Positions 1 to 64,000 of a stretch of 64,000 bases of DNA are shown in pieces (within the stretch, counting starts at the first letter, position 1; every line of letters begins with the position of its first letter). The translations under genes and the position numbers were made by a program. The notes below the pieces were generated by a model that had not been told where the DNA came from, did no database searches, and saw only the letters and a list, made by a program, of their open reading frames with translations. Origin of the DNA: Halomicrobium urmianum (GTDB lineage: Archaea; Halobacteriota; Halobacteria; Halobacteriales; Haloarculaceae); assembly GCF_020217425.1 (NCBI RefSeq), contig NZ_CP084090.1, forward strand, positions 2,790,001 to 2,854,000, in the 5' to 3' direction.

Positions 1-2
1 AG

Positions 3-1211
3 AAGGACGTCCCGCGAGCGTTCGCCATCGCCGTGCTCGCGGTGCTTGCGGTCGCCCCGGAGTACGCCGTCGACGCCCTCTACGCCTGGAATGCCGGTGC
101 CGGCGGTGCAACGATCGAGGCCTGTTCGCAACTGACGCCCGCGGAGATCGAGGCCGGGGCGACGCCGCTGGCTGAGGCCTGTCACAGCGCCAACCTCGCC
201 GTCGCCAACATGACCGGCGCCAACCGCATCCTCATCGGGATCGGCTGGGCGGGCATCGCCCTGTTCACCGTCTGGCGGGCGGCGCAGACACGGGATCCCG
301 CCGTGATCGACCGCGACGGCGTGCTCGCCGACGCCGTCCGGCTCGACCGGGACATCGCCACCGAGGTCGCCTTCCTCTTCCTCGCGACCGGCTGGGCCTT
401 CCTCGTCCCGCTGGGCGGCGGCATCGGGGCCGTCGATACGGCCTTCCTCGTCGGGCTGTACGTCGCCTACATCGGGATCATCATCAAGGGCGACATCGAG
501 GCCGGCGAGGAACACGTGGGCGTCCCCCACTACCTCCAGTCGTGGGAGACGCCGCTGCGCCAGTTCGCGGTCCTCTTCCTGTTCTTCTACTCGGGCGCGA
601 TGATCTTCACCGCCGTCGAGCCGTTCGCGCACGGCCTGGAGGAGATCGGCCTCCAGGCGGGGATCCCCTCCTTCTTCATGATCCAGTGGATCGCGCCGCT
701 GGCCAGCGAATCCCCGGAGCTGATCGTCGTGGTCGTCCTCGTGAACAAGGCCCGCTCGACGGCCGGGTTCAACGCCCTGATCTCCTCGAAGCTCAACCAG
801 TGGACGCTGCTGATCGGGACGCTGGCGGTCGTCTACTCGCTGTCGCTCGGCAGCTACAGCGTGCTCCCGTTCGACGCGAGGCAGTCCGCCGAGATCTGGA
901 TTACGGCTGCACAGTCGTACTTCGCGCTGGCGCTGCTGGTCAACTTCGAGATCAGCGTCCGCGAGGCCGTCGTCCTGTTCGTCCTGTTCGTCTCGCAGGT
1001 CCTGCTCGAGTTCCTGCTCATACGGGATCTGATCGTGTTGCCGCTGTCCTCTCACGATCTGCTGCTCGCGTACGCCGGTCTGTACGGCGTCCTCGGGACG
1101 GCCCTGTTCGTCGCCCGTCGTGACGCGCTGAAGACGATGCTCGGGCTCGCCGCCGACGCCGCGCGGACGGCGTTCGGCCGAGAGCCGGTCCACGAGGAGT
1201 TCGCCGACTGA
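3..1211 (+). CDS. Sodium/calcium exchanger (CaCA) family membrane protein, 5' end outside window
   Basis: The reading frame is open from the window edge and already encodes a transmembrane helix before the first possible start (GTG at 33), so the true start lies upstream. The visible 402 residues form about nine hydrophobic segments. A glycine/proline-rich alpha-repeat, PLASESPELI, sits near residue 235. It resembles the G-x-x-x-S-P-E signature in which CaCA exchangers bind the cation with an acidic residue. A hydrophilic loop after residue 100 separates two membrane halves. The likely role is cation/Ca2+ antiport at the cytoplasmic membrane; ion specificity cannot be read from the sequence. 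The stop codon overlaps the ATG of dtdA by one base, so the two are probably cotranscribed. Confidence 0.8.
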   Translation, partial: KDVPRAFAIAVLAVLAVAPEYAVDALYAWNAGAGGATIEACSQLTPAEIEAGATPLAEACHSANLAVANMTGANRILIGIGWAGIALFTVWRAAQTRDPAVIDRDGVLADAVRLDRDIATEVAFLFLATGWAFLVPLGGGIGAVDTAFLVGLYVAYIGIIIKGDIEAGEEHVGVPHYLQSWETPLRQFAVLFLFFYSGAMIFTAVEPFAHGLEEIGLQAGIPSFFMIQWIAPLASESPELIVVVVLVNKARSTAGFNALISSKLNQWTLLIGTLAVVYSLSLGSYSVLPFDARQSAEIWITAAQSYFALALLVNFEISVREAVVLFVLFVSQVLLEFLLIRDLIVLPLSSHDLLLAYAGLYGVLGTALFVARRDALKTMLGLAADAARTAFGREPVHEEFAD

Positions 1212-2647
1212 TGCTCGCCGTCGTCGTCTCCGAGGCGGACGAGGCCTCCGAGCGCATCGGCGAGCAGTTGCTCGACGTCGCCGACTGGCGGGAGGGGACC
1301 GACGACGACCGACCGCCAGCCGACGGCGGCGGGACCGTCTACCGCCGCGACGGCGTCGAACTGCGGACCTTCGAGAAGCTGCACATCTACCTCGACGACC
1401 CCGCAGACGCCTTCTCGGACCCGGACTTGCTGGTCTTTGCGTCGCGCCACGCCGGCGAGACCGGCCCGCTGCTGACCGCCCACCACACGGGGAACTTCGG
1501 ACCGGCCGAGTACGGCGGCGAGGACGGGGCGCTGGCGCGCGCCTGCCCCTACGCGCATCGGCGCGTCGTCAACGCGCTGGCCGAGCACGCGCCCGACGGC
1601 TACGAGGTCGGGATGGAGGCGACACACCACGGCCCCAGCGACGTGGGCGTCCCGTCGATGTTCGTCGAGGTCGGCAGCGGCGAGGACGAGTGGCGCGACC
1701 CCGGAGCGGCGCGAGCCGTCGCCCGAGCCATCCTCGACCTCGCGGACGTCCCGCCCGACGCGCCCCGAGAAAACGCCGTGGGACGGAGTCCCACGAGCTC
1801 TCGTTCGGGGGCTCACGAGAACGGGTCCCGCCGCCACCTCGTCGGCCTCGGCGGCGGCCACTACGCGGCGCGCTTCGAGCGCGTCGTGCGGGAGACCGAC
1901 TGGTCGGTCGGCCACGTCGCCCCGGACTGGGGGCTCGACGACATGGGCGACCCGCGTGAGAACACCGACGTGATCGAGCGGGCCTTCGAGGCGAGTGCGG
2001 CCGACCGCGCGCTCCTCGACGGCGACGGGTCGGACCTCCGGGAAGTCGTCCAGGAGCTGGGGTACGAGGTCGTCGGCGAGACGTGGGTGCGGGAGACGAC
2101 GGGCGTCCCGCTGGGCCTCGTCGAGCGACTGGAGTCGGCCGTCGCGCCGGTCGACGAGGGCCTGCGGTTCGGCGAGCGCGCTCGCGTAGACGCAGCGGAC
2201 TCCGATGGTATCGGACGCGACCCCGACGCGCCGGAGGAGTTCGCAGTCGTCCCCGCTGACGGCGACCTCCTCGACGAGGCGGCGGGGATCGACCGGGACG
2301 CAGCCCGCGACGCGGTAGCGGAGACGGCGCTCGCCTTCGTGACGGACGACAACGGGACGCGTCCGGTCGGTCCCCTCGCGCTCGCGGACGAAGGCGACGT
2401 CGACGACGTGGTCGACGCGCTCGCCGACCTCCTCCGGCGGAAGTACGACGCCGTCGAGCGGGACGGCGACGCCGTGCTCGCCCGCGAAACCGCGTTCGAT
2501 CCGGACCTCGCACGCCAGCGCGGCGTCCCGGAGGGACCGAAGTTCGGCCGGCTCTCCGCGGGCGAACCGGTCGAGGTCGACGGCGAGGCGGTCCGGCCGG
2601 CCGACGTGACCCGCGAGCGGGAGCGCCGTTTTACGCTCCGGGATTGA
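1211..2647 (+). CDS. dtdA: D-aminoacyl-tRNA deacylase (DTD2/DtdA type)
   Basis: A 478-residue protein of the archaeal/plant GEK1-DTD2 family, which hydrolyses D-amino acids mischarged on tRNA. Recognisable blocks are FASRHAGETGPLLTAHHTGN (around residues 77-96), the HHGPSDVG block near 137-144, and GLGGGHYAARF near 215. These match the conserved histidine-rich core of the family. The C-terminal part beyond residue 270 is the haloarchaeal extension, rich in acidic residues. The ATG overlaps the last base of the upstream exchanger stop codon (TGATG), indicating translational coupling. Start, length and motifs all fit; confidence is high. Confidence 0.92.
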   Translation: MLAVVVSEADEASERIGEQLLDVADWREGTDDDRPPADGGGTVYRRDGVELRTFEKLHIYLDDPADAFSDPDLLVFASRHAGETGPLLTAHHTGNFGPAEYGGEDGALARACPYAHRRVVNALAEHAPDGYEVGMEATHHGPSDVGVPSMFVEVGSGEDEWRDPGAARAVARAILDLADVPPDAPRENAVGRSPTSSRSGAHENGSRRHLVGLGGGHYAARFERVVRETDWSVGHVAPDWGLDDMGDPRENTDVIERAFEASAADRALLDGDGSDLREVVQELGYEVVGETWVRETTGVPLGLVERLESAVAPVDEGLRFGERARVDAADSDGIGRDPDAPEEFAVVPADGDLLDEAAGIDRDAARDAVAETALAFVTDDNGTRPVGPLALADEGDVDDVVDALADLLRRKYDAVERDGDAVLARETAFDPDLARQRGVPEGPKFGRLSAGEPVEVDGEAVRPADVTRERERRFTLRD

Positions 2648-2721
2648 ACGGGTAATCGATCGTTACCCGCACTCCGGCGCGGTGACGGAGTCAGACGGTC
2701 GTCAGACGAGCAGGGGAAAGC

Positions 2722-2729
2722 TCTTAATG
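2722..2729 (+). promoter_or_regulatory. Candidate TATA element for ftsZ1
   Basis: The AT-rich string CTTAATG lies about 27-34 nt upstream of the ftsZ1 ATG at 2756, the usual spacing for a leaderless haloarchaeal transcript. It is a visual match only. Confidence 0.4.
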
Positions 2730-2755
2730 GTTCGTCCGTTATCGGCGGTTAAATT

Positions 2756-3922
2756 ATGGACTCGATTATAGACGACGCCATCGACGAGGCCGAGGAGGAG
2801 CGAGGGGAGCCGGCCTCGTCGCCGGAGAAAGGCGAGGCTAGCACCGACGACGCGCGCGAGGACGTCAACACGTCCGGGACGATGACCGACGACGAGCTGG
2901 CGGACGTCGTCAAGGACCTCGAGACGAAGATCACCGTGGTCGGCTGTGGCGGCGCCGGCGGCAACACGGTCACCCGGATGATGGAGGAGGGCATCCACGG
3001 CGCCAAGCTCGTCGCCGCCAACACTGACGCCCAGCACCTCGCCGACGAGGTCAAGGCCGACACGAAGATCCTCATCGGCCGCAAGCGCACCGGCGGCCGC
3101 GGTGCGGGCTCGGTCCCGAAGATCGGCGAGGAGGCCGCCCAGGAGAACATCGAGGACATCCAGCAGTCCATCGACGGCTCGGACATGGTGTTCGTCACCG
3201 CCGGGCTCGGCGGCGGCACCGGCACCGGCGCCGCCCCCGTCGTCGCGCAGGCCGCCCAGGAGGCCGGCGCGCTGACCATCTCCATCGTCACTATCCCCTT
3301 CACCGCCGAGGGCGAGCGCCGCCGCGCCAACGCCGACGCCGGCCTCGAGCGCCTGCGTGCCGTCTCCGACACCGTCATCGTCGTGCCCAACGACCGCCTT
3401 CTCGATTACGCTCCCTCGATGCCGCTGCAGGACGCCTTCAAGATCTGCGACCGCGTCCTCATGCGCTCGGTCAAGGGCATGACCGAACTGATCACCAAGC
3501 CCGGCCTCGTCAACGTCGACTTCGCCGACGTCCGCACGATCATGGAGAACGGCGGCGTCGCCATGATCGGCCTCGGCGAGTCCGACTCCGAGAACAAGGC
3601 CCAGGACTCCATCCGCTCCGCGCTGCGCTCGCCGCTGCTGGACGTCGAGTTCGACGGCGCAAACTCCGCGCTGGTCAACGTCGTCGGCGGTCCCGACATG
3701 GCCATCGAGGAGGCCGAGGGCGTCGTCGAGGAGATCTACGACCGGATCGACCCCGACGCCCGCATCATCTGGGGCGCCTCCGTCAACCAGGACTTCGAGG
3801 GCAAGATGGAGACGATGATCGTCGTCACCGGCGTCGACAGCCCGCAGATCTACGGCCAGAGCGAGGCCGAGCAGGAGCAGGCCGCCCAGCAGCTCGGCGA
3901 CGACATCGACTACGTGGAGTAA
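2756..3922 (+). CDS. ftsZ1: Cell division protein FtsZ (FtsZ1 type)
   Basis: A 388-residue tubulin-like GTPase that polymerises at the division site. An acidic N-terminal tail of about 60 residues precedes the Rossmann core, which starts at [14 protein letters not shown]. The G-box [14 protein letters not shown] is at about residues 149-162, and the T7-loop region [11 protein letters not shown] follows near residue 255. The C-terminal domain ends in a glutamine-rich acidic tail. The N-terminal sequence and the position directly ahead of secE and nusG match the FtsZ1 paralogue of haloarchaea rather than FtsZ2. A separate promoter-like element precedes it. Confidence 0.96.
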
Positions 3923-3933
3923 CGCCCGTCGCG

Positions 3934-3957
3934 GTTCTTCTCCTTTCTACGTTCTCT
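3934..3957 (+). terminator. Pyrimidine-rich tract after ftsZ1, possible terminator
   Basis: Just beyond the ftsZ1 stop codon is a T/C-rich stretch with several TTCT runs. Archaeal termination often uses such tracts without a hairpin. No experimental or structural support is visible. Confidence 0.3.
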
Positions 3958-3996
3958 GAGACGCGTCGCCGACCGCACCGGGCAGTCAGCCATCAC

Positions 3997-4003
3997 AATA
4001 TAG
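3997..4003 (+). promoter_or_regulatory. TATA element for secE-nusG
   Basis: AATATAG, followed by AAAA, lies 28-34 nt before the secE ATG in otherwise GC-rich DNA. This suggests that secE-nusG has its own leaderless promoter separate from ftsZ1. Confidence 0.55.
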
Positions 4004-4030
4004 AAAAGCCCGGGTCGCAAACCGGGTCGC

Positions 4031-4210
4031 ATGGACGTACCCTACGACCTGACCTCGTACGTGCGCGTGCTCAAGCTGGCGAGCACGCCGTCCTGGGAGG
4101 AGTTCTCCCGGGTCGCCCTCATCGCCGGCGCCGGTATCGTGCTCGTCGGCCTGATCGGTTTCGTCATCTTCGTGCTGATGAACTTCGTCCCCGGCAGCAC
4201 TCCCGCGTAA
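4031..4210 (+). CDS. secE: Preprotein translocase subunit SecE (Sec61-gamma)
   Basis: A 59-residue single-pass membrane protein. An amphipathic N-terminal segment (MDVPYDLTSYVRVLKLASTP) is followed by WEEFSRVA and a strongly hydrophobic helix, residues about 33-54. This is the SecE/Sec61-gamma plan: the amphipathic helix lies on the membrane surface and the tail helix clamps SecY. Length and layout match archaeal SecE. The gene begins with ATG shortly after a TATA element and ends 3 nt before nusG, giving the classical archaeal secE-nusG pair downstream of ftsZ1. Confidence 0.92.
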   Translation: MDVPYDLTSYVRVLKLASTPSWEEFSRVALIAGAGIVLVGLIGFVIFVLMNFVPGSTPA

Positions 4211-4213
4211 CCC

Positions 4214-4651
4214 ATGGGCATCTACGCAGTCAAGACCACGGCCAGCCAGGAACGCACCGTCGCGGAGATGATCATCAACCGCGAGGAGCCGTCGATCCAC
4301 GCCGCCCTCGCGCCGGACTCACTGACCAGCTACGTCATGGTCGAGGCGGACGACGAGAGCGTCTTCGAGCGCATCCTCGACGAGATCCCCCACGCCAACG
4401 GCGTGGTCCCCGGCGAGTCCTCCATCTCGGAGGTCGAGCACTTCCTCTCGCCCAAGCCCGACGTCGAGGGCATCGCCGAGGGCGACATCGTCGAGCTCAT
4501 CGCCGGCCCGTTCAAGGGCGAGAAGGCGCAGGTCCAGCGCATCGACGAGGGCAAGGACCAGGTGACGGTGGAGCTGTACGAGGCGACTGTCCCGATTCCG
4601 GTGACCGTCCGCGGTGACCAGATCCGGGTTCTGGACAGCGAAGAGCGGTAG
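4214..4651 (+). CDS. nusG: Transcription elongation factor NusG/Spt5
   Basis: A 145-residue protein with an N-terminal NGN domain (residues about 1-85, beginning MGIYAVKTTASQE) and a C-terminal KOW domain (about 88-140, with IVELIAGPFKGEKAQVQRID). The NGN domain binds the RNA polymerase clamp together with Spt4 and increases processivity; KOW contacts nascent RNA or the ribosome. The ATG follows the secE stop codon by 3 nt. Downstream is a hairpin-rich scar rather than a partner gene. Confidence 0.95.
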   Translation: MGIYAVKTTASQERTVAEMIINREEPSIHAALAPDSLTSYVMVEADDESVFERILDEIPHANGVVPGESSISEVEHFLSPKPDVEGIAEGDIVELIAGPFKGEKAQVQRIDEGKDQVTVELYEATVPIPVTVRGDQIRVLDSEER

Positions 4652-4681
4652 CATTCGCGCGACCGAAGGGAGCGCGGTTCA

Positions 4682-4813
4682 CGGAACGCGCCTGTGGCGC
4701 GTTCCGCCTTTTGGCCACCGGGAGAGCTTCGCTCTCCCGAACCGTCGTTCGCTTCCCTCACGAGGACCGCGTTTTTCGAGGAGGGGTTCCCGCAGCGCGC
4801 TCTCCGAGCGCGC
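4682..4813. repeat. Three short perfect hairpins with 3-nt loops
   Basis: Three separate inverted repeats lie downstream of nusG. Stem 4682-4692/4696-4706 is 11 bp with loop TGT. Stem 4719-4727/4731-4739 is 9 bp with loop TTC. Stem 4795-4802/4806-4813 is 8 bp with loop TCC. The first is followed by CCTTTTGG and could act as the nusG terminator. The same architecture recurs at 38451-38658. Confidence 0.6.
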
Positions 4814-4851
4814 GAGGGGCCCGATGGAGGTAGCAGCGTGACTCCTGATAG

Positions 4852-4929
4852 AACGGGCTCTACGAGGACTACAGCGGAAACGGAGAACCGGACTACGCGG
4901 ACCTCGTCCGGCTGTTTCAGTGGATCTGA
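4852..4929 (+). pseudogene. Remnant of the C-terminal tail of a dockerin-like/EF-hand secreted protein
   Basis: The reading frame from 4852 to the TGA at 4927-4929 encodes GLYEDYSGNGEPDYADLVR followed by LFQWI. This is the calcium-loop-like tail (GLYED-x-x-GNG-x-x-D) often found at the C terminus of haloarchaeal extracellular proteins with PKD or dockerin-like modules. In-frame stops lie immediately upstream and no start or remaining body is visible, so only the last 25 codons of an ancestral gene survive. The body seems to have been lost by deletion together with the hairpin-bearing DNA upstream. Confidence 0.55.
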
Positions 4930-4938
4930 GAGAGCGGG

Positions 4939-5244
4939 TCAGATGGATCCGTCGCCGCCCTCGAGCCGGTCGATGACCTCCCGGATGTCGGCGACCTCCT
5001 CGATGGTCTCCTTGGCGTTCTCCCGGCGACGGACCTCCGAGGCGTCGGCGTCGTAGGCCCGGACGTACTCCGCGCGGCTGTGCTCGTCGAAGGCGTGCCG
5101 GATGGCGAAGTAGCCGTCGGGGAGGACCGCACCGCAGACCTTGCACTCGATGCGGTCGTGGTCGGTCGACTGGTGGACGATGAGGTCCTCGACTCTGTCG
5201 AATACCTCCCCGTCGCCGTCTATCGCGCACTCCCAGCGTGGCAT
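4939..5244 (-). CDS. Small zinc-finger protein, haloarchaeal
   Basis: A 101-residue acidic protein. It carries CKVC (Cys35/38) followed by His49 and His54 in IRHAFDEH, a C2H2-like zinc site. A charged helix of about 30 residues, probably coiled-coil, makes up the C-terminal third (ENAKETIEEVADIREVIDRL). From memory it resembles the family called DUF7565; function unknown. A TTAAAA element at 5269-5274 sits 25-30 nt before the ATG. The gene is divergent from the PHP gene on the other strand. Confidence 0.75.
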   Translation of the reverse strand: MPRWECAIDGDGEVFDRVEDLIVHQSTDHDRIECKVCGAVLPDGYFAIRHAFDEHSRAEYVRAYDADASEVRRRENAKETIEEVADIREVIDRLEGGDGSI

Positions 5245-5268
5245 CGTCAGTTGGCAGGATAGGGCGGG

Positions 5269-5274
5269 TTAAAA
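5269..5274 (-). promoter_or_regulatory. TATA-like element between divergent genes
   Basis: TTAAAA (reads TTTTAA on the minus strand) is placed correctly for leaderless transcription of the zinc-finger gene starting at 5244. It may also serve the plus-strand PHP gene with a short leader. Confidence 0.4.
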
Positions 5275-5318
5275 GCGTTCTCCCCGCGGCGCAGAGCGTC
5301 GGCGCGTCCGTCGCTAGA

Positions 5319-6137
5319 ATGGAAACCACTAACTCCGCTGTGGGGATAGAGGCTGGCGTGAGCGACGAGCAGTCCGGGACCGACGAGGGTTTTCGCGTCG
5401 ACGTGCACGCGAAAGTGCTGGACGAGTCCGTCGTCGAGCGGGCCAAGGCCCGGGGCCTCGACGCGCTGGTGTACGCGCCCCACTTCACGCGCCTGCCGGA
5501 GATCCGGCGTGAGGCCGAACGGCACTCCGACGACGAACTGCGCGTGTTCCCGGCCCGGGAACTGTTCACGGGGTCGTGGCAGCACCGCCGGCACGTCCTC
5601 GCGGTGGGGCTGGACGACCCCGTCCCCGACTTCCTCACCCTGGACGCGACCATGGACGAACTGGAGCGGCAGGGCGCCGCCGTCCTCGTCCCGCATCCGG
5701 AGTTCCTGACGGTCAGTCTCGACACAGGTGAGATCAAGCGACACCGGGACCGGATCGACGCCGTCGAGGTGTACAACCCGAAGCACTTGCTTCACCACAA
5801 CGAGCGGGCGAAGTCGCTGTCCGCGGCGTTCGACTTACCGCCGTTCGCGTCGTCGTACGCGCACCTGCGCGGGACCGTCGGGGAGGCCTGGACGACGTTC
5901 GAGGAGTCGTTCGAGACGGTCGGCGACCTGGCGGCGGCGCTGCGGGCCGACGCGCCCCGGCGCGTCTTTCACCGCGGGGGCGTCGAGCACCGCCTTCGCT
6001 GCGCGCTGGAGTTCGGACACCTCGGCTACGAGAACTCCTGGGAAAAGATCGACCGCCTGTTCCTCCAGGGGACCGAGGCGACACACCCCGACCACGTCGC
6101 CTACCAGGGCCGGTTCGACGACGTGAAGGTGTACTAG
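5319..6137 (+). CDS. PHP-type metal-dependent phosphoesterase-like protein
   Basis: A 272-residue protein resembling the PHP/PHP-associated family. It begins FRVDVHAKV, as in DLHxHS of PHP enzymes, and includes VYAPHFTRLPEI, VLVPHPEFLT and ASSYAHLRGTVG. The first motif keeps D-x-H but lacks the second histidine, so catalytic competence is uncertain. The ATG at 5319 is preferred; the frame extends further upstream but overlaps the divergent promoter and the neighbouring gene. GTG at 5358 is an alternative start. The TAG stop shares bases with the convergent downstream gene's stop codon (CTAG palindrome). Confidence 0.72.
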   Translation: METTNSAVGIEAGVSDEQSGTDEGFRVDVHAKVLDESVVERAKARGLDALVYAPHFTRLPEIRREAERHSDDELRVFPARELFTGSWQHRRHVLAVGLDDPVPDFLTLDATMDELERQGAAVLVPHPEFLTVSLDTGEIKRHRDRIDAVEVYNPKHLLHHNERAKSLSAAFDLPPFASSYAHLRGTVGEAWTTFEESFETVGDLAAALRADAPRRVFHRGGVEHRLRCALEFGHLGYENSWEKIDRLFLQGTEATHPDHVAYQGRFDDVKVY

Positions 6138-6637
6138 GCGAGGAGGCTCTGGAGGGTCTGGAACGTCTGCGCGGCCTCGGGCGGGACGTAGGCCGGGAGG
6201 ACGTGGATCAGCACGGCCAGGCCGGCCAGTTCGAGTCCCGTGATCAGGACGGTGACGGTCTCAGCGCGGTCGCTGGAGGTGGTGACGCCGGTCGGGAAGC
6301 CGTACTCCTGGTCCCAGAGCGGGTAGAACAGCGCGATGCCACGCCGAGAGCCGACGATGTCGAGGACGTAGTGGGTGAGCACGCCCAGCCACACCCACTC
6401 GAGGTTGCCGAAGTAGTAGGGATAGGCGGCCACGATCAGCAGTACCGGCAGGTTGTGCAGCGTCTTCCGGTGGCGGCCGAAGGCGGTGTCCACGTCGGGG
6501 AACAGCGCCCCGAGGACGATCGGCACGAGGACCTCGGCGATCGTGACGAAGGTCACGACGTCGCCGGACGGTTCCAGGACGTACCCCACCCCGACGCTCA
6601 GGAGAACGGCGTTGAGGACGTGCCCGCGTTTGTTCAT
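6134..6637 (-). CDS. YdjM-like (DUF457-type) membrane metal-dependent hydrolase
   Basis: A 167-residue integral membrane protein with four or five hydrophobic segments. It has the family signature residues in MNKRGHVLNA, ALFPDVDTAFGRHRKTLHNLP and LTHYVLDIVGSRRGIALFYP: His, Asp-x-Asp, Arg-x-x-x-His and a second His/Asp pair predicted to face the membrane interior and bind metal. E. coli YdjM belongs to this family; the substrate is unknown. ATG at 6637 is chosen; a GTG directly before it would add one residue. Its 3' end overlaps the PHP gene by four bases. Confidence 0.8.
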   Translation of the reverse strand: MNKRGHVLNAVLLSVGVGYVLEPSGDVVTFVTIAEVLVPIVLGALFPDVDTAFGRHRKTLHNLPVLLIVAAYPYYFGNLEWVWLGVLTHYVLDIVGSRRGIALFYPLWDQEYGFPTGVTTSSDRAETVTVLITGLELAGLAVLIHVLPAYVPPEAAQTFQTLQSLLA

Positions 6638-6724
6638 CACCGGAAGCGTGGCACTCGGTGGTGAAAACGCTACCCACTCGTTGCCTGACGGCGGTGTGAT
6701 GCGACCGAGTTCGTCGCCGTCCGG

Positions 6725-7237
6725 CTACCAGTTCTCGACCGCGTCCAGCAGGTCGGACAGGGCCTGCCGTGCGATTCGCTCCTTGACCGTCGTCCGGTCG
6801 CCGTCGAACTCGTAACGCTGGACCGCCGTCCGCGAGTCCCCGCTGCCCCAGGGCGCGGCGTGCGCGACCGCGACGTACGCGGTCCCCACGGGCGTCTCCT
6901 CGGTCCCGCCGGTCGGACCGGCGATGCCCGTCGTCGCCACGCCCCACGTCGCGTCGGCCGTGTCCCGCACGCCGCGAGCCATCTGGCGGGCCACGGGTTC
7001 GCTGACGGCGCCGTGGTCGTCCAGCGCCTCCCGGGCGACGGCCAGCAGGTCGCGCTTGGCGTCGTAGGAGTAAGTCACGACCGAGCGGTCGAAGTAGTCG
7101 CTCGATCCCGGGACGTCGGTCACCAGCGACCCGATCAGCCCGCCGGTACAAGACTCGGCCACCGCGAGCGTGTCGTCGGCCTCGCGTAGCGCCACCCCGA
7201 CGCGCTCCTCGACGGGCGCGCCCTCGTCGTCGGTCAT
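6725..7237 (-). CDS. CinA-family nicotinamide-nucleotide amidohydrolase domain protein
   Basis: A 170-residue stand-alone CinA C-terminal domain (PncC type), which deamidates nicotinamide mononucleotide in NAD recycling. Visible motifs are AESCTGGLIGSLVTDVPGSS, VVTYSYDAKRDLL and GVATTGIAGPTGG. The family usually continues with a nucleotide-binding beta-strand and helix, present here to the C terminus. The start at ATG 7237 (MTDDEGAPVEERVG) is chosen; an ATG nine codons upstream is possible. The COG1058 N-terminal half of bacterial CinA is absent, as expected for this archaeal form. Confidence 0.85.
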   Translation of the reverse strand: MTDDEGAPVEERVGVALREADDTLAVAESCTGGLIGSLVTDVPGSSDYFDRSVVTYSYDAKRDLLAVAREALDDHGAVSEPVARQMARGVRDTADATWGVATTGIAGPTGGTEETPVGTAYVAVAHAAPWGSGDSRTAVQRYEFDGDRTTVKERIARQALSDLLDAVENW

Positions 7238-7371
7238 GTGCGCCGGTAGGGAACGGGCCGCCATAACGGTTCGCGGGATCGGTCAGTAATGGGAAAGCGC
7301 GGGTTCCGGCCGTCGGCGGCGGGCGGGCGCGTCGGCCAGCAGTTATCCGGCCTGAGCGCGAACGTGTCGAC

Positions 7372-7515
7372 ATGGCAACTCGAACGACCCTCGGCTGGTC
7401 TCTCTTCACGTCCGGCATCGTCACTCTCCTGCTGATCGCCCTCCCCGGCGACTCGCTGTGGTGGGGACTCCTCCTGCTCGCGGCCGGGGTCGTCCTCCTG
7501 TACGAAGGAGTCTAA
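7372..7515 (+). CDS. Small membrane protein, 47 residues
   Basis: The ATG at 7372 opens a 47-codon frame ending TAA. It encodes two hydrophobic stretches, around residues 8-22 and 27-44, separated by the short PGDSLWW turn, so a two-helix hairpin membrane protein is likely. It is below common gene-calling limits. The gene lies alone between cinA and the aminotransferase, on the same strand as the latter. No function can be assigned. Confidence 0.6.
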   Translation: MATRTTLGWSLFTSGIVTLLLIALPGDSLWWGLLLLAAGVVLLYEGV

Positions 7516-7584
7516 CCCTGGACGCAGTCGGACGCGCACTGCCCGAGGCGAAAGACAGACGGACCGCTGCGTCCAGCGACCGAT

Positions 7585-8703
7585 ATGGACTACGAGACGC
7601 CGCAGTTCTTCCGGGTCATGCAGTACGCCCGGAACGCGGACCGGGACGTCGTCGACATGGTCTCGGGGAACCCGGACTGGGGTCCGCCGGAGGGGTTGCG
7701 CGACGGCCTCCGGGACTACGCCGAACTCGGCGCCGACGCGTACCAGTACCCCCCCAGCGTCGGCCTCGCGGAGCTCAGGACGGAGATCGCGGCGCGCCGG
7801 GACGTCGACCGGGACCGGGTCGTCGTCACCAACGGGGCCGGCGAGGCCAACCACCTGGCGATGGTCGGCGGCCTCGAACAGTTCCCCGGCGAGGAGATCC
7901 TGCTCACCGACCCGGTCTACCCGTACTACGCCGGGCGCGCGAACTTCGTCGGTGCGGACACCTCGTTCGTCCCGGTCGACGACGACGGCCGCCTCAACCC
8001 GGAGCGGGTCCGCGAGCGCGCCAGCGACGAGACGGCCGTCATCGTCGTCAACTCGCCGAACAACCCCACGGGCACCGTCTACGGCGCCGACGCGATGCGC
8101 GAGTTCGTCGCCGTCGCCGAGGAGTGCGACGCGCTGCTCGTCTCCGACGAGGTGTACGACCACTTCGACTACACCGGCCGGTTCGCGTCCGCACTCGAGT
8201 TCGACTCCCCGAACGTCGTCGCCACCAACTCGTTCTCGAAGACGATGGCGATCACCGGCCTGCGCGTCGGCTACGCCGTCTTCCCCGCCGAGGACGGGCC
8301 GAACGGCGACCTGCTCGACCAGGCTAGAACGCGGCACATGCTGACGAACGTCACGGGGTCCCGCCCAGCGCAGTACGCCGTCTTCAGAGCGCTCCGGACG
8401 ACCCCGCCGGAGTACTACGCCGCCGCGCGCAACCGACTCGTCGACCGCGTCGACGCGTTCTGCGAGGCGCTGGACGCCGTGGGCGCCGAGTACAATCGCC
8501 CCGAGGGGAGCTTCTACGTGATGGCTCGCTTCGACGGGTTCCCGGGCACGTTCGAGAACGTGTACGAACTGATCGACGAAGCCGGCGTCGCGGGGATGCC
8601 CGGGACGGCGTTCGGCGAGTCCCGAAGCGAGTGGGTCCGCTTCGCTCTCGTCACGCCCCGCGTCGAGACGGCGGCGGACAGGCTGGCCGAGTACTTCGAC
8701 TGA
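7585..8703 (+). CDS. Pyridoxal-phosphate aminotransferase, class I/II
   Basis: A 372-residue fold-type I aminotransferase. The motifs are complete: DPVYPYYAG, VNSPNNPTGTVYG (binds the cofactor pyridine), VSDEVYDHF (Asp to ring nitrogen), and SFSKTMAITGLRVGY with the Schiff-base lysine. The substrate arginine lies in WVRFALV near the end. The length is typical. Substrate specificity (aspartate, aromatic or alanine type) cannot be deduced. No operon partners are evident; the small membrane protein upstream ends 69 nt before the ATG. Confidence 0.9.
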   Translation: MDYETPQFFRVMQYARNADRDVVDMVSGNPDWGPPEGLRDGLRDYAELGADAYQYPPSVGLAELRTEIAARRDVDRDRVVVTNGAGEANHLAMVGGLEQFPGEEILLTDPVYPYYAGRANFVGADTSFVPVDDDGRLNPERVRERASDETAVIVVNSPNNPTGTVYGADAMREFVAVAEECDALLVSDEVYDHFDYTGRFASALEFDSPNVVATNSFSKTMAITGLRVGYAVFPAEDGPNGDLLDQARTRHMLTNVTGSRPAQYAVFRALRTTPPEYYAAARNRLVDRVDAFCEALDAVGAEYNRPEGSFYVMARFDGFPGTFENVYELIDEAGVAGMPGTAFGESRSEWVRFALVTPRVETAADRLAEYFD

Positions 8704-8881
8704 GAACCGACGGTCGGTCCACTGCGGACCGTCCGTTTCCGGACCGATTCTGGCGGCTCTCGCGGCTGTCTTCGCGTAGATGCGGGCTGGACGGCAGGTA
8801 CGCCCAAATATGTAATTTACCCAACTAGTTAGGCAGACATCGCTTCGGCGTTCCCTCCGAAGTAACTGGCGGGTCACACAG

Positions 8882-9730
8882 ATGAGACACCCAACGCGAC
8901 GAACGATGCTCGCAACGGTCGGTGTTAGCACCCTCGGACTGACCGCGGGTAACGGTGCGGCCTCGGAGCACGAGGCCGACGACGAAGACGGCGACGGAGC
9001 GGACGACGAGGCGAACGGCGAGGCGGAGGCGATGGTCCGGGTCGCGCACCTCTCGCCGGACGCGCCGGCGGTCAACGTCTACGTGGACGCGCAGCCGGAC
9101 GGAAACGAGCCCGCGGTCGCGGGCCTGGAGTTCACCGACGTGACCGGGTACCTCCCGCTCCCGGTCGGCGAACGCGAGGTGATCGTCACCGCTGCGGGCG
9201 ACGACGAGCCGATATCGCCGACCCCGCTGACGCTCGAACTGGGCGAGGCGGCCTACACCGTCGCGGCGATCGGGAAGCTCGAACCGGACTGCGGCGTCCC
9301 CGCCTTCACGATCGACGTGCTCGTCGACGACCTCTCCCCGCTCGAGGACGGTACCGGTCGGGTCCGCGTCTACCACGCCGTTCCGGACGCGCCGGCCGTC
9401 GACGTCGGGGTCGGCCCGGTGGACGACCCGGAGCTGTTCCTCGCGAAGAGCCTCGTCTTCTCGAACTCGGGGCCGGACGCGAGCGTCGACGCCGGGACCT
9501 ACCCGGTCACCGTCTACCCCGCCAACTGCCTCGACCCGGTGGCCGGACCGCTGGACGTCGAGGTCCGGGACGGGCAGGTCCTGACGGTCTTCGCGACGGG
9601 AACCTTCCAGACGGAGAGCGGCGATCCGTCGATAGAACCGGTACTCGCCTACGAGGAAGCCATGGCGGAGAACGGCGACGACAGCGACGACTCCGGTGAC
9701 GGTTCCGACGAGGACTCCGGCGACCACTGA
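8882..9730 (+). CDS. DUF4397 domain protein with Tat-like signal
   Basis: A 282-residue secreted protein. It starts MRHPTRRTMLATVGVSTLGL, a twin-arginine signal (RRTML), and a highly acidic linker follows the cleavage region. Two DUF4397 beta-sandwich repeats then follow: VRVAHLSPDAPAVNVYVD at about residue 51, and VRVYHAVPDAPAVDVGV at about 161. The C-terminal tail is a Ser/Asp/Gly-rich run typical of surface-exposed haloarchaeal proteins. An AT-rich element (AAATATGTAATTTA, 8806-8819) lies about 65-75 nt upstream, implying a leader of around 45 nt, longer than most genes here. Function unknown. Confidence 0.82.
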   Translation: MRHPTRRTMLATVGVSTLGLTAGNGAASEHEADDEDGDGADDEANGEAEAMVRVAHLSPDAPAVNVYVDAQPDGNEPAVAGLEFTDVTGYLPLPVGEREVIVTAAGDDEPISPTPLTLELGEAAYTVAAIGKLEPDCGVPAFTIDVLVDDLSPLEDGTGRVRVYHAVPDAPAVDVGVGPVDDPELFLAKSLVFSNSGPDASVDAGTYPVTVYPANCLDPVAGPLDVEVRDGQVLTVFATGTFQTESGDPSIEPVLAYEEAMAENGDDSDDSGDGSDEDSGDH

Positions 9731-9932
9731 CGGCGGTTTCGCAGACTGGGCGACCGCTCGCCGTCGGCTCGCTGGCCGTCGCTGTTCGCGCGGCCGGATT
9801 CGGACGACAGGCCACGCGGGTCGGGCTGTGCTCCGTCCTCTGGTCCCGCGTTGTATTTCATATTCGTAACCGAAACGCGGTGCCGCCGAGTCGGTCGACG
9901 GCGACGCTGACGGCCGCCGACCGTGCGCCGAG

Positions 9933-10946
9933 TCAGTTCGTCCGCTCCTGATGGGCGTGTATCTCGTCCAGATACGCAGACCACACCGCCTCCGGCTCCT
10001 CACAGGCGATGGAGGAGATGGACTCGCAGGCCTCGTAGCCCCACATGAACACGCTGTCGACGCCGGAGTCGAGGGCCGTCCGGGTCGCGGCCCGGACCTC
10101 GTCCTCCACGTCCGGCCCGAGCCGGAACCCCTGGATCCAGATCTGGCTCCGGAGGCCATGCTCGTCGGCCATGCGGGCCACCTTCTCCGAGAAGTAGCCG
10201 ACGAACTCCTCGGGGCCCTCGGCCTCCTCGAAGACGCCCCAGTAGGGATCGGTCGCGAGCACGTCCAGGTCGTCGCTGCGGGCCAGGGGCTCCCACTCCG
10301 AGAGCCCGTGGTCGGCGTCCTCGCTGGGCAGCAGGCAGACGGCGTTGTCCGCGCCCTCCGCCTTGGTGATGCTCATCATCTCCTCGAGGAACGCCAGCAG
10401 TTCGTCGGCCTTGAACTCGCGCACCTCGTCGGTCTCCTCGCGGGGCATCTCGTGGCCGTATCGCTCCTCGAAGCGGTCCCGGCAGTGCTCGCAGCGACAC
10501 CCCCAGACGCCGTCCTCGAACTCCTCGTCGTGCCACGAGGGGAGGAACCAGTGGGGCTCGTCCCAGAAGAGGACGTCCGCGCCCAGGCCGGCGGCGTCGC
10601 GGGTCCACTCGCGCATGAACTCGCGGAACTCGGGGTGGTTGAAACACGCCGCGGCGACCCGCCGGTCGTTCGAGAGCGTCTGTCGGGCCGCGGGGTTGCG
10701 CCCGATGAACTCCGAGAGCGCCTCGCCGCCGAACACGCGTCCCACGGACCACGGGTTGACGTACACTTCGAACCCGCGGTCGTGGCTCTCGGCGACGATG
10801 TCCTCCATCGTCCCCTGGTAGTACATCTGGTCCCGCTCGCTGAACGTGTGGAGGACGGCGTTCAGCCCGTCCACAGCGAACTGGTCGAGGTCCTCGGTCG
10901 CGTGTCGTCGATTCCGGACGCCGAAGTAACTGGTTCCGTATTCCAT
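9933..10946 (-). CDS. Putative glycoside-hydrolase-like TIM-barrel protein
   Basis: A 337-residue soluble protein. Features resemble barrel glycosidases: MEYGTSYFGVRN at the start, DVLFWDEPHWFLPSWH in the middle (candidate acidic catalytic residues D and E), and the CRCEHCRDRFEERYG motif. That Cys-x-Cys-x-x-Cys cluster is seen in several uncharacterised barrel hydrolases. The C-terminal part has DSVFMWGYEACESISS. No signal peptide, so the substrate would be intracellular. The family is not securely recognised; catalytic activity is inference. The IS6 element lies 75 bp upstream of the ATG and may have altered its promoter region. Confidence 0.6.
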   Translation of the reverse strand: MEYGTSYFGVRNRRHATEDLDQFAVDGLNAVLHTFSERDQMYYQGTMEDIVAESHDRGFEVYVNPWSVGRVFGGEALSEFIGRNPAARQTLSNDRRVAAACFNHPEFREFMREWTRDAAGLGADVLFWDEPHWFLPSWHDEEFEDGVWGCRCEHCRDRFEERYGHEMPREETDEVREFKADELLAFLEEMMSITKAEGADNAVCLLPSEDADHGLSEWEPLARSDDLDVLATDPYWGVFEEAEGPEEFVGYFSEKVARMADEHGLRSQIWIQGFRLGPDVEDEVRAATRTALDSGVDSVFMWGYEACESISSIACEEPEAVWSAYLDEIHAHQERTN

Positions 10947-11021
10947 GTGTGACTGGTCGTCGTGCCGGACGACTATGAGGAGATTTTGTGGAAAGTAGAA
11001 AAATCTTCGGCCGGCTACGCC

Positions 11022-11712
11022 GGTCGTGTTTAGTTAGAAGCATTGTGCCAGCGAGCGAAACTCTGGAGCCAATTTTCGGCTGTTTCCGGCTCAACGTGGC
11101 TGAAGCAATTCGAGAACGACGAGGTTCGGCGCTTGAGTTCTCGAAAAATCCGTTCGATAACATTCCGATTTCCGTGGCGAGATATCTGAAATCGGAGGCC
11201 TACTCGTTGCAGTGCGGTTTGGAGGTGTTGGGCACCATCAACGAGAAATTCGGCTGTTTCGATGTCGTGTTTCTGCTGGAGTTCGTGGAGAAATATTTCG
11301 GTGAGAGCGGTGGTCGTCGTCGAAAAAAGCCGGATGTGCAGTAGTTCGTTTCTAGCGGGATCGCCGGCGGCGTACAGCCAGAATTGCTGATCGTTGATCC
11401 GAATCACCGTTTCGTCGATTGCAATCTAATTCGGTGATTTCCCTGATTCTGGCTGTAAATCGGCTTTCTGCACCCAATCGTGGATCGCTTTCCGCGACCG
11501 CTCGACACCCAGATCCTCGAGCAAATCGACGGTATTCGACAGCCCCGCAACGTGCGATTGAATACCCAGCATCATCGCCGGCTCGGGTGTCCGCTCGCGC
11601 TCCACAAAACCCAAATCTATCCAGTCGCTACTGCCGTTGAGGCGGGCGATTTCTGCCATGAACCAGCAAGAAATTCTCCCGCCTCACTTTTTACGCTTAA
11701 CTAAACACGACC
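11022..11712 (-). mobile_element. Complete IS6-family insertion sequence
   Basis: The 691-bp element has 15-bp perfect terminal inverted repeats (GGTCGTGTTTAGTTA at 11022-11036 and its complement at 11698-11712). It is flanked by an 8-bp direct target duplication, GCTACGCC, at 11014-11021 and 11713-11720. Eight-base duplications are characteristic of IS6. The element is visibly less GC-rich than its surroundings. Its single transposase gene is on the minus strand and ends inside the left repeat. Intact ends and duplication indicate a recent insertion into the intergenic DNA between the genes at 9933 and 11775. Confidence 0.92.
11030..11659 (-). pseudogene. IS6-family transposase interrupted by one in-frame amber codon
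   Basis: One continuous frame of 210 codons encodes a haloarchaeal IS6 transposase. The N-terminal helix-turn-helix region starts MAEIARLNGSSDWIDL. The DDE residues lie in AIDETVIRI, FLVDGAQ and ERIFRELKRR. Codon 78 (11426-11428) is TAG where relatives have a sense codon (probably CAG, Gln, in SPN-Q-IA-DET). No other lesion is visible: both halves stay in frame and conserve all catalytic residues. A second start at 11407 could only make a product lacking the first catalytic Asp. Confidence 0.88.
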
Positions 11713-11774
11713 GCTACGCCGACCGATCGACTACCGGAACTCGCGTCGCACCTGTCGTTCCGATCGGACCGCGA

Positions 11775-12161
11775 TCAGGGGCCGGCCTCTCGCTCGCGGT
11801 CGCTCTCGGCCTGCTCCTCGACGGGAATCTCGTGGGGTTCCTGCTGGCTACCGCCGCGGTGTCTGGTCCGGCCGTCGCCGCCCATCGGGAGCTTCCGCTG
11901 GAGGTCCTTCGCGATGTTCTCGACCTGGTGGCGGACGCTCCTGGCCTCGTCCTCGAACGTCTGGACGTTGCGGCGGACGTGGTGGACCCGGTCCCGCGGG
12001 ATCTGGTGCATGAGGTCGTTGCCCTGGTCGTCGGTGTCCATCTTGACCATCCAGTGGTCGCGAGCGTACACAAGCTGCTCGTTGTCGAGGGTCTCTTCGA
12101 CGACGCCTTCCTCCGGGTCCTCGTACACGATCGTGGCCTGGCCGAGTTCGAGTTCTTCCAT
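11775..12161 (-). CDS. Conserved haloarchaeal protein of unknown function
   Basis: A 128-residue charged protein. The first half (MEELELGQATIVYEDPEEG...) looks like a small beta-barrel. It is followed by a helix rich in charged residues (RDRVHHVRRNVQTFEDEARS) and a hydrophilic, low-complexity tail. The start at ATG 12161 is preferred because the family-like sequence begins there and no coding character is evident before it; an ATG 16 codons upstream is possible. It is divergent from the helicase gene. I do not recognise a defined function. Confidence 0.65.
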   Translation of the reverse strand: MEELELGQATIVYEDPEEGVVEETLDNEQLVYARDHWMVKMDTDDQGNDLMHQIPRDRVHHVRRNVQTFEDEARSVRHQVENIAKDLQRKLPMGGDGRTRHRGGSQQEPHEIPVEEQAESDREREAGP

Positions 12162-12322
12162 ACGAATCGGTAGGACGTCCGGACCCGTAACACCTTCGCC
12201 TGCCAACATTTTTCGCCTGCCAACGTTTCCGCCCCGTCCCGTCGTTGGCGTTCGCGTGGCCGCCGTCGCCCGTCGGGCGGCGATCCGGGGGTTGAAATCG
12301 GGGGACGCCCAACCCCGGCGTG

Positions 12323-14740
12323 ATGCCCGAGACGGGGGAGCGCTGGCGGGAGTACTTCGCCTTCGACGAGCCCTACGACAACCAGGCCGACGCGATACGG
12401 CAGGCGATCCGCGCCGGCGAGTCGCGGGGCTACCTCGCGATGGAGGGGCCCTGCGGAACCGGGAAGACGATGGCCGCGCTCGCCGCGGGCGCGACCCTGG
12501 TCCGGGAGACCGACCTGTACGAGCGCATCGTCGTCGTCACGCCCGTCAAGCAGCAGCTCCAGCAGTTCGTCGAGGACCTGCGAGCGACCAACGCACGACT
12601 GGAGGACCCGCTCGACGGCGTCGCCCTCGTCGGCAAGCCCGACCTCTGCCCGTACGGCCGCGAGGGCGTCTTCCCCGACGACGTGGGCGTCCACGACCGC
12701 TGCGAGGACCTCCGGGAGAACACGGCCCGCCTCGTGGAGGCCGACGACGGGACGACGGAGCACGCCGCCGCCCCCGCCGCCATCGAGGCCGAACTCGACG
12801 ACGACCAGTGGTGGGACCCGCAGGTCGCGAGCGACCTCGCGAAGGCAGCCCGCCCCGACGCGGCCGGCCAGCGGACCATCGGCGAGGACGCGCTGTCGAC
12901 GGCCGGGGCGACCTCCCCCTACCGCGACATCCAGGTGACGGCGCCAGAGGAACTGGCCGAGGGCGACGATCCGCCGCTGTACTGCCCCTTCGAGGCCGAC
13001 TGGTACGCCCGGAACACGGGCTCGCCCGTGAACTTCGACGCCGGCGAGGACAACGTCGTCACGCTCGACGACTACCTCCCCGCCGCGACGGAGCGGGGCA
13101 CCTGCCCCCACCGCGTGATGAGCGTCATGCTGGAGCGGGCCGACGTCGTGATCGGCAACTACAACCACCTGTTCGATCCCAACACACGCCCGCTGGTCTC
13201 CTCGATCCTGGACGAAGACACGTTCGTCGTCGTCGACGAGGCCCACCGCCTGGAGGAGCGCGTGCGGGACCTGCTCTCCGACCGCGTCGGCAGGCAGACG
13301 CTGAAGCAGGCCCGCAACGACCTGAACACGCTGCTGCACCGCGCCCGGCAGAGCGACGAACACAAACAGCAGGTCCGGGAGGTGCTGGCCGCCCGCGAGG
13401 TCCCGCTCGAAGCGGTGGAGCGAGCCGAGACGTTCTACGGCGACGTGATCGAGTGGCTGGACGACCGCGTCCGCGACTTTCTCGACGGGGAGCACGAGGG
13501 CTGGCGCGCCGACCCGACGACGCTGCCCGAGATGGACCGCGAGGTTCCGCTGCGGGACCCGGAGACCGTCGAGCGCGACGACCTGACCGAGTGGGCCGAG
13601 CGGGAGGGCTACGACGGCGGACTCTGGCGGTCGCTGTCCAGCGTCGGCGCCGCCGTCGAGGACGTCGTCGACGAGCTCGGCCTGACCCGGTCGCCCGTCT
13701 GCGCCGCCGTCGGCGCAATCATGGGCTCGTGGTGGGAGCGCGACCACGCCGGCCACTTCCGGACGGTCGAACTCGAGCACGCCCCCGCCGACGAGCGCCA
13801 CGTCGACGCCGACTACGAGGCCGCGTACACCCCCGGCCTCCTGCTGTACAACTGCATGCCCGCGCGAGCGCTCCGGAACGTCTTCGACGGCCTCGGCGGT
13901 GGCGTGCTGATGAGCGCCACGCTGGAACCGCTCGACGTGTTCACGCACGTCTCCGGGCTGGCCTTCTTGGAGGAGGGCGGCGAGGACCGCGACCCGCGGC
14001 CCGTCAGCGAGACGACCTACGACCTGACCTTCCCCGAGGGCAATCGCGCGTCGCTCTTGGTCGACTGCGAGCCCTTCACGGCGCGCAACCGCGGCGACCC
14101 CGAGGAGATGCGGCCGCTCGGCGGGAACTGGAACCCCACGCGCGACGAGTACGCCCACGCGCTGCGCTCGCTGGCCCGCTCGCCCGGCAACGTCATGATC
14201 GCCATGCCCAACTACCGCGAGGCGAAGTGGGCCGGGGCCTACCTGGACGACGCCGTCGACAAGGACGTCCTCGTCGACGAGTCCTCCAGCAACGAGGAGA
14301 CCGACCGCCGGAAGGAGCGCTTTTTCGCCGGCCCCGGGAAGGTGCTGGTCACGAGCGCACGCGGGACGCTCACCGAGGGCGTCGACTACGACGGCGAGAA
14401 GCTCTCGACCTGCGCCGTGGTCGGCGTCCCGCTGGTCAACATCGGGTCGCCGCGCGTCCGCGCGGTGCGGCGCGCCTACGGCGACGCCTTCGGCGAGGAC
14501 GTCGCATTCGAGTACGCGCTGACCGTGCCGGCCGTTCGCCGGGCGCGGCAGGCCATCGGACGGGTCATCCGCGGCACCGACGAGGTGGGCGTCCGCGCGT
14601 TCGTCGGCCGGCGCTACTGCCCTGGCGCCCGCCACTCCGTCTACGACTTTCTCCCCGAGGAGGAACGCGAGGAGTTCACCCGCATGACGCCGGACTTCCT
14701 CTCGGACCAGCTCACCGCGTTCTGGTCGGGCCGGGACTGA
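12323..14740 (+). CDS. XPD/Rad3-like superfamily 2 DNA helicase
   Basis: An 805-residue ATP-dependent 5'-3' DNA helicase of the XPD/DinG group. Motif I GPCGTGKTM (about residues 42-50), motif II VVDEAH (about 304-309) and motif VI QAIGRVIRG are intact. Four cysteines between motifs I and II (around residues 109, 128, 221 and 260; KPDLCPYG, DRCED, LYCPFE, GTCPHR) fit the iron-sulfur cluster domain of XPD. Ser-Ala-Thr motif III is LMSATLEP. Likely role: nucleotide excision repair or general DNA unwinding. ATG 12323 follows a GTG directly before it; the ATG is preferred. The gene stands alone. Confidence 0.9.
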   Translation: MPETGERWREYFAFDEPYDNQADAIRQAIRAGESRGYLAMEGPCGTGKTMAALAAGATLVRETDLYERIVVVTPVKQQLQQFVEDLRATNARLEDPLDGVALVGKPDLCPYGREGVFPDDVGVHDRCEDLRENTARLVEADDGTTEHAAAPAAIEAELDDDQWWDPQVASDLAKAARPDAAGQRTIGEDALSTAGATSPYRDIQVTAPEELAEGDDPPLYCPFEADWYARNTGSPVNFDAGEDNVVTLDDYLPAATERGTCPHRVMSVMLERADVVIGNYNHLFDPNTRPLVSSILDEDTFVVVDEAHRLEERVRDLLSDRVGRQTLKQARNDLNTLLHRARQSDEHKQQVREVLAAREVPLEAVERAETFYGDVIEWLDDRVRDFLDGEHEGWRADPTTLPEMDREVPLRDPETVERDDLTEWAEREGYDGGLWRSLSSVGAAVEDVVDELGLTRSPVCAAVGAIMGSWWERDHAGHFRTVELEHAPADERHVDADYEAAYTPGLLLYNCMPARALRNVFDGLGGGVLMSATLEPLDVFTHVSGLAFLEEGGEDRDPRPVSETTYDLTFPEGNRASLLVDCEPFTARNRGDPEEMRPLGGNWNPTRDEYAHALRSLARSPGNVMIAMPNYREAKWAGAYLDDAVDKDVLVDESSSNEETDRRKERFFAGPGKVLVTSARGTLTEGVDYDGEKLSTCAVVGVPLVNIGSPRVRAVRRAYGDAFGEDVAFEYALTVPAVRRARQAIGRVIRGTDEVGVRAFVGRRYCPGARHSVYDFLPEEEREEFTRMTPDFLSDQLTAFWSGRD

Positions 14741-15007
14741 GACGAGCCGCCGCGCTCGACGGGCGAGGCCGCCGCGTCAACCGTCGCTATCGTCCGCACA
14801 GGCCAGTCCGAGGCGGACGGGGTGCGTGCGTCGGGCGCTCCTGTACGCAATCTTTGATGGTGTTTCTGACACGTAATGCAGCCAATCGTTCGGGCGATAA
14901 CGGCGTCCGCGCTCCGGATGCACCTCGCCGAATCCCCCGGCTACAGGCGGAGCGCCGAAGGTACCACCTGTCTTACAGTGTCGACGACGAAAAAGAATGC
15001 AGAAAGA

Positions 15008-15013
15008 CTATAT
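15008..15013 (+). promoter_or_regulatory. TATA element before small zinc-ribbon gene
   Basis: CTATAT lies 25-30 nt before the ATG at 15038, a textbook position for a leaderless transcript. Confidence 0.5.
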
Positions 15014-15037
15014 GGTGGCGTGTCAGTTAGCCAATGG

Positions 15038-15193
15038 ATGCCCGAGTGCCAGAACTGCGGTGAGTTCGTAACGGAGCAGTACGTTCGGGTCTTCACGCCC
15101 GAAGGACACGAAGGGCCGAGGGTGTGTCCCTACTGCGAGGACAAGCTTCGCGACGGCGCCGACGTCCGCGAGGCCCGCTCGTCCCGTCAATAG
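15038..15193 (+). CDS. Small zinc-ribbon protein, 51 residues
   Basis: The 51-codon frame begins MPECQNCGEFVTEQYVRVF and contains CxxC pairs at Cys4/7 and Cys30/33 (VCPYCEDKLR), the four ligands of a zinc ribbon. The correct start is fixed by the TATA element 25-30 nt upstream; the frame is open further upstream but that part has no coding character. From memory it resembles the haloarchaeal DUF7563 type. Function unknown; tiny ribbons of this kind often bind nucleic acids or protein partners. The preceding 300 nt contain no gene. Confidence 0.8.
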   Translation: MPECQNCGEFVTEQYVRVFTPEGHEGPRVCPYCEDKLRDGADVREARSSRQ

Positions 15194-15251
15194 CCCCCCG
15201 GTCCCCGCTCTTTTCGGGAAGTACACAAGCCGCGACCGCATAGCGGTGCGC

Positions 15252-16313
15252 ATGACCGACATCGACGTCGAGGCGGTCGACGAGATCGACGCGCCGGCGG
15301 GAGTCGACGCCCCCGAGTACGTGCTCTACGGCGGCAAGGGCGGCGTGGGAAAGACGACGATGGCGGCGGCGACGGCGATGGCCAGCGCGCGCGACGGCAC
15401 GCCGACGCTGGTCGTCTCGACCGACCCCGCACACTCCCTCTCCGACACGCTGGAGGTAGCGGTGCCCGCGGAGCCGGCCAGGGTCCGCGAGGACGTCCCG
15501 CTCTACGCGGCCGAGATCGACCCCGAGGCGGCCGTCGGGGACGGCCTGTTCGGCACCGACGCCGACCTCGGCGGCATCGAGAACCTGCTGGGCGGTCCGG
15601 AGAGCGAGGGCGCTGACCCCCTCTCGGGGTCGATGCCCGGCTCCGACGAGGCGGCCGCGATGCGGCTCCTTCTGGAGTACATGGACGACGAGCGCTTCGA
15701 GCGCGTGGTGATCGACACCGCGCCGACCGGCCACACGCTCCGCCTGCTGGAGCTGCCGGAGGCGATGGACTCGATGCTGGGGAAGGTCCTGATGCTCAAG
15801 GAGCGCCTCTCCGGGATGATGGACGGACTCGGCGGGCTGTTCGGCGACGAGAACGCCGACGTCGACGCCGACGCCGAGATGCGCGACCTGGAGGCGATGC
15901 GCGAGAAGATCGAGCGCCTGCGCGACGTCCTGCGGGATCCGACCAAGACGGACTTCCGGGTCGTGCTCGTGCCCGAGGAGCTGTCGGTCGTGGAGTCCGA
16001 ACGCCTGCTGGACCGGCTGGACTCCTTCGGCGTGCCCGTGGGGACGGTCGTCGTCAACCGCGTCCTCCAGGACCTCGGCGACGTCGTCGACGCGGACGTC
16101 CCCGAGGGATACGTCGGGCCGAACCACGAGGACTGCGAGTTCTGCGCCCGTCGCTGGTCGGTTCAGCAGGAGGCGCTGGCCCGCTCGCAGGATCTCTTCC
16201 GCGGGCGCGACGTCCGCCGGGTCCCGCTGCTGGCCGAGGAGGTCCGCGGCGAGGACCTGCTGGCCGTCGTCGGGGCCTGTCTGGGGCCCGAGCGGGCGTC
16301 GGAGAATCGATAG
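15252..16313 (+). CDS. ArsA/Get3-family ATPase
   Basis: A 353-residue P-loop ATPase. The deviant Walker A GGKGGVGKTT is at residues about 27-36, switch I STDPAHSLSD follows, and DTAPTGHTLRLL is the A-loop signature of Get3/ArsA. A CxxC pair (HEDCEFCARR, near residues 295-298) is the zinc site used for Get3 dimerisation. A methionine-rich helical segment (MLGKVLMLKERLSGMMDGLGG) resembles the client-binding region for tail-anchored membrane proteins. A Get3-like targeting or chaperone role is more likely than arsenite export, since no arsB or arsenic genes are nearby. ATG 15252 is chosen over GTG 15246. Confidence 0.9.
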   Translation: MTDIDVEAVDEIDAPAGVDAPEYVLYGGKGGVGKTTMAAATAMASARDGTPTLVVSTDPAHSLSDTLEVAVPAEPARVREDVPLYAAEIDPEAAVGDGLFGTDADLGGIENLLGGPESEGADPLSGSMPGSDEAAAMRLLLEYMDDERFERVVIDTAPTGHTLRLLELPEAMDSMLGKVLMLKERLSGMMDGLGGLFGDENADVDADAEMRDLEAMREKIERLRDVLRDPTKTDFRVVLVPEELSVVESERLLDRLDSFGVPVGTVVVNRVLQDLGDVVDADVPEGYVGPNHEDCEFCARRWSVQQEALARSQDLFRGRDVRRVPLLAEEVRGEDLLAVVGACLGPERASENR

Positions 16314-16320
16314 CCGGACA

Positions 16321-17163
16321 CTACTCGCTGCGACTGGTGCGGAACTCCGAGAGCTTCCGCGCGACGGAGAGCGCGGTGTCGCGCCAGCGCGCGGGCACGT
16401 GCCGGGCCAGCATGGCGTACTTCGCGAACTGCCCGACGGGATAGCGCGGCTCGGGGTTCGAGGCCTGGGCCGCGTCTCGGATGGTCAGCGCCACGTCCCG
16501 CGGCGGGATGGACACCGCCTCGCCCCCGATCATCTCCGCGTCGTCGTAGAGGTCGTAGAGCCAGTCGTAGTCCGGCGAGCGGTCGGCCTCGGCCAGCGTG
16601 CTCATGGCGCGGTCCTCGAACTGGGTGTCGACCGGACCGGGTTCGACGAGGACGACGTCGACGCCCTCGCTCTTGACCTCGGCCCGGAGGGCGTCGCTCA
16701 TCCCCTCCAGGGCGAACTTCGAGCCGGCGTAGACGCCGTTGCCGGGCGTGGCGAGCCGTCCGGTGACGCTGGAGAGGTTGATGATCGTCCCCTCGCCGCG
16801 GTCCCGCATGTGCGGGAGGACCTCGCGGACCAGCCGGTGCGGGCCGTAGACGTTGACGTCGAACTGCTCGTGGACGACCCCCGTCGGAACGTCCTCGACC
16901 GGGCCGAACTGGCCGTACCCGGCGTTGTTGACGAGGCAGTCGAGGCGCCCCTCCTCGGCGAGCAGTTCGTCGACGACGGCCTCGACCTCGCGCGGATCGG
17001 TCACGTCCAGTTCCGCCGTCGCGCAGCCCTCCGCGGCGAGGTCCGACACGTCCTCCTCGTCCCGGGCGGTCGCCCAGACGCGCCACTCGTCTTCGAGAAA
17101 CGCCGCCGCCGTCTCCCGACCGATGCCCGAGGAACAACCGGTGATCAACACCGTCTTCGTCAT
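16321..17163 (-). CDS. Short-chain dehydrogenase/reductase
   Basis: A 280-residue classical SDR. Cofactor motif TGCSSGIGRE is at the N terminus, followed by NNAGYG, catalytic Ser in NLSSVTGR, and YAGSK with the active Tyr and Lys. The sequence after position 190 diverges, as usual for the substrate pocket, so the substrate is unknown. An Arg in the first beta-alpha unit (TARDEED) suggests NADP preference. The gene converges with the ArsA-like gene, 7 nt apart. Confidence 0.88.
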   Translation of the reverse strand: MTKTVLITGCSSGIGRETAAAFLEDEWRVWATARDEEDVSDLAAEGCATAELDVTDPREVEAVVDELLAEEGRLDCLVNNAGYGQFGPVEDVPTGVVHEQFDVNVYGPHRLVREVLPHMRDRGEGTIINLSSVTGRLATPGNGVYAGSKFALEGMSDALRAEVKSEGVDVVLVEPGPVDTQFEDRAMSTLAEADRSPDYDWLYDLYDDAEMIGGEAVSIPPRDVALTIRDAAQASNPEPRYPVGQFAKYAMLARHVPARWRDTALSVARKLSEFRTSRSE

Positions 17164-17324
17164 GTCAGTCTAGACGCACGCCAGGCAGGTAAAGCCATCC
17201 GTCGCGGCGAACCGCACGGCCGCCAGCGCGGCTAACCGCGCGGAACCGACGCGGCGGCTGTAACTTCGTCGACGTATCCGCAAGCCGGCGCGGGGACCCC
17301 CTCCGTCGCTTCCGGTCGGCGGCG

Positions 17325-18143
17325 TCAGTTACTCTCGGCCTTCACCTCGTCGGCGTAGCTGTCCGCGAGCCTGGTCGGCTCCGGGAGCTTGTAGCCGGCG
17401 GTACAGCCCTCGACGAGGTCGGCGGCCGTCTCGGCGCCGACGCGATGGCCTGGGCTGACGTACAGCGGGTTGACGTGACGGTTCCCGGACTCGTACTGGC
17501 GGGTCTGAACGGCGTAGCCGATGAGCGTCCCCGGGTCGGCCGTCTCGACGCCGTCGTCGGCCTCGATGCCGACGCGCGCGCCGACCGGGAGCTTCCGGTC
17601 CAGCGACGCCCGCGGCGTGCCACAGAGCAGGCTCTTGGCGACCCCGACCGCCGGCAGGTCCAGCATCACTCCGACGTGCGTCGCCAGCCCGGCCTCCCGG
17701 AAGTGGATCCGCCCGCTCCCGTCGACGAGCGCGAGGTCGGGGTCGCGCTCCAGTTCGTCGAAGGCCGCCAGGATCGCGCCGCCCTCGCGGAAGGACAGCA
17801 GTCCCGGGACGTAGGGGATCTCCGTCTCGACTGCGGCGTGGACCCGTTCGACGACCTCGTTCCCCTGCGAGACGACGATAGCGGAGACCGCGTAGTCGTC
17901 GACGAACGCCTGGTCGACGCCGGCGACCAGCGGCGACTCGGCGGCGGCCGCTCCGTCGCCGCCGTCGGCGGTATCGCCGGCCTGCCCGAGTCGTTGCTGG
18001 TCGGGGTCGCCGCAGACGGCCGCGGGGTCGACCGGCAGGTCGTCCTCGAAGACGGCGTCGGCGGCGAGTTCGCGCTGGAGGGCTTCCATCTCCTCGCGCG
18101 AGAGCGACGGGTCGGGGACGTACTCGGGGCGGACCGGCTCCAT
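17325..18143 (-). CDS. nfi: Endonuclease V
   Basis: A 272-residue deoxyinosine-specific endonuclease for repair of deaminated adenine. Family motifs are VAGVDQAF (catalytic Asp), YVPGLLSFREGGAI (the PYIPGxLxFRE wedge region), LVDGSGRIHFREAGLATHVGV (second Asp and His) and VGVAKSLL (Lys). A haloarchaeal insertion of about 30 acidic and alanine-rich residues (VCGDPDQQRLGQ... region, about 44-70) lies before the first catalytic strand. The canonical HPR is HFR here. No operon partners. Confidence 0.88.
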   Translation of the reverse strand: MEPVRPEYVPDPSLSREEMEALQRELAADAVFEDDLPVDPAAVCGDPDQQRLGQAGDTADGGDGAAAAESPLVAGVDQAFVDDYAVSAIVVSQGNEVVERVHAAVETEIPYVPGLLSFREGGAILAAFDELERDPDLALVDGSGRIHFREAGLATHVGVMLDLPAVGVAKSLLCGTPRASLDRKLPVGARVGIEADDGVETADPGTLIGYAVQTRQYESGNRHVNPLYVSPGHRVGAETAADLVEGCTAGYKLPEPTRLADSYADEVKAESN

Positions 18144-18227
18144 GGTTTACACTGCCGGCCGTGCGTCCGTAAAGCATTTCGACGCCACGGAGGGGCAAAG
18201 CGGATCAGGAAGCGGCGGTCGGCAATT

Positions 18228-19187
18228 TCAGAAGGGCCCGCGACCGCGACCGGGGCCGCCGGGGCCACCCGGACCGCCGGGACCGCGGCCGCCGCCGAAC
18301 TCCAGGGACTGGGGCGCCCGACGCCGTCCCTTCACGCGGTTGCCGTACCAGAGTCCGATCAGGAGGCCGATGAGGTGGGCGCCGTCGGCGATGCCCTGGC
18401 CGGAGAACGGGGTCGCCAGGCCGAAGACGCCGCCGATGCTGAGCAGGAAGTAGAAGCCGGTGATGACCCAGATCGGCACGGGAATCAGGAAGTAGAGGTA
18501 GACGCGCAGGTCTGGGTTCAGCACCGTCAGGACCGCCATGATCGCCAGGCCGGCGCCGCTGGCCCCGACGACGCCCGCCCCGGGAACGTAGTCCGCCCCC
18601 AGCAGCGCAGGGGTCTGGGCAATCATGATTGCGATCTGGCCGAGCGACGCGAGGATCCCGGCACCGAGGAACAGCAGCGTGAACTGCTTCGTTCCGACGT
18701 AGCGCTCGACGATCCGGCCGAAGAAGAAGATCACGATGGCGTTCCCGGCCAGGTGGCCGATGCCCCCGTGTGCGAAGATGGAGGTGATCCACGTCCAGAC
18801 GTACTCGGGGTGGGTCGCCTTGAGGACGAACAGGGCGTCGTGGACGCGGGGTCCGGCGACCGTCTGGACGACGCCCTGGAGGACGAACGTGATCCCCATC
18901 AGTGCGAGGAACACGTAGGTCATGTTCCCCCGGAAGTAGGCCGTGAGGCCGCCCGGCCCCGACAGGCTCGGAAGCCGATCGCCCAGTCCGGACTCCTGGC
19001 GCGGCTGGGTCGTCGAGACGCTGTCGTCGAAGCCGCTGTCGAAGACCCCGTCAGGGTCGCCCCAGTCGTTCAGCCCCGGGCAGTCGTGTGCCTCCGGCAG
19101 CCGGTGTTCGCCGCAGAAGGTCCCCCCACACCGGTCACACTGGTACGGCATGTTCTCTTCCCTGCCGCACACGTCGCACGTCGACAT
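18228..19187 (-). CDS. Rhomboid intramembrane serine protease with N-terminal AN1-type zinc finger
   Basis: A 319-residue protein. Residues 4-36 have the AN1 pattern C4-C7-C17-C20-C25-H28-H34-C36. After a linker come about six membrane helices. The rhomboid catalytic Ser is in GASGAG (around residue 202), the catalytic His in GAHLIGLLIG, and the oxyanion-type HGGIGHLAGN helix lies upstream. The Gly/Pro/Arg-rich tail is cytoplasmic. Rhomboids cleave transmembrane substrates; the AN1 finger may recruit ubiquitin-like (SAMP) or other proteins, which is inference. The gene is divergent from DUF5788. Confidence 0.9.
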   Translation of the reverse strand: MSTCDVCGREENMPYQCDRCGGTFCGEHRLPEAHDCPGLNDWGDPDGVFDSGFDDSVSTTQPRQESGLGDRLPSLSGPGGLTAYFRGNMTYVFLALMGITFVLQGVVQTVAGPRVHDALFVLKATHPEYVWTWITSIFAHGGIGHLAGNAIVIFFFGRIVERYVGTKQFTLLFLGAGILASLGQIAIMIAQTPALLGADYVPGAGVVGASGAGLAIMAVLTVLNPDLRVYLYFLIPVPIWVITGFYFLLSIGGVFGLATPFSGQGIADGAHLIGLLIGLWYGNRVKGRRRAPQSLEFGGGRGPGGPGGPGGPGRGRGPF

Positions 19188-19330
19188 TGAGAGGGTCTAA
19201 CGGAGGGCGGTGCAAAGGGATTGTGCTTGGCACGAGGACGCGAGCCGCGAGGCTCCGACCGCAGGGAGGGGCCACCGGGCGTCGCTCAGTCGATCGGGCG
19301 GAATCAGGGTTCGCTCGGCGGTCCGAACCC

Positions 19331-19336
19331 ATAATA
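19331..19336 (+). promoter_or_regulatory. TATA element for DUF5788-polX-Mut7C operon
   Basis: ATAATA lies 23-28 nt before the GTG start at 19359. Confidence 0.4.
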
Positions 19337-19358
19337 CTCAGCGCGGCGAAGCGGGGGT

Positions 19359-19811
19359 GTGAAAGACTTCGAGCGAAAGCAGTTGCTCGAACGCGTCGAG
19401 CGGGAGGGCGCGATCGTCGGTGCGGAGATCCCCGACCGCATCGAGGTGCAGGGCGAGGAGGTGGACCTCCAGTCGTTCGTCTTCGAGATCAAGCGGCGAG
19501 ACACCATCCCGCCGGGCGAGCGCGAGCGGGTCGACAGCGCCAAGAAGAACCTCCGGCGAGAGCGGCTTCAGCGCAAGCAGCTGATCGAGGACGGCGACGT
19601 CAGCTACGAGGAGGGCGAGCGGCTGGCGGACGCCATCGTCGGCATCGACCGCGCGCTCAACGCGCTCGAACAGCTGGGATCGGCGAACCTCGAACAGGAA
19701 GCCCAGGCGAAGGAGGCGGCCGACAAGAAGCGCTGGATGAAGTTCCTCAAGAAGGCGCTGGGCCACGAGGAGGCCGACTCCGGCACCGGCCGGGCCAGCC
19801 GGGGGCTGTAA
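19359..19811 (+). CDS. DUF5788 family protein
   Basis: A 150-residue, highly charged, mostly helical protein beginning with GTG (MKDFERKQLLERVEREG). The middle block IPPGERERVDSAKKNLRRER is typical of the haloarchaeal DUF5788 family. A predicted coiled-coil follows. Its TAA stop overlaps the ATG of polX by one base, so it is translated together with a DNA-repair polymerase. A role connected with DNA repair is a guess from context only. Confidence 0.8.
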   Translation: MKDFERKQLLERVEREGAIVGAEIPDRIEVQGEEVDLQSFVFEIKRRDTIPPGERERVDSAKKNLRRERLQRKQLIEDGDVSYEEGERLADAIVGIDRALNALEQLGSANLEQEAQAKEAADKKRWMKFLKKALGHEEADSGTGRASRGL

Positions 19812-21547
19812 TGAGCCGGAACGACGAGGTCGCCCGCCGGCTGGAGGAGTTCGCCGACCTGCTGGCGGCCAAGGGCGTCGAGTACAAGCCCCGCGCGTAT
19901 CGCCAGGCCGCCGAGAACGTCCGGGACTACCCCGGCGCGATCGAGGGGCTGGCCGACGAGGGACCGGATGGCGTCCAGCGGATCGACAAGGTCGGCGACG
20001 CCATCGCGAGCAAGATCGTCGAGTACCTCGACACCGGCGAGATGGCGGAACTGGAGGAGCTGCGCGAGGAGTACCCGATCGACATCGAGGCCATCACGGG
20101 CGTCGAGGGCGTCGGCCCGAAGACCGCCGGGACGCTCTACGAGGCGCTCGATATACGAGACCTCGACGACCTCGAAGCGGCCGCCGAGGCCGGCGAGATC
20201 CGCGAGGTTTCGGGGTTCGGCGAGAAGACCGAACAGAACATCCTGGCGGGCATCGACTTCGCCCGGCAGTCCCACGAGCGGGAACTGCTCGGCGAGGCCA
20301 GGCCCTACGGCGAGAGTGTCGTGGGCACGCTTTCGGCCGTGCCAGCGGTCGAGGAGGCCGAGCTCGCGGGGTCGCTGCGCCGCTGGCGGCGGACCATCGG
20401 CGACGTCGACGTGCTCGTCGGCAGCGACGACCCCGGGACGGTGATCGACGCGTTCACCGACTGGGAGGAGGCCGACGGCGTGATCGAGGCCGGCGAGAGC
20501 AAGGCCAGCGTCCGCGCCAGCGGCGTCCGCGTGGACCTCCGGGTCGTCGACCCGGCGGAGTTCGGCGCGGCGCTGCAGTATTTCACCGGCAGCAAGGAGC
20601 ACAACCTCGCGGTCCGCAACCGGGCGATCGATCGCGACCTGAAGATGAACGAGTACGGCATCTTCGACGTGAGTGAGGTCGCCGACGACAGCGACCAGCG
20701 GGCCGGCGAGCGCGTCGGCGGCGAGACGGAGGCGTCGATGTACGAGCCGCTGGACCTGGAGTGGATGCCGCCCGAGCTGCGGGAGAACCGCGGCGAGATC
20801 GAGGCCGCCGCGGAGGGGACGCTGCCGGACCTCGTCGAGCCGGGCGACCTCGAGGGGGACCTGCACACCCACACGGAGTGGTCCGACGGGGAGCTGACCA
20901 TCGCGGACCACGTCGCGGCGGCGGCCGAGTTCGGCCACGACTACGTTGCGATCACCGACCACGCGACCGGCCCCGGGATGGTCGGCGGCCTCGGTCTCGA
21001 CGACGGGGAGCTCCGAACGCAGCTCTCGGAGATCCGCGAGGTCGCCGACGACGCCGACATCGAGGTGTTCGCCGGCGTCGAGGCCAATATCTCCGCCGAG
21101 GGAGAAATCTCCGTCGCAGACGACCTGCTGGCGGACCTGGACCTGGTGGTCGCCTCGCCACACGCGGCGCTGGACGGCGACGGCACCGACAGGCTGGTCG
21201 CCGCGGCCGAGCACCCGTCGGTCGACGTCATCGGCCACCCGACCGGCCGGTACCTGAACCGCCGTCGGGGCCTGGAGCTCGACGTCGAGCGGCTGGCGAC
21301 GGTCGCCGCCGAGAACGAGACCGCCCTGGAGGTCAACGCGAACCCATCGCGGCTGGACCTCTCGGGGGAAGCCGTCAAGGTGGCCGTCGAGGCGGGCGCG
21401 ACCGTCGCCGTCGACACCGACGCCCACTCGGCGGCGGACTTCTCGCTCCAGCGGTACGGCCTCCACACCGCCCGCCGGGGCTGGGCCGAGCCCGACGACG
21501 TCCTCAACGCCTGGGACGTCGAAGCGGTCCGCGCGTTCCTCGGGTGA
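19811..21547 (+). CDS. polX: DNA polymerase X with PHP domain (PolX)
   Basis: A 578-residue bifunctional repair enzyme. Helix-hairpin-helix motifs are at about residues 50-65 and 95-110 (GVEGVGPKTAGTLYEAL). The nucleotidyltransferase core is at AGSLRRWRRTIGDVDVLVG (catalytic Asp-x-Asp). The C-terminal PHP domain starts DLHTHTEWSDGELT, with VAITDHATGPG and VGHP-type motifs, and supplies 3'-5' exonuclease or AP-endonuclease activity. Use in gap filling and base excision repair is known for the family. The ATG overlaps the DUF5788 stop; the TGA overlaps the next ATG, forming a tightly coupled three-gene operon. Confidence 0.93.
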   Translation: MSRNDEVARRLEEFADLLAAKGVEYKPRAYRQAAENVRDYPGAIEGLADEGPDGVQRIDKVGDAIASKIVEYLDTGEMAELEELREEYPIDIEAITGVEGVGPKTAGTLYEALDIRDLDDLEAAAEAGEIREVSGFGEKTEQNILAGIDFARQSHERELLGEARPYGESVVGTLSAVPAVEEAELAGSLRRWRRTIGDVDVLVGSDDPGTVIDAFTDWEEADGVIEAGESKASVRASGVRVDLRVVDPAEFGAALQYFTGSKEHNLAVRNRAIDRDLKMNEYGIFDVSEVADDSDQRAGERVGGETEASMYEPLDLEWMPPELRENRGEIEAAAEGTLPDLVEPGDLEGDLHTHTEWSDGELTIADHVAAAAEFGHDYVAITDHATGPGMVGGLGLDDGELRTQLSEIREVADDADIEVFAGVEANISAEGEISVADDLLADLDLVVASPHAALDGDGTDRLVAAAEHPSVDVIGHPTGRYLNRRRGLELDVERLATVAAENETALEVNANPSRLDLSGEAVKVAVEAGATVAVDTDAHSAADFSLQRYGLHTARRGWAEPDDVLNAWDVEAVRAFLG

Positions 21548-21999
21548 TGCGGCTCCTGCTCGACGCCATGTGCGGCGGGCTGACGGCGTACCTGCGGATG
21601 TGCGGCCACGACGCCGCCTACGCCCTCGACCGGACCGGCGGCGAGGACGTCCCCGACGAGGAACTCGTGGCCCTCGCCGCCGCCGAGGACCGCCGGATCG
21701 TCACCCGCGACCGGAACGTCGCCGCGCTGGCCGACGACGCGATTCTCCTCACCGAGCGGGACGTGGTCGATCAACTGCGAGAACTGGCAGCGGTCGGAGT
21801 CGAACTGGAACTGGAGGACGAGCCCACCCGCTGTGGCACCTGCAACGGCCCGCTGACGGCCGTCGATCCGACCGAGAGCACGCCCGACTACGCGCCCGAT
21901 CCGGCTGACGAGCGGGCCTGGCGGTGCCGGGACTGCGGCCAGTACTTCTGGAAGGGGAGCCACTGGGACGACGTGGCGGCGACGCTCGCGGAGCTGTAA
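21547..21999 (+). CDS. Mut7-C RNase domain protein (PIN-like plus zinc ribbon)
   Basis: A 150-residue protein starting MRLLLDAMCGGLTAYLRMCGHD, the Mut7-C fold derived from PIN nucleases. Asp in LLLDAM and the TRDRN block are the acidic active-site candidates. A C-terminal zinc ribbon is formed by CGTC and CRDC, followed by FWKGSHWD. The family is predicted to cleave RNA. It overlaps the polX stop codon by one base, so it is the third gene of the DUF5788-polX operon. Confidence 0.88.
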   Translation: MRLLLDAMCGGLTAYLRMCGHDAAYALDRTGGEDVPDEELVALAAAEDRRIVTRDRNVAALADDAILLTERDVVDQLRELAAVGVELELEDEPTRCGTCNGPLTAVDPTESTPDYAPDPADERAWRCRDCGQYFWKGSHWDDVAATLAEL

Positions 22000-22042
22000 C
22001 TCGGGGGCGCGCTCGGCGACGGGACGGAGCGAACGCGCGAGC

Positions 22043-23143
22043 TCAGTCCAGCGACCGCGCCAGCGCCAGCGCGCGCTCGCTCGACCCGTCGACGGCGACG
22101 GCCGTCGTCACCCCGTCCTCGGTCCACGCGACGACGGTCCTGCCGCGCACGGTCGTCACGTTCGCGGACCGCCCGTCGACGGTCGCGGCCGTCGCGTTCT
22201 CGACCGCGAAGCGGTCCGTCGCCGTGGTGGTGACGACGGTCACGTTCTCCTCGTCGGCGAGGTACCGCTGTGCGACGACGGTCTCGTTCCCCCGGCTCGC
22301 GACGGTGGCCTCCTCGAACGTCGCACCGCCGCCGAGTTGCGGGAGGGGCAGCGTTACGTTCGCCTGCGCGGCGTCGAACGTCCCGTACTCCTCGACCGTC
22401 GACACCGCGACGCGGTCGGTCGGGGGCTGGAACGTGCTCTCGTGGACGCTCACGTTGAACTGCGTCTCCTGCACGTCGACGACGGTCCGGTTCGTCCCGT
22501 CGGTCGACTCGGTGCGCAGCACTCGGTAGTCCTCGCGGGCGACCCACAGCGTCGCGTTCGCGTCACCGTTCTCCTCGGTCGGTTCGAGGGTCAGTCGGTA
22601 CGCCGGCGTGCCGCCGACCGTCTCGGTCCCGGCCAGCGTGGCAGTCACGTTCTCGCCGGGCGTCCCGCGCGTGAGGAGGTCGGTCCTCGCGTCGGCGATC
22701 GCCGGTCTCGCGTCCGTGGTGTTCGGCCCCAGTCCCGGGGTCAGTGCTCCGGCCGGCCGGTCGACGCTGCGGTTGTCGGGCGCGTCGACGTCCCAGGCCC
22801 TCGCTCCGTCGGGACCGGCGACCCAGGCGACCGTCCCGTTGGTCCCCGCACGGTAGGTCCGGTTCTCGGACGACACGATCACTCGCGAACTGTTCGGGTC
22901 GGCCGCGGCGAACTCGAACGTCGCCGTCACCGTCGTCGATCCGTTCGTCGCGGTGATCTCGGCGGACCCGGTCACCGTCTCGGCGTGGTCGTAGCGCTGC
23001 TCGACGCGGTCGAGCACCTCGTCGCCGGACGGTTGCTGGAGGACGGCCAGCGCCGGTCCGGCGACCGTCGCCGCGACCGCCGCGACCGCGAGTCCGGCGG
23101 CGAGGAGCGCGAGCGTCCGTCGCCCGCCGGTGAGGTCGGTCAT
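22043..23143 (-). CDS. LolA-like secreted/lipoprotein-sorting family protein
   Basis: A 366-residue exported protein. The N-terminal hydrophobic helix (RRTLALLAAGLAVAAVAAT) serves as signal or anchor. The rest is beta-rich with many N-glycosylation sequons (NGS, NRT, NAT). The middle region (VLDRVEQRYDHAETVTGSAE, and VTATLAGTETVGGTPAYRL) resembles the LolA/LolB/DUF2092 convex barrel that binds lipid or hydrophobic ligands. It is divergent from a MacB-type ABC transporter 106 nt away, so it may be the extracytoplasmic partner of that exporter; this is inference. Confidence 0.7.
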   Translation of the reverse strand: MTDLTGGRRTLALLAAGLAVAAVAATVAGPALAVLQQPSGDEVLDRVEQRYDHAETVTGSAEITATNGSTTVTATFEFAAADPNSSRVIVSSENRTYRAGTNGTVAWVAGPDGARAWDVDAPDNRSVDRPAGALTPGLGPNTTDARPAIADARTDLLTRGTPGENVTATLAGTETVGGTPAYRLTLEPTEENGDANATLWVAREDYRVLRTESTDGTNRTVVDVQETQFNVSVHESTFQPPTDRVAVSTVEEYGTFDAAQANVTLPLPQLGGGATFEEATVASRGNETVVAQRYLADEENVTVVTTTATDRFAVENATAATVDGRSANVTTVRGRTVVAWTEDGVTTAVAVDGSSERALALARSLD

Positions 23144-23249
23144 CGTCCGGACTTCGGGTCGCAGTCACAAGTGCGTTGGCGTCACACCGGCACGCGCCGA
23201 ACTACTGTTGGCCAACGCTCATGTCCCCGCGGCCCGAACCAGTCGCCGA

Positions 23250-23942
23250 ATGGGGACTGCCGATCCCGTGGTGGAACTCGCGGACGTCCGCAAGACCTAC
23301 GACGTCGGCGGGCCGGTCGAGGCGCTCGCCGGCGTCTCGCTGTCGCTGCCGCGCGGGTCCTACACCGCCGTGATGGGGCCAAGCGGGTCCGGCAAGAGCA
23401 CCCTGCTGAACCTCGCGGGCGGGCTGGACACACCGACCGAGGGGCGCGTCCTGATCGACGGGCGGGACCTCTCGACCGCCAGCGAGTCCGAACGGGCCGC
23501 CGTCAGGGGGACCGAGGTCGGCTTCGTCTTCCAGACGTTCAACCTGCTCCCGCGGCTCACCGCCGTCGAGAACGTCGCCCTGCCGCTCGTGTTCGACGGC
23601 TGGGACCGGGACCGCCGCCGCGAGCGCGCCAGCGACCTCCTGACCGAGGTGGGACTGGGCGACAGGCTCGACCACCGGCCGCCGGAGCTGAGCGGCGGAC
23701 AGCGACAGCGGGTGGCCATCGCCCGCGCGCTGGCACCCGACCCCGCGGTGATCCTGGCCGACGAGCCGACAGGGAACGTCGACACCGACACTGGCGACCG
23801 CATCATGGACCTTCTGGACGACCTCCACGCGGCGGGCCACACCGTGTTGCTCGTCTCTCACGAGCGGCGGATCGCAGAGCGCGCGGAACGCATCGTGCAC
23901 GTCCGCGATGGCGTCGTCGAGGACGTGGAGGTGCTCCAATGA
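23250..23942 (+). CDS. ABC transporter ATP-binding protein, MacB/LolD type
   Basis: A 230-residue ATPase. Walker A GPSGSGKST, Q-loop FQTFNLLPRLTAVENV, signature LSGGQRQRVAIARAL, Walker B VILADEPTGNVD and H-loop SHERR are all present. The motif arrangement is that of the LolD/MacB/FtsE group. ATG 23250 gives the normal length; earlier in-frame codons run into the divergent promoter. It is followed after 64 nt by its permease. Confidence 0.92.
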   Translation: MGTADPVVELADVRKTYDVGGPVEALAGVSLSLPRGSYTAVMGPSGSGKSTLLNLAGGLDTPTEGRVLIDGRDLSTASESERAAVRGTEVGFVFQTFNLLPRLTAVENVALPLVFDGWDRDRRRERASDLLTEVGLGDRLDHRPPELSGGQRQRVAIARALAPDPAVILADEPTGNVDTDTGDRIMDLLDDLHAAGHTVLLVSHERRIAERAERIVHVRDGVVEDVEVLQ

Positions 23943-24006
23943 TCTCCGGAACGCGCACCGGACCGGCGACGGCCCCCGGAACGGGCCGCGCGAGGAGGGA
24001 CGCCTG

Positions 24007-25236
24007 ATGGAAGCACGCGAGACGCTCCGTATCGCCCTCCGATCGATCCGATCGCACAGACTCCGGTCGGCGCTGACCGTACTCGGCGTGGTCATCGGCA
24101 TCGCCTCGGTCGTCACGTTCGCCACGTTCGGGGCCAGCGTCCAGGCCGACGTGATCGGGCAGATCGAGGGCTCGACCGCCGACAACGTCTACGTCTTCGG
24201 CTCCCCCGAAGGCGAGGGGTTCGACGTGGCCTTCCAGCCCATATTCACGGAGCGAGACGTCAGCACGCTCGGCGGAATCGACGGCGTCCGGGCGGTGATC
24301 CCCCGCGGCCAGTTGCCGATGCAGTCGATCGCTCGCGGGAACGACTCTATCGCGACCCAGCAGGTCACCGCTACGGTCCCGGCGACGGTCGACAACGACT
24401 CCCTCGTCGCGGGACGGTCGTTCCGGCAGGGGGCCAGCGAGGCGGTGCTCGACCGCCGGGCGGCGACGGCCTTCGAGGGGAACGTCACGGTCGGCGACGA
24501 GATAACCCTCACTCGTCAGTCCGGCGAAACCCATACGGTGACCGTCGTCGGAATCGTCGACGGGACCCGGGGCGAGTTACCGGTCAGCAACTTCGCGCGC
24601 CAGCCCCGCGTGCTCCTCCCGACCGACCCGTACTACGACACGGCCGCGGAGAGTCCGTCCGTCGGCGCGCGTCAGCTCGCGTATCCGCAGGTGACCGTCG
24701 TCGCGGACCCGGCCCGCGTGAGCGAGGTGCGCGCGGCCGTCGAGCGGTCGCTCTCGGACACCGACGCGAGCCAGTTGAAGGCCGACGACGTCGAACTGGT
24801 CGCGCGGACCGGCGGCGACTTCGTCGAGCGGATCGGCGACGTCATCGACCGGATCACCCGCTTCGTCACGGGAATCGCCGTCATCGCGCTCGTCGTCGGT
24901 GCCGTGGGCATCGCGAACATCATGCTCGTCAGCGTCACCGAGCGCACCCGCGAGATCGGGATCATGAAGGCGGTTGGCGCGCGCAGCCGCGACGTGATGC
25001 AGCTGTTCCTCCTCGAGGCGGCGCTGCTGGGCGGGCTGGGCGCCGTCCTCGGTCTGCCGCTCGGCCTCGTCGTGGGGTGGGCCGCGACGCGGTACGCCGA
25101 GGTGGGCTTCGCACTGGCCCCCGTCTGGATGGTCCTGTCGGTCGTCGTCGGCGTCCTCGTCGGCGTGGTCTCCGGGCTGTATCCGGCCTGGCGCGCCGCG
25201 CGGGTCGATCCCATCGACGCGCTGCGCCGGGAGTAA
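24007..25236 (+). CDS. ABC transporter permease, MacB/FtsX type
   Basis: A 409-residue permease: one N-terminal helix (SALTVLGVVIGIASVVTFATF), a large MacB periplasmic-core-like extracytoplasmic domain (about residues 45-275), then three C-terminal helices of the FtsX domain with the conserved REIGIMKAVGA motif. The start at ATG 24007 is supported by a GGAGG 12-16 nt upstream and by the usual MEARETLRIALRSIR beginning. Together with the preceding ATPase it forms an export or mechanotransmission transporter; the LolA-like gene lies beside it. Confidence 0.92.
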   Translation: MEARETLRIALRSIRSHRLRSALTVLGVVIGIASVVTFATFGASVQADVIGQIEGSTADNVYVFGSPEGEGFDVAFQPIFTERDVSTLGGIDGVRAVIPRGQLPMQSIARGNDSIATQQVTATVPATVDNDSLVAGRSFRQGASEAVLDRRAATAFEGNVTVGDEITLTRQSGETHTVTVVGIVDGTRGELPVSNFARQPRVLLPTDPYYDTAAESPSVGARQLAYPQVTVVADPARVSEVRAAVERSLSDTDASQLKADDVELVARTGGDFVERIGDVIDRITRFVTGIAVIALVVGAVGIANIMLVSVTERTREIGIMKAVGARSRDVMQLFLLEAALLGGLGAVLGLPLGLVVGWAATRYAEVGFALAPVWMVLSVVVGVLVGVVSGLYPAWRAARVDPIDALRRE

Positions 25237-25312
25237 CTGCGCGACGCCCGCACCCGTCGCTCGCGGGCAACTCCAGAACGGCCAAGTAGGCCGCTGGGCG
25301 TACCAGTACCAA

Positions 25313-25786
25313 ATGACTCTCTCGGACGAGGCCCGGGACCGGCTGGCGGACGTCGTCGAACTCCAGCCCACCAAGAACTCGGAGCTCCAGGACCGGTGGG
25401 ACATGGAGAGCGGCAGCGACGTCCACCAGTACCTCGAGTCGGAGCTGAAAGACTACTACTACCGGGACGACGACAGCCTCATCTGCGCGACGCCGGAGGG
25501 AATCGAGCTGGTCGGCGGCACCCCTGACGACGACCGGACGATCACCGTCAGCGAACTCCAGGCGGCGGTCGTGGACGTCGTCGCGGGCCCCGACGAGGAA
25601 CCCCAGAGCGTCGTCTCCGTGCTCCAGGCCGTCCGCGACACCGGCCGCGACCCCGAGGTGGACGACGTCCGGTCGGCGTTGCGGACCCTGGAGGACCGCG
25701 GCGTCGTCGAGCGCGTCCAGAAGACCGTCCCCACTTTCCGGCTGGCCGTCGAGCGCGACCGCCTGACGATCGAGCTGACCGACTGA
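25313..25786 (+). CDS. DUF5797 family protein
   Basis: A 157-residue acidic protein beginning MTLSDEARDRLADVVELQPTKN, the recognisable start of haloarchaeal DUF5797. Two winged-helix-like segments are suggested: DRLADVVELQPTKNSELQDRW, and VDDVRSALRTLEDRGVVERV near residues 115-135. A DNA-binding regulator is plausible but not shown. The gene stands alone between the ABC transporter and the convergent DUF5787 gene. Confidence 0.8.
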   Translation: MTLSDEARDRLADVVELQPTKNSELQDRWDMESGSDVHQYLESELKDYYYRDDDSLICATPEGIELVGGTPDDDRTITVSELQAAVVDVVAGPDEEPQSVVSVLQAVRDTGRDPEVDDVRSALRTLEDRGVVERVQKTVPTFRLAVERDRLTIELTD

Positions 25787-25812
25787 CGACTCCGGCGGTC
25801 TCCCCGGCGGCG

Positions 25813-26835
25813 TCACAGTCCGGGCCGACGCCGCCGTCGCCGCTCCGCCAGCAGTTCCTTGATGCGCGTCCCCGGACCGCCCTCGATGGGCCAGCCCTTC
25901 GACCGCCAGACGGGCGGTTCGGGTTCGTACTCGTTGCAGGCCCCACTGCACTCCCCGGGTGTCGGCGTCCGCCCCTTCGCGGCGCAGTACGGGACGACGC
26001 CGTCGGACTCCGGCCGCAACTGGAAGTGCCGGCAGTCCGGTTGCATCGTGTCCGCGTAGGCGCGCCAGCCCCGCTCGTAGGCCCGCTCGGCGATCCCCAG
26101 GCGCTTGTCCGCCTTCCACTCCGGGTCGGCGTACTCGAACCGCGCCGCGCTGGGGCCGTCCGACGGCCGCTCGAGGATCCTCGTCCCGGGATCGTCGACG
26201 GCGAGCGCGCTCGGGTGCCAGCCGACCTCGGCCTCGCCCGCCCCGGCGTCTAACGTCAGCACGCCGGCCTCGACCGGCAGGTCCTCCAGCAGGATCGGTT
26301 CGACCCGCTCGCCGGTCGCCGCGGTGGCGACCCACACCTCGTCGGCCAGCGAGAGAGCCACGTCCCGCTCCAGTTGCGGCGCGAGGTCGCGCGCCGCGCT
26401 GGCCGTGAGGTCCGGCTTGTTCTCGACGGCGACCACGCGATCGACCCAGTCGGGGTACTCGTACTTCCGGCGGATCTGAATCCGGTTGCCCCGCTTGCGC
26501 CGGTCCAGGATACCCCGGTCGGCCGCCTCGTGGACCGCCTCGCGGACGTACCGCCAGGAGTAGCCCGGGTCCGGCAGGGCGTCCCGGTAGTAGGTCCACT
26601 CCGCCGGCGCCGACCGGACGACGTGCAGCAGGTCCGAGCCCAGCCGCCGCTCCCCGAACTGCGCACGCCGGCGGAGTCCCTCGGGGTCGCACTCCAGGAC
26701 GATGGTGTCCCAGCGCCGCCGCTTCGTCCCCAACTGACGAGCGACGACGACCGGGTGCTCGCGGTCGCCCTCCGGCGGCCACTCCCGCTCGGCCCACGCG
26801 CAGACCCGCACCTCGAAGGCGAACTCGCTGTCCAC
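25813..26835 (-). CDS. DUF5787 family protein, candidate PD-(D/E)XK Fe-S nuclease
   Basis: A 340-residue protein. GTG 26835 (VDSEFAFEVRVCAW) is chosen as start because the alternative ATG at 26868 overlaps a TATA-like ACTTATG. The strand WDTIVLECD (about residue 43) and VVAVENK (about 134-140) supply the D...E-x-K of a PD-(D/E)XK core, with a Gln in LAPQLERD after it. Between them is a winged-helix-like insert (about 68-125). One Cys near the N terminus and four near the C terminus (about 268, 284, 296, 300) recall Cas4/AddB iron-sulfur nucleases. Fold and function are inference. Confidence 0.72.
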   Translation of the reverse strand: MDSEFAFEVRVCAWAEREWPPEGDREHPVVVARQLGTKRRRWDTIVLECDPEGLRRRAQFGERRLGSDLLHVVRSAPAEWTYYRDALPDPGYSWRYVREAVHEAADRGILDRRKRGNRIQIRRKYEYPDWVDRVVAVENKPDLTASAARDLAPQLERDVALSLADEVWVATAATGERVEPILLEDLPVEAGVLTLDAGAGEAEVGWHPSALAVDDPGTRILERPSDGPSAARFEYADPEWKADKRLGIAERAYERGWRAYADTMQPDCRHFQLRPESDGVVPYCAAKGRTPTPGECSGACNEYEPEPPVWRSKGWPIEGGPGTRIKELLAERRRRRRPGL

Positions 26836-26943
26836 GGCTCTGCCCAGGGCAAGGCCCCATGGGAACATAAGTCTCGCTCCCGAGAAGGCAAGACGGCGCG
26901 CTCATCCGTCAACGAGGAAGTTTGTTCGACAGTATGGAAACCT

Positions 26944-26950
26944 TTATTTT
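26944..26950 (+). promoter_or_regulatory. TATA element for RDD gene
   Basis: TTATTTT lies 26-32 nt before the ATG at 26976. Confidence 0.5.
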
Positions 26951-26975
26951 CGCAGCATATCGGTAGGCACATTGC

Positions 26976-27431
26976 ATGAACACGAATTCGACGCTAGACG
27001 TGAATCAGAAGGCCGGACTCGGGAAGCGCGCTGTCGCACTGATCGTCGACAGCATCCTCATGGGGATCGTCGCGGCCGTCCTCACCATGGCGATCGGTTT
27101 CGCGGTTCCCATGGGCGGCGGTCCGGGTAGTAACGGCATGGCCGGCGTCGTGGTCGGTCTGCAGTTGCTTACGCCGCTCATCATGTTCGCCTACTTCATC
27201 GTTCTGGAGGCTCTCTACGGCCAGACGCTCGGGAAGATGCTCCTGAGCATCACCGTCGTCGGCGAAGATGGTAGCCCCATCGGCTGGGGCGAATCGATCA
27301 TCCGCAACCTGCTCCGGATCGTCGACGCGCTGCCGTTCCTCTACATCGTCGGTATCATCGCCGTCGTGCTGACCGACGACGAGCAGCGAGTCGGCGACCT
27401 CGCGGCCAGCACGTACGTCGTCGAGAGCTAG
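26976..27431 (+). CDS. RDD family membrane protein
   Basis: A 151-residue protein with three or four membrane helices. It has the family's Arg in GKRAVALIVDS followed by Asp, and Asp in the C-terminal RVGDLAAST. The QTLGKMLLSITVV block is the RDD family hallmark. RDD proteins have been linked to Na+ or solute transport and osmotolerance in some bacteria, but the role here is open. An AT-rich promoter directly upstream indicates leaderless transcription. Confidence 0.85.
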   Translation: MNTNSTLDVNQKAGLGKRAVALIVDSILMGIVAAVLTMAIGFAVPMGGGPGSNGMAGVVVGLQLLTPLIMFAYFIVLEALYGQTLGKMLLSITVVGEDGSPIGWGESIIRNLLRIVDALPFLYIVGIIAVVLTDDEQRVGDLAASTYVVES

Positions 27432-27461
27432 AACCCGACGCACGATTTCAGGCCGACGCCC

Positions 27462-27893
27462 CTACTCCTCTTCGTCCTCGCGCTCGTCGAGGAACTCGTG
27501 TGCGTCCTCCAGGATCTCGCGGGGACCGTCCTGCGTGACCGTGTTGATCGCCTGCTCGTAGTCGCGCCACTGCAGGTCGCGGTGTTCGTTCGACAGTTCG
27601 GCCGACGCCTCGTATGACTTGGCGACGAACAGGTGGACCGTCTTGTGGATGGTCTTCCCGTTCGCCTCGAAGACGTAGTCGTAGTCTTTGCGAAAGCCGT
27701 CCAAGAGCCGGAAGTCGCTGATTCCGGCCTCCTCTTTCACCTCGCGGATGGCGGTCTGTTGCAGCTCCTCGTCGCCTTCGACCCCGCCCTTGGGGAACTC
27801 CCAGTCGCCGGGGCGGGACTTGAGCAGCAGGTACTCCCGCCGGCCACGCGTATCGCGAAAGAGGATGGCTCCCGCGCTCGTGGCCTCGATCAT
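27462..27893 (-). CDS. Nudix hydrolase, Ap4A-type
   Basis: A 143-residue protein with an intact Nudix box (GGVEGDEELQQTAIREVKEE and AGI, residues about 37-59). The early motif AGAILFRDTRGRREYLLLK and the Trp-Glu-Phe-Pro-Lys before the box fit the diadenosine tetraphosphatase group of archaea. It probably removes toxic dinucleoside polyphosphates. ATG 27893 is preferred to a GTG two codons upstream. A CTTAAGTA element at 27913-27920 sits about 20-27 nt before it. Confidence 0.87.
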   Translation of the reverse strand: MIEATSAGAILFRDTRGRREYLLLKSRPGDWEFPKGGVEGDEELQQTAIREVKEEAGISDFRLLDGFRKDYDYVFEANGKTIHKTVHLFVAKSYEASAELSNEHRDLQWRDYEQAINTVTQDGPREILEDAHEFLDEREDEEE

Positions 27894-28107
27894 TACCACA
27901 GGCTACCGGCCGGATACTTAAGAGCATATCGGAGGACCGACGAGACCAAATCGCACACGAGACTCCCGCACGGCGCCGAAGTAACTGCCGTCTACGGCCC
28001 GTACGACGGGCTTACCGGTCGGTACGATCGCGTTATCACTCCGAGCGGTCGCGTCTGGCGAGGTCGAAAGCGAGCCCTTTTGAGGGTCGCCCGTTCACCC
28101 GACACTG

Positions 28108-28434
28108 ATGCCGTTCGTCACCAAACTCACGCTCGAGAGCGGGGACCGCCGCCGACTCGACGACGTCGTCGACGACATCAAGGACCGGGCGGCGCGCAAG
28201 GGCGTGGAACTGAAAGGGCCACATCCCCGTCCGCCGGAGCACCACCGCGTGCCCCAGTCCAAGTCGCTGGCCCCCGACGGCGGCCGGTTCGAGTCCTGGG
28301 ACTACACCGTCTACACGCGCACCGTCGAGATCGTCGACCACCAGGAGTTCGCCCGCGACGTCACCGAACGGGAGTTCCCCCAGGGCATCCACGTCGAGGC
28401 CGAGATCGAACAGCGCAGCCACCTGGGCTCCTAG
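28108..28434 (+). CDS. Ribosomal protein S10-like (uS10/mL48 family) paralogue
   Basis: A 108-residue protein with the S10 fold: MPFVTKLTLESGDRRRLDDVV, GVELKGPHPRPPE (the beta-hairpin of S10) and YTRTVEIVDHQEFARDV. It stands alone, outside the usual elongation-factor operon, and the sequence diverges from canonical archaeal uS10. It is probably the second, specialised S10-type protein found in haloarchaea. Whether it enters the ribosome is not known to me. Confidence 0.82.
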   Translation: MPFVTKLTLESGDRRRLDDVVDDIKDRAARKGVELKGPHPRPPEHHRVPQSKSLAPDGGRFESWDYTVYTRTVEIVDHQEFARDVTEREFPQGIHVEAEIEQRSHLGS

Positions 28435-28737
28435 GTGTACTCGACGGGTCTTCCACTGTTCCTGCGCCGCTCATGGCAACTGTCCACAACAGCCAGAAAG
28501 CCTCCGCTCGTCGACTCGGGGGGCTCGCTGCGCGCTTCGTTCCCTACGGTCACTCCAGTGCTTGCTTCGTCCGCCATCGCCGAGCGAGCGGCCCCTTTCA
28601 GTCCCACCCACACCGGTGGATCAGCCTGTTGAACGGGACTGAAGGGGCGGTCGAACGCCCGGGGACTTTCTGGTTGTTCTCGGCACCTCCACTGGCGGTC
28701 GAACCGTCGAGAGCACCTTCCGCCCCTGGCTCGCCGC
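28435..28737. repeat. Gene-free stretch with a probable dispersed repeat
   Basis: No gene is seen between the S10-like gene and the M20 promoter. The DNA is C/T-rich on the plus strand and includes GCCCCTTTCAGTCCC at 28591-28605, facing a near-complementary GGGACTGAAGGGGC at 28635-28648. The motif GGGACTGAAAGGGGC is one I recall as scattered through haloarchaeal genomes, so this looks like a copy pair of a dispersed intergenic repeat. Confidence 0.45.
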
Positions 28738-28740
28738 GCA

Positions 28741-28746
28741 TATAAG
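28741..28746 (+). promoter_or_regulatory. TATA box for M20 peptidase gene
   Basis: TATAAG is 24-29 nt before the ATG at 28770; a clear leaderless promoter arrangement. Confidence 0.6.
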
Positions 28747-28769
28747 TCCCGCCTGCTCCAGAGACGGGT

Positions 28770-30044
28770 ATGGACGCGGAACGGTACGATCGACTGGTAT
28801 CGCTGCGGCGGGACCTCCACCGGCATCCCGAACCGGCGTGGCGGGAGTTCTACACGACGGCGCGGCTCGTCGAAGAGTGCGAGCGGATCGGCGTCGACGA
28901 CGTCGTCCTGGGACCGGACCTGCTCGCGTCCGGCGAGCGGCTCTCGGTGCCCGACGAGGACGACCTCGCGGAGTGGTACGAGCGGGCCCTCGACGCAGGC
29001 GCGGACGAGGACGTGCTGGAGCGCCTGGCGGGGGGCTGGACGGGCCTGATGGCGACGCTGGAGCGGGGCGAGGGGCCGACGGTGGCGCTGCGGGTGGACG
29101 TCGACGGCCTGCCGCGGGAGGAGTCGACGGGTCCCCACCACTACCCGGCGGCGGAGGGGTTCCGCTCGGAGACGGGCGCGATGCACGCGTGCGGGCACGA
29201 CGGCCACGCGGCTATCGGCGTCGGCGTCCTGGAGGCGGTCGCCGAGAGCGACTTCGAAGGGACGCTGAAGGTCGTCTTCCAGCCGGCCGAGGAGGTCGTC
29301 GGCGGGGCGCGGCCGGTCGCGGAGAGCGGCCACCTCGACGACGTGGACGTCCTGCTCGCGGTTCACCTGGGGCTGGACCACCCCACCGGCGAGGTCGTGG
29401 CCGGCATCGAGGAGATTCTCGCCGTCAGTCAGTTTCGGGCGGACTTCGAGGGCGAACCCGCGCACGCGGGCGGCCATCCCGCGCAGGGCCGCAACGCCGT
29501 CCAGGCGCTGGCGACGGCGGTCCAGAACCTCTACGCCATCCCGCGCCACGAGGCGGGCGCGACGCGGGTCAACGCCGGCGTCGTCGAGGGCGGTACCGCG
29601 ACGAACATCGTCCCCGAACACGCCAGCATCGAGGGCGAGGTCCGCGGCGAGACGACCGAGCTGATGGAATACGTGCGCGAGCGTGCGGACGACGTAATCG
29701 AGAGCGCGGCCGACATGTACGACTGCGAAGTCGAGGTCGCCCGGACCGGCGAGGCGCCGGGCGGGAAGAACGACGACGCCGTCGTCGACCTGGGCTACGA
29801 GGCCGCCGGGCGCGTCAAGGGGGTCGACTCCCGGGTCCGGACGGCGGCGCTGGGCGGCAGCGAGGACGCCACCTACCTCATGCGCCGCGTTCAGGAGACG
29901 GGCGGCGAGGCCGCCTACGTCGGCGTCGGCACGGACCACCCCGGCGGCCACCACACGGCCACCTTCGACGTCGACGAGCCCTCCATCGCCGTCGGCGTCG
30001 ACTGGCTCACCGAGACGCTGCTCGCTGCGGCCGAGGACCGGTAG
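28770..30044 (+). CDS. M20-family amidohydrolase/aminoacylase
   Basis: A 424-residue zinc hydrolase of the M20D group (AbgA/AbgB and hippurate-hydrolase-like). RRDLHRHPEPAWREF is at the N terminus. Metal and catalytic residues lie in RVDVDGLP, MHACGHDGHAA and FQPAEEV(V)GGA. The dimerisation domain lies roughly between residues 215 and 330, and the final metal His in VGTDHPGGHH. An insertion of about 35 residues between 50 and 90 is unusual compared with short M20D enzymes and fits AbgB-like relatives. It probably cleaves N-acyl amino acids. Confidence 0.88.
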   Translation: MDAERYDRLVSLRRDLHRHPEPAWREFYTTARLVEECERIGVDDVVLGPDLLASGERLSVPDEDDLAEWYERALDAGADEDVLERLAGGWTGLMATLERGEGPTVALRVDVDGLPREESTGPHHYPAAEGFRSETGAMHACGHDGHAAIGVGVLEAVAESDFEGTLKVVFQPAEEVVGGARPVAESGHLDDVDVLLAVHLGLDHPTGEVVAGIEEILAVSQFRADFEGEPAHAGGHPAQGRNAVQALATAVQNLYAIPRHEAGATRVNAGVVEGGTATNIVPEHASIEGEVRGETTELMEYVRERADDVIESAADMYDCEVEVARTGEAPGGKNDDAVVDLGYEAAGRVKGVDSRVRTAALGGSEDATYLMRRVQETGGEAAYVGVGTDHPGGHHTATFDVDEPSIAVGVDWLTETLLAAAEDR

Positions 30045-30081
30045 ACAGGGGATATATCGGATTCCCGCCCCAAGTCCACGT

Positions 30082-30441
30082 ATGGACGCCAACGCAGACG
30101 CCGCGGGCGGCGCTGACACCGATGCAGACGCAGCGGATGGCGGGGACACCGACGCAGACGCAGCGGACGGCGCCGACGAGGTCCGCGTCTGGCTGGTCGA
30201 GCGGACCTACTCGGACGACGAGCAGAACATGATTATCCTCGTGTACGCCACGCCGGACGGCGAGCGGTACTTCCGGAAGGAGCGGGCGCTCACGAGCTTC
30301 ACCGACGTCCGCGACACCACCGCCGCGCTGGACGTCGATCCGGGCGACCTCGGGGCGGTCGACGACCCCGACCAGCGCGAGCAGTACGCGACCGAGGCCG
30401 AGCGGATGGCCGACGTCCACGACCCCGACGAGCCGATCTGA
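30082..30441 (+). CDS. Acidic small protein with N-terminal decapeptide repeats
   Basis: A 119-residue protein. The first 31 codons contain three tandem 30-bp units (30085-30114, 30115-30144, 30145-30174) encoding D-x-x-A-D-A-A-x-G-x decapeptides. The remaining domain (VRVWLVERTYSDDEQNMIILVYATPDGERYFRKE) is a compact alpha/beta unit conserved in character but not recognised. The repeat length probably varies between strains by slippage. Same strand as the M20 gene upstream (37 nt) and the CBS gene downstream. Confidence 0.7.
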   Translation: MDANADAAGGADTDADAADGGDTDADAADGADEVRVWLVERTYSDDEQNMIILVYATPDGERYFRKERALTSFTDVRDTTAALDVDPGDLGAVDDPDQREQYATEAERMADVHDPDEPI

Positions 30442-30512
30442 TCGCCTCGTCGATCGTGCGTCCGCCTCGTCCAGGGGGAACGCTCATTGTCCGTGGCTCG
30501 GTATCGCTTCGC

Positions 30513-30887
30513 ATGAGTGACAGCAGTCAGACGCGCGTCGAGGCCATCATGTCGACGCCGCTCGAGACGATCACGCCCGACGCCACGCTGACCGAGGCGA
30601 CGACGGCGATGCGCGAGGAGGACATCAGCGCGCTGCTGGTGACGACTGCGCCGCCGTCGATCGTCACCAGCACGGACGTCCTCGACGCCGTCGCCGAGGG
30701 CCGCGATCCGGACGACGTGCTGGTCGAGGACGTGATGACGGAGTCGGTCGAGACGGTGCCGCCAGACCTCCGACTGGGCGAGGTCGCGGCGATGATGACG
30801 AACTTCGGGATCAACCACCTCCCCGTGGTGGACGACGACTACCTCGGGATGGTCTCGTCGACGGACATCACCGCGCACATGGCCTGA
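30513..30887 (+). CDS. CBS-domain pair protein
   Basis: A 124-residue protein made of two CBS motifs (residues about 8-60 and 70-122). SRDVM-like elements are VEAIMSTPLETITPDATLTE and VEDVMTESVETVPPDLRL, and each ends in a strand resembling SSTDIT. CBS pairs bind adenosyl ligands such as AMP, ATP or SAM and regulate partner proteins. It is a stand-alone unit with no fused effector. ATG 30513 is chosen because the family motif starts there. Confidence 0.88.
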   Translation: MSDSSQTRVEAIMSTPLETITPDATLTEATTAMREEDISALLVTTAPPSIVTSTDVLDAVAEGRDPDDVLVEDVMTESVETVPPDLRLGEVAAMMTNFGINHLPVVDDDYLGMVSSTDITAHMA

Positions 30888-30888
30888 C

Positions 30889-30965
30889 ACGGACTGTTGT
30901 AGCTGGTTCCGGTTCGACCGTCTCTGTTCGGACGGTCGTACCGGTGCTGACCTACAACAGTCCGT
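30889..30965. repeat. 77-bp imperfect palindrome between convergent genes
   Basis: Outer arms ACGGACTGTTGTAG (30889-30902) and its exact complement (30952-30965) enclose further matching blocks: CCGGT with ACCGG, and CGACCGTC with GACGGTCG around an 8-nt loop. Lying between the convergent CBS and reductase genes, it could be a bidirectional terminator or a small mobile palindrome. Confidence 0.7.
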
Positions 30966-31006
30966 ATGGGAGAAACCGGGCGGGTCTGACGGCCGCCCGG
31001 GACCGC

Positions 31007-32416
31007 TCAGTACTTCGGATCGGCGTCGACGACCTCGTAGATCTCGTCCATCAGGTCGTCCCGTCGGGCCTGCCACCGGTCGAACGCGCCGGGGTGGGTG
31101 GGGTACTCCTCGTAGAGGGCGAGCAGGCGATCGGCCAGCTGTTTCGTCTGGTAGAGGTCGTAGATGGTACCCCAGTGGCCGAAGCTCTTGATCGCCGTCC
31201 TGAGCTTCAGCCCGAGGCTCATGTCAGTCGACCCGGAGTACAGCGCCTCGGCGAGTTGCTCGCCGGGCAGCGCCGCGAGCAGGCCCATCAGGTCGTCGAC
31301 GTCGTAGGCGGTCGTGAAGATGTTGTAGACGTCCAGCGCGGCGTAGCGCGCGCCGAAGTGGTCCATGACGCGCTCGTTGTACTCCCAGAGCACGGCCTCG
31401 TCGTCGACGCGGCCGTCCTCGATGGCCTCGACGGCCTGCTCGGCGGCGTACTGGCCGGCGTAGGCCGCGCCGGCGATGCCGCCTCCGGTGGTCGGATTGA
31501 CGTGGCCCGCGGCGTCGCCGACGGCCATGAAGCCCGGCGCGACCGCGGAGTCGTAAGGCCGCCGGGTCGGCAGCGCGGCCCCGAGCTTGTCCGTGACCTC
31601 CGCGTCCTGAAACTCCGACCGGGCAGAGAGGTCCCGCTTGAGGTCGTCGACCAGCTCCATGGGTTCCTCGGTCATCTGGAAGCCCAGACCGACGTTGATC
31701 TCCGTCTCCGTGCGCGGGAAGTACCAGAGGTAGCCCGCCGACCGCTCCGTGGGCTTGAAGACGAGCGCGTCGTCCCACGGGACCGGTTCCTCGGTCTCGA
31801 CGACCTCCCGGTAGCCCGAGCAGAACTGCGAGTAGGTGACGTTCGTGTCGAAGGTGGCGTCCTCGAAGTCGGCCTTGTCCTGGAGGATCGACAGCGCCCC
31901 GGCCGCGTCGATCACGACGTCGGTCTCGTAGGTTACCGGGTCGCCCTTCCGCATCGCCTTCAGGCCGGTCACCGTGCCGTCCTCGTCCTGGAGCACGTTC
32001 TGGACGACGGTGTCGTAGTGGAACTCGGCGCCGGCCTCCGTAGCACCGTCGATGATGCGGCGGCCGTACTCCCAGCGGTCGATGACGGCCAGTTCGCCCG
32101 GCACCGGGATCTCGAGGACGGTGTCTTCCTGGGGAATCTCGAACCGGCCGTGGTCGACGTCGGTGTTGGTGAACGCGGGTTCGATCTGGGACTTCGGGAT
32201 GGCATCGGGGAAGTTCGAGGCGCCCTTCAGCGCGTCTCCGCAGGCGATGTGGCCCGCCTCCTGCTCGTCCTTGCGCTCGGCGACGACGACGTCGTAGCCC
32301 TCGCGGGCGAGCGTCGCGGCCGCGTAACAGCCCGCCGTCCCGGCCCCGACGACGGCGACGTCCGCCGACACGGTCCGTCCGTCGCCACCGGACCCGTCGG
32401 CTGCATCCGTTGTCAT
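31007..32416 (-). CDS. Geranylgeranyl reductase family flavoprotein (archaeal lipid saturation)
   Basis: A 469-residue FAD enzyme. The dinucleotide motif ADVAVVGAGTAGCYAA and the second FAD motif FMAVGDAAGHVNPTTGGGI are complete, and FPRTETEINVGLGF matches the family. Such enzymes reduce the double bonds of geranylgeranyl chains in archaeal ether lipids. The divergent 2Fe-2S ferredoxin gene next door is a sensible electron donor. Haloarchaea have several paralogues, so whether this one acts on digeranylgeranylglycerophospholipid or another prenyl substrate is unresolved. Confidence 0.85.
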   Translation of the reverse strand: MTTDAADGSGGDGRTVSADVAVVGAGTAGCYAAATLAREGYDVVVAERKDEQEAGHIACGDALKGASNFPDAIPKSQIEPAFTNTDVDHGRFEIPQEDTVLEIPVPGELAVIDRWEYGRRIIDGATEAGAEFHYDTVVQNVLQDEDGTVTGLKAMRKGDPVTYETDVVIDAAGALSILQDKADFEDATFDTNVTYSQFCSGYREVVETEEPVPWDDALVFKPTERSAGYLWYFPRTETEINVGLGFQMTEEPMELVDDLKRDLSARSEFQDAEVTDKLGAALPTRRPYDSAVAPGFMAVGDAAGHVNPTTGGGIAGAAYAGQYAAEQAVEAIEDGRVDDEAVLWEYNERVMDHFGARYAALDVYNIFTTAYDVDDLMGLLAALPGEQLAEALYSGSTDMSLGLKLRTAIKSFGHWGTIYDLYQTKQLADRLLALYEEYPTHPGAFDRWQARRDDLMDEIYEVVDADPKY

Positions 32417-32537
32417 GGACGCCAGTGATTTCCCGAGGGAGAAAACTCTTTATTCCCGTCGCCAATATCGCCGCCCTCACTCCCGCTGACAGGCATCTGT
32501 GGCAAGAGTTTTGGCGGGCGATTCCGAACCCCGGGAC

Positions 32538-32873
32538 ATGACCGAGTACACGGTGGAGTTCGTCGGCACGGGCGAGGAGATCACCGTCGCCGACACCGAC
32601 ACGATCCTGAGCCGCTGCCTCGAGGAGGGCATCGCTCAGGAGTACTCCTGCCGGGTCGGGATGTGTCTGGCCTGTTCGGCGCGGATCGTCGAGGGCGAGG
32701 TGACCCAGCCCGCCGCCCGCGGACTGACCGACGAGGAGCGCGAGGAGTACGCGCTGACCTGCATGGCCCGTCCCGCCTCCGACCTGAAGCTGGACCGGGG
32801 CGAGTACCCCCCGAGCATCGAGGCCGAGCCCGCGGTAGGCGACGCCGACGGATCGGTGGCGGCCGACGACTGA
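32538..32873 (+). CDS. 2Fe-2S ferredoxin
   Basis: A 111-residue plant-type ferredoxin. Ligands lie in YSCRVGMCLACSARIVEG (C-x5-C-x2-C) with the fourth Cys in LTCMARP about 30 residues on. The start at ATG 32538 (MTEYTVEFVGTGEEITV) gives the standard fold start; a GTG 13 codons upstream is unlikely. It is divergent from the geranylgeranyl reductase, sharing a 120-nt promoter region, which suggests a functional link. The acidic C-terminal tail is a halophilic adaptation. Confidence 0.9.
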   Translation: MTEYTVEFVGTGEEITVADTDTILSRCLEEGIAQEYSCRVGMCLACSARIVEGEVTQPAARGLTDEEREEYALTCMARPASDLKLDRGEYPPSIEAEPAVGDADGSVAADD

Positions 32874-32990
32874 CGTTTCACTCCGTTTTTCAACATCTGC
32901 AAGAAACGGTATACGGGGGTTTCGATCCATAACACGCCGTTACGCGGCCCATTAGGAAGCGGATAGTCCACCCCCAGGAAGGACAGGTCA

Positions 32991-32996
32991 TATAAG
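32991..32996 (+). promoter_or_regulatory. TATA box with an implied ~50-nt leader
   Basis: TATAAG stands 75-80 nt before the ATG at 33071, implying a leader of about 50 nt, in contrast to the leaderless spacing of most genes here. The leader region can form a small stem from CAGCC and GGCTG at about 33024-33048. Confidence 0.45.
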
Positions 32997-33070
32997 CTAG
33001 CGGCCCCTAGAAGCAACCGAACACCAGCCTCTGCGGTAGGGGACGGCTGCCGAGGTTCGCAACACCAACC

Positions 33071-33670
33071 ATGACCAGCCGCGTATACAGACTCCACTCG
33101 ACACTCGAACTGCCACTGGAAGACACGTACGACTTCTTCGAGGACGCCGACCTCCCACCGGAGATCGCGGACGTAGAGATCACCCGCCGCAACAACACGC
33201 TCATCATCAGCGCCGTCGCGGAAGACGAATCGATCAGCAAGTACACGCCGACCGCCCAGCTCAAGGCCAGCGTCACCGAGAACCGCGTCTACGAGGAGCT
33301 GCCCGAAGACGAGGAGCCGCCGGGATTCAACGGCATGAACGGCGGCGGTGGCGGCCCGCAGTGGGGCCAGCTCGAGGAGGAGGAGAAGCCGGACTCCGAA
33401 CTCGTCGAATACGCCTGCTTCAAGGGCGACCGCGAGACCGTGCTCCAGAACACGGCGCTGCAGTATCCGATGTTTCAGGTCCTCTGCGACGTCGCTCGCA
33501 ACGCCGAGAAAGGGACCCTTACCGCCATCGCTGCGGTCGACGACGACCTCGAGGCCGTCCGAATCGTCGACGGGGAGGACAAGCCCGCGCAGATCAACGT
33601 CGTTGAAGAGCCCCGAGAGGACGAGGACGAGGACACGGTCAACTGGCGGGACAACGAGTTCATCTCATAG
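33071..33670 (+). CDS. Conserved haloarchaeal acidic protein
   Basis: A 199-residue soluble protein. Two alpha/beta segments (MTSRVYRLHSTLELPLEDTY..., and ELVEYACFKGDRETVLQNTA...) are separated by an acidic glycine-rich linker (GMNGGGGGPQWGQLEEEEK). I recognise it as a widely conserved haloarchaeal family without assigned function (possibly the one called DUF7110). It is preceded by an unusual leader. Confidence 0.75.
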   Translation: MTSRVYRLHSTLELPLEDTYDFFEDADLPPEIADVEITRRNNTLIISAVAEDESISKYTPTAQLKASVTENRVYEELPEDEEPPGFNGMNGGGGGPQWGQLEEEEKPDSELVEYACFKGDRETVLQNTALQYPMFQVLCDVARNAEKGTLTAIAAVDDDLEAVRIVDGEDKPAQINVVEEPREDEDEDTVNWRDNEFIS

Positions 33671-33854
33671 TGGACCCGTAGCGGCCGACTGGCGGTCTCA
33701 TTCCGACGCGCGTCGAACGGGGAGCCACTGCCGTAGCCTCCGGACCACACTTCGCCGGTGCCGTCCCCGGAACGTCGGCGGAGCTCGCGAGGGCGGACGG
33801 GCACGACGCGTCCGCCGACTCTGATACGTCGAATTACATCGTATACAGCCGACC

Positions 33855-34319
33855 TTACCCGTCGAGCCATCCGGCGACCGCCGCTTCCAGTCGGTCCAGC
33901 GACGCCTCGACGCGCAGTTCGTCGGTGTCGATCACCAGGTCCGCCCGGGGCGGGTCGAACTCGGCGGCGACGGACTCGACGCCCCGGTCCGGGACGGGGT
34001 CCTGACGTCGACGGTTCCGCGCGAGACACGTCTCCAGGGGCGCCCGGACCCACACCTCGCGGACGTCGTCGAGGCGGTAGAAGCGGTTGCGCCACTCGCG
34101 CCGGGCGAAGGTGCCGTCGAGCAGCCAGACGTCGGGCCTCGCGACGTCGTCCTCGACGCCCTCGGCCACGGCCTCGTACAATTGCTCGTACGTCCGCCGC
34201 CGGTAGTCGTCCGAGTGCAGGAGCGCGACCGCGCGGCCGCGGTCGGCGAGTCGGTCACGCAGTCCGGTCGCCAGCGTCGTCTTCCCGGACCCCGGGAGGC
34301 CGGACAGGATGACGATCAC
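33855..34319 (-). CDS. P-loop kinase-like AAA protein
   Basis: A 154-residue P-loop protein with Walker A GLPGSGKTTLA right at the N terminus, LHSDDYRRRTY (DDY resembles the acceptor-site Asp of small-molecule kinases), WLLDGTFARREWR and a lid Arg region, TCLARNRRR. It resembles adenylylsulfate kinase, Zeta-toxin or tRNA-Sec kinase-like enzymes. GTG 34319 begins directly with the first beta strand (MIVILSG); a TTG nine codons upstream is weaker. The phosphate acceptor is unknown. Confidence 0.75.
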   Translation of the reverse strand: MIVILSGLPGSGKTTLATGLRDRLADRGRAVALLHSDDYRRRTYEQLYEAVAEGVEDDVARPDVWLLDGTFARREWRNRFYRLDDVREVWVRAPLETCLARNRRRQDPVPDRGVESVAAEFDPPRADLVIDTDELRVEASLDRLEAAVAGWLDG

Positions 34320-34385
34320 GGGCGGAAGTTGAGCGTGGCGACGCAATTGCGTTGCGCGCCGGGAAGACGACGGGCCGGCAACCGT

Positions 34386-34988
34386 TCACGCCCCGCCGGT
34401 CCCGCCGTCCGCGACGCGCTCGGCGACGGCAAGGGTCACCTCGGCCTCGATCCAGGCGGCCACGACGATCATGAGGGCGGCGACGACGTACAGCAGGCCG
34501 GCCTCCTTCAGATCCCGGCGTGTGAAGAGTTCGTCCTCTAGGCCGCGGACGTACCGGACCGTCCGGTGGCCGAACCGGTAGCCGATCGCCGAGACGATCA
34601 GCAGCGCGGGGATCTCGACGATTCCGTGCGGTGCGATGAGCGCGACGACGGTCAGCAGGTCCGTCTCGCGGAGGGCGATCTGGACCACCGCGCCGATGAG
34701 GACGCCGTTCAGCAGGAGCGCGAAGGCGGTCAGCGCGCCTGCCGACGCGGCCCCCAGCGAGATGACCGTGATGGCGAGCAGGTTGTTGGAGAGGAGCGTC
34801 CAGAAGGTTATCCGGTCGGGGAGAAACGCCGACGAACCGGTCCCCTGCTGTAGCCACTCGGCGGGCACCTGCGTCCCGAGCGCGTACCCGAGCACCACCC
34901 CGGCCGCGAGCGTCAGGAACGCCGCCAGTGCGTATCCCCGTAGCCACCGCCGCGCGACGGCGCGCGCGGCCCGAGCTCGGTCAGTCAT
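34386..34988 (-). CDS. SpoIIM/DUF95-family membrane protein
   Basis: A 200-residue integral membrane protein with about five helices. It contains TLLSNNLLAITVISLGAASAGALTAFALLLNG and APHGIVEIPALLIVSAIGYR, hallmarks of the stage II sporulation protein M family found outside sporulators. The ATG at 34988 (MTDRARAARAV) is preferred. The family is thought to act in membrane remodelling or as a transporter component; no function is known in haloarchaea. It lies upstream of the P-loop kinase on the same strand. Confidence 0.85.
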   Translation of the reverse strand: MTDRARAARAVARRWLRGYALAAFLTLAAGVVLGYALGTQVPAEWLQQGTGSSAFLPDRITFWTLLSNNLLAITVISLGAASAGALTAFALLLNGVLIGAVVQIALRETDLLTVVALIAPHGIVEIPALLIVSAIGYRFGHRTVRYVRGLEDELFTRRDLKEAGLLYVVAALMIVVAAWIEAEVTLAVAERVADGGTGGA

Positions 34989-35114
34989 CGTCGGCGGTGA
35001 CGACGGGCGGCCGCTTAACGGTCGGGGGACCGGGCCTCCGGCGGGTCGACTCTCTGCACCGGTCTGACTGCCTCCGTGTGCCTGTGAACCACCCCCATAG
35101 TCGTCCAAAAAGTA

Positions 35115-35120
35115 CTTACA
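35115..35120 (+). promoter_or_regulatory. AT-rich promoter of PAPS-reductase-family gene
   Basis: CTTACA within a 40-nt AT-rich stretch, 26-31 nt before the ATG at 35146. Confidence 0.4.
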
Positions 35121-35145
35121 ACTAACCTAATTACATGTTATTACC

Positions 35146-36114
35146 ATGTCCGAGTTTCCGGACTACCTCGACGTCGACTACAGCGACGGCGAGGGCGAGG
35201 ACCCGGCGGATTACCCGACTATCAACCACAAGATCGAGAAGGCCATCGAGGTGACCAAGGAGGGCCTCGAGCAGTACGAGAACCCGGTCGTCATGTGGAC
35301 CGGCGGCAAGGACTCCACGCTCACGCTCTACTTCGTCAAGGAGGTCGCCGATCGGTTCGACCTGGAGGTTCCTCCGGTCGTCTTCATCGATCACTACCAG
35401 CACTTCGACGAGCTCATCGACTTCGTCGAGCACTGGGCCGACGAGTGGGACCTGGAGGTCATCTGGGCCCGCAACGAGGACGTCGGCGAGTACGTCGAGG
35501 AGAACGACCTCGAGCCCGGCGACGACATCCCCGTCGACGCACTCTCCGAGCACAACCAGCACCACATTCGGAACATCCTCGAGTACGAGGACGAGGAGTT
35601 CCCGTTCCTGCTGGACACCTACGTCGGTAACCACCTGCTGAAGACGGTCGCGCTCAACGACGCGATCGAAGAGCACGACGTCGACGGCATCATCTCCGGC
35701 GTCCGCTGGGACGAGCAGGAGGCCCGCGCCGACGAGACGTTCTTCTCGCCGCGCCACGACCCCGACATCTACCCGCCCCACGACCGCGTCCAGACGATCC
35801 TCCAGTTCGACGAGCCCGCCGTCTGGGACGCGTTCTGGAACTTCGTCGTCCCGGACACCGTCGAGGAGTTCCCGGACGAGGGCTACGTCCCCGAAACGGA
35901 CGACGACCTCCCCGGGAGCGTCGAGCAGGAGGACGTCCCCGTCTCGCCGAAGTACTTCGCCGGGTTCCGCTCGCTCGGCAGCGAGGTCAGCACCGACAAG
36001 GCCGCCGAGGAGCCCGCATGGCAGCAGGACCTCGAAGGCACGACCGAGCGCGCCGGCCGCGCCCAGGACAAGGAGGACCTCATGGAGCGCCTCCGCGACC
36101 TGGGCTACATGTGA
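35146..36114 (+). CDS. Phosphoadenosine phosphosulfate reductase family protein
   Basis: A 322-residue PP-loop protein. The nucleotide-binding motif MWTGGKDSTLTLYFVKEV (SGGKDS type) is at about residue 50, followed by VVFIDHYQHFDE and GVRWDEQEARADE, typical of the PAPS reductase/CysD-like superfamily. A CysH-type catalytic Cys near the C terminus is absent, so assimilatory reductase activity is doubtful; it may instead transfer AMP or handle sulfur differently. The gene ends 12 nt before the tnpB remnant, so the mobile element inserted immediately behind it. Confidence 0.85.
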   Translation: MSEFPDYLDVDYSDGEGEDPADYPTINHKIEKAIEVTKEGLEQYENPVVMWTGGKDSTLTLYFVKEVADRFDLEVPPVVFIDHYQHFDELIDFVEHWADEWDLEVIWARNEDVGEYVEENDLEPGDDIPVDALSEHNQHHIRNILEYEDEEFPFLLDTYVGNHLLKTVALNDAIEEHDVDGIISGVRWDEQEARADETFFSPRHDPDIYPPHDRVQTILQFDEPAVWDAFWNFVVPDTVEEFPDEGYVPETDDDLPGSVEQEDVPVSPKYFAGFRSLGSEVSTDKAAEEPAWQQDLEGTTERAGRAQDKEDLMERLRDLGYM

Positions 36115-36250
36115 CTTCCTCCCAACCTACTCGCTCACCGCTGACGCGGTTTGCTCCGTGAGGGTGGGACTTCCTGCTTCCACGACGCGCTTTGCAGACA
36201 CCGAATCAGTGTCCGTAGGGAGCGCAGTCTCCACAGGCGTTGATTCGGGA
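36115..36250 (-). ncRNA. Candidate omega/reRNA-type guide RNA at tnpB 3' end
   Basis: For IS200/IS605 and IS1341-type tnpB genes, the 3' end and downstream edge encode a non-coding RNA that guides TnpB; sense-overlapping RNAs of this kind are known in Halobacterium. The segment here holds an ACCGC/GCGGT stem at 36137-36150 and the conserved tail of the gene. The element is broken, so expression is uncertain and the boundaries are approximate. Confidence 0.35.
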
Positions 36251-36539
36251 CAGCCCGTCCCTACTTGTTCGAGGCCGCGAGAAAGGATGTTCCACGATGC
36301 ATTCGCATCCCTGTCCGCTTCAAACCCACACGACGGACACGAATGCTCGCGCACCCACAGCGGTTTGTCCGTCTCTGTTCCGCACGACGCGCACTCTTTG
36401 GTCGTGCCATGAGGGTCCACGGCGGCGAAGTACGTGCCTTCCCGCTCGCACTTGTATTCGAGCATTCTGAGGAACGTCCCCCACGAGGCCCCGGCACGGT
36501 TCCGAGAATTACCGGGAAGTTCGACCAATCCCTTCATGT

Positions 36540-37390
36540 CTGCTTTATTGAATCCGGGGACGGCGGGCAGATAGCGTCGCTGTGAAGGTCGAAGCGAAGC
36601 GGAGAGGGGAATGTGCCTCAACTCCTTTCCGCTTCGTTACACAAGCGGCGTCGCTAGCTCAAAAGCGCTGTGCCGCCAGCCCCACGGCGGTGGTGAGCGA
36701 CCCGGCTGGCAGCGGGTTTGCCGGCTGGAAGCATCTGACGCTGCACTTTCTGCGGGTTCACATGAGTGCGAGCGACGCGGAAATCGTCGACTGGGCCAGT
36801 GAGATAGACCGGGTGCGCGGTCTTGTAGTTGGCCCGCTTCGAGTTCCCGGCACCCTCGACGCTGTGGCATCCGGCCGAACGGAGTGCGGCCGGGCTCGTT
36901 GGACGAGCGTGCGAGTCCAACGGCGGTCGTTCGAGCGGGTGCCGACCCGCATCTGGCGCCAACTGCTCGACCGGTCAGCAGCCCGCTGCGATCCCGGCGA
37001 CTCGGCACACTGGCCCCACGATACCCGGGTGGGCCGTCAGGTTGCGCTGCGCAACACCGACAAAATAGAGAGTCTCGCCGGCGACAACGGCTATGACGAC
37101 CAATCACTGCGGGACGCACCCCGTTCAGACGGCGTCCGGCCAGTGATCAAACATCGGCTGTTCGCCCACTACGACCACGCCCACAACGCACGGTTGGACA
37201 GCGATCTTTACGGGCAGCGCTGGCTGGCCGAGAGCGCATTCTCGGCCATCAAACGCCGATACGGCTCCGCTGTCAGACCGGGCGTCTGGTACCGAGCGTT
37301 TCGTGAACTCGTGCTTACCGCCGCAGTCTACAACCTCGAGCAAGCAATCAAAGAGTGATCCCTACGCTGTCCGTGGATTCAATAGAGCAG
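36540..37390 (+). mobile_element. Decayed IS5-family element inserted in tnpB
   Basis: An 851-bp insertion bounded by 16-bp terminal inverted repeats with one mismatch (CTGCTTTATTGAATCC at 36540-36555; complement of CTGCTCTATTGAATCC at 37375-37390). The flanks TCATGT (36534-36539) and TCACGT (37391-37396) look like a target duplication with one later mutation. Precise removal together with one flank copy restores the tnpB frame. Confidence 0.82.
36582..37358 (+). pseudogene. IS5-family transposase remnant with internal deletion
   Basis: The C-terminal half is recognisable as a haloarchaeal IS5 transposase: LAGDNGYDDQSLRD (second Asp), RPVIKHRLFAHYDHAHNARLD, ESAFSAIKRRYGSAVRP (catalytic Glu) and FRELVLTAAVYNLEQA. 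Upstream, LTLHFLRVHMSASDAEIVD and FERVPTRIW match the N-terminal part. The segment expected between them, with the first catalytic Asp (DSTGFDR-like), is missing, and the beginning is degenerate. The frame happens to be open, but the product would be inactive. Confidence 0.8.
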
Positions 37391-38213
37391 TCACGTCCAA
37401 ATCCTCGACCGCTACAAGGTCGTACTCGCGGGCGTAGTACGCCGAGAGTTTGTGCAAGAAGTCTCGCCGCTTGCGCCTCAGGTCGGCGTGGCATCGAGCG
37501 ACCGTCTTGCGCTGTTCCTCCCAATTGTTTGAGCCGTGTTCCTTCCGTGAGAGGTTGCGTTGAGCGCAATCCAACCGCTCGCGTTCGTCGGAAAGGTCCG
37601 GCGACCCGACGGCGGTTCCATCGCTGTCGTGGACGTATTTGAGGATTCCCACGTCGATGCCAACTGCGTCAGTCACTTCGTCGGGCTTCTCGGGTGGGTC
37701 GTCGGGAGTTTCGATGCCAAAGATGGCGTACCACTTGCCGGTGGGTTCCCGTTTGACTGTGACGGTCTTGATGGTGGCGTCGTCAGGCAGGTCGCGGTGG
37801 AAAGTGATGGGAATGTCACCAATCTTCGAGAGCCATAGTCGAGTCCGACCACTCGTGTTTTTGAGCTCGAAGCCGGACTGACTATAGGTGAACGATTGGT
37901 ACTCACTCGGCGCTTTCCACTGCAACTCCCCGACGCTGTAGCCGTTCTGCTTTCGGCCTTTGAGCGTCGAGAGGTTGTCGTACAACCGCTGGACGACTTT
38001 CTGCAACACCTTCGAGTGAACGTCTCGCAGGTCAGTCCACCAGTCTTTCAGGTCCGGTAGGCGTTTCTGCTCGGGGTACGCCGACGTATCGTCGTGTCTG
38101 TTGAGGCGGTGGAGGAAATGGTTGTAGACCTGCCTACAGGTATCGACAGTCCACGCTAATCGCTCGCGGAGATCGTCAGTCGGGTTCAATCGATACCTGT
38201 AGTTGTAGTTCAT

Positions 38214-38357
38214 CTATTCGTCGTCGGGGTCAGAAGTACGGACGACCTTCACGTCCGCGCCACGCCAGCGTTTCGGGACATAGACGTGAGCGCCGTTGCC
38301 GGTGGCTTTCACGTCGCCGTTCACGACTTCATGGCCGTTGATTGTGAACTCATCCAT
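38214..38357 (-). CDS. DUF2080 family transposase-associated protein
   Basis: A 47-residue protein, MDEFTINGHEVVNGDVKATG then GAHVYVPKRWRGADVKVVR. The VYVPKRWRG-x-x-VKVV block looks like a SpoVT/AbrB-type swapped-hairpin DNA-binding strand. It is the known small partner encoded directly before tnpB in haloarchaea. Its TAG stop is followed immediately by the tnpB ATG. A longer frame upstream crosses hairpin repeats and is not credible. It appears intact although its tnpB is broken. Confidence 0.85.
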   Translation of the reverse strand: MDEFTINGHEVVNGDVKATGNGAHVYVPKRWRGADVKVVRTSDPDDE

Positions 38358-38450
38358 GTACGATGTAGATACATTGTTGAGACTGATAAAAGTGTCTGTT
38401 GGCCTGTGGATCTGTCGTTGCAGAGTGTGCGTGAGATGATAACGGGCGTT

Positions 38451-38658
38451 GTCAGATTCCATCGGAATCTGACTGCCAATCAGAAATCTTCGATTTCTGA
38501 TGACGTTGTATCCCCGCCCTACTGCGTCCTCAGAACGCTTCACGTTCTGACGTGCGAACGAGAGCTCCGCTCTCGTTAGCTACTCGGTCACTTCGTTCCC
38601 TGTGTTGTCGTCCGAAAATCGAAGATTTTCGTGATCACGAGAGAGCTACGCTCTCTCG
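38451..38658. repeat. Cluster of six short hairpins, mostly with 3-nt loops
   Basis: Stems: 38451-38460/38464-38473 (loop ATC); 38479-38488/38492-38501 (TTC); 38530-38537/38543-38550 (5-nt loop); 38557-38565/38569-38577 (TCC); 38613-38620/38624-38631 (GAA); 38638-38646/38650-38658 (TAC). All lie within 208 bp upstream of the DUF2080-tnpB pair. Stem sequences differ, but size and triloop are shared. Confidence 0.75.
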
Positions 38659-38852
38659 ACCGACTCCTTGAGGACGGGGCATTAGTGCCTGGTTTTCAGG
38701 TAAGCCGGCGAACGGCCGTTCTACTCGACGCCCGCTTCTCTTATTCTGCCGCTCTCGAAGACCGCCTCGCAGGCGCTCGTCTGGTCAGACGGTCGGGACC
38801 ACCGCTGACGTCTTCACTGGCCGCCGAGTCACTGCCGTCGGCGGTCACCGAA

Positions 38853-40217
38853 TCACTGCCGTCGACGGTCGCGGACGGCGACGGCTGCCTCCGCGGCGAA
38901 CCACAGCGCGACGGCGGCAGCGGCCGCGAGGACGAGCGCCGCGTCGAGCGGGGACGCCCACGCCGGGAGCGCGAAGAGGGTACCGTGCAGGAGAAGCGGC
39001 GGGACCGTCGCCACGAGCCAGTGGGCGGGATCCACGTCGTCGAACGGCGACGCCCGCTGGGACTCGTAACCGAGCCGGGCCACGCTCGCGCCGCAGGCGC
39101 GCTCGTCGCCCGTCCCGAGCACCTCGACGTCGTAGCTCCCAGTGGGGGCGGGACGCGACCAGGCGACCGATCCGTCCGGGCGGACCGCCAGGACGCGCTC
39201 GCCGTGCGAGTCGGCGATCACCGTGGTTCCATTCGGGAGGCGGTCGGCGTCGCGGGGCCACAGGAGGCGCTCGTCGGTCCAGGTCCACGACTCGACCCAC
39301 TTTCCGCCGGACTCGTCCGGCGACGTTCGGCTCGCGTTGATCGCCCCACTCCCGTCTTCACGCTGGTACTCGACGACCCGGTTGTTCTCGGAGTCGGCGA
39401 CGAGGACGGCGGGACCGCCCCGCTCGGGCGGGATGTAGTCGGGGTTGTGCTGCTCGTACAGCTTGTCGTGGTCGCCGTCCTCCCCGAGCGTCCAGTCCTC
39501 GAGGAGCCCCCGTCCGGGCTCGACGAAGATCACCTGATCCTGGTTGCGCAGGCTGGCCATGACGACCTCGCCGCCGTCGATCTCCACCAGCTCCACGTCG
39601 TTGAGGTGCGTCCAGTCGGAGGGGTACGCGCCCCCGCTGTCGGGCTCGTAGACCTCGCTGACCCGCCACTCCCAGATGACTTCATCCGCCTAGGTGTCGA
39701 TCATGTACACGCGGTCGGGGTAGCTGATGTCGGCGACCAGCAGGACCGACTCGTTCACGCGGTCGACGTCGTGGATCTGCGTCGATCCGTTCCGGCGGTG
39801 GTACAACTCGTGGACGGCCTCGCCGTCGCCGGTCGACAGGTTCACCCGGCGAACGACGTTCCGGAGGCAGTCCTCGCCGCCGCACCGGTGGTCGTCGACC
39901 GCGTCGCTCGCGACGAACTTGACCGTGCGAGCGCCGGTCGGCGTCGGGTCGACGTCGTGGTAGAGAGTCAGCGAGTCGTTCCGGTACGCGACCAAGCCGT
40001 TCGGTCCGTAGGCGACGATCTGTCCCGGCCCCGTTCCGTCGACGGTCGCGACCAGGGTCCGGTCGCGCTCGCCGTCGGGGACGGCTGCGGTCGCTCTGGC
40101 CGTGTCGCGGTCCGTCACGGCCGAGGCCGCCAGCGAGGCCACCGCGAGGAGGCACACCACCAGCGCGAGTCCGCGCAGGTGACGACGATCCAGCGGGACG
40201 AGAGAACCGTCGGGCAT
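38853..40217 (-). pseudogene. Arylsulfotransferase (ASST)-like membrane protein gene with one in-frame amber codon
   Basis: A single frame of 454 codons encodes an N-terminal membrane helix (GLALVVCLLAVASLAASAV), a beta-propeller-like domain and two C-terminal helices. Motifs such as STQIHDVDRVNESVLLVAD, SDWTHLNDVELVEIDGGE, EQHNPDYIPPERGGPAVLV and SENNRVVEYQR fit haloarchaeal arylsulfotransferase-like proteins. Codon 176 (39690-39692) is TAG, splitting DRVYMIDT from ADEVIWEWRVSEVY. Coding character is unbroken on both sides and no other lesion is seen. It may be a very recent pseudogene or a sequencing error. The 190 nt behind it (38659-38852) contain no gene. Confidence 0.82.
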
Positions 40218-40415
40218 TCCTCCGGATGTTGGAGCGCGAACACTTAGAGGCCCGCGAAAGCGGGGGTACTCGTCGGTCCTCCAGTCGAAGCCGGAGGGAA
40301 CCGCGGAGAACGCGGACTACTCGGTCGATCTCGCTCGTCTCCGATTCCGGGACCGGACGAACGGTGGTAGACCGCCGCCGTCGAACGGGCAGTTCTCGGC
40401 TGGTAACCGGCACAA

Positions 40416-40421
40416 TTTATT
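40416..40421 (+). promoter_or_regulatory. TATA element of the VWA-kinase-phosphatase operon
   Basis: TTTATT in CACAATTTATTCATA lies 28-33 nt before the ATG at 40449. Confidence 0.55.
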
Positions 40422-40448
40422 CATAGGTCTGGGAATAGACCAACAAGC

Positions 40449-41627
40449 ATGGCTACGATCGAGACCAGCGTCAACCGCCCGTACCTCCCCGCCGACGGCG
40501 CGACCCTCACCGCGGAAATCGACGTCGAGCCGGGCGAGCAGACCGCGAGCCCCCGCCGCCACGTCGCCCTCTGTATCGACACGAGCGGGTCGATGCAGGG
40601 CGAGAACATCCAGCGCGCCCGCGACGGCGCAGCGTGGGTGTTCGGCCTGCTCGACGACGACGACTGGGTCAGCGTCGTCGCCTTCGACACCGACGCGGAA
40701 GTGATCCTGCCGGCGACCCGGTGGGGCGACATCGAGCGCGACGACGCGATGGACGACGTCGACGACCTCTCCGCCGGCGGCGGTACCGACATGTACAGCG
40801 GGCTGCGCGCGGCCGCCGAATCGCTGCACGGCTCTCGTGCGGGACCCGACGCCGTCCGCCGGCTCCTCCTGCTGTCGGACGGCAAGGACAACGAGCACCA
40901 GCCCGCCGACTTCGCCGACCTCGCGCGGGAGATCGACGCCGCCGGCGCGCGGATCCAGTCGGCCGGCATCGGCACGGACTACAACCAGAAGACCATCCGG
41001 ACGCTCGGCACCACCGCGCGCGGGACCTGGACGCACCTGGAGTCCCCCGGCGACATCGAGGCGTTCTTCGGCGACGCCGTCGAGCAGGCCGGATCAGTGG
41101 TCGCGCCGGACGCACAGCTGGAACTCGACGTCGCGCCCGGCGTCGAGGTCAGCGAGGTCTACCGCGCGCTGCCGCAGGCCCAGGAGGTCGACGTCGAGTG
41201 GGAGGACAACACCTCCGTCGTGAAGCTCCCGGACCTCGTCGAGCGGGAGCAACAGCGCGTCGTCCTGAAGATTCACGCGCCGGGCGGCGACCTCGGCGAG
41301 GAGGCGACGCTCGCCGACGTGACCCTCACCGCGCGCGGCGAGACGGCCGTCGACGAGGTGGCCGTCGAATACACCGACGACGCGGACCTGCTCGCCGAGC
41401 ACAACGAGTCCGTCTCGATCGACCACAAGCAGACCGTCGTCCGCACCGAGCTGGGCAAGGGCAACGTCGAGGCCGCCGAGACCGAGGTCGAGCGGATGAC
41501 CGTCGTCCACGGCGAGGACGCGGCCGCCGTCGAGGAGGCCGAGCAGCAGACCCAGCTCGTCAAGGAGGGCGGCCGCGCCGAGCGGAGCCAGGCCACCCAG
41601 ATCGTCGACGAGGACCGACTCGAGTGA
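40449..41627 (+). CDS. VWA domain protein of kinase/phosphatase locus
   Basis: A 392-residue cytoplasmic-type protein without signal or membrane helix. The von Willebrand factor A domain (residues about 37-215) has a complete MIDAS: DTSGSM at 44-49, Thr in GGGTDMYSGL near 113, and Asp in LLSDGKDNEH near 144. A beta-rich domain follows (about 225-345), resembling the C-terminal part of TerY/YfbK-type VWA proteins. A charged helical tail ends the protein. It is the first gene of a cluster with a kinase (40 nt downstream), a PP2C and FHA proteins, so it probably provides metal-dependent scaffolding for the switch. Confidence 0.9.
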   Translation: MATIETSVNRPYLPADGATLTAEIDVEPGEQTASPRRHVALCIDTSGSMQGENIQRARDGAAWVFGLLDDDDWVSVVAFDTDAEVILPATRWGDIERDDAMDDVDDLSAGGGTDMYSGLRAAAESLHGSRAGPDAVRRLLLLSDGKDNEHQPADFADLAREIDAAGARIQSAGIGTDYNQKTIRTLGTTARGTWTHLESPGDIEAFFGDAVEQAGSVVAPDAQLELDVAPGVEVSEVYRALPQAQEVDVEWEDNTSVVKLPDLVEREQQRVVLKIHAPGGDLGEEATLADVTLTARGETAVDEVAVEYTDDADLLAEHNESVSIDHKQTVVRTELGKGNVEAAETEVERMTVVHGEDAAAVEEAEQQTQLVKEGGRAERSQATQIVDEDRLE

Positions 41628-41667
41628 CGATGGACGGAGCGGGACGGGAGCGCGGAGGTGACCGGCC

Positions 41668-42906
41668 GTGACGGCCGGCGCCGCGACCAGCGACATCGGG
41701 CCAGGCGACGTCGTCGCCGGCCGGTACCGGATCGAGGAGGAGGCCGGCGCCGGCGGGTTCGCCCGCGCGTACGAGGCCGTCGACGGCGACACCGGCGAGA
41801 CGGTCGCCGTCAAGGTGCCCAACTACGACTCCGCGAACGACGCCGACGTCATCGAGGAGTACTTCGGCGCGGAGGCGGACGCCTTAGAGCGGATCCGCGC
41901 GGCCGGCGGCCACCCGAACGTGATGGACCTGCTCGCCCGCACGGACGTCGGCGGGACGCCCGTCCTCATCGTCGAGTTCGTCGACGGCTACGAGCTCGAT
42001 CGGGCGATCGACGAGATCGGGACGCTGGACGCCGGCGAGGTCCGCGAGGTCGGGATGGGCCTGTCGGACGCGATGTCGTTCCTCCACGAGAACGAGATCG
42101 TCTACCGCGACCTGAAGCCGGACAACGTGATGCTCGCCGAGCGGGACGGGCAGGTGACGCCCGTCCTGATCGACTTCAACACGGCCACCGGGTTCGACGC
42201 CTCCGGCGAGGCCGAGGACTCCGGGACGACCATCCTCGGCCCCTACAAGCCCCGCGAGGTCGCCGAGGCCAGCAGGACCGACGCCCGGCAGGGCCCGTGG
42301 TCGGACGTCTACTCCATCGGGAAGATCCTCCTGTTCCTGCTGAAGGGCACCGTCCCGAAGCAGGACGGGATCGACCCGCGGGACTTCGGCGTCGACTGCC
42401 CGGCCTACCTCGCCGCCGTCGTCGAGAAGGCCACCCGGACGGACTACGAGGAGCGGTACCCCAACGCCACCTCGCTGTACCACGTCCTCGAGCAGGAGGA
42501 CCCGAGCCCGCCGCCGCAGGCGCGCCTGCAGTCCCTGCAGACGGACGCGCGGTTCACGATTCACCCCGGCGACACCCTCGGCCGGGAGGACGCCGTCGGT
42601 CCCTCCCCCGCGATCGCCATCGAGGACGAGGACGAGTACGTCTCGACAGTCCAGATTCAGTTCGAGTACGACGGCGGGACGTGGGTGCTGGGCGACCGCA
42701 GCCTCAACGGCACCTACGTCCAGACCGGCGAGGGCTGGCAGCGGGTGCTGGGCGCGGCCGGCCGCGAGCGTCTGCGCGAGCAGGGCGAGGACCCCACCGA
42801 CCGCCACGGCGAGGTCCCGCCCGAGACGTTCCGGCTCGCGGACGGCGACCTGATCGCGCTCGTCCACCCCAGCTACGGTGTCGCATTCGAGTTCCAGACG
42901 GGATGA
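41668..42906 (+). CDS. Ser/Thr protein kinase with C-terminal FHA domain
   Basis: A 412-residue Hanks-type kinase starting at GTG. The Gly-rich loop AGAGGFARAY (about 26-35), VAVKV with Lys49, catalytic loop YRDLKPDNVML (Tyr instead of His before Arg-Asp148) and LIDFNTA (DFN for DFG) are visible. The metal and catalytic residues are thus kept. An FHA domain (about residues 300-410; TLGRED, SLNGTYVQ) follows and would bind phosphothreonine, perhaps its own. There is no membrane helix. The stop codon overlaps the ATG of the PP2C gene. Activity and targets are unknown. Confidence 0.92.
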   Translation: MTAGAATSDIGPGDVVAGRYRIEEEAGAGGFARAYEAVDGDTGETVAVKVPNYDSANDADVIEEYFGAEADALERIRAAGGHPNVMDLLARTDVGGTPVLIVEFVDGYELDRAIDEIGTLDAGEVREVGMGLSDAMSFLHENEIVYRDLKPDNVMLAERDGQVTPVLIDFNTATGFDASGEAEDSGTTILGPYKPREVAEASRTDARQGPWSDVYSIGKILLFLLKGTVPKQDGIDPRDFGVDCPAYLAAVVEKATRTDYEERYPNATSLYHVLEQEDPSPPPQARLQSLQTDARFTIHPGDTLGREDAVGPSPAIAIEDEDEYVSTVQIQFEYDGGTWVLGDRSLNGTYVQTGEGWQRVLGAAGRERLREQGEDPTDRHGEVPPETFRLADGDLIALVHPSYGVAFEFQTG

Positions 42907-44069
42907 CCATGGAGTACGCAACACGATACGACGTCGGCGACCGGAAGCGAGCGAGCGGCATCAACGAGGACAGCGTCGCGGTGTCCGTCTTCGAGGAGGG
43001 GCACCGCTCGGGGCTGCGCGCGGGTGACGACGCCGGCGAGAGCGATCCGGGTGGCGTCCGCGGCGGGGCCCGCGTCGACGCGGACCGGGGTGCGGCTCGC
43101 GGGGCCGGCGCGGGCGACGCATACGACGGCAGCGAGGCCGGCGCGCCCGAGAACCGGTCCGCGTTCGCGTTCGCGCTGGCCGACGGCGCCGGCGGCCACG
43201 ACGCGGGCGACGTCGCCTCCTACCTCGCGACGACGCGCGCCCTCGAAGAGCTGTCGCCCGTCGCGGCTCGCGCGGCGCGGAGCGACCCCGGCCCGTTCGG
43301 GATCGACGTGAACGACGCGGTCCTCCCCGACGAGCCCGACGCGGCGTCGCTGGAGGCGGCCGTCGAGGAGGCAGTCGTCGCGGCCCACCGCGAGGTCGTC
43401 GGGTACGCCGCCGAGTCCGGGACGGCGGCGTACACGACCCTCGTGGCCGGGGTCTGCGTCGGCGGGCGCTGTCACTACGGCTGGGTCGGCGACAGCCGGG
43501 CGTACCTGGTCAACGCCGCCCGGGACCGGATCGAACTGCTCACGAAGGACCACGCCGTGGTCGAGGAGTTGCGCGACCGCGGCGAGGTCGACGACGTGGC
43601 CGCCCACGTCCATCCGCGCGGCAACGAGATCACGCGCGCGCTGGGCGGCACCGGCGACGCCGACCCCGAGACGGCCACCGTCCCCGTCGACACCGAGACC
43701 GCCCCGGTCTACGCCGAGGACGTCCTGTTCGTGACCAGCGACGGCCTGATCGACGCCCAGACCGACGCGCCGGTGCTGTACGACCGGTACGTCGAGTCCG
43801 GACACGACGAGGAGGTCGCCGCGTCGGTCCGCGAGGCGGTCGTGACGGACGCGGAGTTGCGCGATTACGTCCTGCGCACAGATTCGCTGGCCGACGCCGC
43901 CGAGGACCTGATCGACCTGGCCAACGAGCGCGGCGGCAAGGACAACCTCTCGCTGCTGCTGGCCCGCGATCCGGGGCTCCCGTCGACGCCCGACGACCGA
44001 CCCCTGCGGCGTGCGCTCGAACCCGAGCTCCTGGAGGACCGGGCCACTGTCATCCTCCGCGAGGAGTAA
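42903..44069 (+). CDS. PP2C-family protein phosphatase
   Basis: A 388-residue metal-dependent phosphatase, expected to reverse the neighbouring kinase. Motifs: INEDS (about 20-24), ALADGAGGHDAGDVAS, YTTLVAG, WVGDSRAYLVN, VTSDGLID and ERGGKDNLSLLL, supplying the Asp ligands of the two-metal centre. A low-complexity Gly/Ala/Asp insertion of about 50 residues (34-86) splits the first strand pair from the core, making it longer than typical 240-residue PP2Cs. The start ATGACCATG overlaps the kinase stop by four bases; ATG 42909 is an alternative. Confidence 0.9.
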   Translation: MTMEYATRYDVGDRKRASGINEDSVAVSVFEEGHRSGLRAGDDAGESDPGGVRGGARVDADRGAARGAGAGDAYDGSEAGAPENRSAFAFALADGAGGHDAGDVASYLATTRALEELSPVAARAARSDPGPFGIDVNDAVLPDEPDAASLEAAVEEAVVAAHREVVGYAAESGTAAYTTLVAGVCVGGRCHYGWVGDSRAYLVNAARDRIELLTKDHAVVEELRDRGEVDDVAAHVHPRGNEITRALGGTGDADPETATVPVDTETAPVYAEDVLFVTSDGLIDAQTDAPVLYDRYVESGHDEEVAASVREAVVTDAELRDYVLRTDSLADAAEDLIDLANERGGKDNLSLLLARDPGLPSTPDDRPLRRALEPELLEDRATVILREE

Positions 44070-44091
44070 TCAGCGCTCGTTCTCCACGAAA

Positions 44092-44098
44092 CTATTTT
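44092..44098 (+). promoter_or_regulatory. TATA element before FHA/zinc-ribbon gene
   Basis: CTATTTT lies 30-36 nt before the ATG at 44128, suggesting that this gene also has its own promoter within the cluster. Confidence 0.45.
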
Positions 44099-44127
44099 CT
44101 ACGATTGGATGCCATTGCCATACCAGG

Positions 44128-45372
44128 ATGTCAGAAAGTACCGGTTCGCTGGTCGAATGTCCTCTCTGTGGGGAGGAGTTCGACCCGACGGTGGCGGGGG
44201 GATGGTGTACCAACTCGGACTGCGGCGAGTGGCAGCACGAGGGCACGACCGACGCGGGCGGCGACGAGACCGAGGCTGACGACGAGTCGGAGCCCGATGG
44301 GCTCCCCGGAGACTGGGACACGCCCGCTGGGACGAAGTCGGACGACGATGACGACGAAGCGTCCGGTGACGTCGGCTCAGCGGTGCCGGGGCCGGGAGCC
44401 GAGGACGGCGAGGCCGAGGGCGACGACGCGACTGCCGAAGCCGCGACGGCCGACGAAGCGGCGCAGGACGGCGAGGACGCCGCGGACGCGGATGACGGGA
44501 GCGCGGACGGCGCGGTCGAGGCAGATGCGGACGGCGGCGAGGACGCGGCAGACGAGGACGGCGACGGAGCGCCCGCGGACTCCATCGACTGTCCCGACTG
44601 CGGCGCCGACCTGTCCGCGGACGCGGAGTTTTGCACCGAGTGTGGGTCCGACGCCGTCGGCGAGGACGAGGCGTCAGACGAGGCCGAACTGTCCGAGTGT
44701 CCGTCCTGCGGGACGGACGTCGACGCGGACGACAGCTTCTGCGCCGGCTGCGGCGAGGACCTCGACGCCCACCGCGGCGACGACGACGGCGGGCTCGAAG
44801 CCTGTCCGTCCTGCGGGACGGACGTCGACGCGGCCGACAGCTTCTGCGCCTCGTGTGGTGAGGACCTCGACGCCCACCGCGACGGCGACGTCCTGACCGA
44901 GTGCCCGTCCTGCGGGACGGACGTCGACGCGGCCGACAGCTTCTGCGCCGGCTGCGGCGAGGACCTCGACGCCCACCGCGGTGGCGGGACGGCGGACGGT
45001 CCCGTCGACTCGGGCGCGACGGCTGGCGGCGGCGCGTCGAGCGCGGGTGCCGGTGCGGGCGAGGAGACGCCGTCGGTGCTCGCGCTGACGGCCTACGGCC
45101 GCTCGGTCGTCGTCGGCGACGACGAGACCGTGGGCCGGGAGATCCGGTCGTTGCTGGCCGACGCGGGCAAGTCCGAGGACGAGGCGGTCCGCATCCACCG
45201 CGAGCACGTCCGGTTCGTCCGGGAGGACGAGCGGTTCTACCTCGTCGATCTCGGCGAGAACCCCACGCAGCTCAACGGCGAGTCGCTCCAGAAGGGGGAC
45301 CGCCGTCCCGTCGAACCCGGCGACGAACTGGACCTGTCCGGCGTGGTGACGATGACCGTCGAGGAGCCCTGA
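44128..45372 (+). CDS. Multi-zinc-ribbon protein with C-terminal FHA domain
   Basis: A 414-residue protein. It has an N-terminal zinc site (VECPLCGEEF, then WCTNSDCG), an Asp/Ala/Glu-rich linker of about 110 residues, and four consecutive CxxC...CxxC double ribbons (about 150-290). It ends in an FHA domain (about 320-410; TVGRE, IHREHVRF, NPTQLNGESL) that should read phosphothreonine. The last three ribbons are nearly identical, with 105- and 99-bp spacing at 44698, 44803 and 44902, so they arose by tandem duplication. It probably acts as adaptor for the kinase-phosphatase pair. No membrane helix. Confidence 0.88.
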   Translation: MSESTGSLVECPLCGEEFDPTVAGGWCTNSDCGEWQHEGTTDAGGDETEADDESEPDGLPGDWDTPAGTKSDDDDDEASGDVGSAVPGPGAEDGEAEGDDATAEAATADEAAQDGEDAADADDGSADGAVEADADGGEDAADEDGDGAPADSIDCPDCGADLSADAEFCTECGSDAVGEDEASDEAELSECPSCGTDVDADDSFCAGCGEDLDAHRGDDDGGLEACPSCGTDVDAADSFCASCGEDLDAHRDGDVLTECPSCGTDVDAADSFCAGCGEDLDAHRGGGTADGPVDSGATAGGGASSAGAGAGEETPSVLALTAYGRSVVVGDDETVGREIRSLLADAGKSEDEAVRIHREHVRFVREDERFYLVDLGENPTQLNGESLQKGDRRPVEPGDELDLSGVVTMTVEEP

Positions 45373-45484
45373 TCGACGGAGCGGTGCGAGCGGACGACCC
45401 CGATACTGCTCGGAACTCCCCGCCGGGAGCCCGACCGCCGCGGCGAACGGAAGGGATTTCACGGGGGCCGACAACGATGCGCGT

Positions 45485-46576
45485 ATGACGTGGCGGCGCG
45501 AGGTCGGCGACGCCTTCCGTCTGGTCCGGACTGAGCGATGGGTGGCGACGGACCTCGTCGCGGGCGCGCTCCTGTACGCGCTGTGGTTCGCCGGCACGGG
45601 AGCGCTCCTCCGGCGGGCCGCGGACGCCGCCGGACTCACGCCGCCAGCGGCCCACCGCCCGGTCCTCGTCGCCGCCTGCCTCCTCTGGCTGGTCGTGCCC
45701 GGGGCGGTCGCCGTCTACCGCCTCCGCGACCGTCTGCTGAACCTGCGCGGGAACGTCGAGCAGCGCTACCGCTTCGACTACCCGGGCGCCCTGCTCGTTC
45801 CGCCGGCGGCGTTGCTCGCGGCCCTGGCAGTCATCGCCGCGGTCGTCCCCGATCGCCGCTACGGCGCGGTCGCCCTCTCGGTCGCCGGGCTGTACCTGCT
45901 GGCGCGCACGCTCGCGTACAGCTACCGCGTGTTCGCCTTCTCGCGACCCGCGGTTCTCTACGCGGCGACGTTCGCGACGGTCGCGGTCCAGGCGCCCGCG
46001 GTCCTGGTGACGGTCGCACCGGCCGTCGACCGGGGCGCGCTGGTCGAACGGGCCGTCGCGGCGCTGGGGGTCGGCGAGTACGTGACGGGGACCGCCGGCG
46101 GCGTCCCGCTCCCGCTGGTCGCGACCGTTGCGGTGCCGGTCGGGCTGGCCGTCGCGTACGTCGCCCTCCAGAACGTCGCCGCGCTCGCGGTCCGTCTGAT
46201 CGAACCCGAGGTGAACCGCTCCGACCTCCGGACGGGCCAGCGCTACCCGCCCTTCGTCGACGTGGCCGACGGGCCCGCCTACGACCGGACGCCGGCCGAC
46301 GGCGAGGCGACCGACGACGACCGAGCGGCCGAACCGACGCCCGACGAGGGGACCGACGACGCCGGCGAGAACCTGGACGAGGTCCGTCACACGCGCGTGT
46401 TTAGGCCCCCGGGTGAGGACGGTGACGACGCGAGCCCCGGCGGCGCGGACCTGATCGAGGACGGCGCCGGCGGCGCGGACGCTGGGACCGGCGGCGCCGC
46501 CCGTCGCTGTACGGCCTGCGGCGAAACCGCGGGGGCGGACGCGACGGTCTGTCCGAACTGCGGGACGTCGCTGTAG
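45485..46576 (+). CDS. Polytopic membrane protein with C-terminal zinc ribbon
   Basis: A 363-residue protein with about six membrane helices in residues 20-240. A hydrophilic acidic region follows, containing HTRVFRPP, a short Thr motif that could be phosphorylated. The final zinc ribbon is CTACGETAGADATVCPNCGTSL split as CTAC and CPNC. The closing ribbon resembles those of the preceding FHA protein, which suggests that the two work together. It is the last gene of the cluster and the only membrane-embedded component, so it is the probable output or sensor. The family is not recognised. Confidence 0.78.
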   Translation: MTWRREVGDAFRLVRTERWVATDLVAGALLYALWFAGTGALLRRAADAAGLTPPAAHRPVLVAACLLWLVVPGAVAVYRLRDRLLNLRGNVEQRYRFDYPGALLVPPAALLAALAVIAAVVPDRRYGAVALSVAGLYLLARTLAYSYRVFAFSRPAVLYAATFATVAVQAPAVLVTVAPAVDRGALVERAVAALGVGEYVTGTAGGVPLPLVATVAVPVGLAVAYVALQNVAALAVRLIEPEVNRSDLRTGQRYPPFVDVADGPAYDRTPADGEATDDDRAAEPTPDEGTDDAGENLDEVRHTRVFRPPGEDGDDASPGGADLIEDGAGGADAGTGGAARRCTACGETAGADATVCPNCGTSL

Positions 46577-46636
46577 CGCTCCGAAGCAACCGACGTCCGT
46601 TCCTCCTCGACGACGGAGTGCCTTCGAGCGTCGACA

Positions 46637-46644
46637 ATATTTAT
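46637..46644 (+). promoter_or_regulatory. TATA element for the RNase P RNA gene
   Basis: ATATTTAT stands in GC-rich surroundings about 25-30 nt before the predicted RNA 5' end near 46668. No start codon follows, so it would serve a non-coding RNA. Confidence 0.5.
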
Positions 46645-46667
46645 GACATCTGGTATCGAACCACAAA

Positions 46668-46905
46668 TTGTAGGCGCAGTCGCGAGGACACACTGGACGT
46701 CCTGAGCGGGTCCGTTCGTCGGGAACGGGGCCCGTTCGGGGTAGAGGCAAAACCGAAACCCCGTAAGAGGGGTGCGAGGTGAACGCCTCGAAGGAGGACC
46801 GAAGCGGCCCGATACCCGCACTCCATTGAGCGCGGGCGAGAAGGCCAAGTAGCGGACCGCGCGTGAGCGTGGTTCGCGAACCTGGTCGGACCAGTACAGG
46901 CCGCA
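46668..46905 (+). ncRNA. rnpB: Probable RNase P RNA (archaeal)
   Basis: No protein fits the DNA between 46577 and 47016. Blocks resembling universal RNase P RNA regions occur in the correct order: GAGGACACACTGG (CR I-like, 46684), two small hairpins around 46712-46738 (P8/P9-like), TAGAGGCAAAACCG (46742), CCCCGTAAGAGGGG (CR II/III stem-loop, 46759-46772), AAGGCCAAGTAG (CR IV, 46841-46852) and GGACCAGTAC (CR V-like, 46888). The RNA would process the 5' ends of pre-tRNAs. CR I is atypical and a P1 helix is not obvious, so the ends are approximate. From 46906 to 47016 only a GCCTCCCG/CGGGAGGC stem (46921-46928/46980-46987) is seen. Confidence 0.68.
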
Positions 46906-47016
46906 GGGGCCGTGGACCCCGCCTCCCGTCCGGGTCCTGATCGCGATCGCGTCCCGTTCTGTCGCTCGCTACCGCCGAGCCGGGAGGCCGGACGCGTTCG
47001 GTTCGCCCGGCCGCCG

Positions 47017-48927
47017 TCAGTCACCCTGCGCCGAACTATCGCGCCGCCCGTCGCCGACGCCGACGTAGGCGTCGCCCTCCTTCATGATCGCCTGTGCGTT
47101 GCCGAGCTGACCGGAGTCCTCGATCTCGTGGCCGAGATCCGCCAGGCCCCGTCGGGTCTCCTCCGGGATGGTCTCCTCGACGAACAGCCGGCCGTCGCCG
47201 AAGGCGAAGATGCGCGGCTCCTCGACGGCCTCCTCGATGCTCATCCCGAACTCGGCGACGTTGAGGATCACCTGCGACACCGTCGTGATGATGGTGAACC
47301 CGCCCGGGGAGCCGATGCTGAAGAACGGCTCGCCGTCCCGGAAGACGATAGTCGGGCTGGTGCTGCTCAGCGGCCGCTTCCAAGGCTGGACCTCGTTCGG
47401 CCCGCCGGGCTCGGCGTCGAAGTCGGTCAGCTCGTTGTTGAGCATGAACCCGCGGCCGGGCACCATGTTGCCCGAGCCGAACAGCTGCTCGATGGTGCTG
47501 GTCCAGGAGACGACATTGCCCTCGCCGTCGGCGGTCGTGAAGTGGGTCGTCTGGCCGCTGTCCTCGACGGCCGGGTGCGCCGACTCCGTCGACTGCCCGG
47601 CGGCCGTCGCCAGGTTCTGGAACTGCTCGATGTCGCGGGCCTCGACGCGGTACTCCCCGCCGGGCTGGAAGGAGAAGGGGTCGCCGGGCTCGTAGGACGC
47701 CCGCGCCGACTCGACGTCGATCAGTTCCCGACGCTCGTCGACGTAGTCCTCGTCGAGGAAGCCCTGCTTCGGCGGGTCGACGAACTCGTCGTCTCCGAGG
47801 TGCGCGGTCCGGTCGACGAACGCCAGGTTCGACGCCTCAGCGATGAGGTGGTACGTCTCGACGCCCCGGCGGTCGAGGTCTGCGAGGTCCAGCGGTTCGA
47901 GCAACTGGAGAATCTGAGCGATGGTCAGCCCGCCAGACGTGGGCAGGGACATCGTCCTGACGGTCACCGTCTCCGCGGAGCCCTCGAAGGTGCTGACGGT
48001 CGGGAGCGTCCGTTCGACGTTGTACCGCCCGAGGTCCTGCGCGGACATGTTCCCGCCGCGCTTCCGGCGCCGGGCGAGCCCCTGGACGGTCTCGGCGAGG
48101 TCCTCGCCGATCTCGCCCCTGTAGAAGGCCTCGCTGCCCTCGTCGGCGATCAGGTCGAGCGTGTCCGCGAGGTCCGGCTGGACGAGGTCGTCGCCCTCTG
48201 CCAGCGGTTCGCCCCCGGGGACGAACACCTCCCGCGCGGCCTCGTTGAACGCGTCCAGCTCGACGTTCTCGCGGATGGACTCCGCGAGGAAGGCGTCGAC
48301 CGCGACGCCCTCGGCAGCCAGATCCACGGCCGGGTCGACCAGCTCGGCTCGCTCCTTGCTCCCGAACTCCTTCAGCATGACGTCGGCGGCCCGGAGCGTC
48401 CCCGGCACCCCGACGGCCTTGCCGTTCGTCCGCAGGTTCTGGAAGTCGGGCTCCTCGCCGTTCTCGTCGAGGAACATGTCCGGCGTCGCGCCCAGCGGCG
48501 CGCGCTCGCGGCTGTCGATGGCGTACTCCTCGTCGGCCTCCGCGTCGTATACGATTGCGAACCCGCCGCCGCCGATGCCGGACGTGTGCGGCTGGACGAC
48601 GTTGAGCGCGAACTGGACGGCCACGGCTGCGTCGACGGCGTTGCCGCCGTCCTCGAGGACGTCGACGCCGATCTCCGTCGCCTTCGGGTGCGAGGACGCC
48701 ACCATGCCGTCGCCGCTCGTCGCCGTCGACGCGTCGAGGACGTCCCCGTGTTCGTCGTCGCCCGCGGCCGCGACGCTCTGCGATCCGAGCACCCCGCTCC
48801 CGAGCAGCGCGGACGTTCCCGCGAGAAAGCCGCGTTTCGTGATCCGCACGCCGTCGTCCGTCCCCGTCGTCTCGTCCGCGGTCGTCTCGTCGTCCGCTTC
48901 CTCCGTGCGGTCGTCTTGAGTCCGCAT
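47017..48927 (-). CDS. ggt: Gamma-glutamyltransferase, exported
   Basis: A 636-residue Ntn-hydrolase precursor. The N-terminal signal ITKRGFLAGTSALLGSGVLG is Tat-like but has Lys-Arg rather than Arg-Arg. The large-subunit region shows GGNAVDAAVAVQFALNVVQPH and GIGGGGFAIVYD. The autocleavage site is in DSGQTTHFTTAD, where Thr becomes the new N-terminal nucleophile of the small subunit. SIGSPGG and the oxyanion region follow. It cleaves gamma-glutamyl compounds outside the cell (haloarchaea use gamma-glutamylcysteine as thiol). ATG 48927 is preferred to a GTG two codons upstream. A TATA-like sequence is at 48951-48960. Confidence 0.9.
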   Translation of the reverse strand: MRTQDDRTEEADDETTADETTGTDDGVRITKRGFLAGTSALLGSGVLGSQSVAAAGDDEHGDVLDASTATSGDGMVASSHPKATEIGVDVLEDGGNAVDAAVAVQFALNVVQPHTSGIGGGGFAIVYDAEADEEYAIDSRERAPLGATPDMFLDENGEEPDFQNLRTNGKAVGVPGTLRAADVMLKEFGSKERAELVDPAVDLAAEGVAVDAFLAESIRENVELDAFNEAAREVFVPGGEPLAEGDDLVQPDLADTLDLIADEGSEAFYRGEIGEDLAETVQGLARRRKRGGNMSAQDLGRYNVERTLPTVSTFEGSAETVTVRTMSLPTSGGLTIAQILQLLEPLDLADLDRRGVETYHLIAEASNLAFVDRTAHLGDDEFVDPPKQGFLDEDYVDERRELIDVESARASYEPGDPFSFQPGGEYRVEARDIEQFQNLATAAGQSTESAHPAVEDSGQTTHFTTADGEGNVVSWTSTIEQLFGSGNMVPGRGFMLNNELTDFDAEPGGPNEVQPWKRPLSSTSPTIVFRDGEPFFSIGSPGGFTIITTVSQVILNVAEFGMSIEEAVEEPRIFAFGDGRLFVEETIPEETRRGLADLGHEIEDSGQLGNAQAIMKEGDAYVGVGDGRRDSSAQGD

Positions 48928-49334
48928 GGTCACCGATCATGTAATTGAAATTTAGTTATAGACGGGGACGGGTCAGTACCGTCGGATTTCGTCGCGGCGA
49001 CGCGGACCGGACAGGCGGGGCGGTCCAGCGCCGCCTCCGCGTCGGTTTCCGGACTGACAGCGACGGCGGGGTAAGGAAATCGTACGGCCCGTCAGCCGCC
49101 AGACTCCGAAGTCTCTCGGTCCGCGCCCGGCGCTGGACGACGCGGGTCACCGCCCGGGAATCGCGATTATCGCGCGAAAATCCGCGGCTACCCGCCCGGC
49201 GTGCGGGCCCACCGTCGAAATCGCCCCACTGCCGTCAGACGGTGACGAACCACGGAGTCCCGGGACGTCCACGGCCAGTTCACCCCTGCGAACGCGACAG
49301 TACCCTTTTGGCCCGGGCCAGCGAAGGTTCGGGT
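48928..49334. other. Gene-free divergent intergenic region
   Basis: This 407-nt stretch between the divergent ggt and GNAT genes has no credible reading frame or RNA signature. Only the left edge is AT-rich (48937-48962, promoter side of ggt). The rest is GC-rich without clear repeats; a reading frame through it on the plus strand lacks coding character. Confidence 0.5.
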
Positions 49335-49919
49335 ATGTACGTCCGGGACGCGAAGAACCGCGAGGAGGTCTGGCTGCTGGACCACATCGAGGAGATGGGC
49401 CTCGACGAGACGGCGTTCCGGTCGCGCGACTACGTCGTGGCGATCGACGAGGAGAACCACGAGAAGGCCGGCTTCGGCCGCATCCGGATCCACAAGCCCG
49501 ACGACGGCGACGTCTGCGAGCTGACGAGCATCGGCGTCTTGCCGGAGTGGCGCGGCCAGGGGGTCGGCGCGCACGTCGTCGAGCGACTCGTCGAGTACGC
49601 GGGCGACGATGGGTTCCAGGAGGTGTACTCGCTGGCCGGCGAGCCCGACTACCTCCAGCAGTTCGGCTTCGAGCGCATCGAGCCCGAGCAACTGCCCGAG
49701 AAGCTCCGGGGCCGCCTGACCGAGAAGCAGGAGTCGATCCAGCCCGGCGCCGTCCCGCTCCGGCTCCAGGTCGACAGGTTCCGGATGCCCGGCCGGCTCC
49801 GCGACCGATTCAAGCAGGCGGCCGCCGAGGACGAGGGCGAGACCGAACCCGCCGAGGGCCCGGAGGACTTCGGCATCGACCCCGACGAGGCCACCTACAA
49901 GTACGACACCGGCCGCTGA
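49335..49919 (+). CDS. GNAT family N-acetyltransferase
   Basis: A 194-residue protein. The acetyl-CoA-binding motif A is LTSIGVLPEWRGQGVGAHVVERLVEYA, presented in pieces as SIGVLPEWRGQGVG and HVVERL, and the following strand ends in EPDYLQQFGFERI. A C-terminal extension of about 60 charged residues is unlike minimal GNATs. ATG 49335 (MYVRDAKNREEVWLL) is the start; the frame upstream is non-coding in character. The acceptor substrate is unknown. Confidence 0.87.
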   Translation: MYVRDAKNREEVWLLDHIEEMGLDETAFRSRDYVVAIDEENHEKAGFGRIRIHKPDDGDVCELTSIGVLPEWRGQGVGAHVVERLVEYAGDDGFQEVYSLAGEPDYLQQFGFERIEPEQLPEKLRGRLTEKQESIQPGAVPLRLQVDRFRMPGRLRDRFKQAAAEDEGETEPAEGPEDFGIDPDEATYKYDTGR

Positions 49920-50007
49920 CGGACGCGACCGGCCGCTGACGGTTCGGCGCGCCGTCGGCTCTCACACCACCGTCACGCTTTTCTCTCGCTTTCGAGTGTG
50001 CCCGTGC

Positions 50008-51054
50008 ATGGTCGAGTTCGTGACGCCCCCGCCGGCCGAGCCCGGCGACCGGGTCGCCGTCCTTGCTCCCTCCAGCGGAGCCGCGGCCGACGTTCCGGGC
50101 GTGCTCGCCCTGGCGCTGGAACGGCTCCGCGACCTGGGCGTCGAACCCGTCGTCTACCCGACCGCGCGCCAGTCCGACGACTACCTCCGCGACCACCCCG
50201 AGGCCCGCGCAGCCGACCTCCACGCGGCCGTCCGCGACCCCGAGATCAGCGCCGTCTTCGCCACCATCGGCGGCGACGATCAGGTGCGCGTCCTCGACCG
50301 CGTCGACCCCGCCGTCCTCCGCGAGCACCCGACTCGCTTCTTCGGGATGAGTGACAACACGAACCTCGCGGCCCTGCTGTGGACGGCCGGCGTCGTCTCC
50401 TGCTACGGCGGCCAGCTGCTCAACCAGGTCGCGACTCCCGGCCGGTTCCACGAGTACAGCCGGGAGTACCTGAAGCGCGCGCTGTTCGAGGAGGCGATCG
50501 GCGACCTCCGACCGGCCGAGGAGTGGACCGACGACGTCGTCTCCTGGTACCGCGACGACTACGCCGAGGTCGAACCCGAGTACGAGGACACCCCCGGCTG
50601 GCGGTGGCGCGGCGACCGCGCCGTCGAGGGCCGCGTGTGGGGCGGCTGCCTCGCAGTGCTCCGCTGGCAGCTGCTGGTCGACCGCTACCTCCCCGACCCC
50701 GAGCGGCTGGACGGGCAGGTGCTGGCGATAGAGACGGCAGAGAACATGCCCGAGGCCCGCCGCGTCCGCTGGACGCTGCGGGGCATGGGCGAGCGCGGCC
50801 TCCTGGAGCGGTTCGACGCCGTTCTCGTCGGCCGGCCGCAGACACGCAACCACGAGGACGATCCCGGGCGCGAGGCCCGCTACGAGTACCGCCGCGAGCA
50901 GCGCGAGGCGATCCTGGCCGAACTGGAGCGGTACAACCCGGACGCGACGGTCGTCTTCGACCTGGACTTCGGTCACACGAACCCGACCGCTCCGATCCCC
51001 ATCGGCGGCCGGGTCACGATCGAGCCCGACGCGGAGACGATCCGCTTCGAGTGA
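50008..51054 (+). CDS. LD-carboxypeptidase family (S66) serine peptidase
   Basis: A 348-residue protein with the S66 plan. The N-terminal half has VAVLAPSSGAAAD and FFGMSDNTNLAALL, containing the Ser nucleophile. GGCLAVLRWQLL, the Glu in LAIETAENMPE, and His in DFGHTNPTAPIPIGG complete the Ser-His-Glu triad. Relatives include MccF-like immunity proteins and bacterial murein LD-carboxypeptidases. Since haloarchaea lack murein, an MccF-like or other amide hydrolase role is more likely. ATG 50008 is chosen. Confidence 0.87.
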   Translation: MVEFVTPPPAEPGDRVAVLAPSSGAAADVPGVLALALERLRDLGVEPVVYPTARQSDDYLRDHPEARAADLHAAVRDPEISAVFATIGGDDQVRVLDRVDPAVLREHPTRFFGMSDNTNLAALLWTAGVVSCYGGQLLNQVATPGRFHEYSREYLKRALFEEAIGDLRPAEEWTDDVVSWYRDDYAEVEPEYEDTPGWRWRGDRAVEGRVWGGCLAVLRWQLLVDRYLPDPERLDGQVLAIETAENMPEARRVRWTLRGMGERGLLERFDAVLVGRPQTRNHEDDPGREARYEYRREQREAILAELERYNPDATVVFDLDFGHTNPTAPIPIGGRVTIEPDAETIRFE

Positions 51055-51071
51055 CGGCGTGTGAGACGCGA

Positions 51072-52190
51072 TTACCCCTCGGGATCCGGCCGCTCTCCGA
51101 GCGTCAGTTCGACCGTCCGGCGCTGACCGTCCCGGTACAGGTCCACGTCGATCGATTCGCCGGGGTCGGTCTCCAGCGCGAGAAAGGATGTGAGGTCCTG
51201 GCGGGCGCGGATCTCGGTGTCCGCCATGCGGACGATCACGTCGCCGCCGACGGGGGCCGAGACGCCGTTGACCGGGCGCGTGCCGTCGCTGCCCTGAAGG
51301 ACGCCCTCGGCCGGTCCGTCGTCAATCACCTCGTCGATGTAGACGCCGCGGGACTCGGGTACGTCGTTGGCGCGCGCGACGGGCGGCGAGACGTTCATCA
51401 GCCGTACGCCCACGTAGGAGTGGCCGAACTCACCCTCCGTGATCAGTTCAGGGATCACCCGCCGGGCCAGGGCGGCGGAGATGGCGAAGCCGATGTTGTC
51501 GCCGCCGCCGGCGTTGATGACGCCGGCGACGTCCCCGTCGAGGGTGACCAGCGGGCCCCCGCTGTTGCCGGGGTTGACCGCGGCGTCGGTCTGGATGGCG
51601 TCGGGGATCGAGAAGCCGTTGGCCGCGGCGAGCGTCCGGTCGCGGCCGCTGACGATGCCCTCCGAGACGGAACCGCCGTAGCCGAAGGGGTTGCCGATGG
51701 CGACGACCCGCTGGCCGACCGCGGGGTCCGATTTGAGCAGCGGGAGGGGTTCGGCGCCGTCCGGCAGGGCAGTCATCTCCATGACGGCGAGGTCGCTGTA
51801 GACGTCGGTCGCGAGGACCTCGGCGTTGCGCCAGCCCGAGTCCTGGAAGCGTACGCTCACGTCCGAGGCACCGGAGACGACGTGCTGGTTGGTGACGAGG
51901 TGGCGGTCGTCGTAGACGAACGCCGTCCCCTGCGCCCCGTTGCCGCCGCCGTCGTAGGTCCGGACCGAGGCGACCGAGCCGACGACCGACTCGTAGACGG
52001 CGGCGTAGGGCTCGCCGTCGACGGCCGCGTCCGCCGCGTCGCCGTCGTTCGACGCCGGGTCGTCCGCGTCTCCCGTCCCCGCGGGCGTGGACTCGCCCGT
52101 CGAGCCCGGGGACTGACAGCCGGCCGCGCTCGCGCCGCCGGCCGCCGCCAGCGACCCGAGGAAGGCGCGGCGGGACTGCTCGTGATCCAT
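51072..52190 (-). CDS. Tat-exported lipoprotein serine protease, HtrA/DegP type with PDZ
   Basis: A 372-residue protein. The twin-arginine lipoprotein signal HEQSRRAFLGSLAAAGGAS leads to lipobox SAAGC (lipidated Cys about 26). After an acidic linker is the trypsin-like domain: His in LVTNQHVVSG, Asp in YSDLAVMEM, Ser in NPGNSGGPL. One PDZ domain follows (about 255-360; SYVGVRLMNVSPPVAR...). It should degrade or refold misfolded proteins at the outer face of the membrane. ATG 52190 is preferred; an ATG three codons earlier is possible. Confidence 0.92.
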   Translation of the reverse strand: MDHEQSRRAFLGSLAAAGGASAAGCQSPGSTGESTPAGTGDADDPASNDGDAADAAVDGEPYAAVYESVVGSVASVRTYDGGGNGAQGTAFVYDDRHLVTNQHVVSGASDVSVRFQDSGWRNAEVLATDVYSDLAVMEMTALPDGAEPLPLLKSDPAVGQRVVAIGNPFGYGGSVSEGIVSGRDRTLAAANGFSIPDAIQTDAAVNPGNSGGPLVTLDGDVAGVINAGGGDNIGFAISAALARRVIPELITEGEFGHSYVGVRLMNVSPPVARANDVPESRGVYIDEVIDDGPAEGVLQGSDGTRPVNGVSAPVGGDVIVRMADTEIRARQDLTSFLALETDPGESIDVDLYRDGQRRTVELTLGERPDPEG

Positions 52191-52272
52191 GGACGCCACA
52201 CGGGCGTCGATCCGAATAAACCCCGGGCATCCGGCCGAAAGCTACAGGGTGGCGGCCACGTGACTGCTGGCA

Positions 52273-52542
52273 ATGACGAGCAAGTCGAACTCCGACGCGG
52301 TCCCCGCACCGGGCTTCGTCGTCCCGGGCGCCCGGTGCGCCCTCGAGATGGCGCTGGTCGGCCTGCTGATCGGGCTGGTCGGGCTCCCGGCCGAGAACGC
52401 GCTGTACCTGGGCGTCGTCGCGCTGGCGGCGCTGGTCGCCATGGTCGTCGTCCTCTTCTGGTCGCTCAACCGGCAGATGCGCAAGTGGATCCGGCGCGCG
52501 CAGGGCAAGCCAACGATGGCCGACGGCTCCGATCCGCGGTGA
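52273..52542 (+). CDS. Small two-helix membrane protein
   Basis: An 89-residue protein. A short hydrophilic start is followed by two hydrophobic helices (CALEMALVGLLIGLVGL and ALYLGVVALAALVAMVVVLF), then a basic segment (RQMRKWIRRAQGK), which places the C terminus in the cytoplasm. It is divergent from the HtrA protease gene, with 82 nt between starts. Family not recognised. Confidence 0.65.
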   Translation: MTSKSNSDAVPAPGFVVPGARCALEMALVGLLIGLVGLPAENALYLGVVALAALVAMVVVLFWSLNRQMRKWIRRAQGKPTMADGSDPR

Positions 52543-52644
52543 CTCGCGGCCGCTCGCCCCGCTCTCGGCCGGTCGGAGCGCGCGTTCGGATGCGCGAACC
52601 TCCTCCAACCGTTAAGTGCGCTCCGCGAGTAGCCGCGAGCGGCT

Positions 52645-53358
52645 ATGGAACTCACCTGGCACGGCCACTCCACCTGGCACGTCACGGTCGGGGACACCTC
52701 GGTGCTGATCGACCCCTTCTTCGACAACCCCAAGACCGACCTCGATCCCGCGGACGTCGAGACGCCCGACTACGTCCTCCTCACGCACGGCCACGCCGAC
52801 CACGTCGCCGACGTCGGCGAGTTCACCGACGCGACGATCGCCGGCACGCCGGAGATCGCCGCCTACGTCGAGGACGAGTACGGCGCCGATGAGACGGTCG
52901 GCTTCAACATGGGCGGCACCGTCGAACTGGGCGACGCCTTCGTGACGATGCACCGGGCGGATCACACGAACGGCCTCGAGACGGACTACGAGTACAGCGG
53001 CGGCCCGCCGGCCAGCTACGTCATCTCGGACACCAAGCCCACGCAGATCTCCGACGAGGAGTCGACGACGTTCTACCACGCCGGCGACACCGCCCTGATG
53101 ACGGAGATGCGCGACGTGATCGGACCGTTCCTCGAGCCCGACGCCGCCGCCGTGCCCGCGGGCGACCACTTCACCATGGGCCCGATGCAGGCGGCCATCG
53201 CCGTCGACTGGCTCGACGTCGACCACGCGTTCCCGATGCACTACGACACCTTCCCGCCGATCGAGATCGACACCGACCAGTTCGTCAACGAGGTCAGGGG
53301 CACCGGCAGCGACGCCGAGGTGCACGTGCTGGACGGCGACGAGACGTTCGAGCTATAG
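52645..53358 (+). CDS. UPF0173 metal-dependent hydrolase (metallo-beta-lactamase fold)
   Basis: A 237-residue protein. It starts [13 protein letters not shown], the UPF0173 signature, followed by LIDPFFDNP and the metal site [12 protein letters not shown] (HxHxDH). Further ligands lie in [18 protein letters not shown] and [11 protein letters not shown]. The family is related to UlaG-like lactonases and RNase Z-type folds; the substrate is unknown. The gene is monocistronic. Confidence 0.92.
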
Positions 53359-53420
53359 GTTCGCCGTCGGCTGAAGGGATGCGCGGATCGACCGGCACGC
53401 GGAGTGCCGCGTCGGACAGG

Positions 53421-53425
53421 TTTTA
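53421..53425 (+). promoter_or_regulatory. TATA-like element before OsmC gene
   Basis: TTTTA is 29-33 nt upstream of the ATG at 53454. Confidence 0.4.
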
Positions 53426-53453
53426 GAGGGAGGCGGTCGACCTCCCGTACGCT

Positions 53454-53852
53454 ATGGCAGACATTCAGGTCACCAGTACGTCCGAGGAGGGCTTCACGAC
53501 GAGCAACGTCATCGACGACGAGTGGGAGCTGACCATCGACGCGCTCAGCGAGGACGGGCCGGACCCGAACCAGGTCCTCGCGGCCGACTACGCGTCCTGT
53601 TACATCCCGGCGTTCCGCGTGGCCGGCGACCAGACTGGCTACGACGACCTCGGCCGGATCGAGGTCGACGTCTCCGCGGACATCGACGAGGACGACGACC
53701 TCGAGTCGATCGCCTTCGACATCCGCGTCGAGGCCGACGTCAGCGGCGACGAGGACGAGCTGATCGAGCTGGGCGAGGAGATCTGTCACGTCCACTCGGC
53801 GCTGCGCGAGGGACTCCACGCCGACATCTCGGTCGAGGGCGACGCGTTCTAA
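53454..53852 (+). CDS. OsmC/Ohr-family peroxiredoxin-like protein
   Basis: A 132-residue protein with the OsmC fold. The two redox Cys are in YASCYIPAFRVA (about 49) and EEICHVHSAL (about 109), spaced as in OsmC/Ohr, which reduce organic hydroperoxides. The first half is acidic. Relatives are usually about 140 residues, so the gene is full length. A redox defence role is expected from the family. Confidence 0.85.
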   Translation: MADIQVTSTSEEGFTTSNVIDDEWELTIDALSEDGPDPNQVLAADYASCYIPAFRVAGDQTGYDDLGRIEVDVSADIDEDDDLESIAFDIRVEADVSGDEDELIELGEEICHVHSALREGLHADISVEGDAF

Positions 53853-53941
53853 GTCGGACGTCGCGACCGCACGCACCGTCGACCGCTACTGACGCAGTTT
53901 TTCGGGAAACGCTCATACCGGCCGCGGGCCAAGTGCCGGGC

Positions 53942-54400
53942 ATGGCCGACGACTGGACTTCGTCTATCGCCGCCGAGCGGATGGAACTGGACTCGGAGTT
54001 CAACGACCGGGTGGAAGCGTCGTCGTTCTCCAACCAGCAGTGGAACCTGGTGATGACGGCGATCGAACTGGAGATCGAGAGCCCGGACGATCCGGAGGCG
54101 GCTCAGATCGTCCCCGACACGTCGAGCCTGCCGACGATCATGCCGGAACTCGACCGCGTCGAGCAGCAGTCGATGATGGGCGGCGGTGGCGCCGACGCCG
54201 GCGGCGGCTCCAGCGGCGGCGGCCTCCTCGGCGGCGTCAAGGACGCGCTCGGGCTGGGGTCAGGGGGCGGTGACGACGAGCGCATCGAGGAGGCCGAGGA
54301 CCTCGCCGAGCAGTACTGCGAGCGGCTACAGGAGAAACTCGAGTCGAGCGGACGCTGGGACGGCGTCCGGAGTCGGGCCGCGGGCAACTCGCCGGAGTGA
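53942..54400 (+). CDS. DUF5799 family protein
   Basis: A 152-residue acidic protein. It begins MADDWTSSIAAERMELDSEF, the recognisable start of haloarchaeal DUF5799. A methionine- and glycine-rich linker (MMGGGGADAGGGSSGGGLLGG) leads to an amphipathic C-terminal helix. No function is known. ATG 53942 follows a non-coding spacer after the OsmC gene. Confidence 0.8.
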   Translation: MADDWTSSIAAERMELDSEFNDRVEASSFSNQQWNLVMTAIELEIESPDDPEAAQIVPDTSSLPTIMPELDRVEQQSMMGGGGADAGGGSSGGGLLGGVKDALGLGSGGGDDERIEEAEDLAEQYCERLQEKLESSGRWDGVRSRAAGNSPE

Positions 54401-54428
54401 GGACTGGTCGGATCGGTCGAGTCGACCG

Positions 54429-54512
54429 TCAGATCTCGTCGGAGGACTCGTCCTCGATCCGGAGGTCGTCGAGCCGGTCGATCGTCTCCTGGTCGAGTTC
54501 GACGCTGGGCAT
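54429..54512 (-). CDS. 27-residue microprotein, truncated homologue of a small haloarchaeal family
   Basis: ATG 54512 opens a frame of 27 codons: MPSVELDQETIDRLDDLRI then EDESSDEI and TGA. This matches the N-terminal two thirds of a small haloarchaeal family with consensus like MPSVxLDEETxxRLDxLRVEDESYDELVxELINIYEA (from memory, DUF7557), where the C-terminal helix is missing here. It may be a short functional antitoxin-like form or a truncated remnant. The start codon overlaps the outer arm boundary of a nested palindrome. Confidence 0.5.
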   Translation of the reverse strand: MPSVELDQETIDRLDDLRIEDESSDEI

Positions 54513-54513
54513 A

Positions 54514-54593
54514 TAGTAGAAATTGAACGCACTGACACACTCGAGGGGCACCCCGGGTGCCCCTCGATGTGTAAATAGTTTCAATTTCTACTA
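54514..54593. repeat. 80-bp nested palindrome
   Basis: Outer perfect 14-bp arms TAGTAGAAATTGAA (54514-54527) and its complement (54580-54593) enclose an inner 13-bp stem TCGAGGGGCACCC (54541-54553) with its complement (54555-54567) around one central base. The arms are AT-rich and the inner stem GC-rich. The left arm lies directly before the ATG at 54512, so it can also serve as that gene's promoter. Confidence 0.8.
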
Positions 54594-54730
54594 CAGTCGG
54601 CGAGAGTAGCGGTACCTACGTGACGGTTCGGAGGTCGCAGCGGCGGGCCGGACGTAGCAGATGCGACGACGATCGATAGAAAACGATCAACTCCGAAAGC
54701 GATATGTGAGCGTTAACGGTAGGGGGAGGT

Positions 54731-55513
54731 ATGCGATCCGTCGCGGATTCCCCCGTCACGCGGGACGGCAAGGCGCTCGTACTGGCACACGATCACGGCC
54801 TCGAACACGGTCCCAAGCAGTTCGCGGGCGTCGAGGAGCGCCTCGATCCGACCGAAGTCTTCGAGATGGCCACGCACGACGCCGTGACGGCGCTGGCCGT
54901 CGGCAAGGGCCTGACCGAGACCTACTATCCCAGCTACGACGATCAGGTGAACCTGCTGGCGAAACTCAACGGCGGCTCGGACCTGTGGATGGGCGAGCCC
55001 TACTCGCCGCACAACTGGTCCGTCGAGTACGCCGAGGAACTGGGCGCCGACGCCGTCGGCTACACCATCTATCCCGGCGTCAACAAGGAGCCCGAGATGT
55101 TCGAGGACTTCCGCCCGGTCCAGGAGGAGGCCCGCGAGCGCGACATCCCGATCGCCATGTGGTCCTACCCGCGCGGCCAGGCCATCAAGGAGCACCGCTC
55201 CCGCGACGTCATCGCCTACGCCGCCCGGATCGCCCACGAACTGGGCGCCGACTTCGCGAAGGTGAAGTACCCGCGCAGCCAGGAGGCCATGGCCCACGCC
55301 GTCGACTCCGCGGCCGCCACGAAGGTCCTGCTCTCGGGCGGCTCGAAGACCTCCGACCGCGACTTCCTCGAACTCGTCGAGTCCTGCATGGAGGCGGGCG
55401 TCGAGGGACTGGCCGTCGGCCGCAACGTCTGGCAGCGCGAGAATCCCTACGAGATCCTCGACATGCTCGAGGCGGTCGTCTTCGAGGGGGCCAGCGCAGA
55501 CGACGTCCTGTGA
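54731..55513 (+). CDS. Class I fructose-1,6-bisphosphate aldolase, archaeal (FbaB/DhnA) type
   Basis: A 260-residue TIM-barrel aldolase. LAHDHGLEHGPKQF near the N terminus and ADFAKVKYPRS with the Schiff-base Lys at position 177 match the archaeal class I family, and LLSGGSKTSDRDFL with GLAVGRNVWQRENP binds phosphate. It cleaves fructose bisphosphate to triose phosphates. A strong GGGGGAGG lies just before the ATG, unusual in this largely leaderless region. The next gene, a PfkB kinase, starts 2 nt after the stop. Confidence 0.9.
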   Translation: MRSVADSPVTRDGKALVLAHDHGLEHGPKQFAGVEERLDPTEVFEMATHDAVTALAVGKGLTETYYPSYDDQVNLLAKLNGGSDLWMGEPYSPHNWSVEYAEELGADAVGYTIYPGVNKEPEMFEDFRPVQEEARERDIPIAMWSYPRGQAIKEHRSRDVIAYAARIAHELGADFAKVKYPRSQEAMAHAVDSAAATKVLLSGGSKTSDRDFLELVESCMEAGVEGLAVGRNVWQRENPYEILDMLEAVVFEGASADDVL

Positions 55514-55515
55514 CG

Positions 55516-56631
55516 ATGGACGAGGAGACGGCCGACGCGGCCTCGCTTGCCGGCGAGCAGTTCCCCGAGGCGGTCGACGGCGGGCGCGTCGTGTTCGGCT
55601 TCGACGGCTACGTCGACCGCGTGCGCGAGGTCGTCGCCGACCGCCACGACCCGGAGCACTACGACCGGCTGGACACGCTGGCGGAGTTCGGCGGTCGCGT
55701 GAACCGCTCCGTCGAGGCCGACAGCTCGCTGTCCTTCGAGTGGCTCCAGCGGGGGACGCGCACCGGCGGCCACACCAGTCACCTCTCGCGCGTGTTCGGC
55801 ACCTGGGGGTTCGATCCCGTCATGATCGGGATGTACGGCCGCCCCGAGCTCGACGTCTTCGCCGAGGAGTTCGCCGAGTACGAGCGTCACACCCTCGGCG
55901 AGCCCGGCTACACCGACGCCGTCGAGTTCGACGACGGCAAGCTGATGATCATGGAGCTCGGGGACACGAAGGACCTCGACTGGAAGCGCCTGCTCGAGAC
56001 GGTCGACCGCGAGACGCTGGCCGACCGCCTCGACGGCGCCGACCTGCTCGGGACGGGCTACTGGGCCGAGACGCCCGACCTGCCCGACGTCCTCGACGGG
56101 CTGCGCGACCTCTGGGACGAACTCGACGACCCGCCGGAGACGGTGCTCGTGGACCCGGGCGACGTCCGGAAGCTCGACCGCGACCGCCTGCGGGCCGGCC
56201 GGGACGCGCTCGGCCGCCTGGACGACGTCGCGCGGGTCGTCGTCTCGGCCAACCGCGCAGAGACGAAGCTGCTCGCCGAGATCTTCGGCGACGGCGTGCC
56301 CGAGGACGCCGACGCCGCCACCGACGCCGAGGCGGTCGCCGACGCCGTCGACGCCGAGCTCGTGGTCAGCCACGGCGTCGACCGCTCCGTCGTAGTCGGC
56401 CCGTCGGGCACGACGGGCGTCGCCGTCCCGAAGGTCGACGAGCCCGAACTGACGACGAGTTCGGGCGACCACTTTAACGCCGGCCTGGCGCTCGGGCTGG
56501 TCGAGGGGATGGACCCCGCGGCCGCCGTCGTCGTCGGCAACGCCGTCGCCGGCCAGTTCGTCCGGACGGGCGAGTCGCCGACGTTCGACGCGGTCAGCTC
56601 GTTCGTCGAGCGCTACGAAGCAAAGTTCTGA
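55516..56631 (+). CDS. PfkB-family carbohydrate kinase, uncharacterised subgroup
   Basis: A 371-residue ribokinase-fold protein. FGFDGYVDRVREVV replaces the usual N-terminal strand. RTGGHTSHLSRVFGTWGFDP corresponds to the GGxxxN sugar-binding region. TTSSGDHFNAGLALGL (about 313-328) is the PfkB signature 2 with catalytic Asp in GDHFNAG. It differs from fruK downstream and lacks a typical GGKG motif. Tight coupling to the aldolase (2-nt gap) suggests a sugar or sugar-phosphate substrate entering at the aldolase step; the exact substrate is unknown. Confidence 0.82.
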   Translation: MDEETADAASLAGEQFPEAVDGGRVVFGFDGYVDRVREVVADRHDPEHYDRLDTLAEFGGRVNRSVEADSSLSFEWLQRGTRTGGHTSHLSRVFGTWGFDPVMIGMYGRPELDVFAEEFAEYERHTLGEPGYTDAVEFDDGKLMIMELGDTKDLDWKRLLETVDRETLADRLDGADLLGTGYWAETPDLPDVLDGLRDLWDELDDPPETVLVDPGDVRKLDRDRLRAGRDALGRLDDVARVVVSANRAETKLLAEIFGDGVPEDADAATDAEAVADAVDAELVVSHGVDRSVVVGPSGTTGVAVPKVDEPELTTSSGDHFNAGLALGLVEGMDPAAAVVVGNAVAGQFVRTGESPTFDAVSSFVERYEAKF

Positions 56632-56695
56632 CGGCCCGAGCCGTCTCTCGTTCCGACGGCCCGAGCCGTCCCTTTTCGCGATATCTGAGACGGTT

Positions 56696-57604
56696 CTACA
56701 GGCGCCGCGTCTCGACCGCGTCGCGGTCCTCGTCGAGGCCCTCGAAGTCGGGGACGCTCGTTCCGGCCCGCTGGACCACGCGCGTCGCGACGGCGACCCC
56801 GTTCCTGAGCGCGGCCTCGTCGGACTCCCCGCGGTCCAGCGCCGCCAGTACGCCCGTCAGCATCGCGTCGCCGGCGCCGACCGTGTCGACGACGTCGACG
56901 TCGAACGCCTCGGCGAACACGACGCCGTCCGGACCTGCGAGCAGAGCGCCCTCGCCCCCCAGCGAGGCGACGACGCGCTCGAAGCCACCGTCGCGCAGCC
57001 GGCGCGCGGCGTCGGCGCACTCGGCGATCGTCTCGACGTCGGCGCCGGTCGCCGCGGCCAGTTCCTCTCGGTTGGGCTTGGCGAGGTCGTACTCCCCGTC
57101 GAGCGCGGCGAGCACGTCCCCGCCCACGTCGACGGCGGTCCGCCACTCGCCTGCCCCGGCGATTCGGTCGATGGCGTCGGGATCCAGTCCCGGCGGGAGG
57201 CTGCCCCCGACGAGCACGCGGTCGGGGCCGTGCGAGCGGACGGCGTCCGCTAGGTCGTCGACGACGGACGGCGCCACGTCCGGGCCGTTCTGGTTCAGCT
57301 TGTACTCCTCGCCCCCGGCCAGTGCGGTCGTGTTCAGCCGGGTGGGCTCGTCGATGTCGACGAAGTCGGTGGCGAACCCGTCGTCGGCCAGCGCGTCGCG
57401 GATGAACGTGCCCGTGAAGCCGCCGAGCAGGCCCGTCGCGACGGTGTCGGCGTCCAGCGCGTCGAGGTACTGGGAGACGTTGATGCCCTTGCCGCCGGCG
57501 TCGAAGCGGGCGTCGGTCGCGCGGCTGACTGCCCCCGGCGTCAGCGACTCGGCGAAGGTCATCGTCTGGTCGACCGCCGGGTTGAACGTGACGGTCAGGA
57601 TCAC
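56696..57604 (-). CDS. fruK: 1-phosphofructokinase (PfkB family)
   Basis: A 302-residue kinase: MILTVTFNPAVDQT, RFDAGGKGINVSQYL, LVGGSLPPG, LAKPNREEL and DTVGAGDAMLTGVL are all typical of 1-phosphofructokinase. It phosphorylates fructose 1-phosphate to the 1,6-bisphosphate used by the aldolase in the convergent operon. The ATG overlaps the stop codon region of the GlpR gene by four bases, so regulator and kinase are cotranscribed. PTS components are not in this window. Confidence 0.9.
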   Translation of the reverse strand: MILTVTFNPAVDQTMTFAESLTPGAVSRATDARFDAGGKGINVSQYLDALDADTVATGLLGGFTGTFIRDALADDGFATDFVDIDEPTRLNTTALAGGEEYKLNQNGPDVAPSVVDDLADAVRSHGPDRVLVGGSLPPGLDPDAIDRIAGAGEWRTAVDVGGDVLAALDGEYDLAKPNREELAAATGADVETIAECADAARRLRDGGFERVVASLGGEGALLAGPDGVVFAEAFDVDVVDTVGAGDAMLTGVLAALDRGESDEAALRNGVAVATRVVQRAGTSVPDFEGLDEDRDAVETRRL

Positions 57605-58362
57605 TCGTCGACCTCCGCGACGGAGACGCCGCTGTCTTCGAGGGCGGCCCTGAGGTCGCCCACGGGGGCCTCGTCGGTCACGAGCACGTCCACGTCGGCC
57701 AAGTCCGCGAAGGTGACGTAGGACTGCTCCCCGAACTTCGAGCGGTCGGCGATCAGGACGACGCGGCTGGCCCGCTCGACCATCAGCGACTTGACCGCGG
57801 CCTCGTCCTCGTCCGGCGTCGTCAGCCCCGACGGGAGCACCGAGTTCGTCCCCAGGAAGAGAAGGTCGATGTGGCGCCGCTCGAGGAACGTCTCCGTCGA
57901 GGGGCCGACCAGTGCACGCGTCCGCGGGCGCAGTCGCCCGCCCGTGACCGACACGTCGATGCCCCGCTCCATCAGGGCGGTCGCCAGCTCCGGCATGTTC
58001 GTGACGGCGTCGAGCACGGCGTCGGCGGGCACCGCCCGCGCGAGCGCCATCGTCGTCGTGCCGGCGTCGAAGCAGACGACCTGATCGTCCCTGATCTCCT
58101 CGACCGCGCGGTCGGCGATGGCCTCCTTCGCGTCGAGGCGCTGTACCTCTCGCTGTCCGTAGGACCGCTCCCGGCCGACCGAGGAGACCGGGACGGCCCC
58201 GCCGTGGGACCGCTCGACCTGTCCCTCGTCTTCGAGCTCCTGCAGGTCGCGGCGGATCGTCGCCTTGGAGAAGTCGAGTTCGGAGGCGAGTTCGGCGACC
58301 GAGCAGCCGTCACGCTCGGTGACGAGCTCGACGATCCGTCGCCTGCGCTCCGCTGGTAGCAT
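57601..58362 (-). CDS. glpR: DeoR-family transcriptional regulator, GlpR type
   Basis: A 253-residue repressor. The DeoR winged helix (LPAERRRRIVELVTERDGCS, FSKATIRRDLQELEDEGQVE) is followed by a sugar-phosphate-sensing DeoRC domain with FDAGTTTMALARAV, and LFLGTNSV then GLTTPDEDEAAVKSLMV. GlpR of haloarchaea represses fructose and glycerol genes. It overlaps fruK by four bases. Three GTTTCT repeats with 19-bp spacing lie upstream and may be its operator. Confidence 0.9.
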   Translation of the reverse strand: MLPAERRRRIVELVTERDGCSVAELASELDFSKATIRRDLQELEDEGQVERSHGGAVPVSSVGRERSYGQREVQRLDAKEAIADRAVEEIRDDQVVCFDAGTTTMALARAVPADAVLDAVTNMPELATALMERGIDVSVTGGRLRPRTRALVGPSTETFLERRHIDLLFLGTNSVLPSGLTTPDEDEAAVKSLMVERASRVVLIADRSKFGEQSYVTFADLADVDVLVTDEAPVGDLRAALEDSGVSVAEVDE

Positions 58363-58393
58363 TGGCGGCGGTTTGTCGCCCCGCGACTTACGC

Positions 58394-58437
58394 GTTTCTA
58401 TCGTTCCCGTTCGTTTCTGCTCGGACTGATTGTTTCT
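58394..58437 (-). promoter_or_regulatory. Three direct GTTTCT repeats at 19-bp spacing upstream of glpR
   Basis: GTTTCT (AGAAAC on the minus strand) starts at 58394, 58413 and 58432, with a degenerate GGTTCT at 58442. They sit 32-75 nt upstream of the glpR ATG, just above a possible TATA (GTAAGTCG at about 58384-58391, minus-strand sense). Regular spacing close to two helical turns suggests an operator. Confidence 0.4.
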
Positions 58438-58462
58438 GAACGGTTCTATGCGAACGGCGGGC

Positions 58463-59443
58463 TCAGAGCCGATCCAGCACGGCCGCCGTCACGTCCTCCG
58501 TCCCGGCGTCGCCGCCCAGGTCCGGCGTCCGTGGTCCCTCCGCGAGGACGTCCTCGACGGCCGTCCTGACGCGGTCGGCCTCGTCGCCGTAGTCGAGGTG
58601 GTCCAGCAGCATGGCCGCCGAGAGGAGCATCGCCGAGGGGTTCGCGACGCCCTCGCCGGCGATGTCCGGTGCCGATCCGTGAACCGGCTCGAAGAGCGCG
58701 TTGTCCGCACCGACGTTGGCGCTCGGGAGGAGGCCGAGTCCGCCAACGAGGCCCGCTGCCAGGTCCGACAGCATGTCGCCCGCGAGGTTCGGGCAGATGA
58801 CAACGCCGTAGTCCTCCGGGTGCATCACTAGGTGCATCGCCAGCGCGTCCATCAGCGCGGTGTCGTAGTCGACGTCGAAGGAGTCGCCGACCTCCTCGGC
58901 GACCTCCAGGAACAGCCCGTCAGTCTCGCGCATGACGTTGGCCTTGTGGGCGATGGTGACGTTCTCGAAGCCGTTCTGCTTCGCGTACCGGAAGCCGAAC
59001 TCCGCGATCTCGCGGGAGGCGTCCTCGGTGACCACGCGGGTCAGCGTCCGGACGCCGTCGTGGACCTCCGCCTCGATGCCGGAGTAGACGCCCTCGGTGT
59101 TCTCGCGGATGAAGACGAGGTCGGTGTCCGGCTGGACGGCGTCGAGCGCCGGGTACGCCCGCGCCGGGCGGACGTTCGCGAACGAGCCGACGACGTCCCG
59201 CAGCGGCAGGATCACGTCGGCCGCCGTCTCGCCCGCGGCGCCGAACAGCGTCGCGTCGGCCTCGGCCGCCAGTTCGCGGGTCTCCGCCGGCAGCGCCTCG
59301 CCGCGCTCCGCCTTCACCGCGTCGCCGGCCTCGCCCTCGACGAACTCCAGGTTCAGGTCGAGCGATTCCAGCACCTCGACCGCCGCGGGCGTGACCTCCT
59401 GCCCGATCCCGTCGCCGGGGATGACTGCGATCTCGTGAGTCAT
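58463..59443 (-). CDS. leuB: 3-isopropylmalate dehydrogenase
   Basis: A 326-residue isocitrate/isopropylmalate dehydrogenase family enzyme. [42 protein letters not shown], catalytic Lys in [14 protein letters not shown], the metal site [14 protein letters not shown] and [20 protein letters not shown], and cofactor loop [12 protein letters not shown]-x-x-VANP are present. In context of leuC/leuD it is LeuB of leucine synthesis. Last gene of the operon, following the membrane protein gene by 49 nt. Confidence 0.93.
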
Positions 59444-59492
59444 GCGCGTAGGTCCCGCCGGGGCCGAAAAGAGCGTGTCGATATCCGCGGTG

Positions 59493-60131
59493 CTAGTACC
59501 GCGCGTACAGCACCGCTGCGATCCGGGTCGCGAACAGGACCGTCCCGAGGACGGCGGTCCCCGCGACGAGGGGCGTGATCCCGCCGAGCCCCACCGCGCT
59601 CCGGTCGAGACCGAGCAGGTCGCCGCGGGCCACCAGCGAGAGCCACAGCGTCCCGCCGACCGCCGCCACGAGGCTGTACGGTACCGTCCCCTGGTCGATC
59701 TCCTCGGCGATCCGGTGCTCGCCGCGCAGGACGTCGCCCTCTATGGAGTGCTTGACCACGAGCAGCGCCAGGAGCCCGATGCCGGCGAGAAACAGCCCCC
59801 TGAGTCCGTCCAGCGCGTCGGCCACGAGCAGCCAGGTCATCCACCCCGCGGCCTCGATCAGGCCGAGCGTCGCCAGCCGCTCCAGCGGGACCGTCCGCCC
59901 GGGCCCCGTGGCAGCCATCTCGGTGAACAACTGGTGAGCGATCAGGCCGCCGACGAGCACGAGGGTGGCCACGGCCGTCGTCATCGACGCGAGCGGCGCT
60001 GTCACCAGGACGGACCACCAGACGACGACGGCCCCTGTCTGGAGCAAGGCCGCGATCAGCACGAGCGTGATCCAGACCGTCGCGAACAGTCCCGCGTTGG
60101 TCGACCGCGGCCACTGCTCTGTCCGCTGCAT
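59493..60131 (-). CDS. Polytopic membrane protein within the leu operon
   Basis: A 212-residue protein with about six membrane helices, for example [50 protein letters not shown] and [21 protein letters not shown] short amphipathic stretch ([20 protein letters not shown]) lies between helices. No family is recognised. It sits on the same strand between leuD and leuB but is separated from leuD by 261 nt, so it could have its own promoter (TGTTACC at about 60157 on the minus strand). It might transport a precursor or be an unrelated passenger. Confidence 0.65.
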
Positions 60132-60392
60132 ACGCCTCCGTGGACCTCGCACGACAATGGTAACACACAGCTTACTCGGGTCTGTCGACCCGCTTCGCGT
60201 GTTAGACCGAGCGAAAACCGCCCGACTCCGAGTCGGCCGGCGATGCGAAGGGACGTTCGCAACCCGAACGGTCTGGTTCCGCTCGCGTTCCGACGGGAAC
60301 TCTCGGCGTATCGAGGTCGCCGTGCGAGACCGCGCTAAGCATCGCTTTCTGCGAGTCGCCCGGCCAGAGGTCGGGCAAAATAGCCCTCCCGG

Positions 60393-61016
60393 TTAGTCGT
60401 CCGACTCGACGTACGGCAACCCGTCGACCGTCTCGTCGATGGCGTTCTGGTTGGCCTTCATCAGGGCCGTCGTGTCCCAGATGCCCTCGACGAGCGCCTG
60501 TCGCTGCGCGTCGTCGACCTCGACGTCAACCGTCTGGCCGCCGTAGGTGACGGTCTCGGCCTCGACGTCGACCTCGACGTCGCCGTCGGGGTTCTCGTCG
60601 ACCCAGTCCTGCAGGTCCGTGATCGTCTCGTGGTCCGCCGTCACGGTCGGGATGCCCAGCGCCAGGCAGTTGCCCGCGAAGATCTCCGCGAAGGACTCGC
60701 CGACGATGGCGTCGATACCCCAGCGCATCAGCGCCTGGGGCGCGTGCTCGCGCGAGGAGCCGCAGCCGAAGTTGGCGTTGACGACCATGACCGAGGCGTC
60801 CTGGAAGCGATCCTCGTTCATCGGGTGGTCCTTCTCGTTGTCGTCGTCGTCGAAGCGCTGGTCGAAGAAGGCGAACTCGCCCAGCCCGTCGAACGTGACG
60901 ACCTTCATGAACCGCGCGGGGATGATCTGGTCGGTGTCGATGTCGTTCCCGCGGATGGGAACGCCGCTCCCCTCGACGTAGTCGACGGAGGGGATTTCCT
61001 CGGTGGGGTCGCTCAT
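60393..61016 (-). CDS. leuD: 3-isopropylmalate dehydratase small subunit
   Basis: A 207-residue swivelling-domain subunit of the aconitase superfamily. [15 protein letters not shown] and [15 protein letters not shown], with [20 protein letters not shown], are typical of LeuD. With LeuC it isomerises 2- to 3-isopropylmalate. Its ATG overlaps the leuC stop region by four bases. The last 20 residues are acidic. Confidence 0.94.
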
Positions 61017-62434
61017 GCCAGAGCCACCTCCTCCAGTTCGCGCACGTCAGTCACTTCCCCGTTGATGGCCGCAGCGGCGACCATACGTGGGTTCATCAGG
61101 ACGGTGCGGCCGTCCTTGCTCCCCTGCCGGCCGATGAAGTTCCGGTTTGACGAGGACGCGCAGGCCTCGTCGCCCTCCAGCTGGTCCTCGTTCATGCCGA
61201 GGCACATCGAACAGCCGGCGTTGCGCCAGTCGAAGCCGGCCTCCTCGAAGACGTCCTTCAGGCCCTCCTCCTCGGCCTGCTTCTGGACGCGCTGGCTGCC
61301 GGGGACGACCATCGCGCGGACGTCGTCGTGGACCTCGCGACCCTTGACGATCCGCGCCGCGCGGCGCAGGTCGGGCAGGCGGGCGTTCGTACAGGAGCCC
61401 AGGAAGGCGACGTCGATGTCGTAGCCGTTCATCGTGTCGCCGGGCTCGACGCGCATGTGCTCCTGGGCTCGCCGCGCGGTGTCCTGCTTGTCCTCGGGTA
61501 GGTCCGCCGGCGCGGGGATCGGGTCGTTGATGCCGATGCCCTGGCCGGGCGTGGTGCCCCACGTGACGACGGGATCGAGCTCGCTCGCGTCGATGTGGAC
61601 GACGTCGTCGTACTCGGCGTCGTCGTCGGAGCGGATGGACTCCCAGTAGGGCTTAAGCTCCTCGAAGCGCTCAGGGTTGTTCTGGAAGTAGTCCGTCCCC
61701 TCCAGCCACTCGTAGGTGGTCTCGTCGGGGTTGACGTAACCCGCGCGAGCGCCGCCCTCGATGGACATGTTGCAGATGGACATCCGCCCTTCCATGTCCA
61801 GGTTCTCGATGGCCTCGCCGGCGTACTCGTAGACGTAGCCGACGCCGCCCTCGGTGCCCAGGCGACGGATGATCTCCAGGATGATGTCCTTGGCCTCGAC
61901 GCCCTCGTCGAGTTCGCCGTCGACCTGGATCTTGCGGACCTTCTGCTTCTCCATCGCGATGGTCTGGGTCGCCAGCACGTCGCGGATCTGGCTGGTACCG
62001 ATGCCGAAGGCCAGCGCGCCGAAGGCGCCGTGGGTCGACGTGTGGCTGTCGCCGCAGACGATGGTCTTGCCGGGCTGGGTCAGCCCCTGCTCCGGCCCGA
62101 CGACGTGGACGATGCCCTGATCGCCGGTGGTCGGGTCGAGGAAGTTGATGCCCGCGTCGCGGACGTTCTCCTCGAGCTCCGACATCATGTTCTCGGCCGC
62201 GTCGTCGCCGTAGGGCCGGGACTGGTCGGCCGTCGGGACGATGTGATCGACCGTGGCCAGCGTCAGGTCGGGCCGGGCGACCTCCAGGTCGCGCTCCTGG
62301 AGCATCCCGAACGCCTGCGGGCTCGTGACCTCGTGGATGAGGTGGAGCCCGACGAACAGCTGATCCTGTCCGTTGGGCAGCGTCGTCACCTTGTGTCGGT
62401 CCCAGACCTTGTCGTACAGCGTGTTCTCGCTCAT
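61013..62434 (-). CDS. leuC: 3-isopropylmalate dehydratase large subunit
   Basis: A 473-residue aconitase-family subunit. [12 protein letters not shown] at the start, [40 protein letters not shown] and [15 protein letters not shown] contain the three Cys that bind the 4Fe-4S cluster. The residues around STHGAF match isopropylmalate rather than citrate. It is followed, with a 4-nt overlap, by leuD; ilvC ends 3 nt upstream, so the operon is tightly packed. Confidence 0.95.
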
Positions 62435-62437
62435 TCG

Positions 62438-63487
62438 TCAGTCATCCGCGTTTACGCGCTCCTGCTCGTCCGCTGATTCGGACTCGGACTCCTCCCACGC
62501 GAACAGCTCGCGCAGGCGGGCGCCGACGTCCTCGATCTCGTGGTCCTTCTCGGCGGCCCGGAGCTGGGTGTAGCTCGGACGGCCGGCCTGGTTCTCGGCG
62601 ATCCACTCGCGGGCGAACTCTCCGTTCTGGACCCGCTCGAGGGTCTCCTCCATGTTCTCCCGGACGTGGTCGTCGAGGATCTCGTCGCCCTCCGTGAGGC
62701 CGCCGTACTCGGCGGTGTCAGACACGGAGTCCCACATGCCGCCGAGGCCGCCCTCGTACATCAGGTCGACGATGAGCTTCAGTTCGTTGAGGCACTCGAA
62801 GTAGGCCATCTCCGGGCTGTAGCCCGCGTCGACCAGCGTCTCGTAGCCGTGCTTGACGAGGCTGGTGACGCCGCCACAGAGGACGGCCTGCTCGCCGAAG
62901 AGGTCCGTCTCGACCTCCTCCTTGAAGCTCGTCTCGATGACGCCGGCGCGGGTGCAACCGATGCCCTTCGCGTACGCCAGCGCCTCCTCCTTGGCACCGC
63001 CGGAGACGTCCTGGTAGACGGCGATCAGGCCGGGCGTGCCCTGGTCGCGCTCGTAGTTACGGCGCACGAGGTGGCCGGGGGACTTCGGCGCGACCATGGT
63101 CACGTCGACGTACTCCGGCGGCTCGATCTGGTTGTAGTGGATGTTGAACCCGTGGGCGAACTGCACCGTGTCGCCCTCGTCGAGTTCGGGCTCGATGGCC
63201 TCGAAGACGGCCGGCTGGACCGTGTCCGGAACCAGGATGGATACGACGTCGGCCTGCGCCGCGGCGTCGTCGGGCGTCGCGACCTCCAGGCCCGCCTCCT
63301 CGGCCTCGGCGCGCGAGGAGGAGTCCTCGCGCAGGCCCACGACCACGTCCACCCCGCTCTCGTGCAGGTTGAGTGCGTGCGCGTGGCCCTGACTGCCGTA
63401 TCCCAGCACCGCGACGGTCTTGCCGTCCAGGTGCGATCCGTCCGCGTCCTCGTCGTAGTATACCTCGGTAGTGAATTTCTCAGTCAT
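62438..63487 (-). CDS. ilvC: Ketol-acid reductoisomerase
   Basis: A 349-residue class I enzyme. [17 protein letters not shown] is the NADPH motif, [20 protein letters not shown] follows, and the C-terminal knotted domain has [14 protein letters not shown], with Mg-binding Asp and Glu. It makes 2,3-dihydroxyisovalerate and its methyl homologue in valine and isoleucine synthesis. ATG 63487 ([14 protein letters not shown]) overlaps the ilvN stop codon region by 8 nt (ATGACTGA); a start 10 codons upstream would overlap more and is less likely. The C-terminal tail is acidic. Confidence 0.95.
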
Positions 63488-64000
63488 CGTCTTGCAGTGT
63501 GTCGGCACCTCTTTCAAGTGCTACGGTTCCGCCTCGGGCGACCTCCTGGACGTCGAACTGCCGGAAGGCGTCGATGGCGGCGTCGATCTTCTGCTGGCTG
63601 CCGGTCACCTCGACGGTGATCGAGTCGGTGCTGACGTCGACCGCGGTGCCGTCGTACATCTCCGCGACGGCGTTGACGTCGTCGGGCTTCTCGCCGTCGA
63701 CCTTGATCAGCGCCAGCTCCCGGTTGGTCGACGCCGGCTCCAGCTCGCGGACCGAGATGGTCGGCACGAGCTTCTCCAGTTGCTTCTTGGCCTGGTCGAT
63801 GCCGGGCTCGGGCTCTTCGATGACGATGGTCATCCGCGCGACGTCGTCGTCCATCGTCGCGCCGACGGTCAGGCTCTCGATGTTGAACTGCCGCCGGCTG
63901 AAGAGCCCGGACACCTCGGCGAGCACGCCGGGCTCGTGTTTCACCAGCGCCGCCAGCACCGCCTGCCGCGGCTCGTGGGTGGCCTCTGCCTCCGGATCGA
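63480..64000 (-). CDS. ilvN: Acetolactate synthase small subunit, 5' end outside window
   Basis: Residues visible: an N-terminal ACT domain ([32 protein letters not shown]) and the second regulatory domain ([38 protein letters not shown]). It confers valine feedback control on the catalytic subunit, which should lie upstream beyond the window edge. The frame is open to position 64000 with family-like sequence ([10 protein letters not shown]), so the GTG at 63959 is not the start. Its end overlaps ilvC by 8 nt. Confidence 0.93.

Follow-up and report, generated by a model that had tools for sequence, protein, structure and literature searches.

Small mobile repeats of about 110 bp, with inverted ends and without target duplication, have been described from Haloquadratum walsbyi, where their mobilization was called enigmatic (PMC3119063). 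One group of these, SMR-A (HqIRS42, HqIRS43, and HqIRS55), is reported in the accessible part of the same paper to have a strong preference for the near-terminal palindromes of IS605-type elements and PATEs (PMC3119063). In the literature searched, which lay largely outside subscription journals, the accessible part of PMC3119063 was the only source found for haloarchaeal repeats of a similar kind, and no description of a class-wide haloarchaeal family with the anatomy reported here was found.

The window, i.e., the whole stretch of 64,000 nucleotides of the Halomicrobium urmianum genome that was analyzed, was reported in a first-pass annotation to contain a row of six inverted repeats at 38451-38658. 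All six are present, five with a 3-nt loop and one with a 5-nt loop, and their stems are perfect over 8-10 bp as claimed, one of them reaching 12 nt at 92%. The accompanying statement that the stems are unrelated in sequence is wrong: a sequence search of 38400-38700 against the whole genome gave 28 matches at E <= 0.001, the row itself and 27 further places, the stem CGAGAGAGC(NNN)GCTCTCTCG occurs 18 times in the genome with 0 occurrences of a backwards control, and 17 of 39 intergenic triloop hairpins fall within matches to one repeat family. The row is made up of three modules of two hairpins each, situated in the leader of a tnpB element of IS605/IS1341 type, and at least one module is a copy of a mobile element some 60 nt long. 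Scores below refer to R1, a covariance model built from 32 units, whose training rows match by construction. The features at this locus are as follows.

38608..38663, minus strand: module (a), TCGGT-hairpin-TGATCA-hairpin-GACGA, a full family member (R1 73.6 bits over positions 1-58 of 58, the 32 training rows of the model including this module)
38638..38658, no strand assigned: first hairpin of module (a), 9-bp stem and 3-nt loop, the stem occurring 18 times in the genome
38613..38631, no strand assigned: second hairpin of module (a), 8-bp stem and 3-nt loop
38527..38579, minus strand: module (b), a triloop hairpin (38557-38577) and a hairpin with a 5-nt loop (38530-38550)
38451..38501, no strand assigned: module (c), two triloop hairpins
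37362..38213, minus strand: N-terminal part of tnpB (OrfB_IS605; Pfam PF01385 and PF12323)
36127..36621, minus strand: C-terminal part of tnpB (zinc-ribbon/TNB domain; Pfam PF07282)

The row thus lies upstream of a tnpB in two parts. Between these, at 36622-37361, a DDE_Tnp_1 transposase frame is present on the opposite strand, so that one insertion sequence apparently landed inside another. The leader was aligned with the corresponding ones of Haloarcula amylovorans (L103) and Halobacterium salinarum (L133). All three leaders have module (a) at the same position; module (b) is absent from the leader of H. amylovorans and represented by a single-hairpin trace in that of H. salinarum, and the place of module (c) is occupied in both by a hairpin pair of different sequence. 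Judged from this alignment, module (a) is a member of the two-hairpin family, module (b) is probably an inserted distant relative of it (R1 match at 38524-38582, 21.5 bits, E 0.0086 in 464 kb), and module (c), whose hairpin pair has no R1 match, is probably the tnpB element's own leader structure. Folded as single-stranded DNA, module (a) forms two triloop hairpins, with z values of -3.8 and -4.2 for the two strands. A search for an empty version of its site gave only a short local likeness (in L143), and Rfam gave nothing up to E 1 for 36000-39200.

The family unit reads T(C/G)GTT-hairpin-T(G/C)ATNA-hairpin-AAC(G/C)A and is mostly 56-62 bp long. Its two hairpins are inverted relative to each other and its two ends are nearly alike, which makes it nearly symmetric; the commonest form, both strands counted, is GTCGTT-hairpin-TGATGA-hairpin-AACCAC. 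Across the collected loci 158 distinct copies of the CGAGAGAGC(NNN)GCTCTCTCG stem were examined, with 7 at locus edges left out. The pattern GT(C/G)GTT-hairpin-T(G/C)AT fits 150 of the stem copies with at most two mismatches, and 143 of these with at most one. In these 150 the two variable bases outside each hairpin covary, being G:C in 87, C:G in 60, and another combination in 3 (147/150 paired). The loop letters are not fixed: the same stem carries, in one reading, the triloops GAA (55), TTC (29), and AAA (23 of 150), with a bias toward GNA (66) and TNC (35 of 150). The stem copies thus favor C(GNA)G and C(TNC)G loops; extra-stable C(GNA)G DNA triloops were considered as the driver and rejected, since AAA and other loops are common, and the bias is given here as an observation only.

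Copies with four hairpins, about 108-120 bp long, also exist; their outer hairpins are 57-146 bp apart in 20 cases, 18 of them within 57-66 bp. Four-hairpin composites were seen at L029, L028, L044, L046, L082, L102, L117, L125, L140, L167, and L186, with outer ends as in the two-hairpin unit and an inner hairpin pair of several kinds. Some units (at L034, L035, L040, L047, and L197) are surrounded by larger dispersed repeats of ~130-290 bp with ends like AACAGCCAGAAAGCCCC...GGGGCTTTCTGGCTGTT.

Small hairpins of this type are in excess in this genome. A scan had been proposed to ask whether they occur at chance frequency in intergenic DNA, and they do not. The window alone contains 13 triloop hairpins against 4.8 in shuffles, and a 464-kb sample (the window plus 20 stretches of 20 kb from this genome, with genes called by a home-made codon score) contains 39 perfect intergenic triloop hairpins where 4.5 are expected, i.e., ~9 times as many, and a mild excess in coding sequence (35 vs. 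24.5 expected). These counts rule out a chance origin of the hairpins. Intergenic hairpins with 4-nt loops (18 vs. 4.0 expected) are also overrepresented in the sample, and perfect ones with 11-nt loops were observed 16 times (2.0 expected), so the triloop excess is the greatest in number and is not unique. The two-hairpin family accounts for a good part of the triloop excess of this genome. Another 12-bp palindrome with a free triloop, TCGAGGGGCACC(NNN)GGTGCCCCTCGA, was noted 10 times in the genome (0 for its backwards control), at 54541-54567 in the window, at C1:546862, 1164991, 1330069, 1491723, 1830549, and 2505257, and also on C2 and C3.

The family is widespread among haloarchaea. Its stem, CGAGAGAGC(NNN)GCTCTCTCG, was found in 66 of 116 genomes and 16 of 22 genera of the same taxonomic family, and in at least 120 stretches of the GTDB species collection, where the matches listed are all haloarchaeal by title except for one Euryarchaeota MAG and one Microbacterium. 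R1 matches 222 of 242 haloarchaeal genomes, representing 68 of the 73 genera of the class (copy counts per genome in this survey are lower bounds, with only 23 candidates scored in each), and in a phylum sample it matches 20/20 members of the class and 0/100 others. This genome gave 78 strand matches, merged by hand into 42 places, or ~38 when the halves of four-hairpin copies are joined. The window unit is also matched by 22 plasmid records, with haloarchaeal names throughout among the matches listed; phage records gave no match to one four-hairpin copy. On a plasmid of Haloferax larsenii a family unit and the start of an annotated tnpA overlap, this tnpA and a DUF2080 gene being divergent. 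On a plasmid of Halovenus salina the overlap of a unit is with a transposase gene adjoining tnpA, at its 3' end.

The first-pass annotation had also proposed a test for association with IS1341-type elements and had pointed to a second group of the same type, three hairpins at 4682-4813 beside another gene taken to be degraded. The association stands for the window copy and for several insertions in IS605-type palindromes, but only 1 of the 42 family places in this genome has a match to the C-terminal part of tnpB within 3 kb, and of its 5 tnpA loci just 1 is preceded by a pair of triloop hairpins. The second group contains one relative:

4699..4744, minus strand: degenerate partial relative of the family (R1 28.8 bits, E 1.2e-4 in 464 kb), of which only one hairpin aligns well

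Its neighbor is not evidently a degraded gene, being Spt5 with both expected Pfam domains present.

The insertion sites point to mobility. The site GCCTCGGGGTCAAGCCCCGAGGC, located in IS605-type palindromes, is empty at several loci of this genome, filled with 54-58 bp at two others (L045 and L062) and in other genera, and occupied by a four-hairpin version at L082. For 88 units (one unit nested in another, L016, being left out), the two 30-nt flanks were fused and searched in the collected loci, and a candidate empty site, defined as a hit that spans the junction with E <= 0.01, was obtained for 39, although several of these are weak (84-89%) and some are gapped. Exact matches reach 60/60, 52/52, 44/44, and 42/42, and ~12 attain 90% over at least 40 nt. 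Many insertion sites are themselves repeats and the empty sites are therefore often paralogous, the candidates being mostly other repeat copies or other species rather than strains. A filled site equals the empty site plus exactly the unit, and the target is not duplicated. In a case within the genus, an insertion of ~290 bp containing a unit is present in L197 and missing from this genome (L012). The target CGNNG↓C is found at 50 of 75 asymmetric units, with the flanks not forced, compared to 1.1% of intergenic positions, and the +2 base of the target is G in 56 of the 75. A stem of at least 6 bp is present at the junction in 9 of 89 unit sites vs. 23 of 1256 control sites; that every insertion might be into a hairpin loop was considered, but with 9/89 this is not general. 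From these data we consider it probable that the two-hairpin units are non-autonomous mobile elements that insert precisely and without target duplication. The earlier suggestion that the hairpins are scars of single-strand transposition came near to this, but the units are complete, have conserved ends, and prefer a target, and are not scars. Replication slippage, also suggested, leaves the conserved ends, the preferred target, and the clean empty sites unexplained.

The fold itself is maintained. Pairing was counted in 18 units (17 distinct), each 58 nt long: 98.9% of the cells pair, with 49 cells changed on both sides and 0 on one side only, and no more than 28-54% pair once the partners are displaced by 1-3 columns. 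Because these units were selected to share the first stem unchanged, the information comes from the outer pairs and the second hairpin alone. Three of five shuffle measures (cells paired, double-change cells, and covariation score) were never reached in 500 shuffles; the other two do not exceed the shuffles (double-change pairs, 157/500; further pair types, 455/500). The outer 2-bp helices suggested by covariation were not predicted by folding for the minus strand of the window unit and two other family units. The two-sided stem changes, together with the precise insertions, bear out the initial remark that something selects or generates the structure.

Among described systems, the nearest relatives are the small mobile repeats of Haloquadratum (PMC3119063), against which the family is set by description only. 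As described in the accessible part of that paper, SMR-A elements are likewise short and non-coding, have inverted ends, cause no duplication, and insert into near-terminal IS605-type palindromes, and their size of ~110 bp matches the four-hairpin units (~108-120 bp) (PMC3119063). Unlike SMR-A, again by description only, the commonest form here has two hairpins and 56-62 bp, and the preference for IS605 palindromes is partial, with some palindrome insertions at a minority of sites (9/89). Small mobile repeats in the Haloquadratum sense are too short to code and have inverted terminal repeats that no known transposon shares. The family units have in common with them the absence of target duplication as well as inverted ends, here T(C/G)GTT/AAC(G/C)A. 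PATEs of Haloquadratum are also non-coding, with palindromes near their ends and no target duplication, but according to the same partial source they lack inverted terminal repeats and carry variable tails outside the palindromes (PMC3119063); in the units, conserved inverted ends adjoin the hairpins. Bacterial REPINs or REP doublets with RAYT are, as far as the accessible text of the sources goes, similarly mobile and intergenic, each consisting of two short palindromes in inverted order, and their mobilization in trans is ascribed to Y1-type transposases (PMC3733652; PMC3116915, PMC2817692). In contrast to these, the units have the flanks GT(C/G)GTT and T(G/C)AT with no GTAG or CGTC tag at the foot (PMC3733652, same restriction), free triloops, a class-wide distribution in haloarchaea, and no dedicated transposase linked to them in this genome. 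Two Haloquadratum plasmids, one of them reportedly free of small mobile repeats, gave no significant match to R1. In the 1.64 Mb searched, no inverted half-units had a spacing above 146 bp and below 3 kb, as an autonomous parent might, and no transposon shared the ends of the unit.

The ends of IS200/IS605 elements are polar, with guide and cleavage sequences that a Y1 TnpA cuts, and contain hairpins whose short flanks pair with each other at the foot; these elements have a preferred target and leave no duplication. The units resemble them in the hairpins with pairing flanks, seen here as the covarying base across the foot, in the preferred target, and in the lack of duplication; they differ in being nearly symmetric and in carrying no gene. 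Lack of target duplication and hairpin ends suit HUH enzymes, and the absence of duplication, the short preferred target, and the location of the ends at the hairpin feet fit single-strand HUH transposition, the mechanism that fits best. The moving form would then be single-stranded DNA folded into the two hairpins, which a HUH-type nuclease would read and cut at their outer feet, i.e., at the ends of the element, with insertion falling between the G and C of CGNNG↓C. We propose that stem and loop sequences could drift because mainly the fold and short flanks are read. The nuclease would most likely be a Y1 TnpA supplied in trans by IS605-type elements, or an enzyme related to it, a step to which we give about an even chance. 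Y1 TnpA was detected in 166 of 242 genomes, in 159/222 carriers vs. 7/20 non-carriers (Fisher p 0.0017, with genomes counted as independent and kinship ignored); 63 of the 222 carriers are without a detected Y1 TnpA, which, with the near symmetry of the units, leaves it a candidate enzyme. The same two facts, the second set against the polar ends of IS200/IS605, also favor mobility by another enzyme, such as a plasmid Rep-like HUH protein, a tyrosine or serine recombinase, or a housekeeping structure-specific nuclease, a reading only somewhat less probable than its negation. An enzyme outside the HUH group sits less well with the absent duplication and the hairpin ends, and no candidate gene is at hand from a gene search that covered PF01797 and PF07282. 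IS605-type elements of Haloquadratum show strain-specific insertions despite almost all tnpA being broken, according to the accessible part of the source (PMC3119063), which again favors a non-Y1 enzyme. It is possible, although rather doubtful, that the family as a whole represents class-wide, gene-less elements of 56-62 bp with little fixed sequence, defined by a fold at whose outer feet the elements end, and inserted at CGNNG↓C by a non-Y1 enzyme, perhaps a structure-reading nuclease; if true, this haloarchaeal nuclease would be one not yet linked to transposition.

Explanations without mobility are far less probable. The paired changes suit RNA as much as single-stranded DNA, the copies are intergenic, and a few follow T-runs, so that the hairpins might be terminators, processing signals, or stability signals under selection in the transcript. 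However, such a terminator needs no conserved flanks, target preference, or empty sites, the loop letters vary, and gene context and orientation are unbiased: 0 of 44 examined units from the GTDB loci lie inside a called gene, 39 units flanked by genes stand between tandem (20), divergent (12), and convergent (7) pairs, compared to 51, 33, and 16% of intergenic space, and relative to tandem genes 8 have the same and 9 the opposite orientation. A function in RNA is on this basis improbable, and the suggestion of processing signals in a long leader is disfavored for the family by these same counts. Intergenic placement without strand bias is what one would expect of a mobile element for which only intergenic DNA is a tolerated location. 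An origin in place by template switching or snap-back synthesis at stable triloops, with the family likeness as a secondary effect, would be in line with the perfect stems and the many C(GNA)G loops, but the same stems and flanks recur across many genera and exact empty sites exist, and we regard it as the least probable of these readings.

The defined ends, the target preference, and the empty sites of the probable mobile units make mobilization directly testable in laboratory haloarchaea. The family also warns against taking intergenic hairpins of this kind for terminators or regulatory RNAs. Small mobile repeats were known from one species, and a similar family is now found in nearly all sampled haloarchaeal genomes.

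Follow-up and report, generated by a model that had tools for sequence, protein, structure and literature searches.

The locus occupies positions 40449-46576 of the window, the 64,000-nucleotide stretch of Halomicrobium urmianum DNA analysed here, and comprises five + strand genes. Their products, in order, are a VWA protein, a kinase carrying an FHA domain, a phosphatase of the PP2C class, a protein combining zinc ribbons with FHA, and a membrane protein with a terminal zinc ribbon. All five same-strand genes listed in the first-pass annotation were recovered at their coordinates, and their third-position GC content (0.89-0.97) shows the bias typical of real haloarchaeal genes. The genes and features are as follows:

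40449..41627, + strand: VWA protein, ArnB-like; longer than its VWA domain (residues 39-203), with a tail at the C terminus (Pfam VWA, 1.3e-17)
41550..41561, + strand: VWA tail threonine motif 1, T368, TQLV (type A conservation)
41595..41606, + strand: VWA tail threonine motif 2, T383, TQIV (type A and type B conservation)
41668..42906, + strand: Ser/Thr kinase with C-terminal FHA domain (Pfam Pkinase, 5.9e-28; FHA, 1.6e-5)
42909..44069, + strand: PP2C phosphatase, reading frame also open from ATG 42903 (Pfam PP2C_2, 2e-8; orthologue starts)
44046..44057, + strand: PP2C tail threonine motif, T382 numbered from 42903, TVIL (type A/B conservation)
44128..45372, + strand: zinc-ribbon/FHA adaptor (Pfam Zn_ribbon_3, 1.2e-22, four ribbons; FHA, 1.9e-7)
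45485..46576, + strand: membrane protein with about five hydrophobic segments, acidic linker and C-terminal zinc ribbon (hydropathy; ribbon 21.3 bits)
46391..46402, + strand: membrane-protein TRVF motif, T303, located in its acidic linker (orthologue alignment)
46502..46573, + strand: zinc ribbon at the membrane-protein C terminus, CTAC...CPNC (Pfam Zn_Ribbon_1, residues 342-363, under the curated cut-off)

The four-base overlap previously described between the kinase and PP2C genes holds if ATG 42903 is used, but most orthologues begin at the residue aligned to ATG 42909, and this start leaves a 2-base gap after the kinase and no overlap. A sigma-70-type promoter/terminator scan of the locus gave nothing above chance, a null expected of a model that is not archaeal.

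The MIDAS residues of the VWA protein (D44, S46, S48, T113, and D144) are intact, as first noted, and invariant in 24 aligned VWA sequences. The best PDB match of the 24-sequence profile was Sulfolobus ArnB (8S05, E 1.8e-21), above every other VWA protein; the strong match is confined to the VWA part, the C-terminal part matching weakly (6.6 bits). The ArnB_C family (PF18677) matched 0/24 VWA sequences and nothing over the cut-off in the genome itself. The cluster had earlier been likened to the TerY-P type, a class of VWA/PP2C/kinase gene triads. For the VWA protein this assignment was abandoned: the vWA-TerF-like model reached E 0.05 at best, in only 2/24 sequences, and ArnB is the closest solved relative.

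In the kinase, the catalytic motifs VAVK, YRDLKPDN (catalytic D148), and DFN, which replaces DFG, are conserved; the activation loop carries TT at 187-188 and also holds an invariant TTI sequence. The closest solved kinases are of the StkP/PknB/PpkA type, PpkA being among them, and the solved relatives of the phosphatase, whose metal motifs NED, DGAGGH, SDGL, and GKDN are conserved, are of the Stp1/PstP/PppA type. The defence kinases PD-T4-6 and MAD6 were considered and rejected; they match the generic kinase domain alone, and the other cluster proteins gave no convincing hit.

Two phosphothreonine readers had been proposed. The FHA domain of the kinase is consistent with this, retaining the canonical residues G-R, Ser, and N-G-T. 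The adaptor has a conserved N-terminal ribbon (residues ~10-34), more ribbons within an acidic linker, and a C-terminal FHA domain; in the type A form (defined below), the latter has HREH (HREHV conserved) where a Ser-containing motif is expected, and since the usual phosphate-pocket Ser is missing, phosphothreonine binding by this second reader is less certain. Canonical FHA residues are present in the main group of type B adaptors. Searched against the PDB, the adaptor FHA profile found 26 sequences at E<=0.01; GarA was among the FHA structures found, and the ArnA FHA structure 5A8I was absent from these 26 matches.

The membrane protein does end in a CxxC...CxxC ribbon, as reported, although it scores just under the Pfam cut-off (21.3 versus 25 bits); its four cysteines are invariant in the tail alignment, and a Pfam search gave no family besides the zinc ribbon. 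The motif T[RQ]V[FY] is present in all intact aligned orthologues, while the other linker sequence is unalignable. At locus L021, where the membrane gene is broken by a frame change, the motif is found in the next frame; at locus L034 (genome G345) the membrane protein has no TRVF-type motif.

A neighbourhood search across haloarchaea, suggested in the first-pass annotation, revealed strong co-occurrence far beyond this strain. The kinase is found in 55/392 genomes of the order (E<=1e-50), and the full-length VWA protein in those 55 and one more. The VWA, kinase, and PP2C genes adjoin in 48/48 loci examined. A split into type A and type B is common to the VWA, kinase, and PP2C trees (support 0.91, 0.999, and 0.88), and both cluster types occur together in two genomes. 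The five genes are contiguous in 24/29 type A loci, and in the other five the missing genes are retained elsewhere; for example, the adaptor and membrane gene pair lies 70 kb from the cluster in genome G238, and the membrane gene ~184 kb away in G059. FtsZ-like genes adjoin only distant relatives of the VWA protein, at loci L054 and L056-L058. Judged from sequence, these patterns support a real co-inherited module with a putative writer, eraser, readers, and membrane partner.

A linear motif, T-x-[hydrophobic]-[hydrophobic], is near-invariant within variable tails, occurring twice in the VWA protein, once in PP2C, and once, as TRVF, in the membrane-protein linker. In type A VWA tails, T368, V371, and T383 are each conserved in 29/29; type B tails have VT[RK]IE near the T368 position, and the T383 position is T in 17/19 and S in 2. 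In PP2C, every sequence keeps T382 (48/48; type A, 29/29; type B, 19/19), and R380 is conserved in 29/29 of type A, the remaining tail being variable. As far as we could find, such a conserved threonine tag on likely targets has no earlier description in the literature.

A profile of the tail (TRVF-type motif plus zinc ribbon) matched in 52/55 cluster genomes versus 2/337 others, figures that do not represent 55 independent events, because the genomes are related and the profile was made from motif-bearing sequences of cluster loci. Part of the tail score comes from the zinc ribbon rather than the threonine. Genome G178, where no cluster was detected, still has a tailed protein. In type B, a TR[IV][FY] and zinc-ribbon tail ends membrane proteins in 14/19 loci, compared with 0/11 control loci. 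Direct homology of these proteins to the type A membrane domain could not be shown: hmmsearch gave no match, and the hhalign probability of 14.6% is not significant. In islands around the cluster in two genomes, which encode several FHA proteins, the motif lies within the last 90 residues of 27/83 gene products, on unrelated domains, against 2/83 for the reversed motif and 7/129 for the motif in control loci. The first-pass annotation is supported in giving the module a dedicated membrane partner, but its "dedicated membrane output" is too narrow: in relatives, the same threonine tail is found on several proteins, of which the membrane protein is one. Within the H. urmianum genome, a search for genome-wide tag use found the membrane protein of the window as the only full TRVF and zinc-ribbon tail.

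We hold with moderate confidence that the five genes encode a reversible phosphothreonine switch acting on tagged proteins, the membrane protein included. The sequences show co-inheritance of the genes, conserved active-site and MIDAS residues, and threonine tags that are conserved and enriched; we infer threonine phosphorylation, the pairing of FHA domains with tags, and the physiological signal and output. The kinase would phosphorylate the tag threonines, two in the VWA tail, one in the PP2C tail, and one in the TRVF of the membrane protein's cytoplasmic linker, and the FHA domains of the kinase and adaptor would bind the phosphorylated tags. This binding is proposed to assemble the VWA protein, the adaptor, and a tagged client into one complex, which would be released when PP2C removes the phosphate; the membrane protein may be a tether or reporter for the complex at the membrane. 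There are precedents in the ArnB tail phosphothreonines bound by the ArnA FHA domain (PMC12852372) and in the binding of the TssL peptide DLPpTVVEI by Fha (PMC3953482). Relatives may use the tag, usually beside a zinc ribbon, to place further clients under this switch. More tentatively, at somewhat short of an even chance, the tag would be modular: a short C-terminal tail of T-x-[VI]-[FY] with, in most cases, a zinc ribbon after it would place unrelated proteins under the adjoining kinase/PP2C/FHA/VWA hub. The candidate carriers, which belong to the same tentative joint reading, are membrane, PQQ beta-propeller, HEAT-repeat, cold-shock, pentapeptide-repeat, CAP-domain, and winged-helix-type proteins.

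Other explanations must be weighed against this switch. The cluster could belong with type VI secretion, as a threonine-phosphorylation pathway like PpkA-Fha-PppA, or with the bacterial VWA/PP2C/kinase triads, and act on a membrane-embedded machine. Bacterial PknB/PpkA and Stp1/PppA types are nearest to the kinase and PP2C, the tag resembles the Fha-bound TssL site (PMC3953482), and the membrane partner carries it; however, the H. urmianum genome has no type VI sheath gene TssB/VipA in a search whose E. coli control was positive, and the membrane protein matches nothing in Pfam except the zinc ribbon. We consider this reading unlikely. It is distinctly unlikely that the conserved threonines serve for kinase docking or autoregulation instead of being bound by FHA domains, in which case the adaptor would have a different role and there would be no tag-reader logic. 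The non-canonical pocket of the type A adaptor and the TTI of the kinase activation loop fit such a role, but the FHA domains of the kinase and of main-group type B adaptors are canonical, type A shows no T-to-S replacement, and the motif has spread to unrelated proteins in islands with several FHA proteins. It is very improbable that the cluster is simply the Arn system of haloarchaea, with ArnA-ArnB switching and archaellum gene repression as output: ArnB is the first PDB match, the cluster also has a zinc-ribbon/FHA partner along with a kinase and a phosphatase, and an archaellum gene (PF04659, E<=1e-10) is present in 49/55 cluster genomes, yet ArnB_C matches are lacking among the 24 VWA sequences and over the cut-off in the genome, the adaptor FHA profile misses ArnA, the phosphatase is PP2C rather than PP2A, two nearly complete cluster genomes, G250 and G276, have no archaellum marker, and the cluster is absent from most archaellated haloarchaea.

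Mechanistic knowledge of archaeal Ser/Thr phosphorylation comes mainly from Sulfolobus. With this module, haloarchaea, several of them genetically tractable, gain a compact co-inherited set of putative writer, readers, and eraser with candidate phosphosites on named partners, which makes archaeal phosphothreonine signalling directly testable. Were the tag to serve as a general handle on clients, a cell could use it as a simple means of putting unrelated proteins under a single switch, and clients could be found by its sequence signature.

Among known systems, the TerY-P triad shares the adjoining VWA, PP2C, and kinase genes seen in 48/48 loci; here, in contrast, the VWA protein is larger and resembles ArnB rather than a stand-alone TerY, and FHA and membrane parts are added. 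GarA and OdhI are FHA proteins in which PknB/PknG phosphorylate the motif ETTSVF; they similarly place a threonine followed by V-F beside an FHA reader, but GarA binds its own tail, thereby controlling metabolic enzymes, with no VWA protein, adaptor, or membrane partner. Huta_2050-2056 is a haloarchaeal FtsZ-like/VWA/kinase locus with several kinases, from a locus family that mostly includes VWA proteins; unlike the present cluster, it is centred on an FtsZ-like gene (PMC2875224). The type VI pathway (PpkA, PppA, Fha, TssL) offers PpkA- and PppA-type relatives, FHA domains, and a membrane-protein phosphothreonine followed by hydrophobic residues (DLPpTVVEI), which the tag resembles (PMC3953482), but the haloarchaeal cluster has no sheath gene, a separate tagged VWA protein, a zinc-ribbon adaptor, and an archaeal host. 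The suggestion that no such archaeal system is known is too strong, since ArnA-ArnB is a known archaeal switch of zinc-finger/FHA protein, VWA protein, kinase, and phosphatase (PMC6509490, PMC12852372). Like the Sulfolobus archaellum regulatory network ArnA-ArnB-ArnC/ArnD-PP2A (PMC6509490, PMC12852372, PMC7472852, PMC5300886), the cluster has an archaeal VWA protein with a tail that is, here putatively, phosphorylatable, a zinc-finger/FHA partner, a Hanks-type kinase, and a phosphatase. It differs in the missing ArnB_C match, a zinc ribbon of another kind, and an adaptor FHA domain that shows no sequence link with ArnA, and it has PP2C in place of PP2A, a kinase with its own FHA domain, and a tagged membrane partner.

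All five genes reported in the first-pass annotation, for VWA, kinase-FHA, PP2C, adaptor (zinc-ribbon/FHA) and membrane proteins, lie at window positions 40449-46576 (+ strand), and Pfam confirmed their domains; their third-position GC (0.89-0.97) matches that of genuine genes in the GC-rich, 4.25 Mb haloarchaeal host genome. The VWA domain was said to have an intact MIDAS, and its residues are indeed conserved in relatives, as are the catalytic residues of kinase and phosphatase. The four-base overlap proposed for the kinase and phosphatase genes is doubtful, as the majority of orthologues begin two codons downstream, at the position of ATG 42909. Upstream, two same-frame ORFs (39690-40217 and 38853-39596, together 38853-40217, - strand), neither with a Pfam match, resemble a single gene split by an in-frame stop. 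The region 36127-38213 holds ORFs on both strands that resemble transposase and TnpB-type fragments, at a GC content (0.62-0.64) below that of the surroundings.

Across 392 genomes of the same order, which are related and hence not independent samples, full-length VWA relatives (E about 1e-60 or better) were found in 56 genomes and close kinase relatives (E<=1e-50) in 55; the two sets are identical except for G282, where the VWA is diverged and the kinase scores lower. The 58 loci around VWA matches were fetched, with crude gene calling, and searched with the five window proteins. Two arrangements were seen: type A (VWA-kinase-PP2C-adaptor-membrane; the window and L008-L035, family f1) and type B (adaptor-VWA-kinase-PP2C, often with a second kinase-FHA; L036-L054). 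Type B hosts belong mostly to other families, but type B also appears as a second cluster in two congeners of the window's strain. The second kinase-FHA gene lies 3' of PP2C in most type B clusters (e.g., L042, 13645-14862). VWA, kinase and PP2C occur together in 48/48 loci of both types, including L054, where the VWA gene is inverted, so the set is not confined to this strain. The type B L041 adaptor, overlooked by phmmer, was recovered with a profile, adjoining the VWA gene. Trees of VWA, kinase and PP2C show the same A/B split (support 0.91, 0.999, and 0.88, respectively).

Of the 29 type A loci, 24 have the five genes side by side. In the others, the adaptor and membrane genes lie 8 kb off the cluster (L023) or, as a pair, 70 kb off (L027, in G238), and in L011-L013 the membrane gene is elsewhere in the genome, about 184 kb off in G059. 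That genes which have left the cluster are nonetheless retained argues for joint function more strongly than adjacency does by itself. In eleven control loci with distant VWA relatives (L055-L065), none of the cluster's neighbours lies beside the VWA gene. By sequence reading, L055, L057, L059 and L062 (and L056 and L058) adjoin HSP70-like genes, often with GrpE-like or J-domain-like genes also nearby; L056-L058 have an FtsZ-like gene with GGGTGSG a few kb from the VWA relative.

In alignments of the cluster proteins the tails are highly variable while specific threonines are constant. Type A VWA proteins keep T368 (T-x-[IL]-V) and T383 (A-T-x-I-V), each in 29/29, and type B tails have VT[RK]IE and (T)TVV at similar positions. 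PP2C T382 is present in 29/29 type A and 19/19 type B proteins, several of the latter running on into an FHA-like domain of their own. Little is kept in the long acidic linker of the membrane protein except T[RQ]V[FY], found in every intact orthologue of the alignment, and the terminal zinc ribbon; a further copy of the motif is often present, as T[AS][VI][FY]. The motif is carried across a frame change in L021 and is missing from the L034 protein. In type B the membrane genes are encoded on the opposite strand, and relatedness of their membrane part to that of the window type was not detectable. Nevertheless, 14/19 type B loci encode a membrane protein ending in TR[IV][FY] (once TQIF) and a zinc ribbon, and L036, L052 and L053 encode soluble proteins with this type of tail; no protein with TR[IV][FY] and a zinc ribbon was found in the 11 control loci.

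A profile of 25 tails, all motif-bearing, so that the motif is in the profile by construction, matched 54/392 genomes at E<=1e-9: 52 of the 55 cluster genomes (kinase at E<=1e-50) versus 2 of the 337 others (Fisher p about 1e-58, ignoring relatedness). Of the three cluster genomes below threshold, two (G002 and G238) still have lower-scoring tails. Among the non-cluster matches, G337 owes its hit to the zinc ribbon only, and G178 encodes a protein with such a tail (TEVF, TRVF, zinc ribbon; G178:C13:25421-25552, L138) with no cluster nearby or detected in the genome. The window's genome has one tail. Two islands around type B clusters were read:

G250:C1:2378000-2437000 (L130-L132), island around type B cluster, 59 kb read
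G299:C5:160000-199999 (L133-L134), island around type B cluster, 40 kb read

Here T-x-[VI]-[FY] falls within the last 90 residues of 27/83 genes, versus 2/83 for the reversed motif and, in control loci, 7/129 for each of the two (Fisher p 2e-7). Because the domains on which the motif sits are unrelated (PQQ beta-propellers, HEAT repeats, cold-shock, pentapeptide repeats, CAP and a winged-helix type domain, DUF7343) or belong to membrane proteins, and some carriers end in the motif without the terminal zinc ribbon that many have, we take the motif for a candidate modular tag that is not peculiar to a single membrane family.

FHA domains recognise phosphothreonine, depending on the residues that follow it. 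Canonical residues are present in the kinase FHA of both types. The adaptor FHA has them in the main type B group, but in type A it has HREH replacing the Ser-containing motif. The steps proposed for the cluster have precedents in two published systems. In Sulfolobus, ArnC phosphorylates C-terminal threonines of ArnB, whose C-terminal region then binds the ArnA FHA domain, and the unphosphorylated complex is held by the ArnA zinc finger (PMC12852372). In the second system, from Agrobacterium, PpkA phosphorylates Thr14 of TssL, a membrane protein, and DLPpTVVEI is a peptide that Fha binds (PMC3953482). The cluster has the parts for both types of step. The zinc ribbons of the adaptor and of tag-bearing proteins may be the counterpart of the ArnA zinc finger, keeping a loose hold on partners until phosphorylation takes place.

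Earlier literature mentions Halorubrum ArnB-like proteins (PMC12852372) and includes a 2010 description of a related haloarchaeal kinase/FtsZ-like locus (PMC2875224); no prior description of the cluster or tail was found in the open-access literature. The kinase is closest to bacterial PknB/StkP/PpkA and the phosphatase to Stp1/PstP/PppA; a type VI sheath gene is absent from the window's genome. Two nearly complete cluster genomes lack the archaellum marker, which makes motility improbable as the sole output. Against all solved structures, the VWA profile ranked ArnB first (1.8e-21) and its paralogue 5A8J third, whereas tests for the ArnB_C domain and an ArnA-type FHA were both negative for the cluster proteins; because of this combination, we would say from these comparisons that the cluster 'works like Arn', not that it 'is Arn'.
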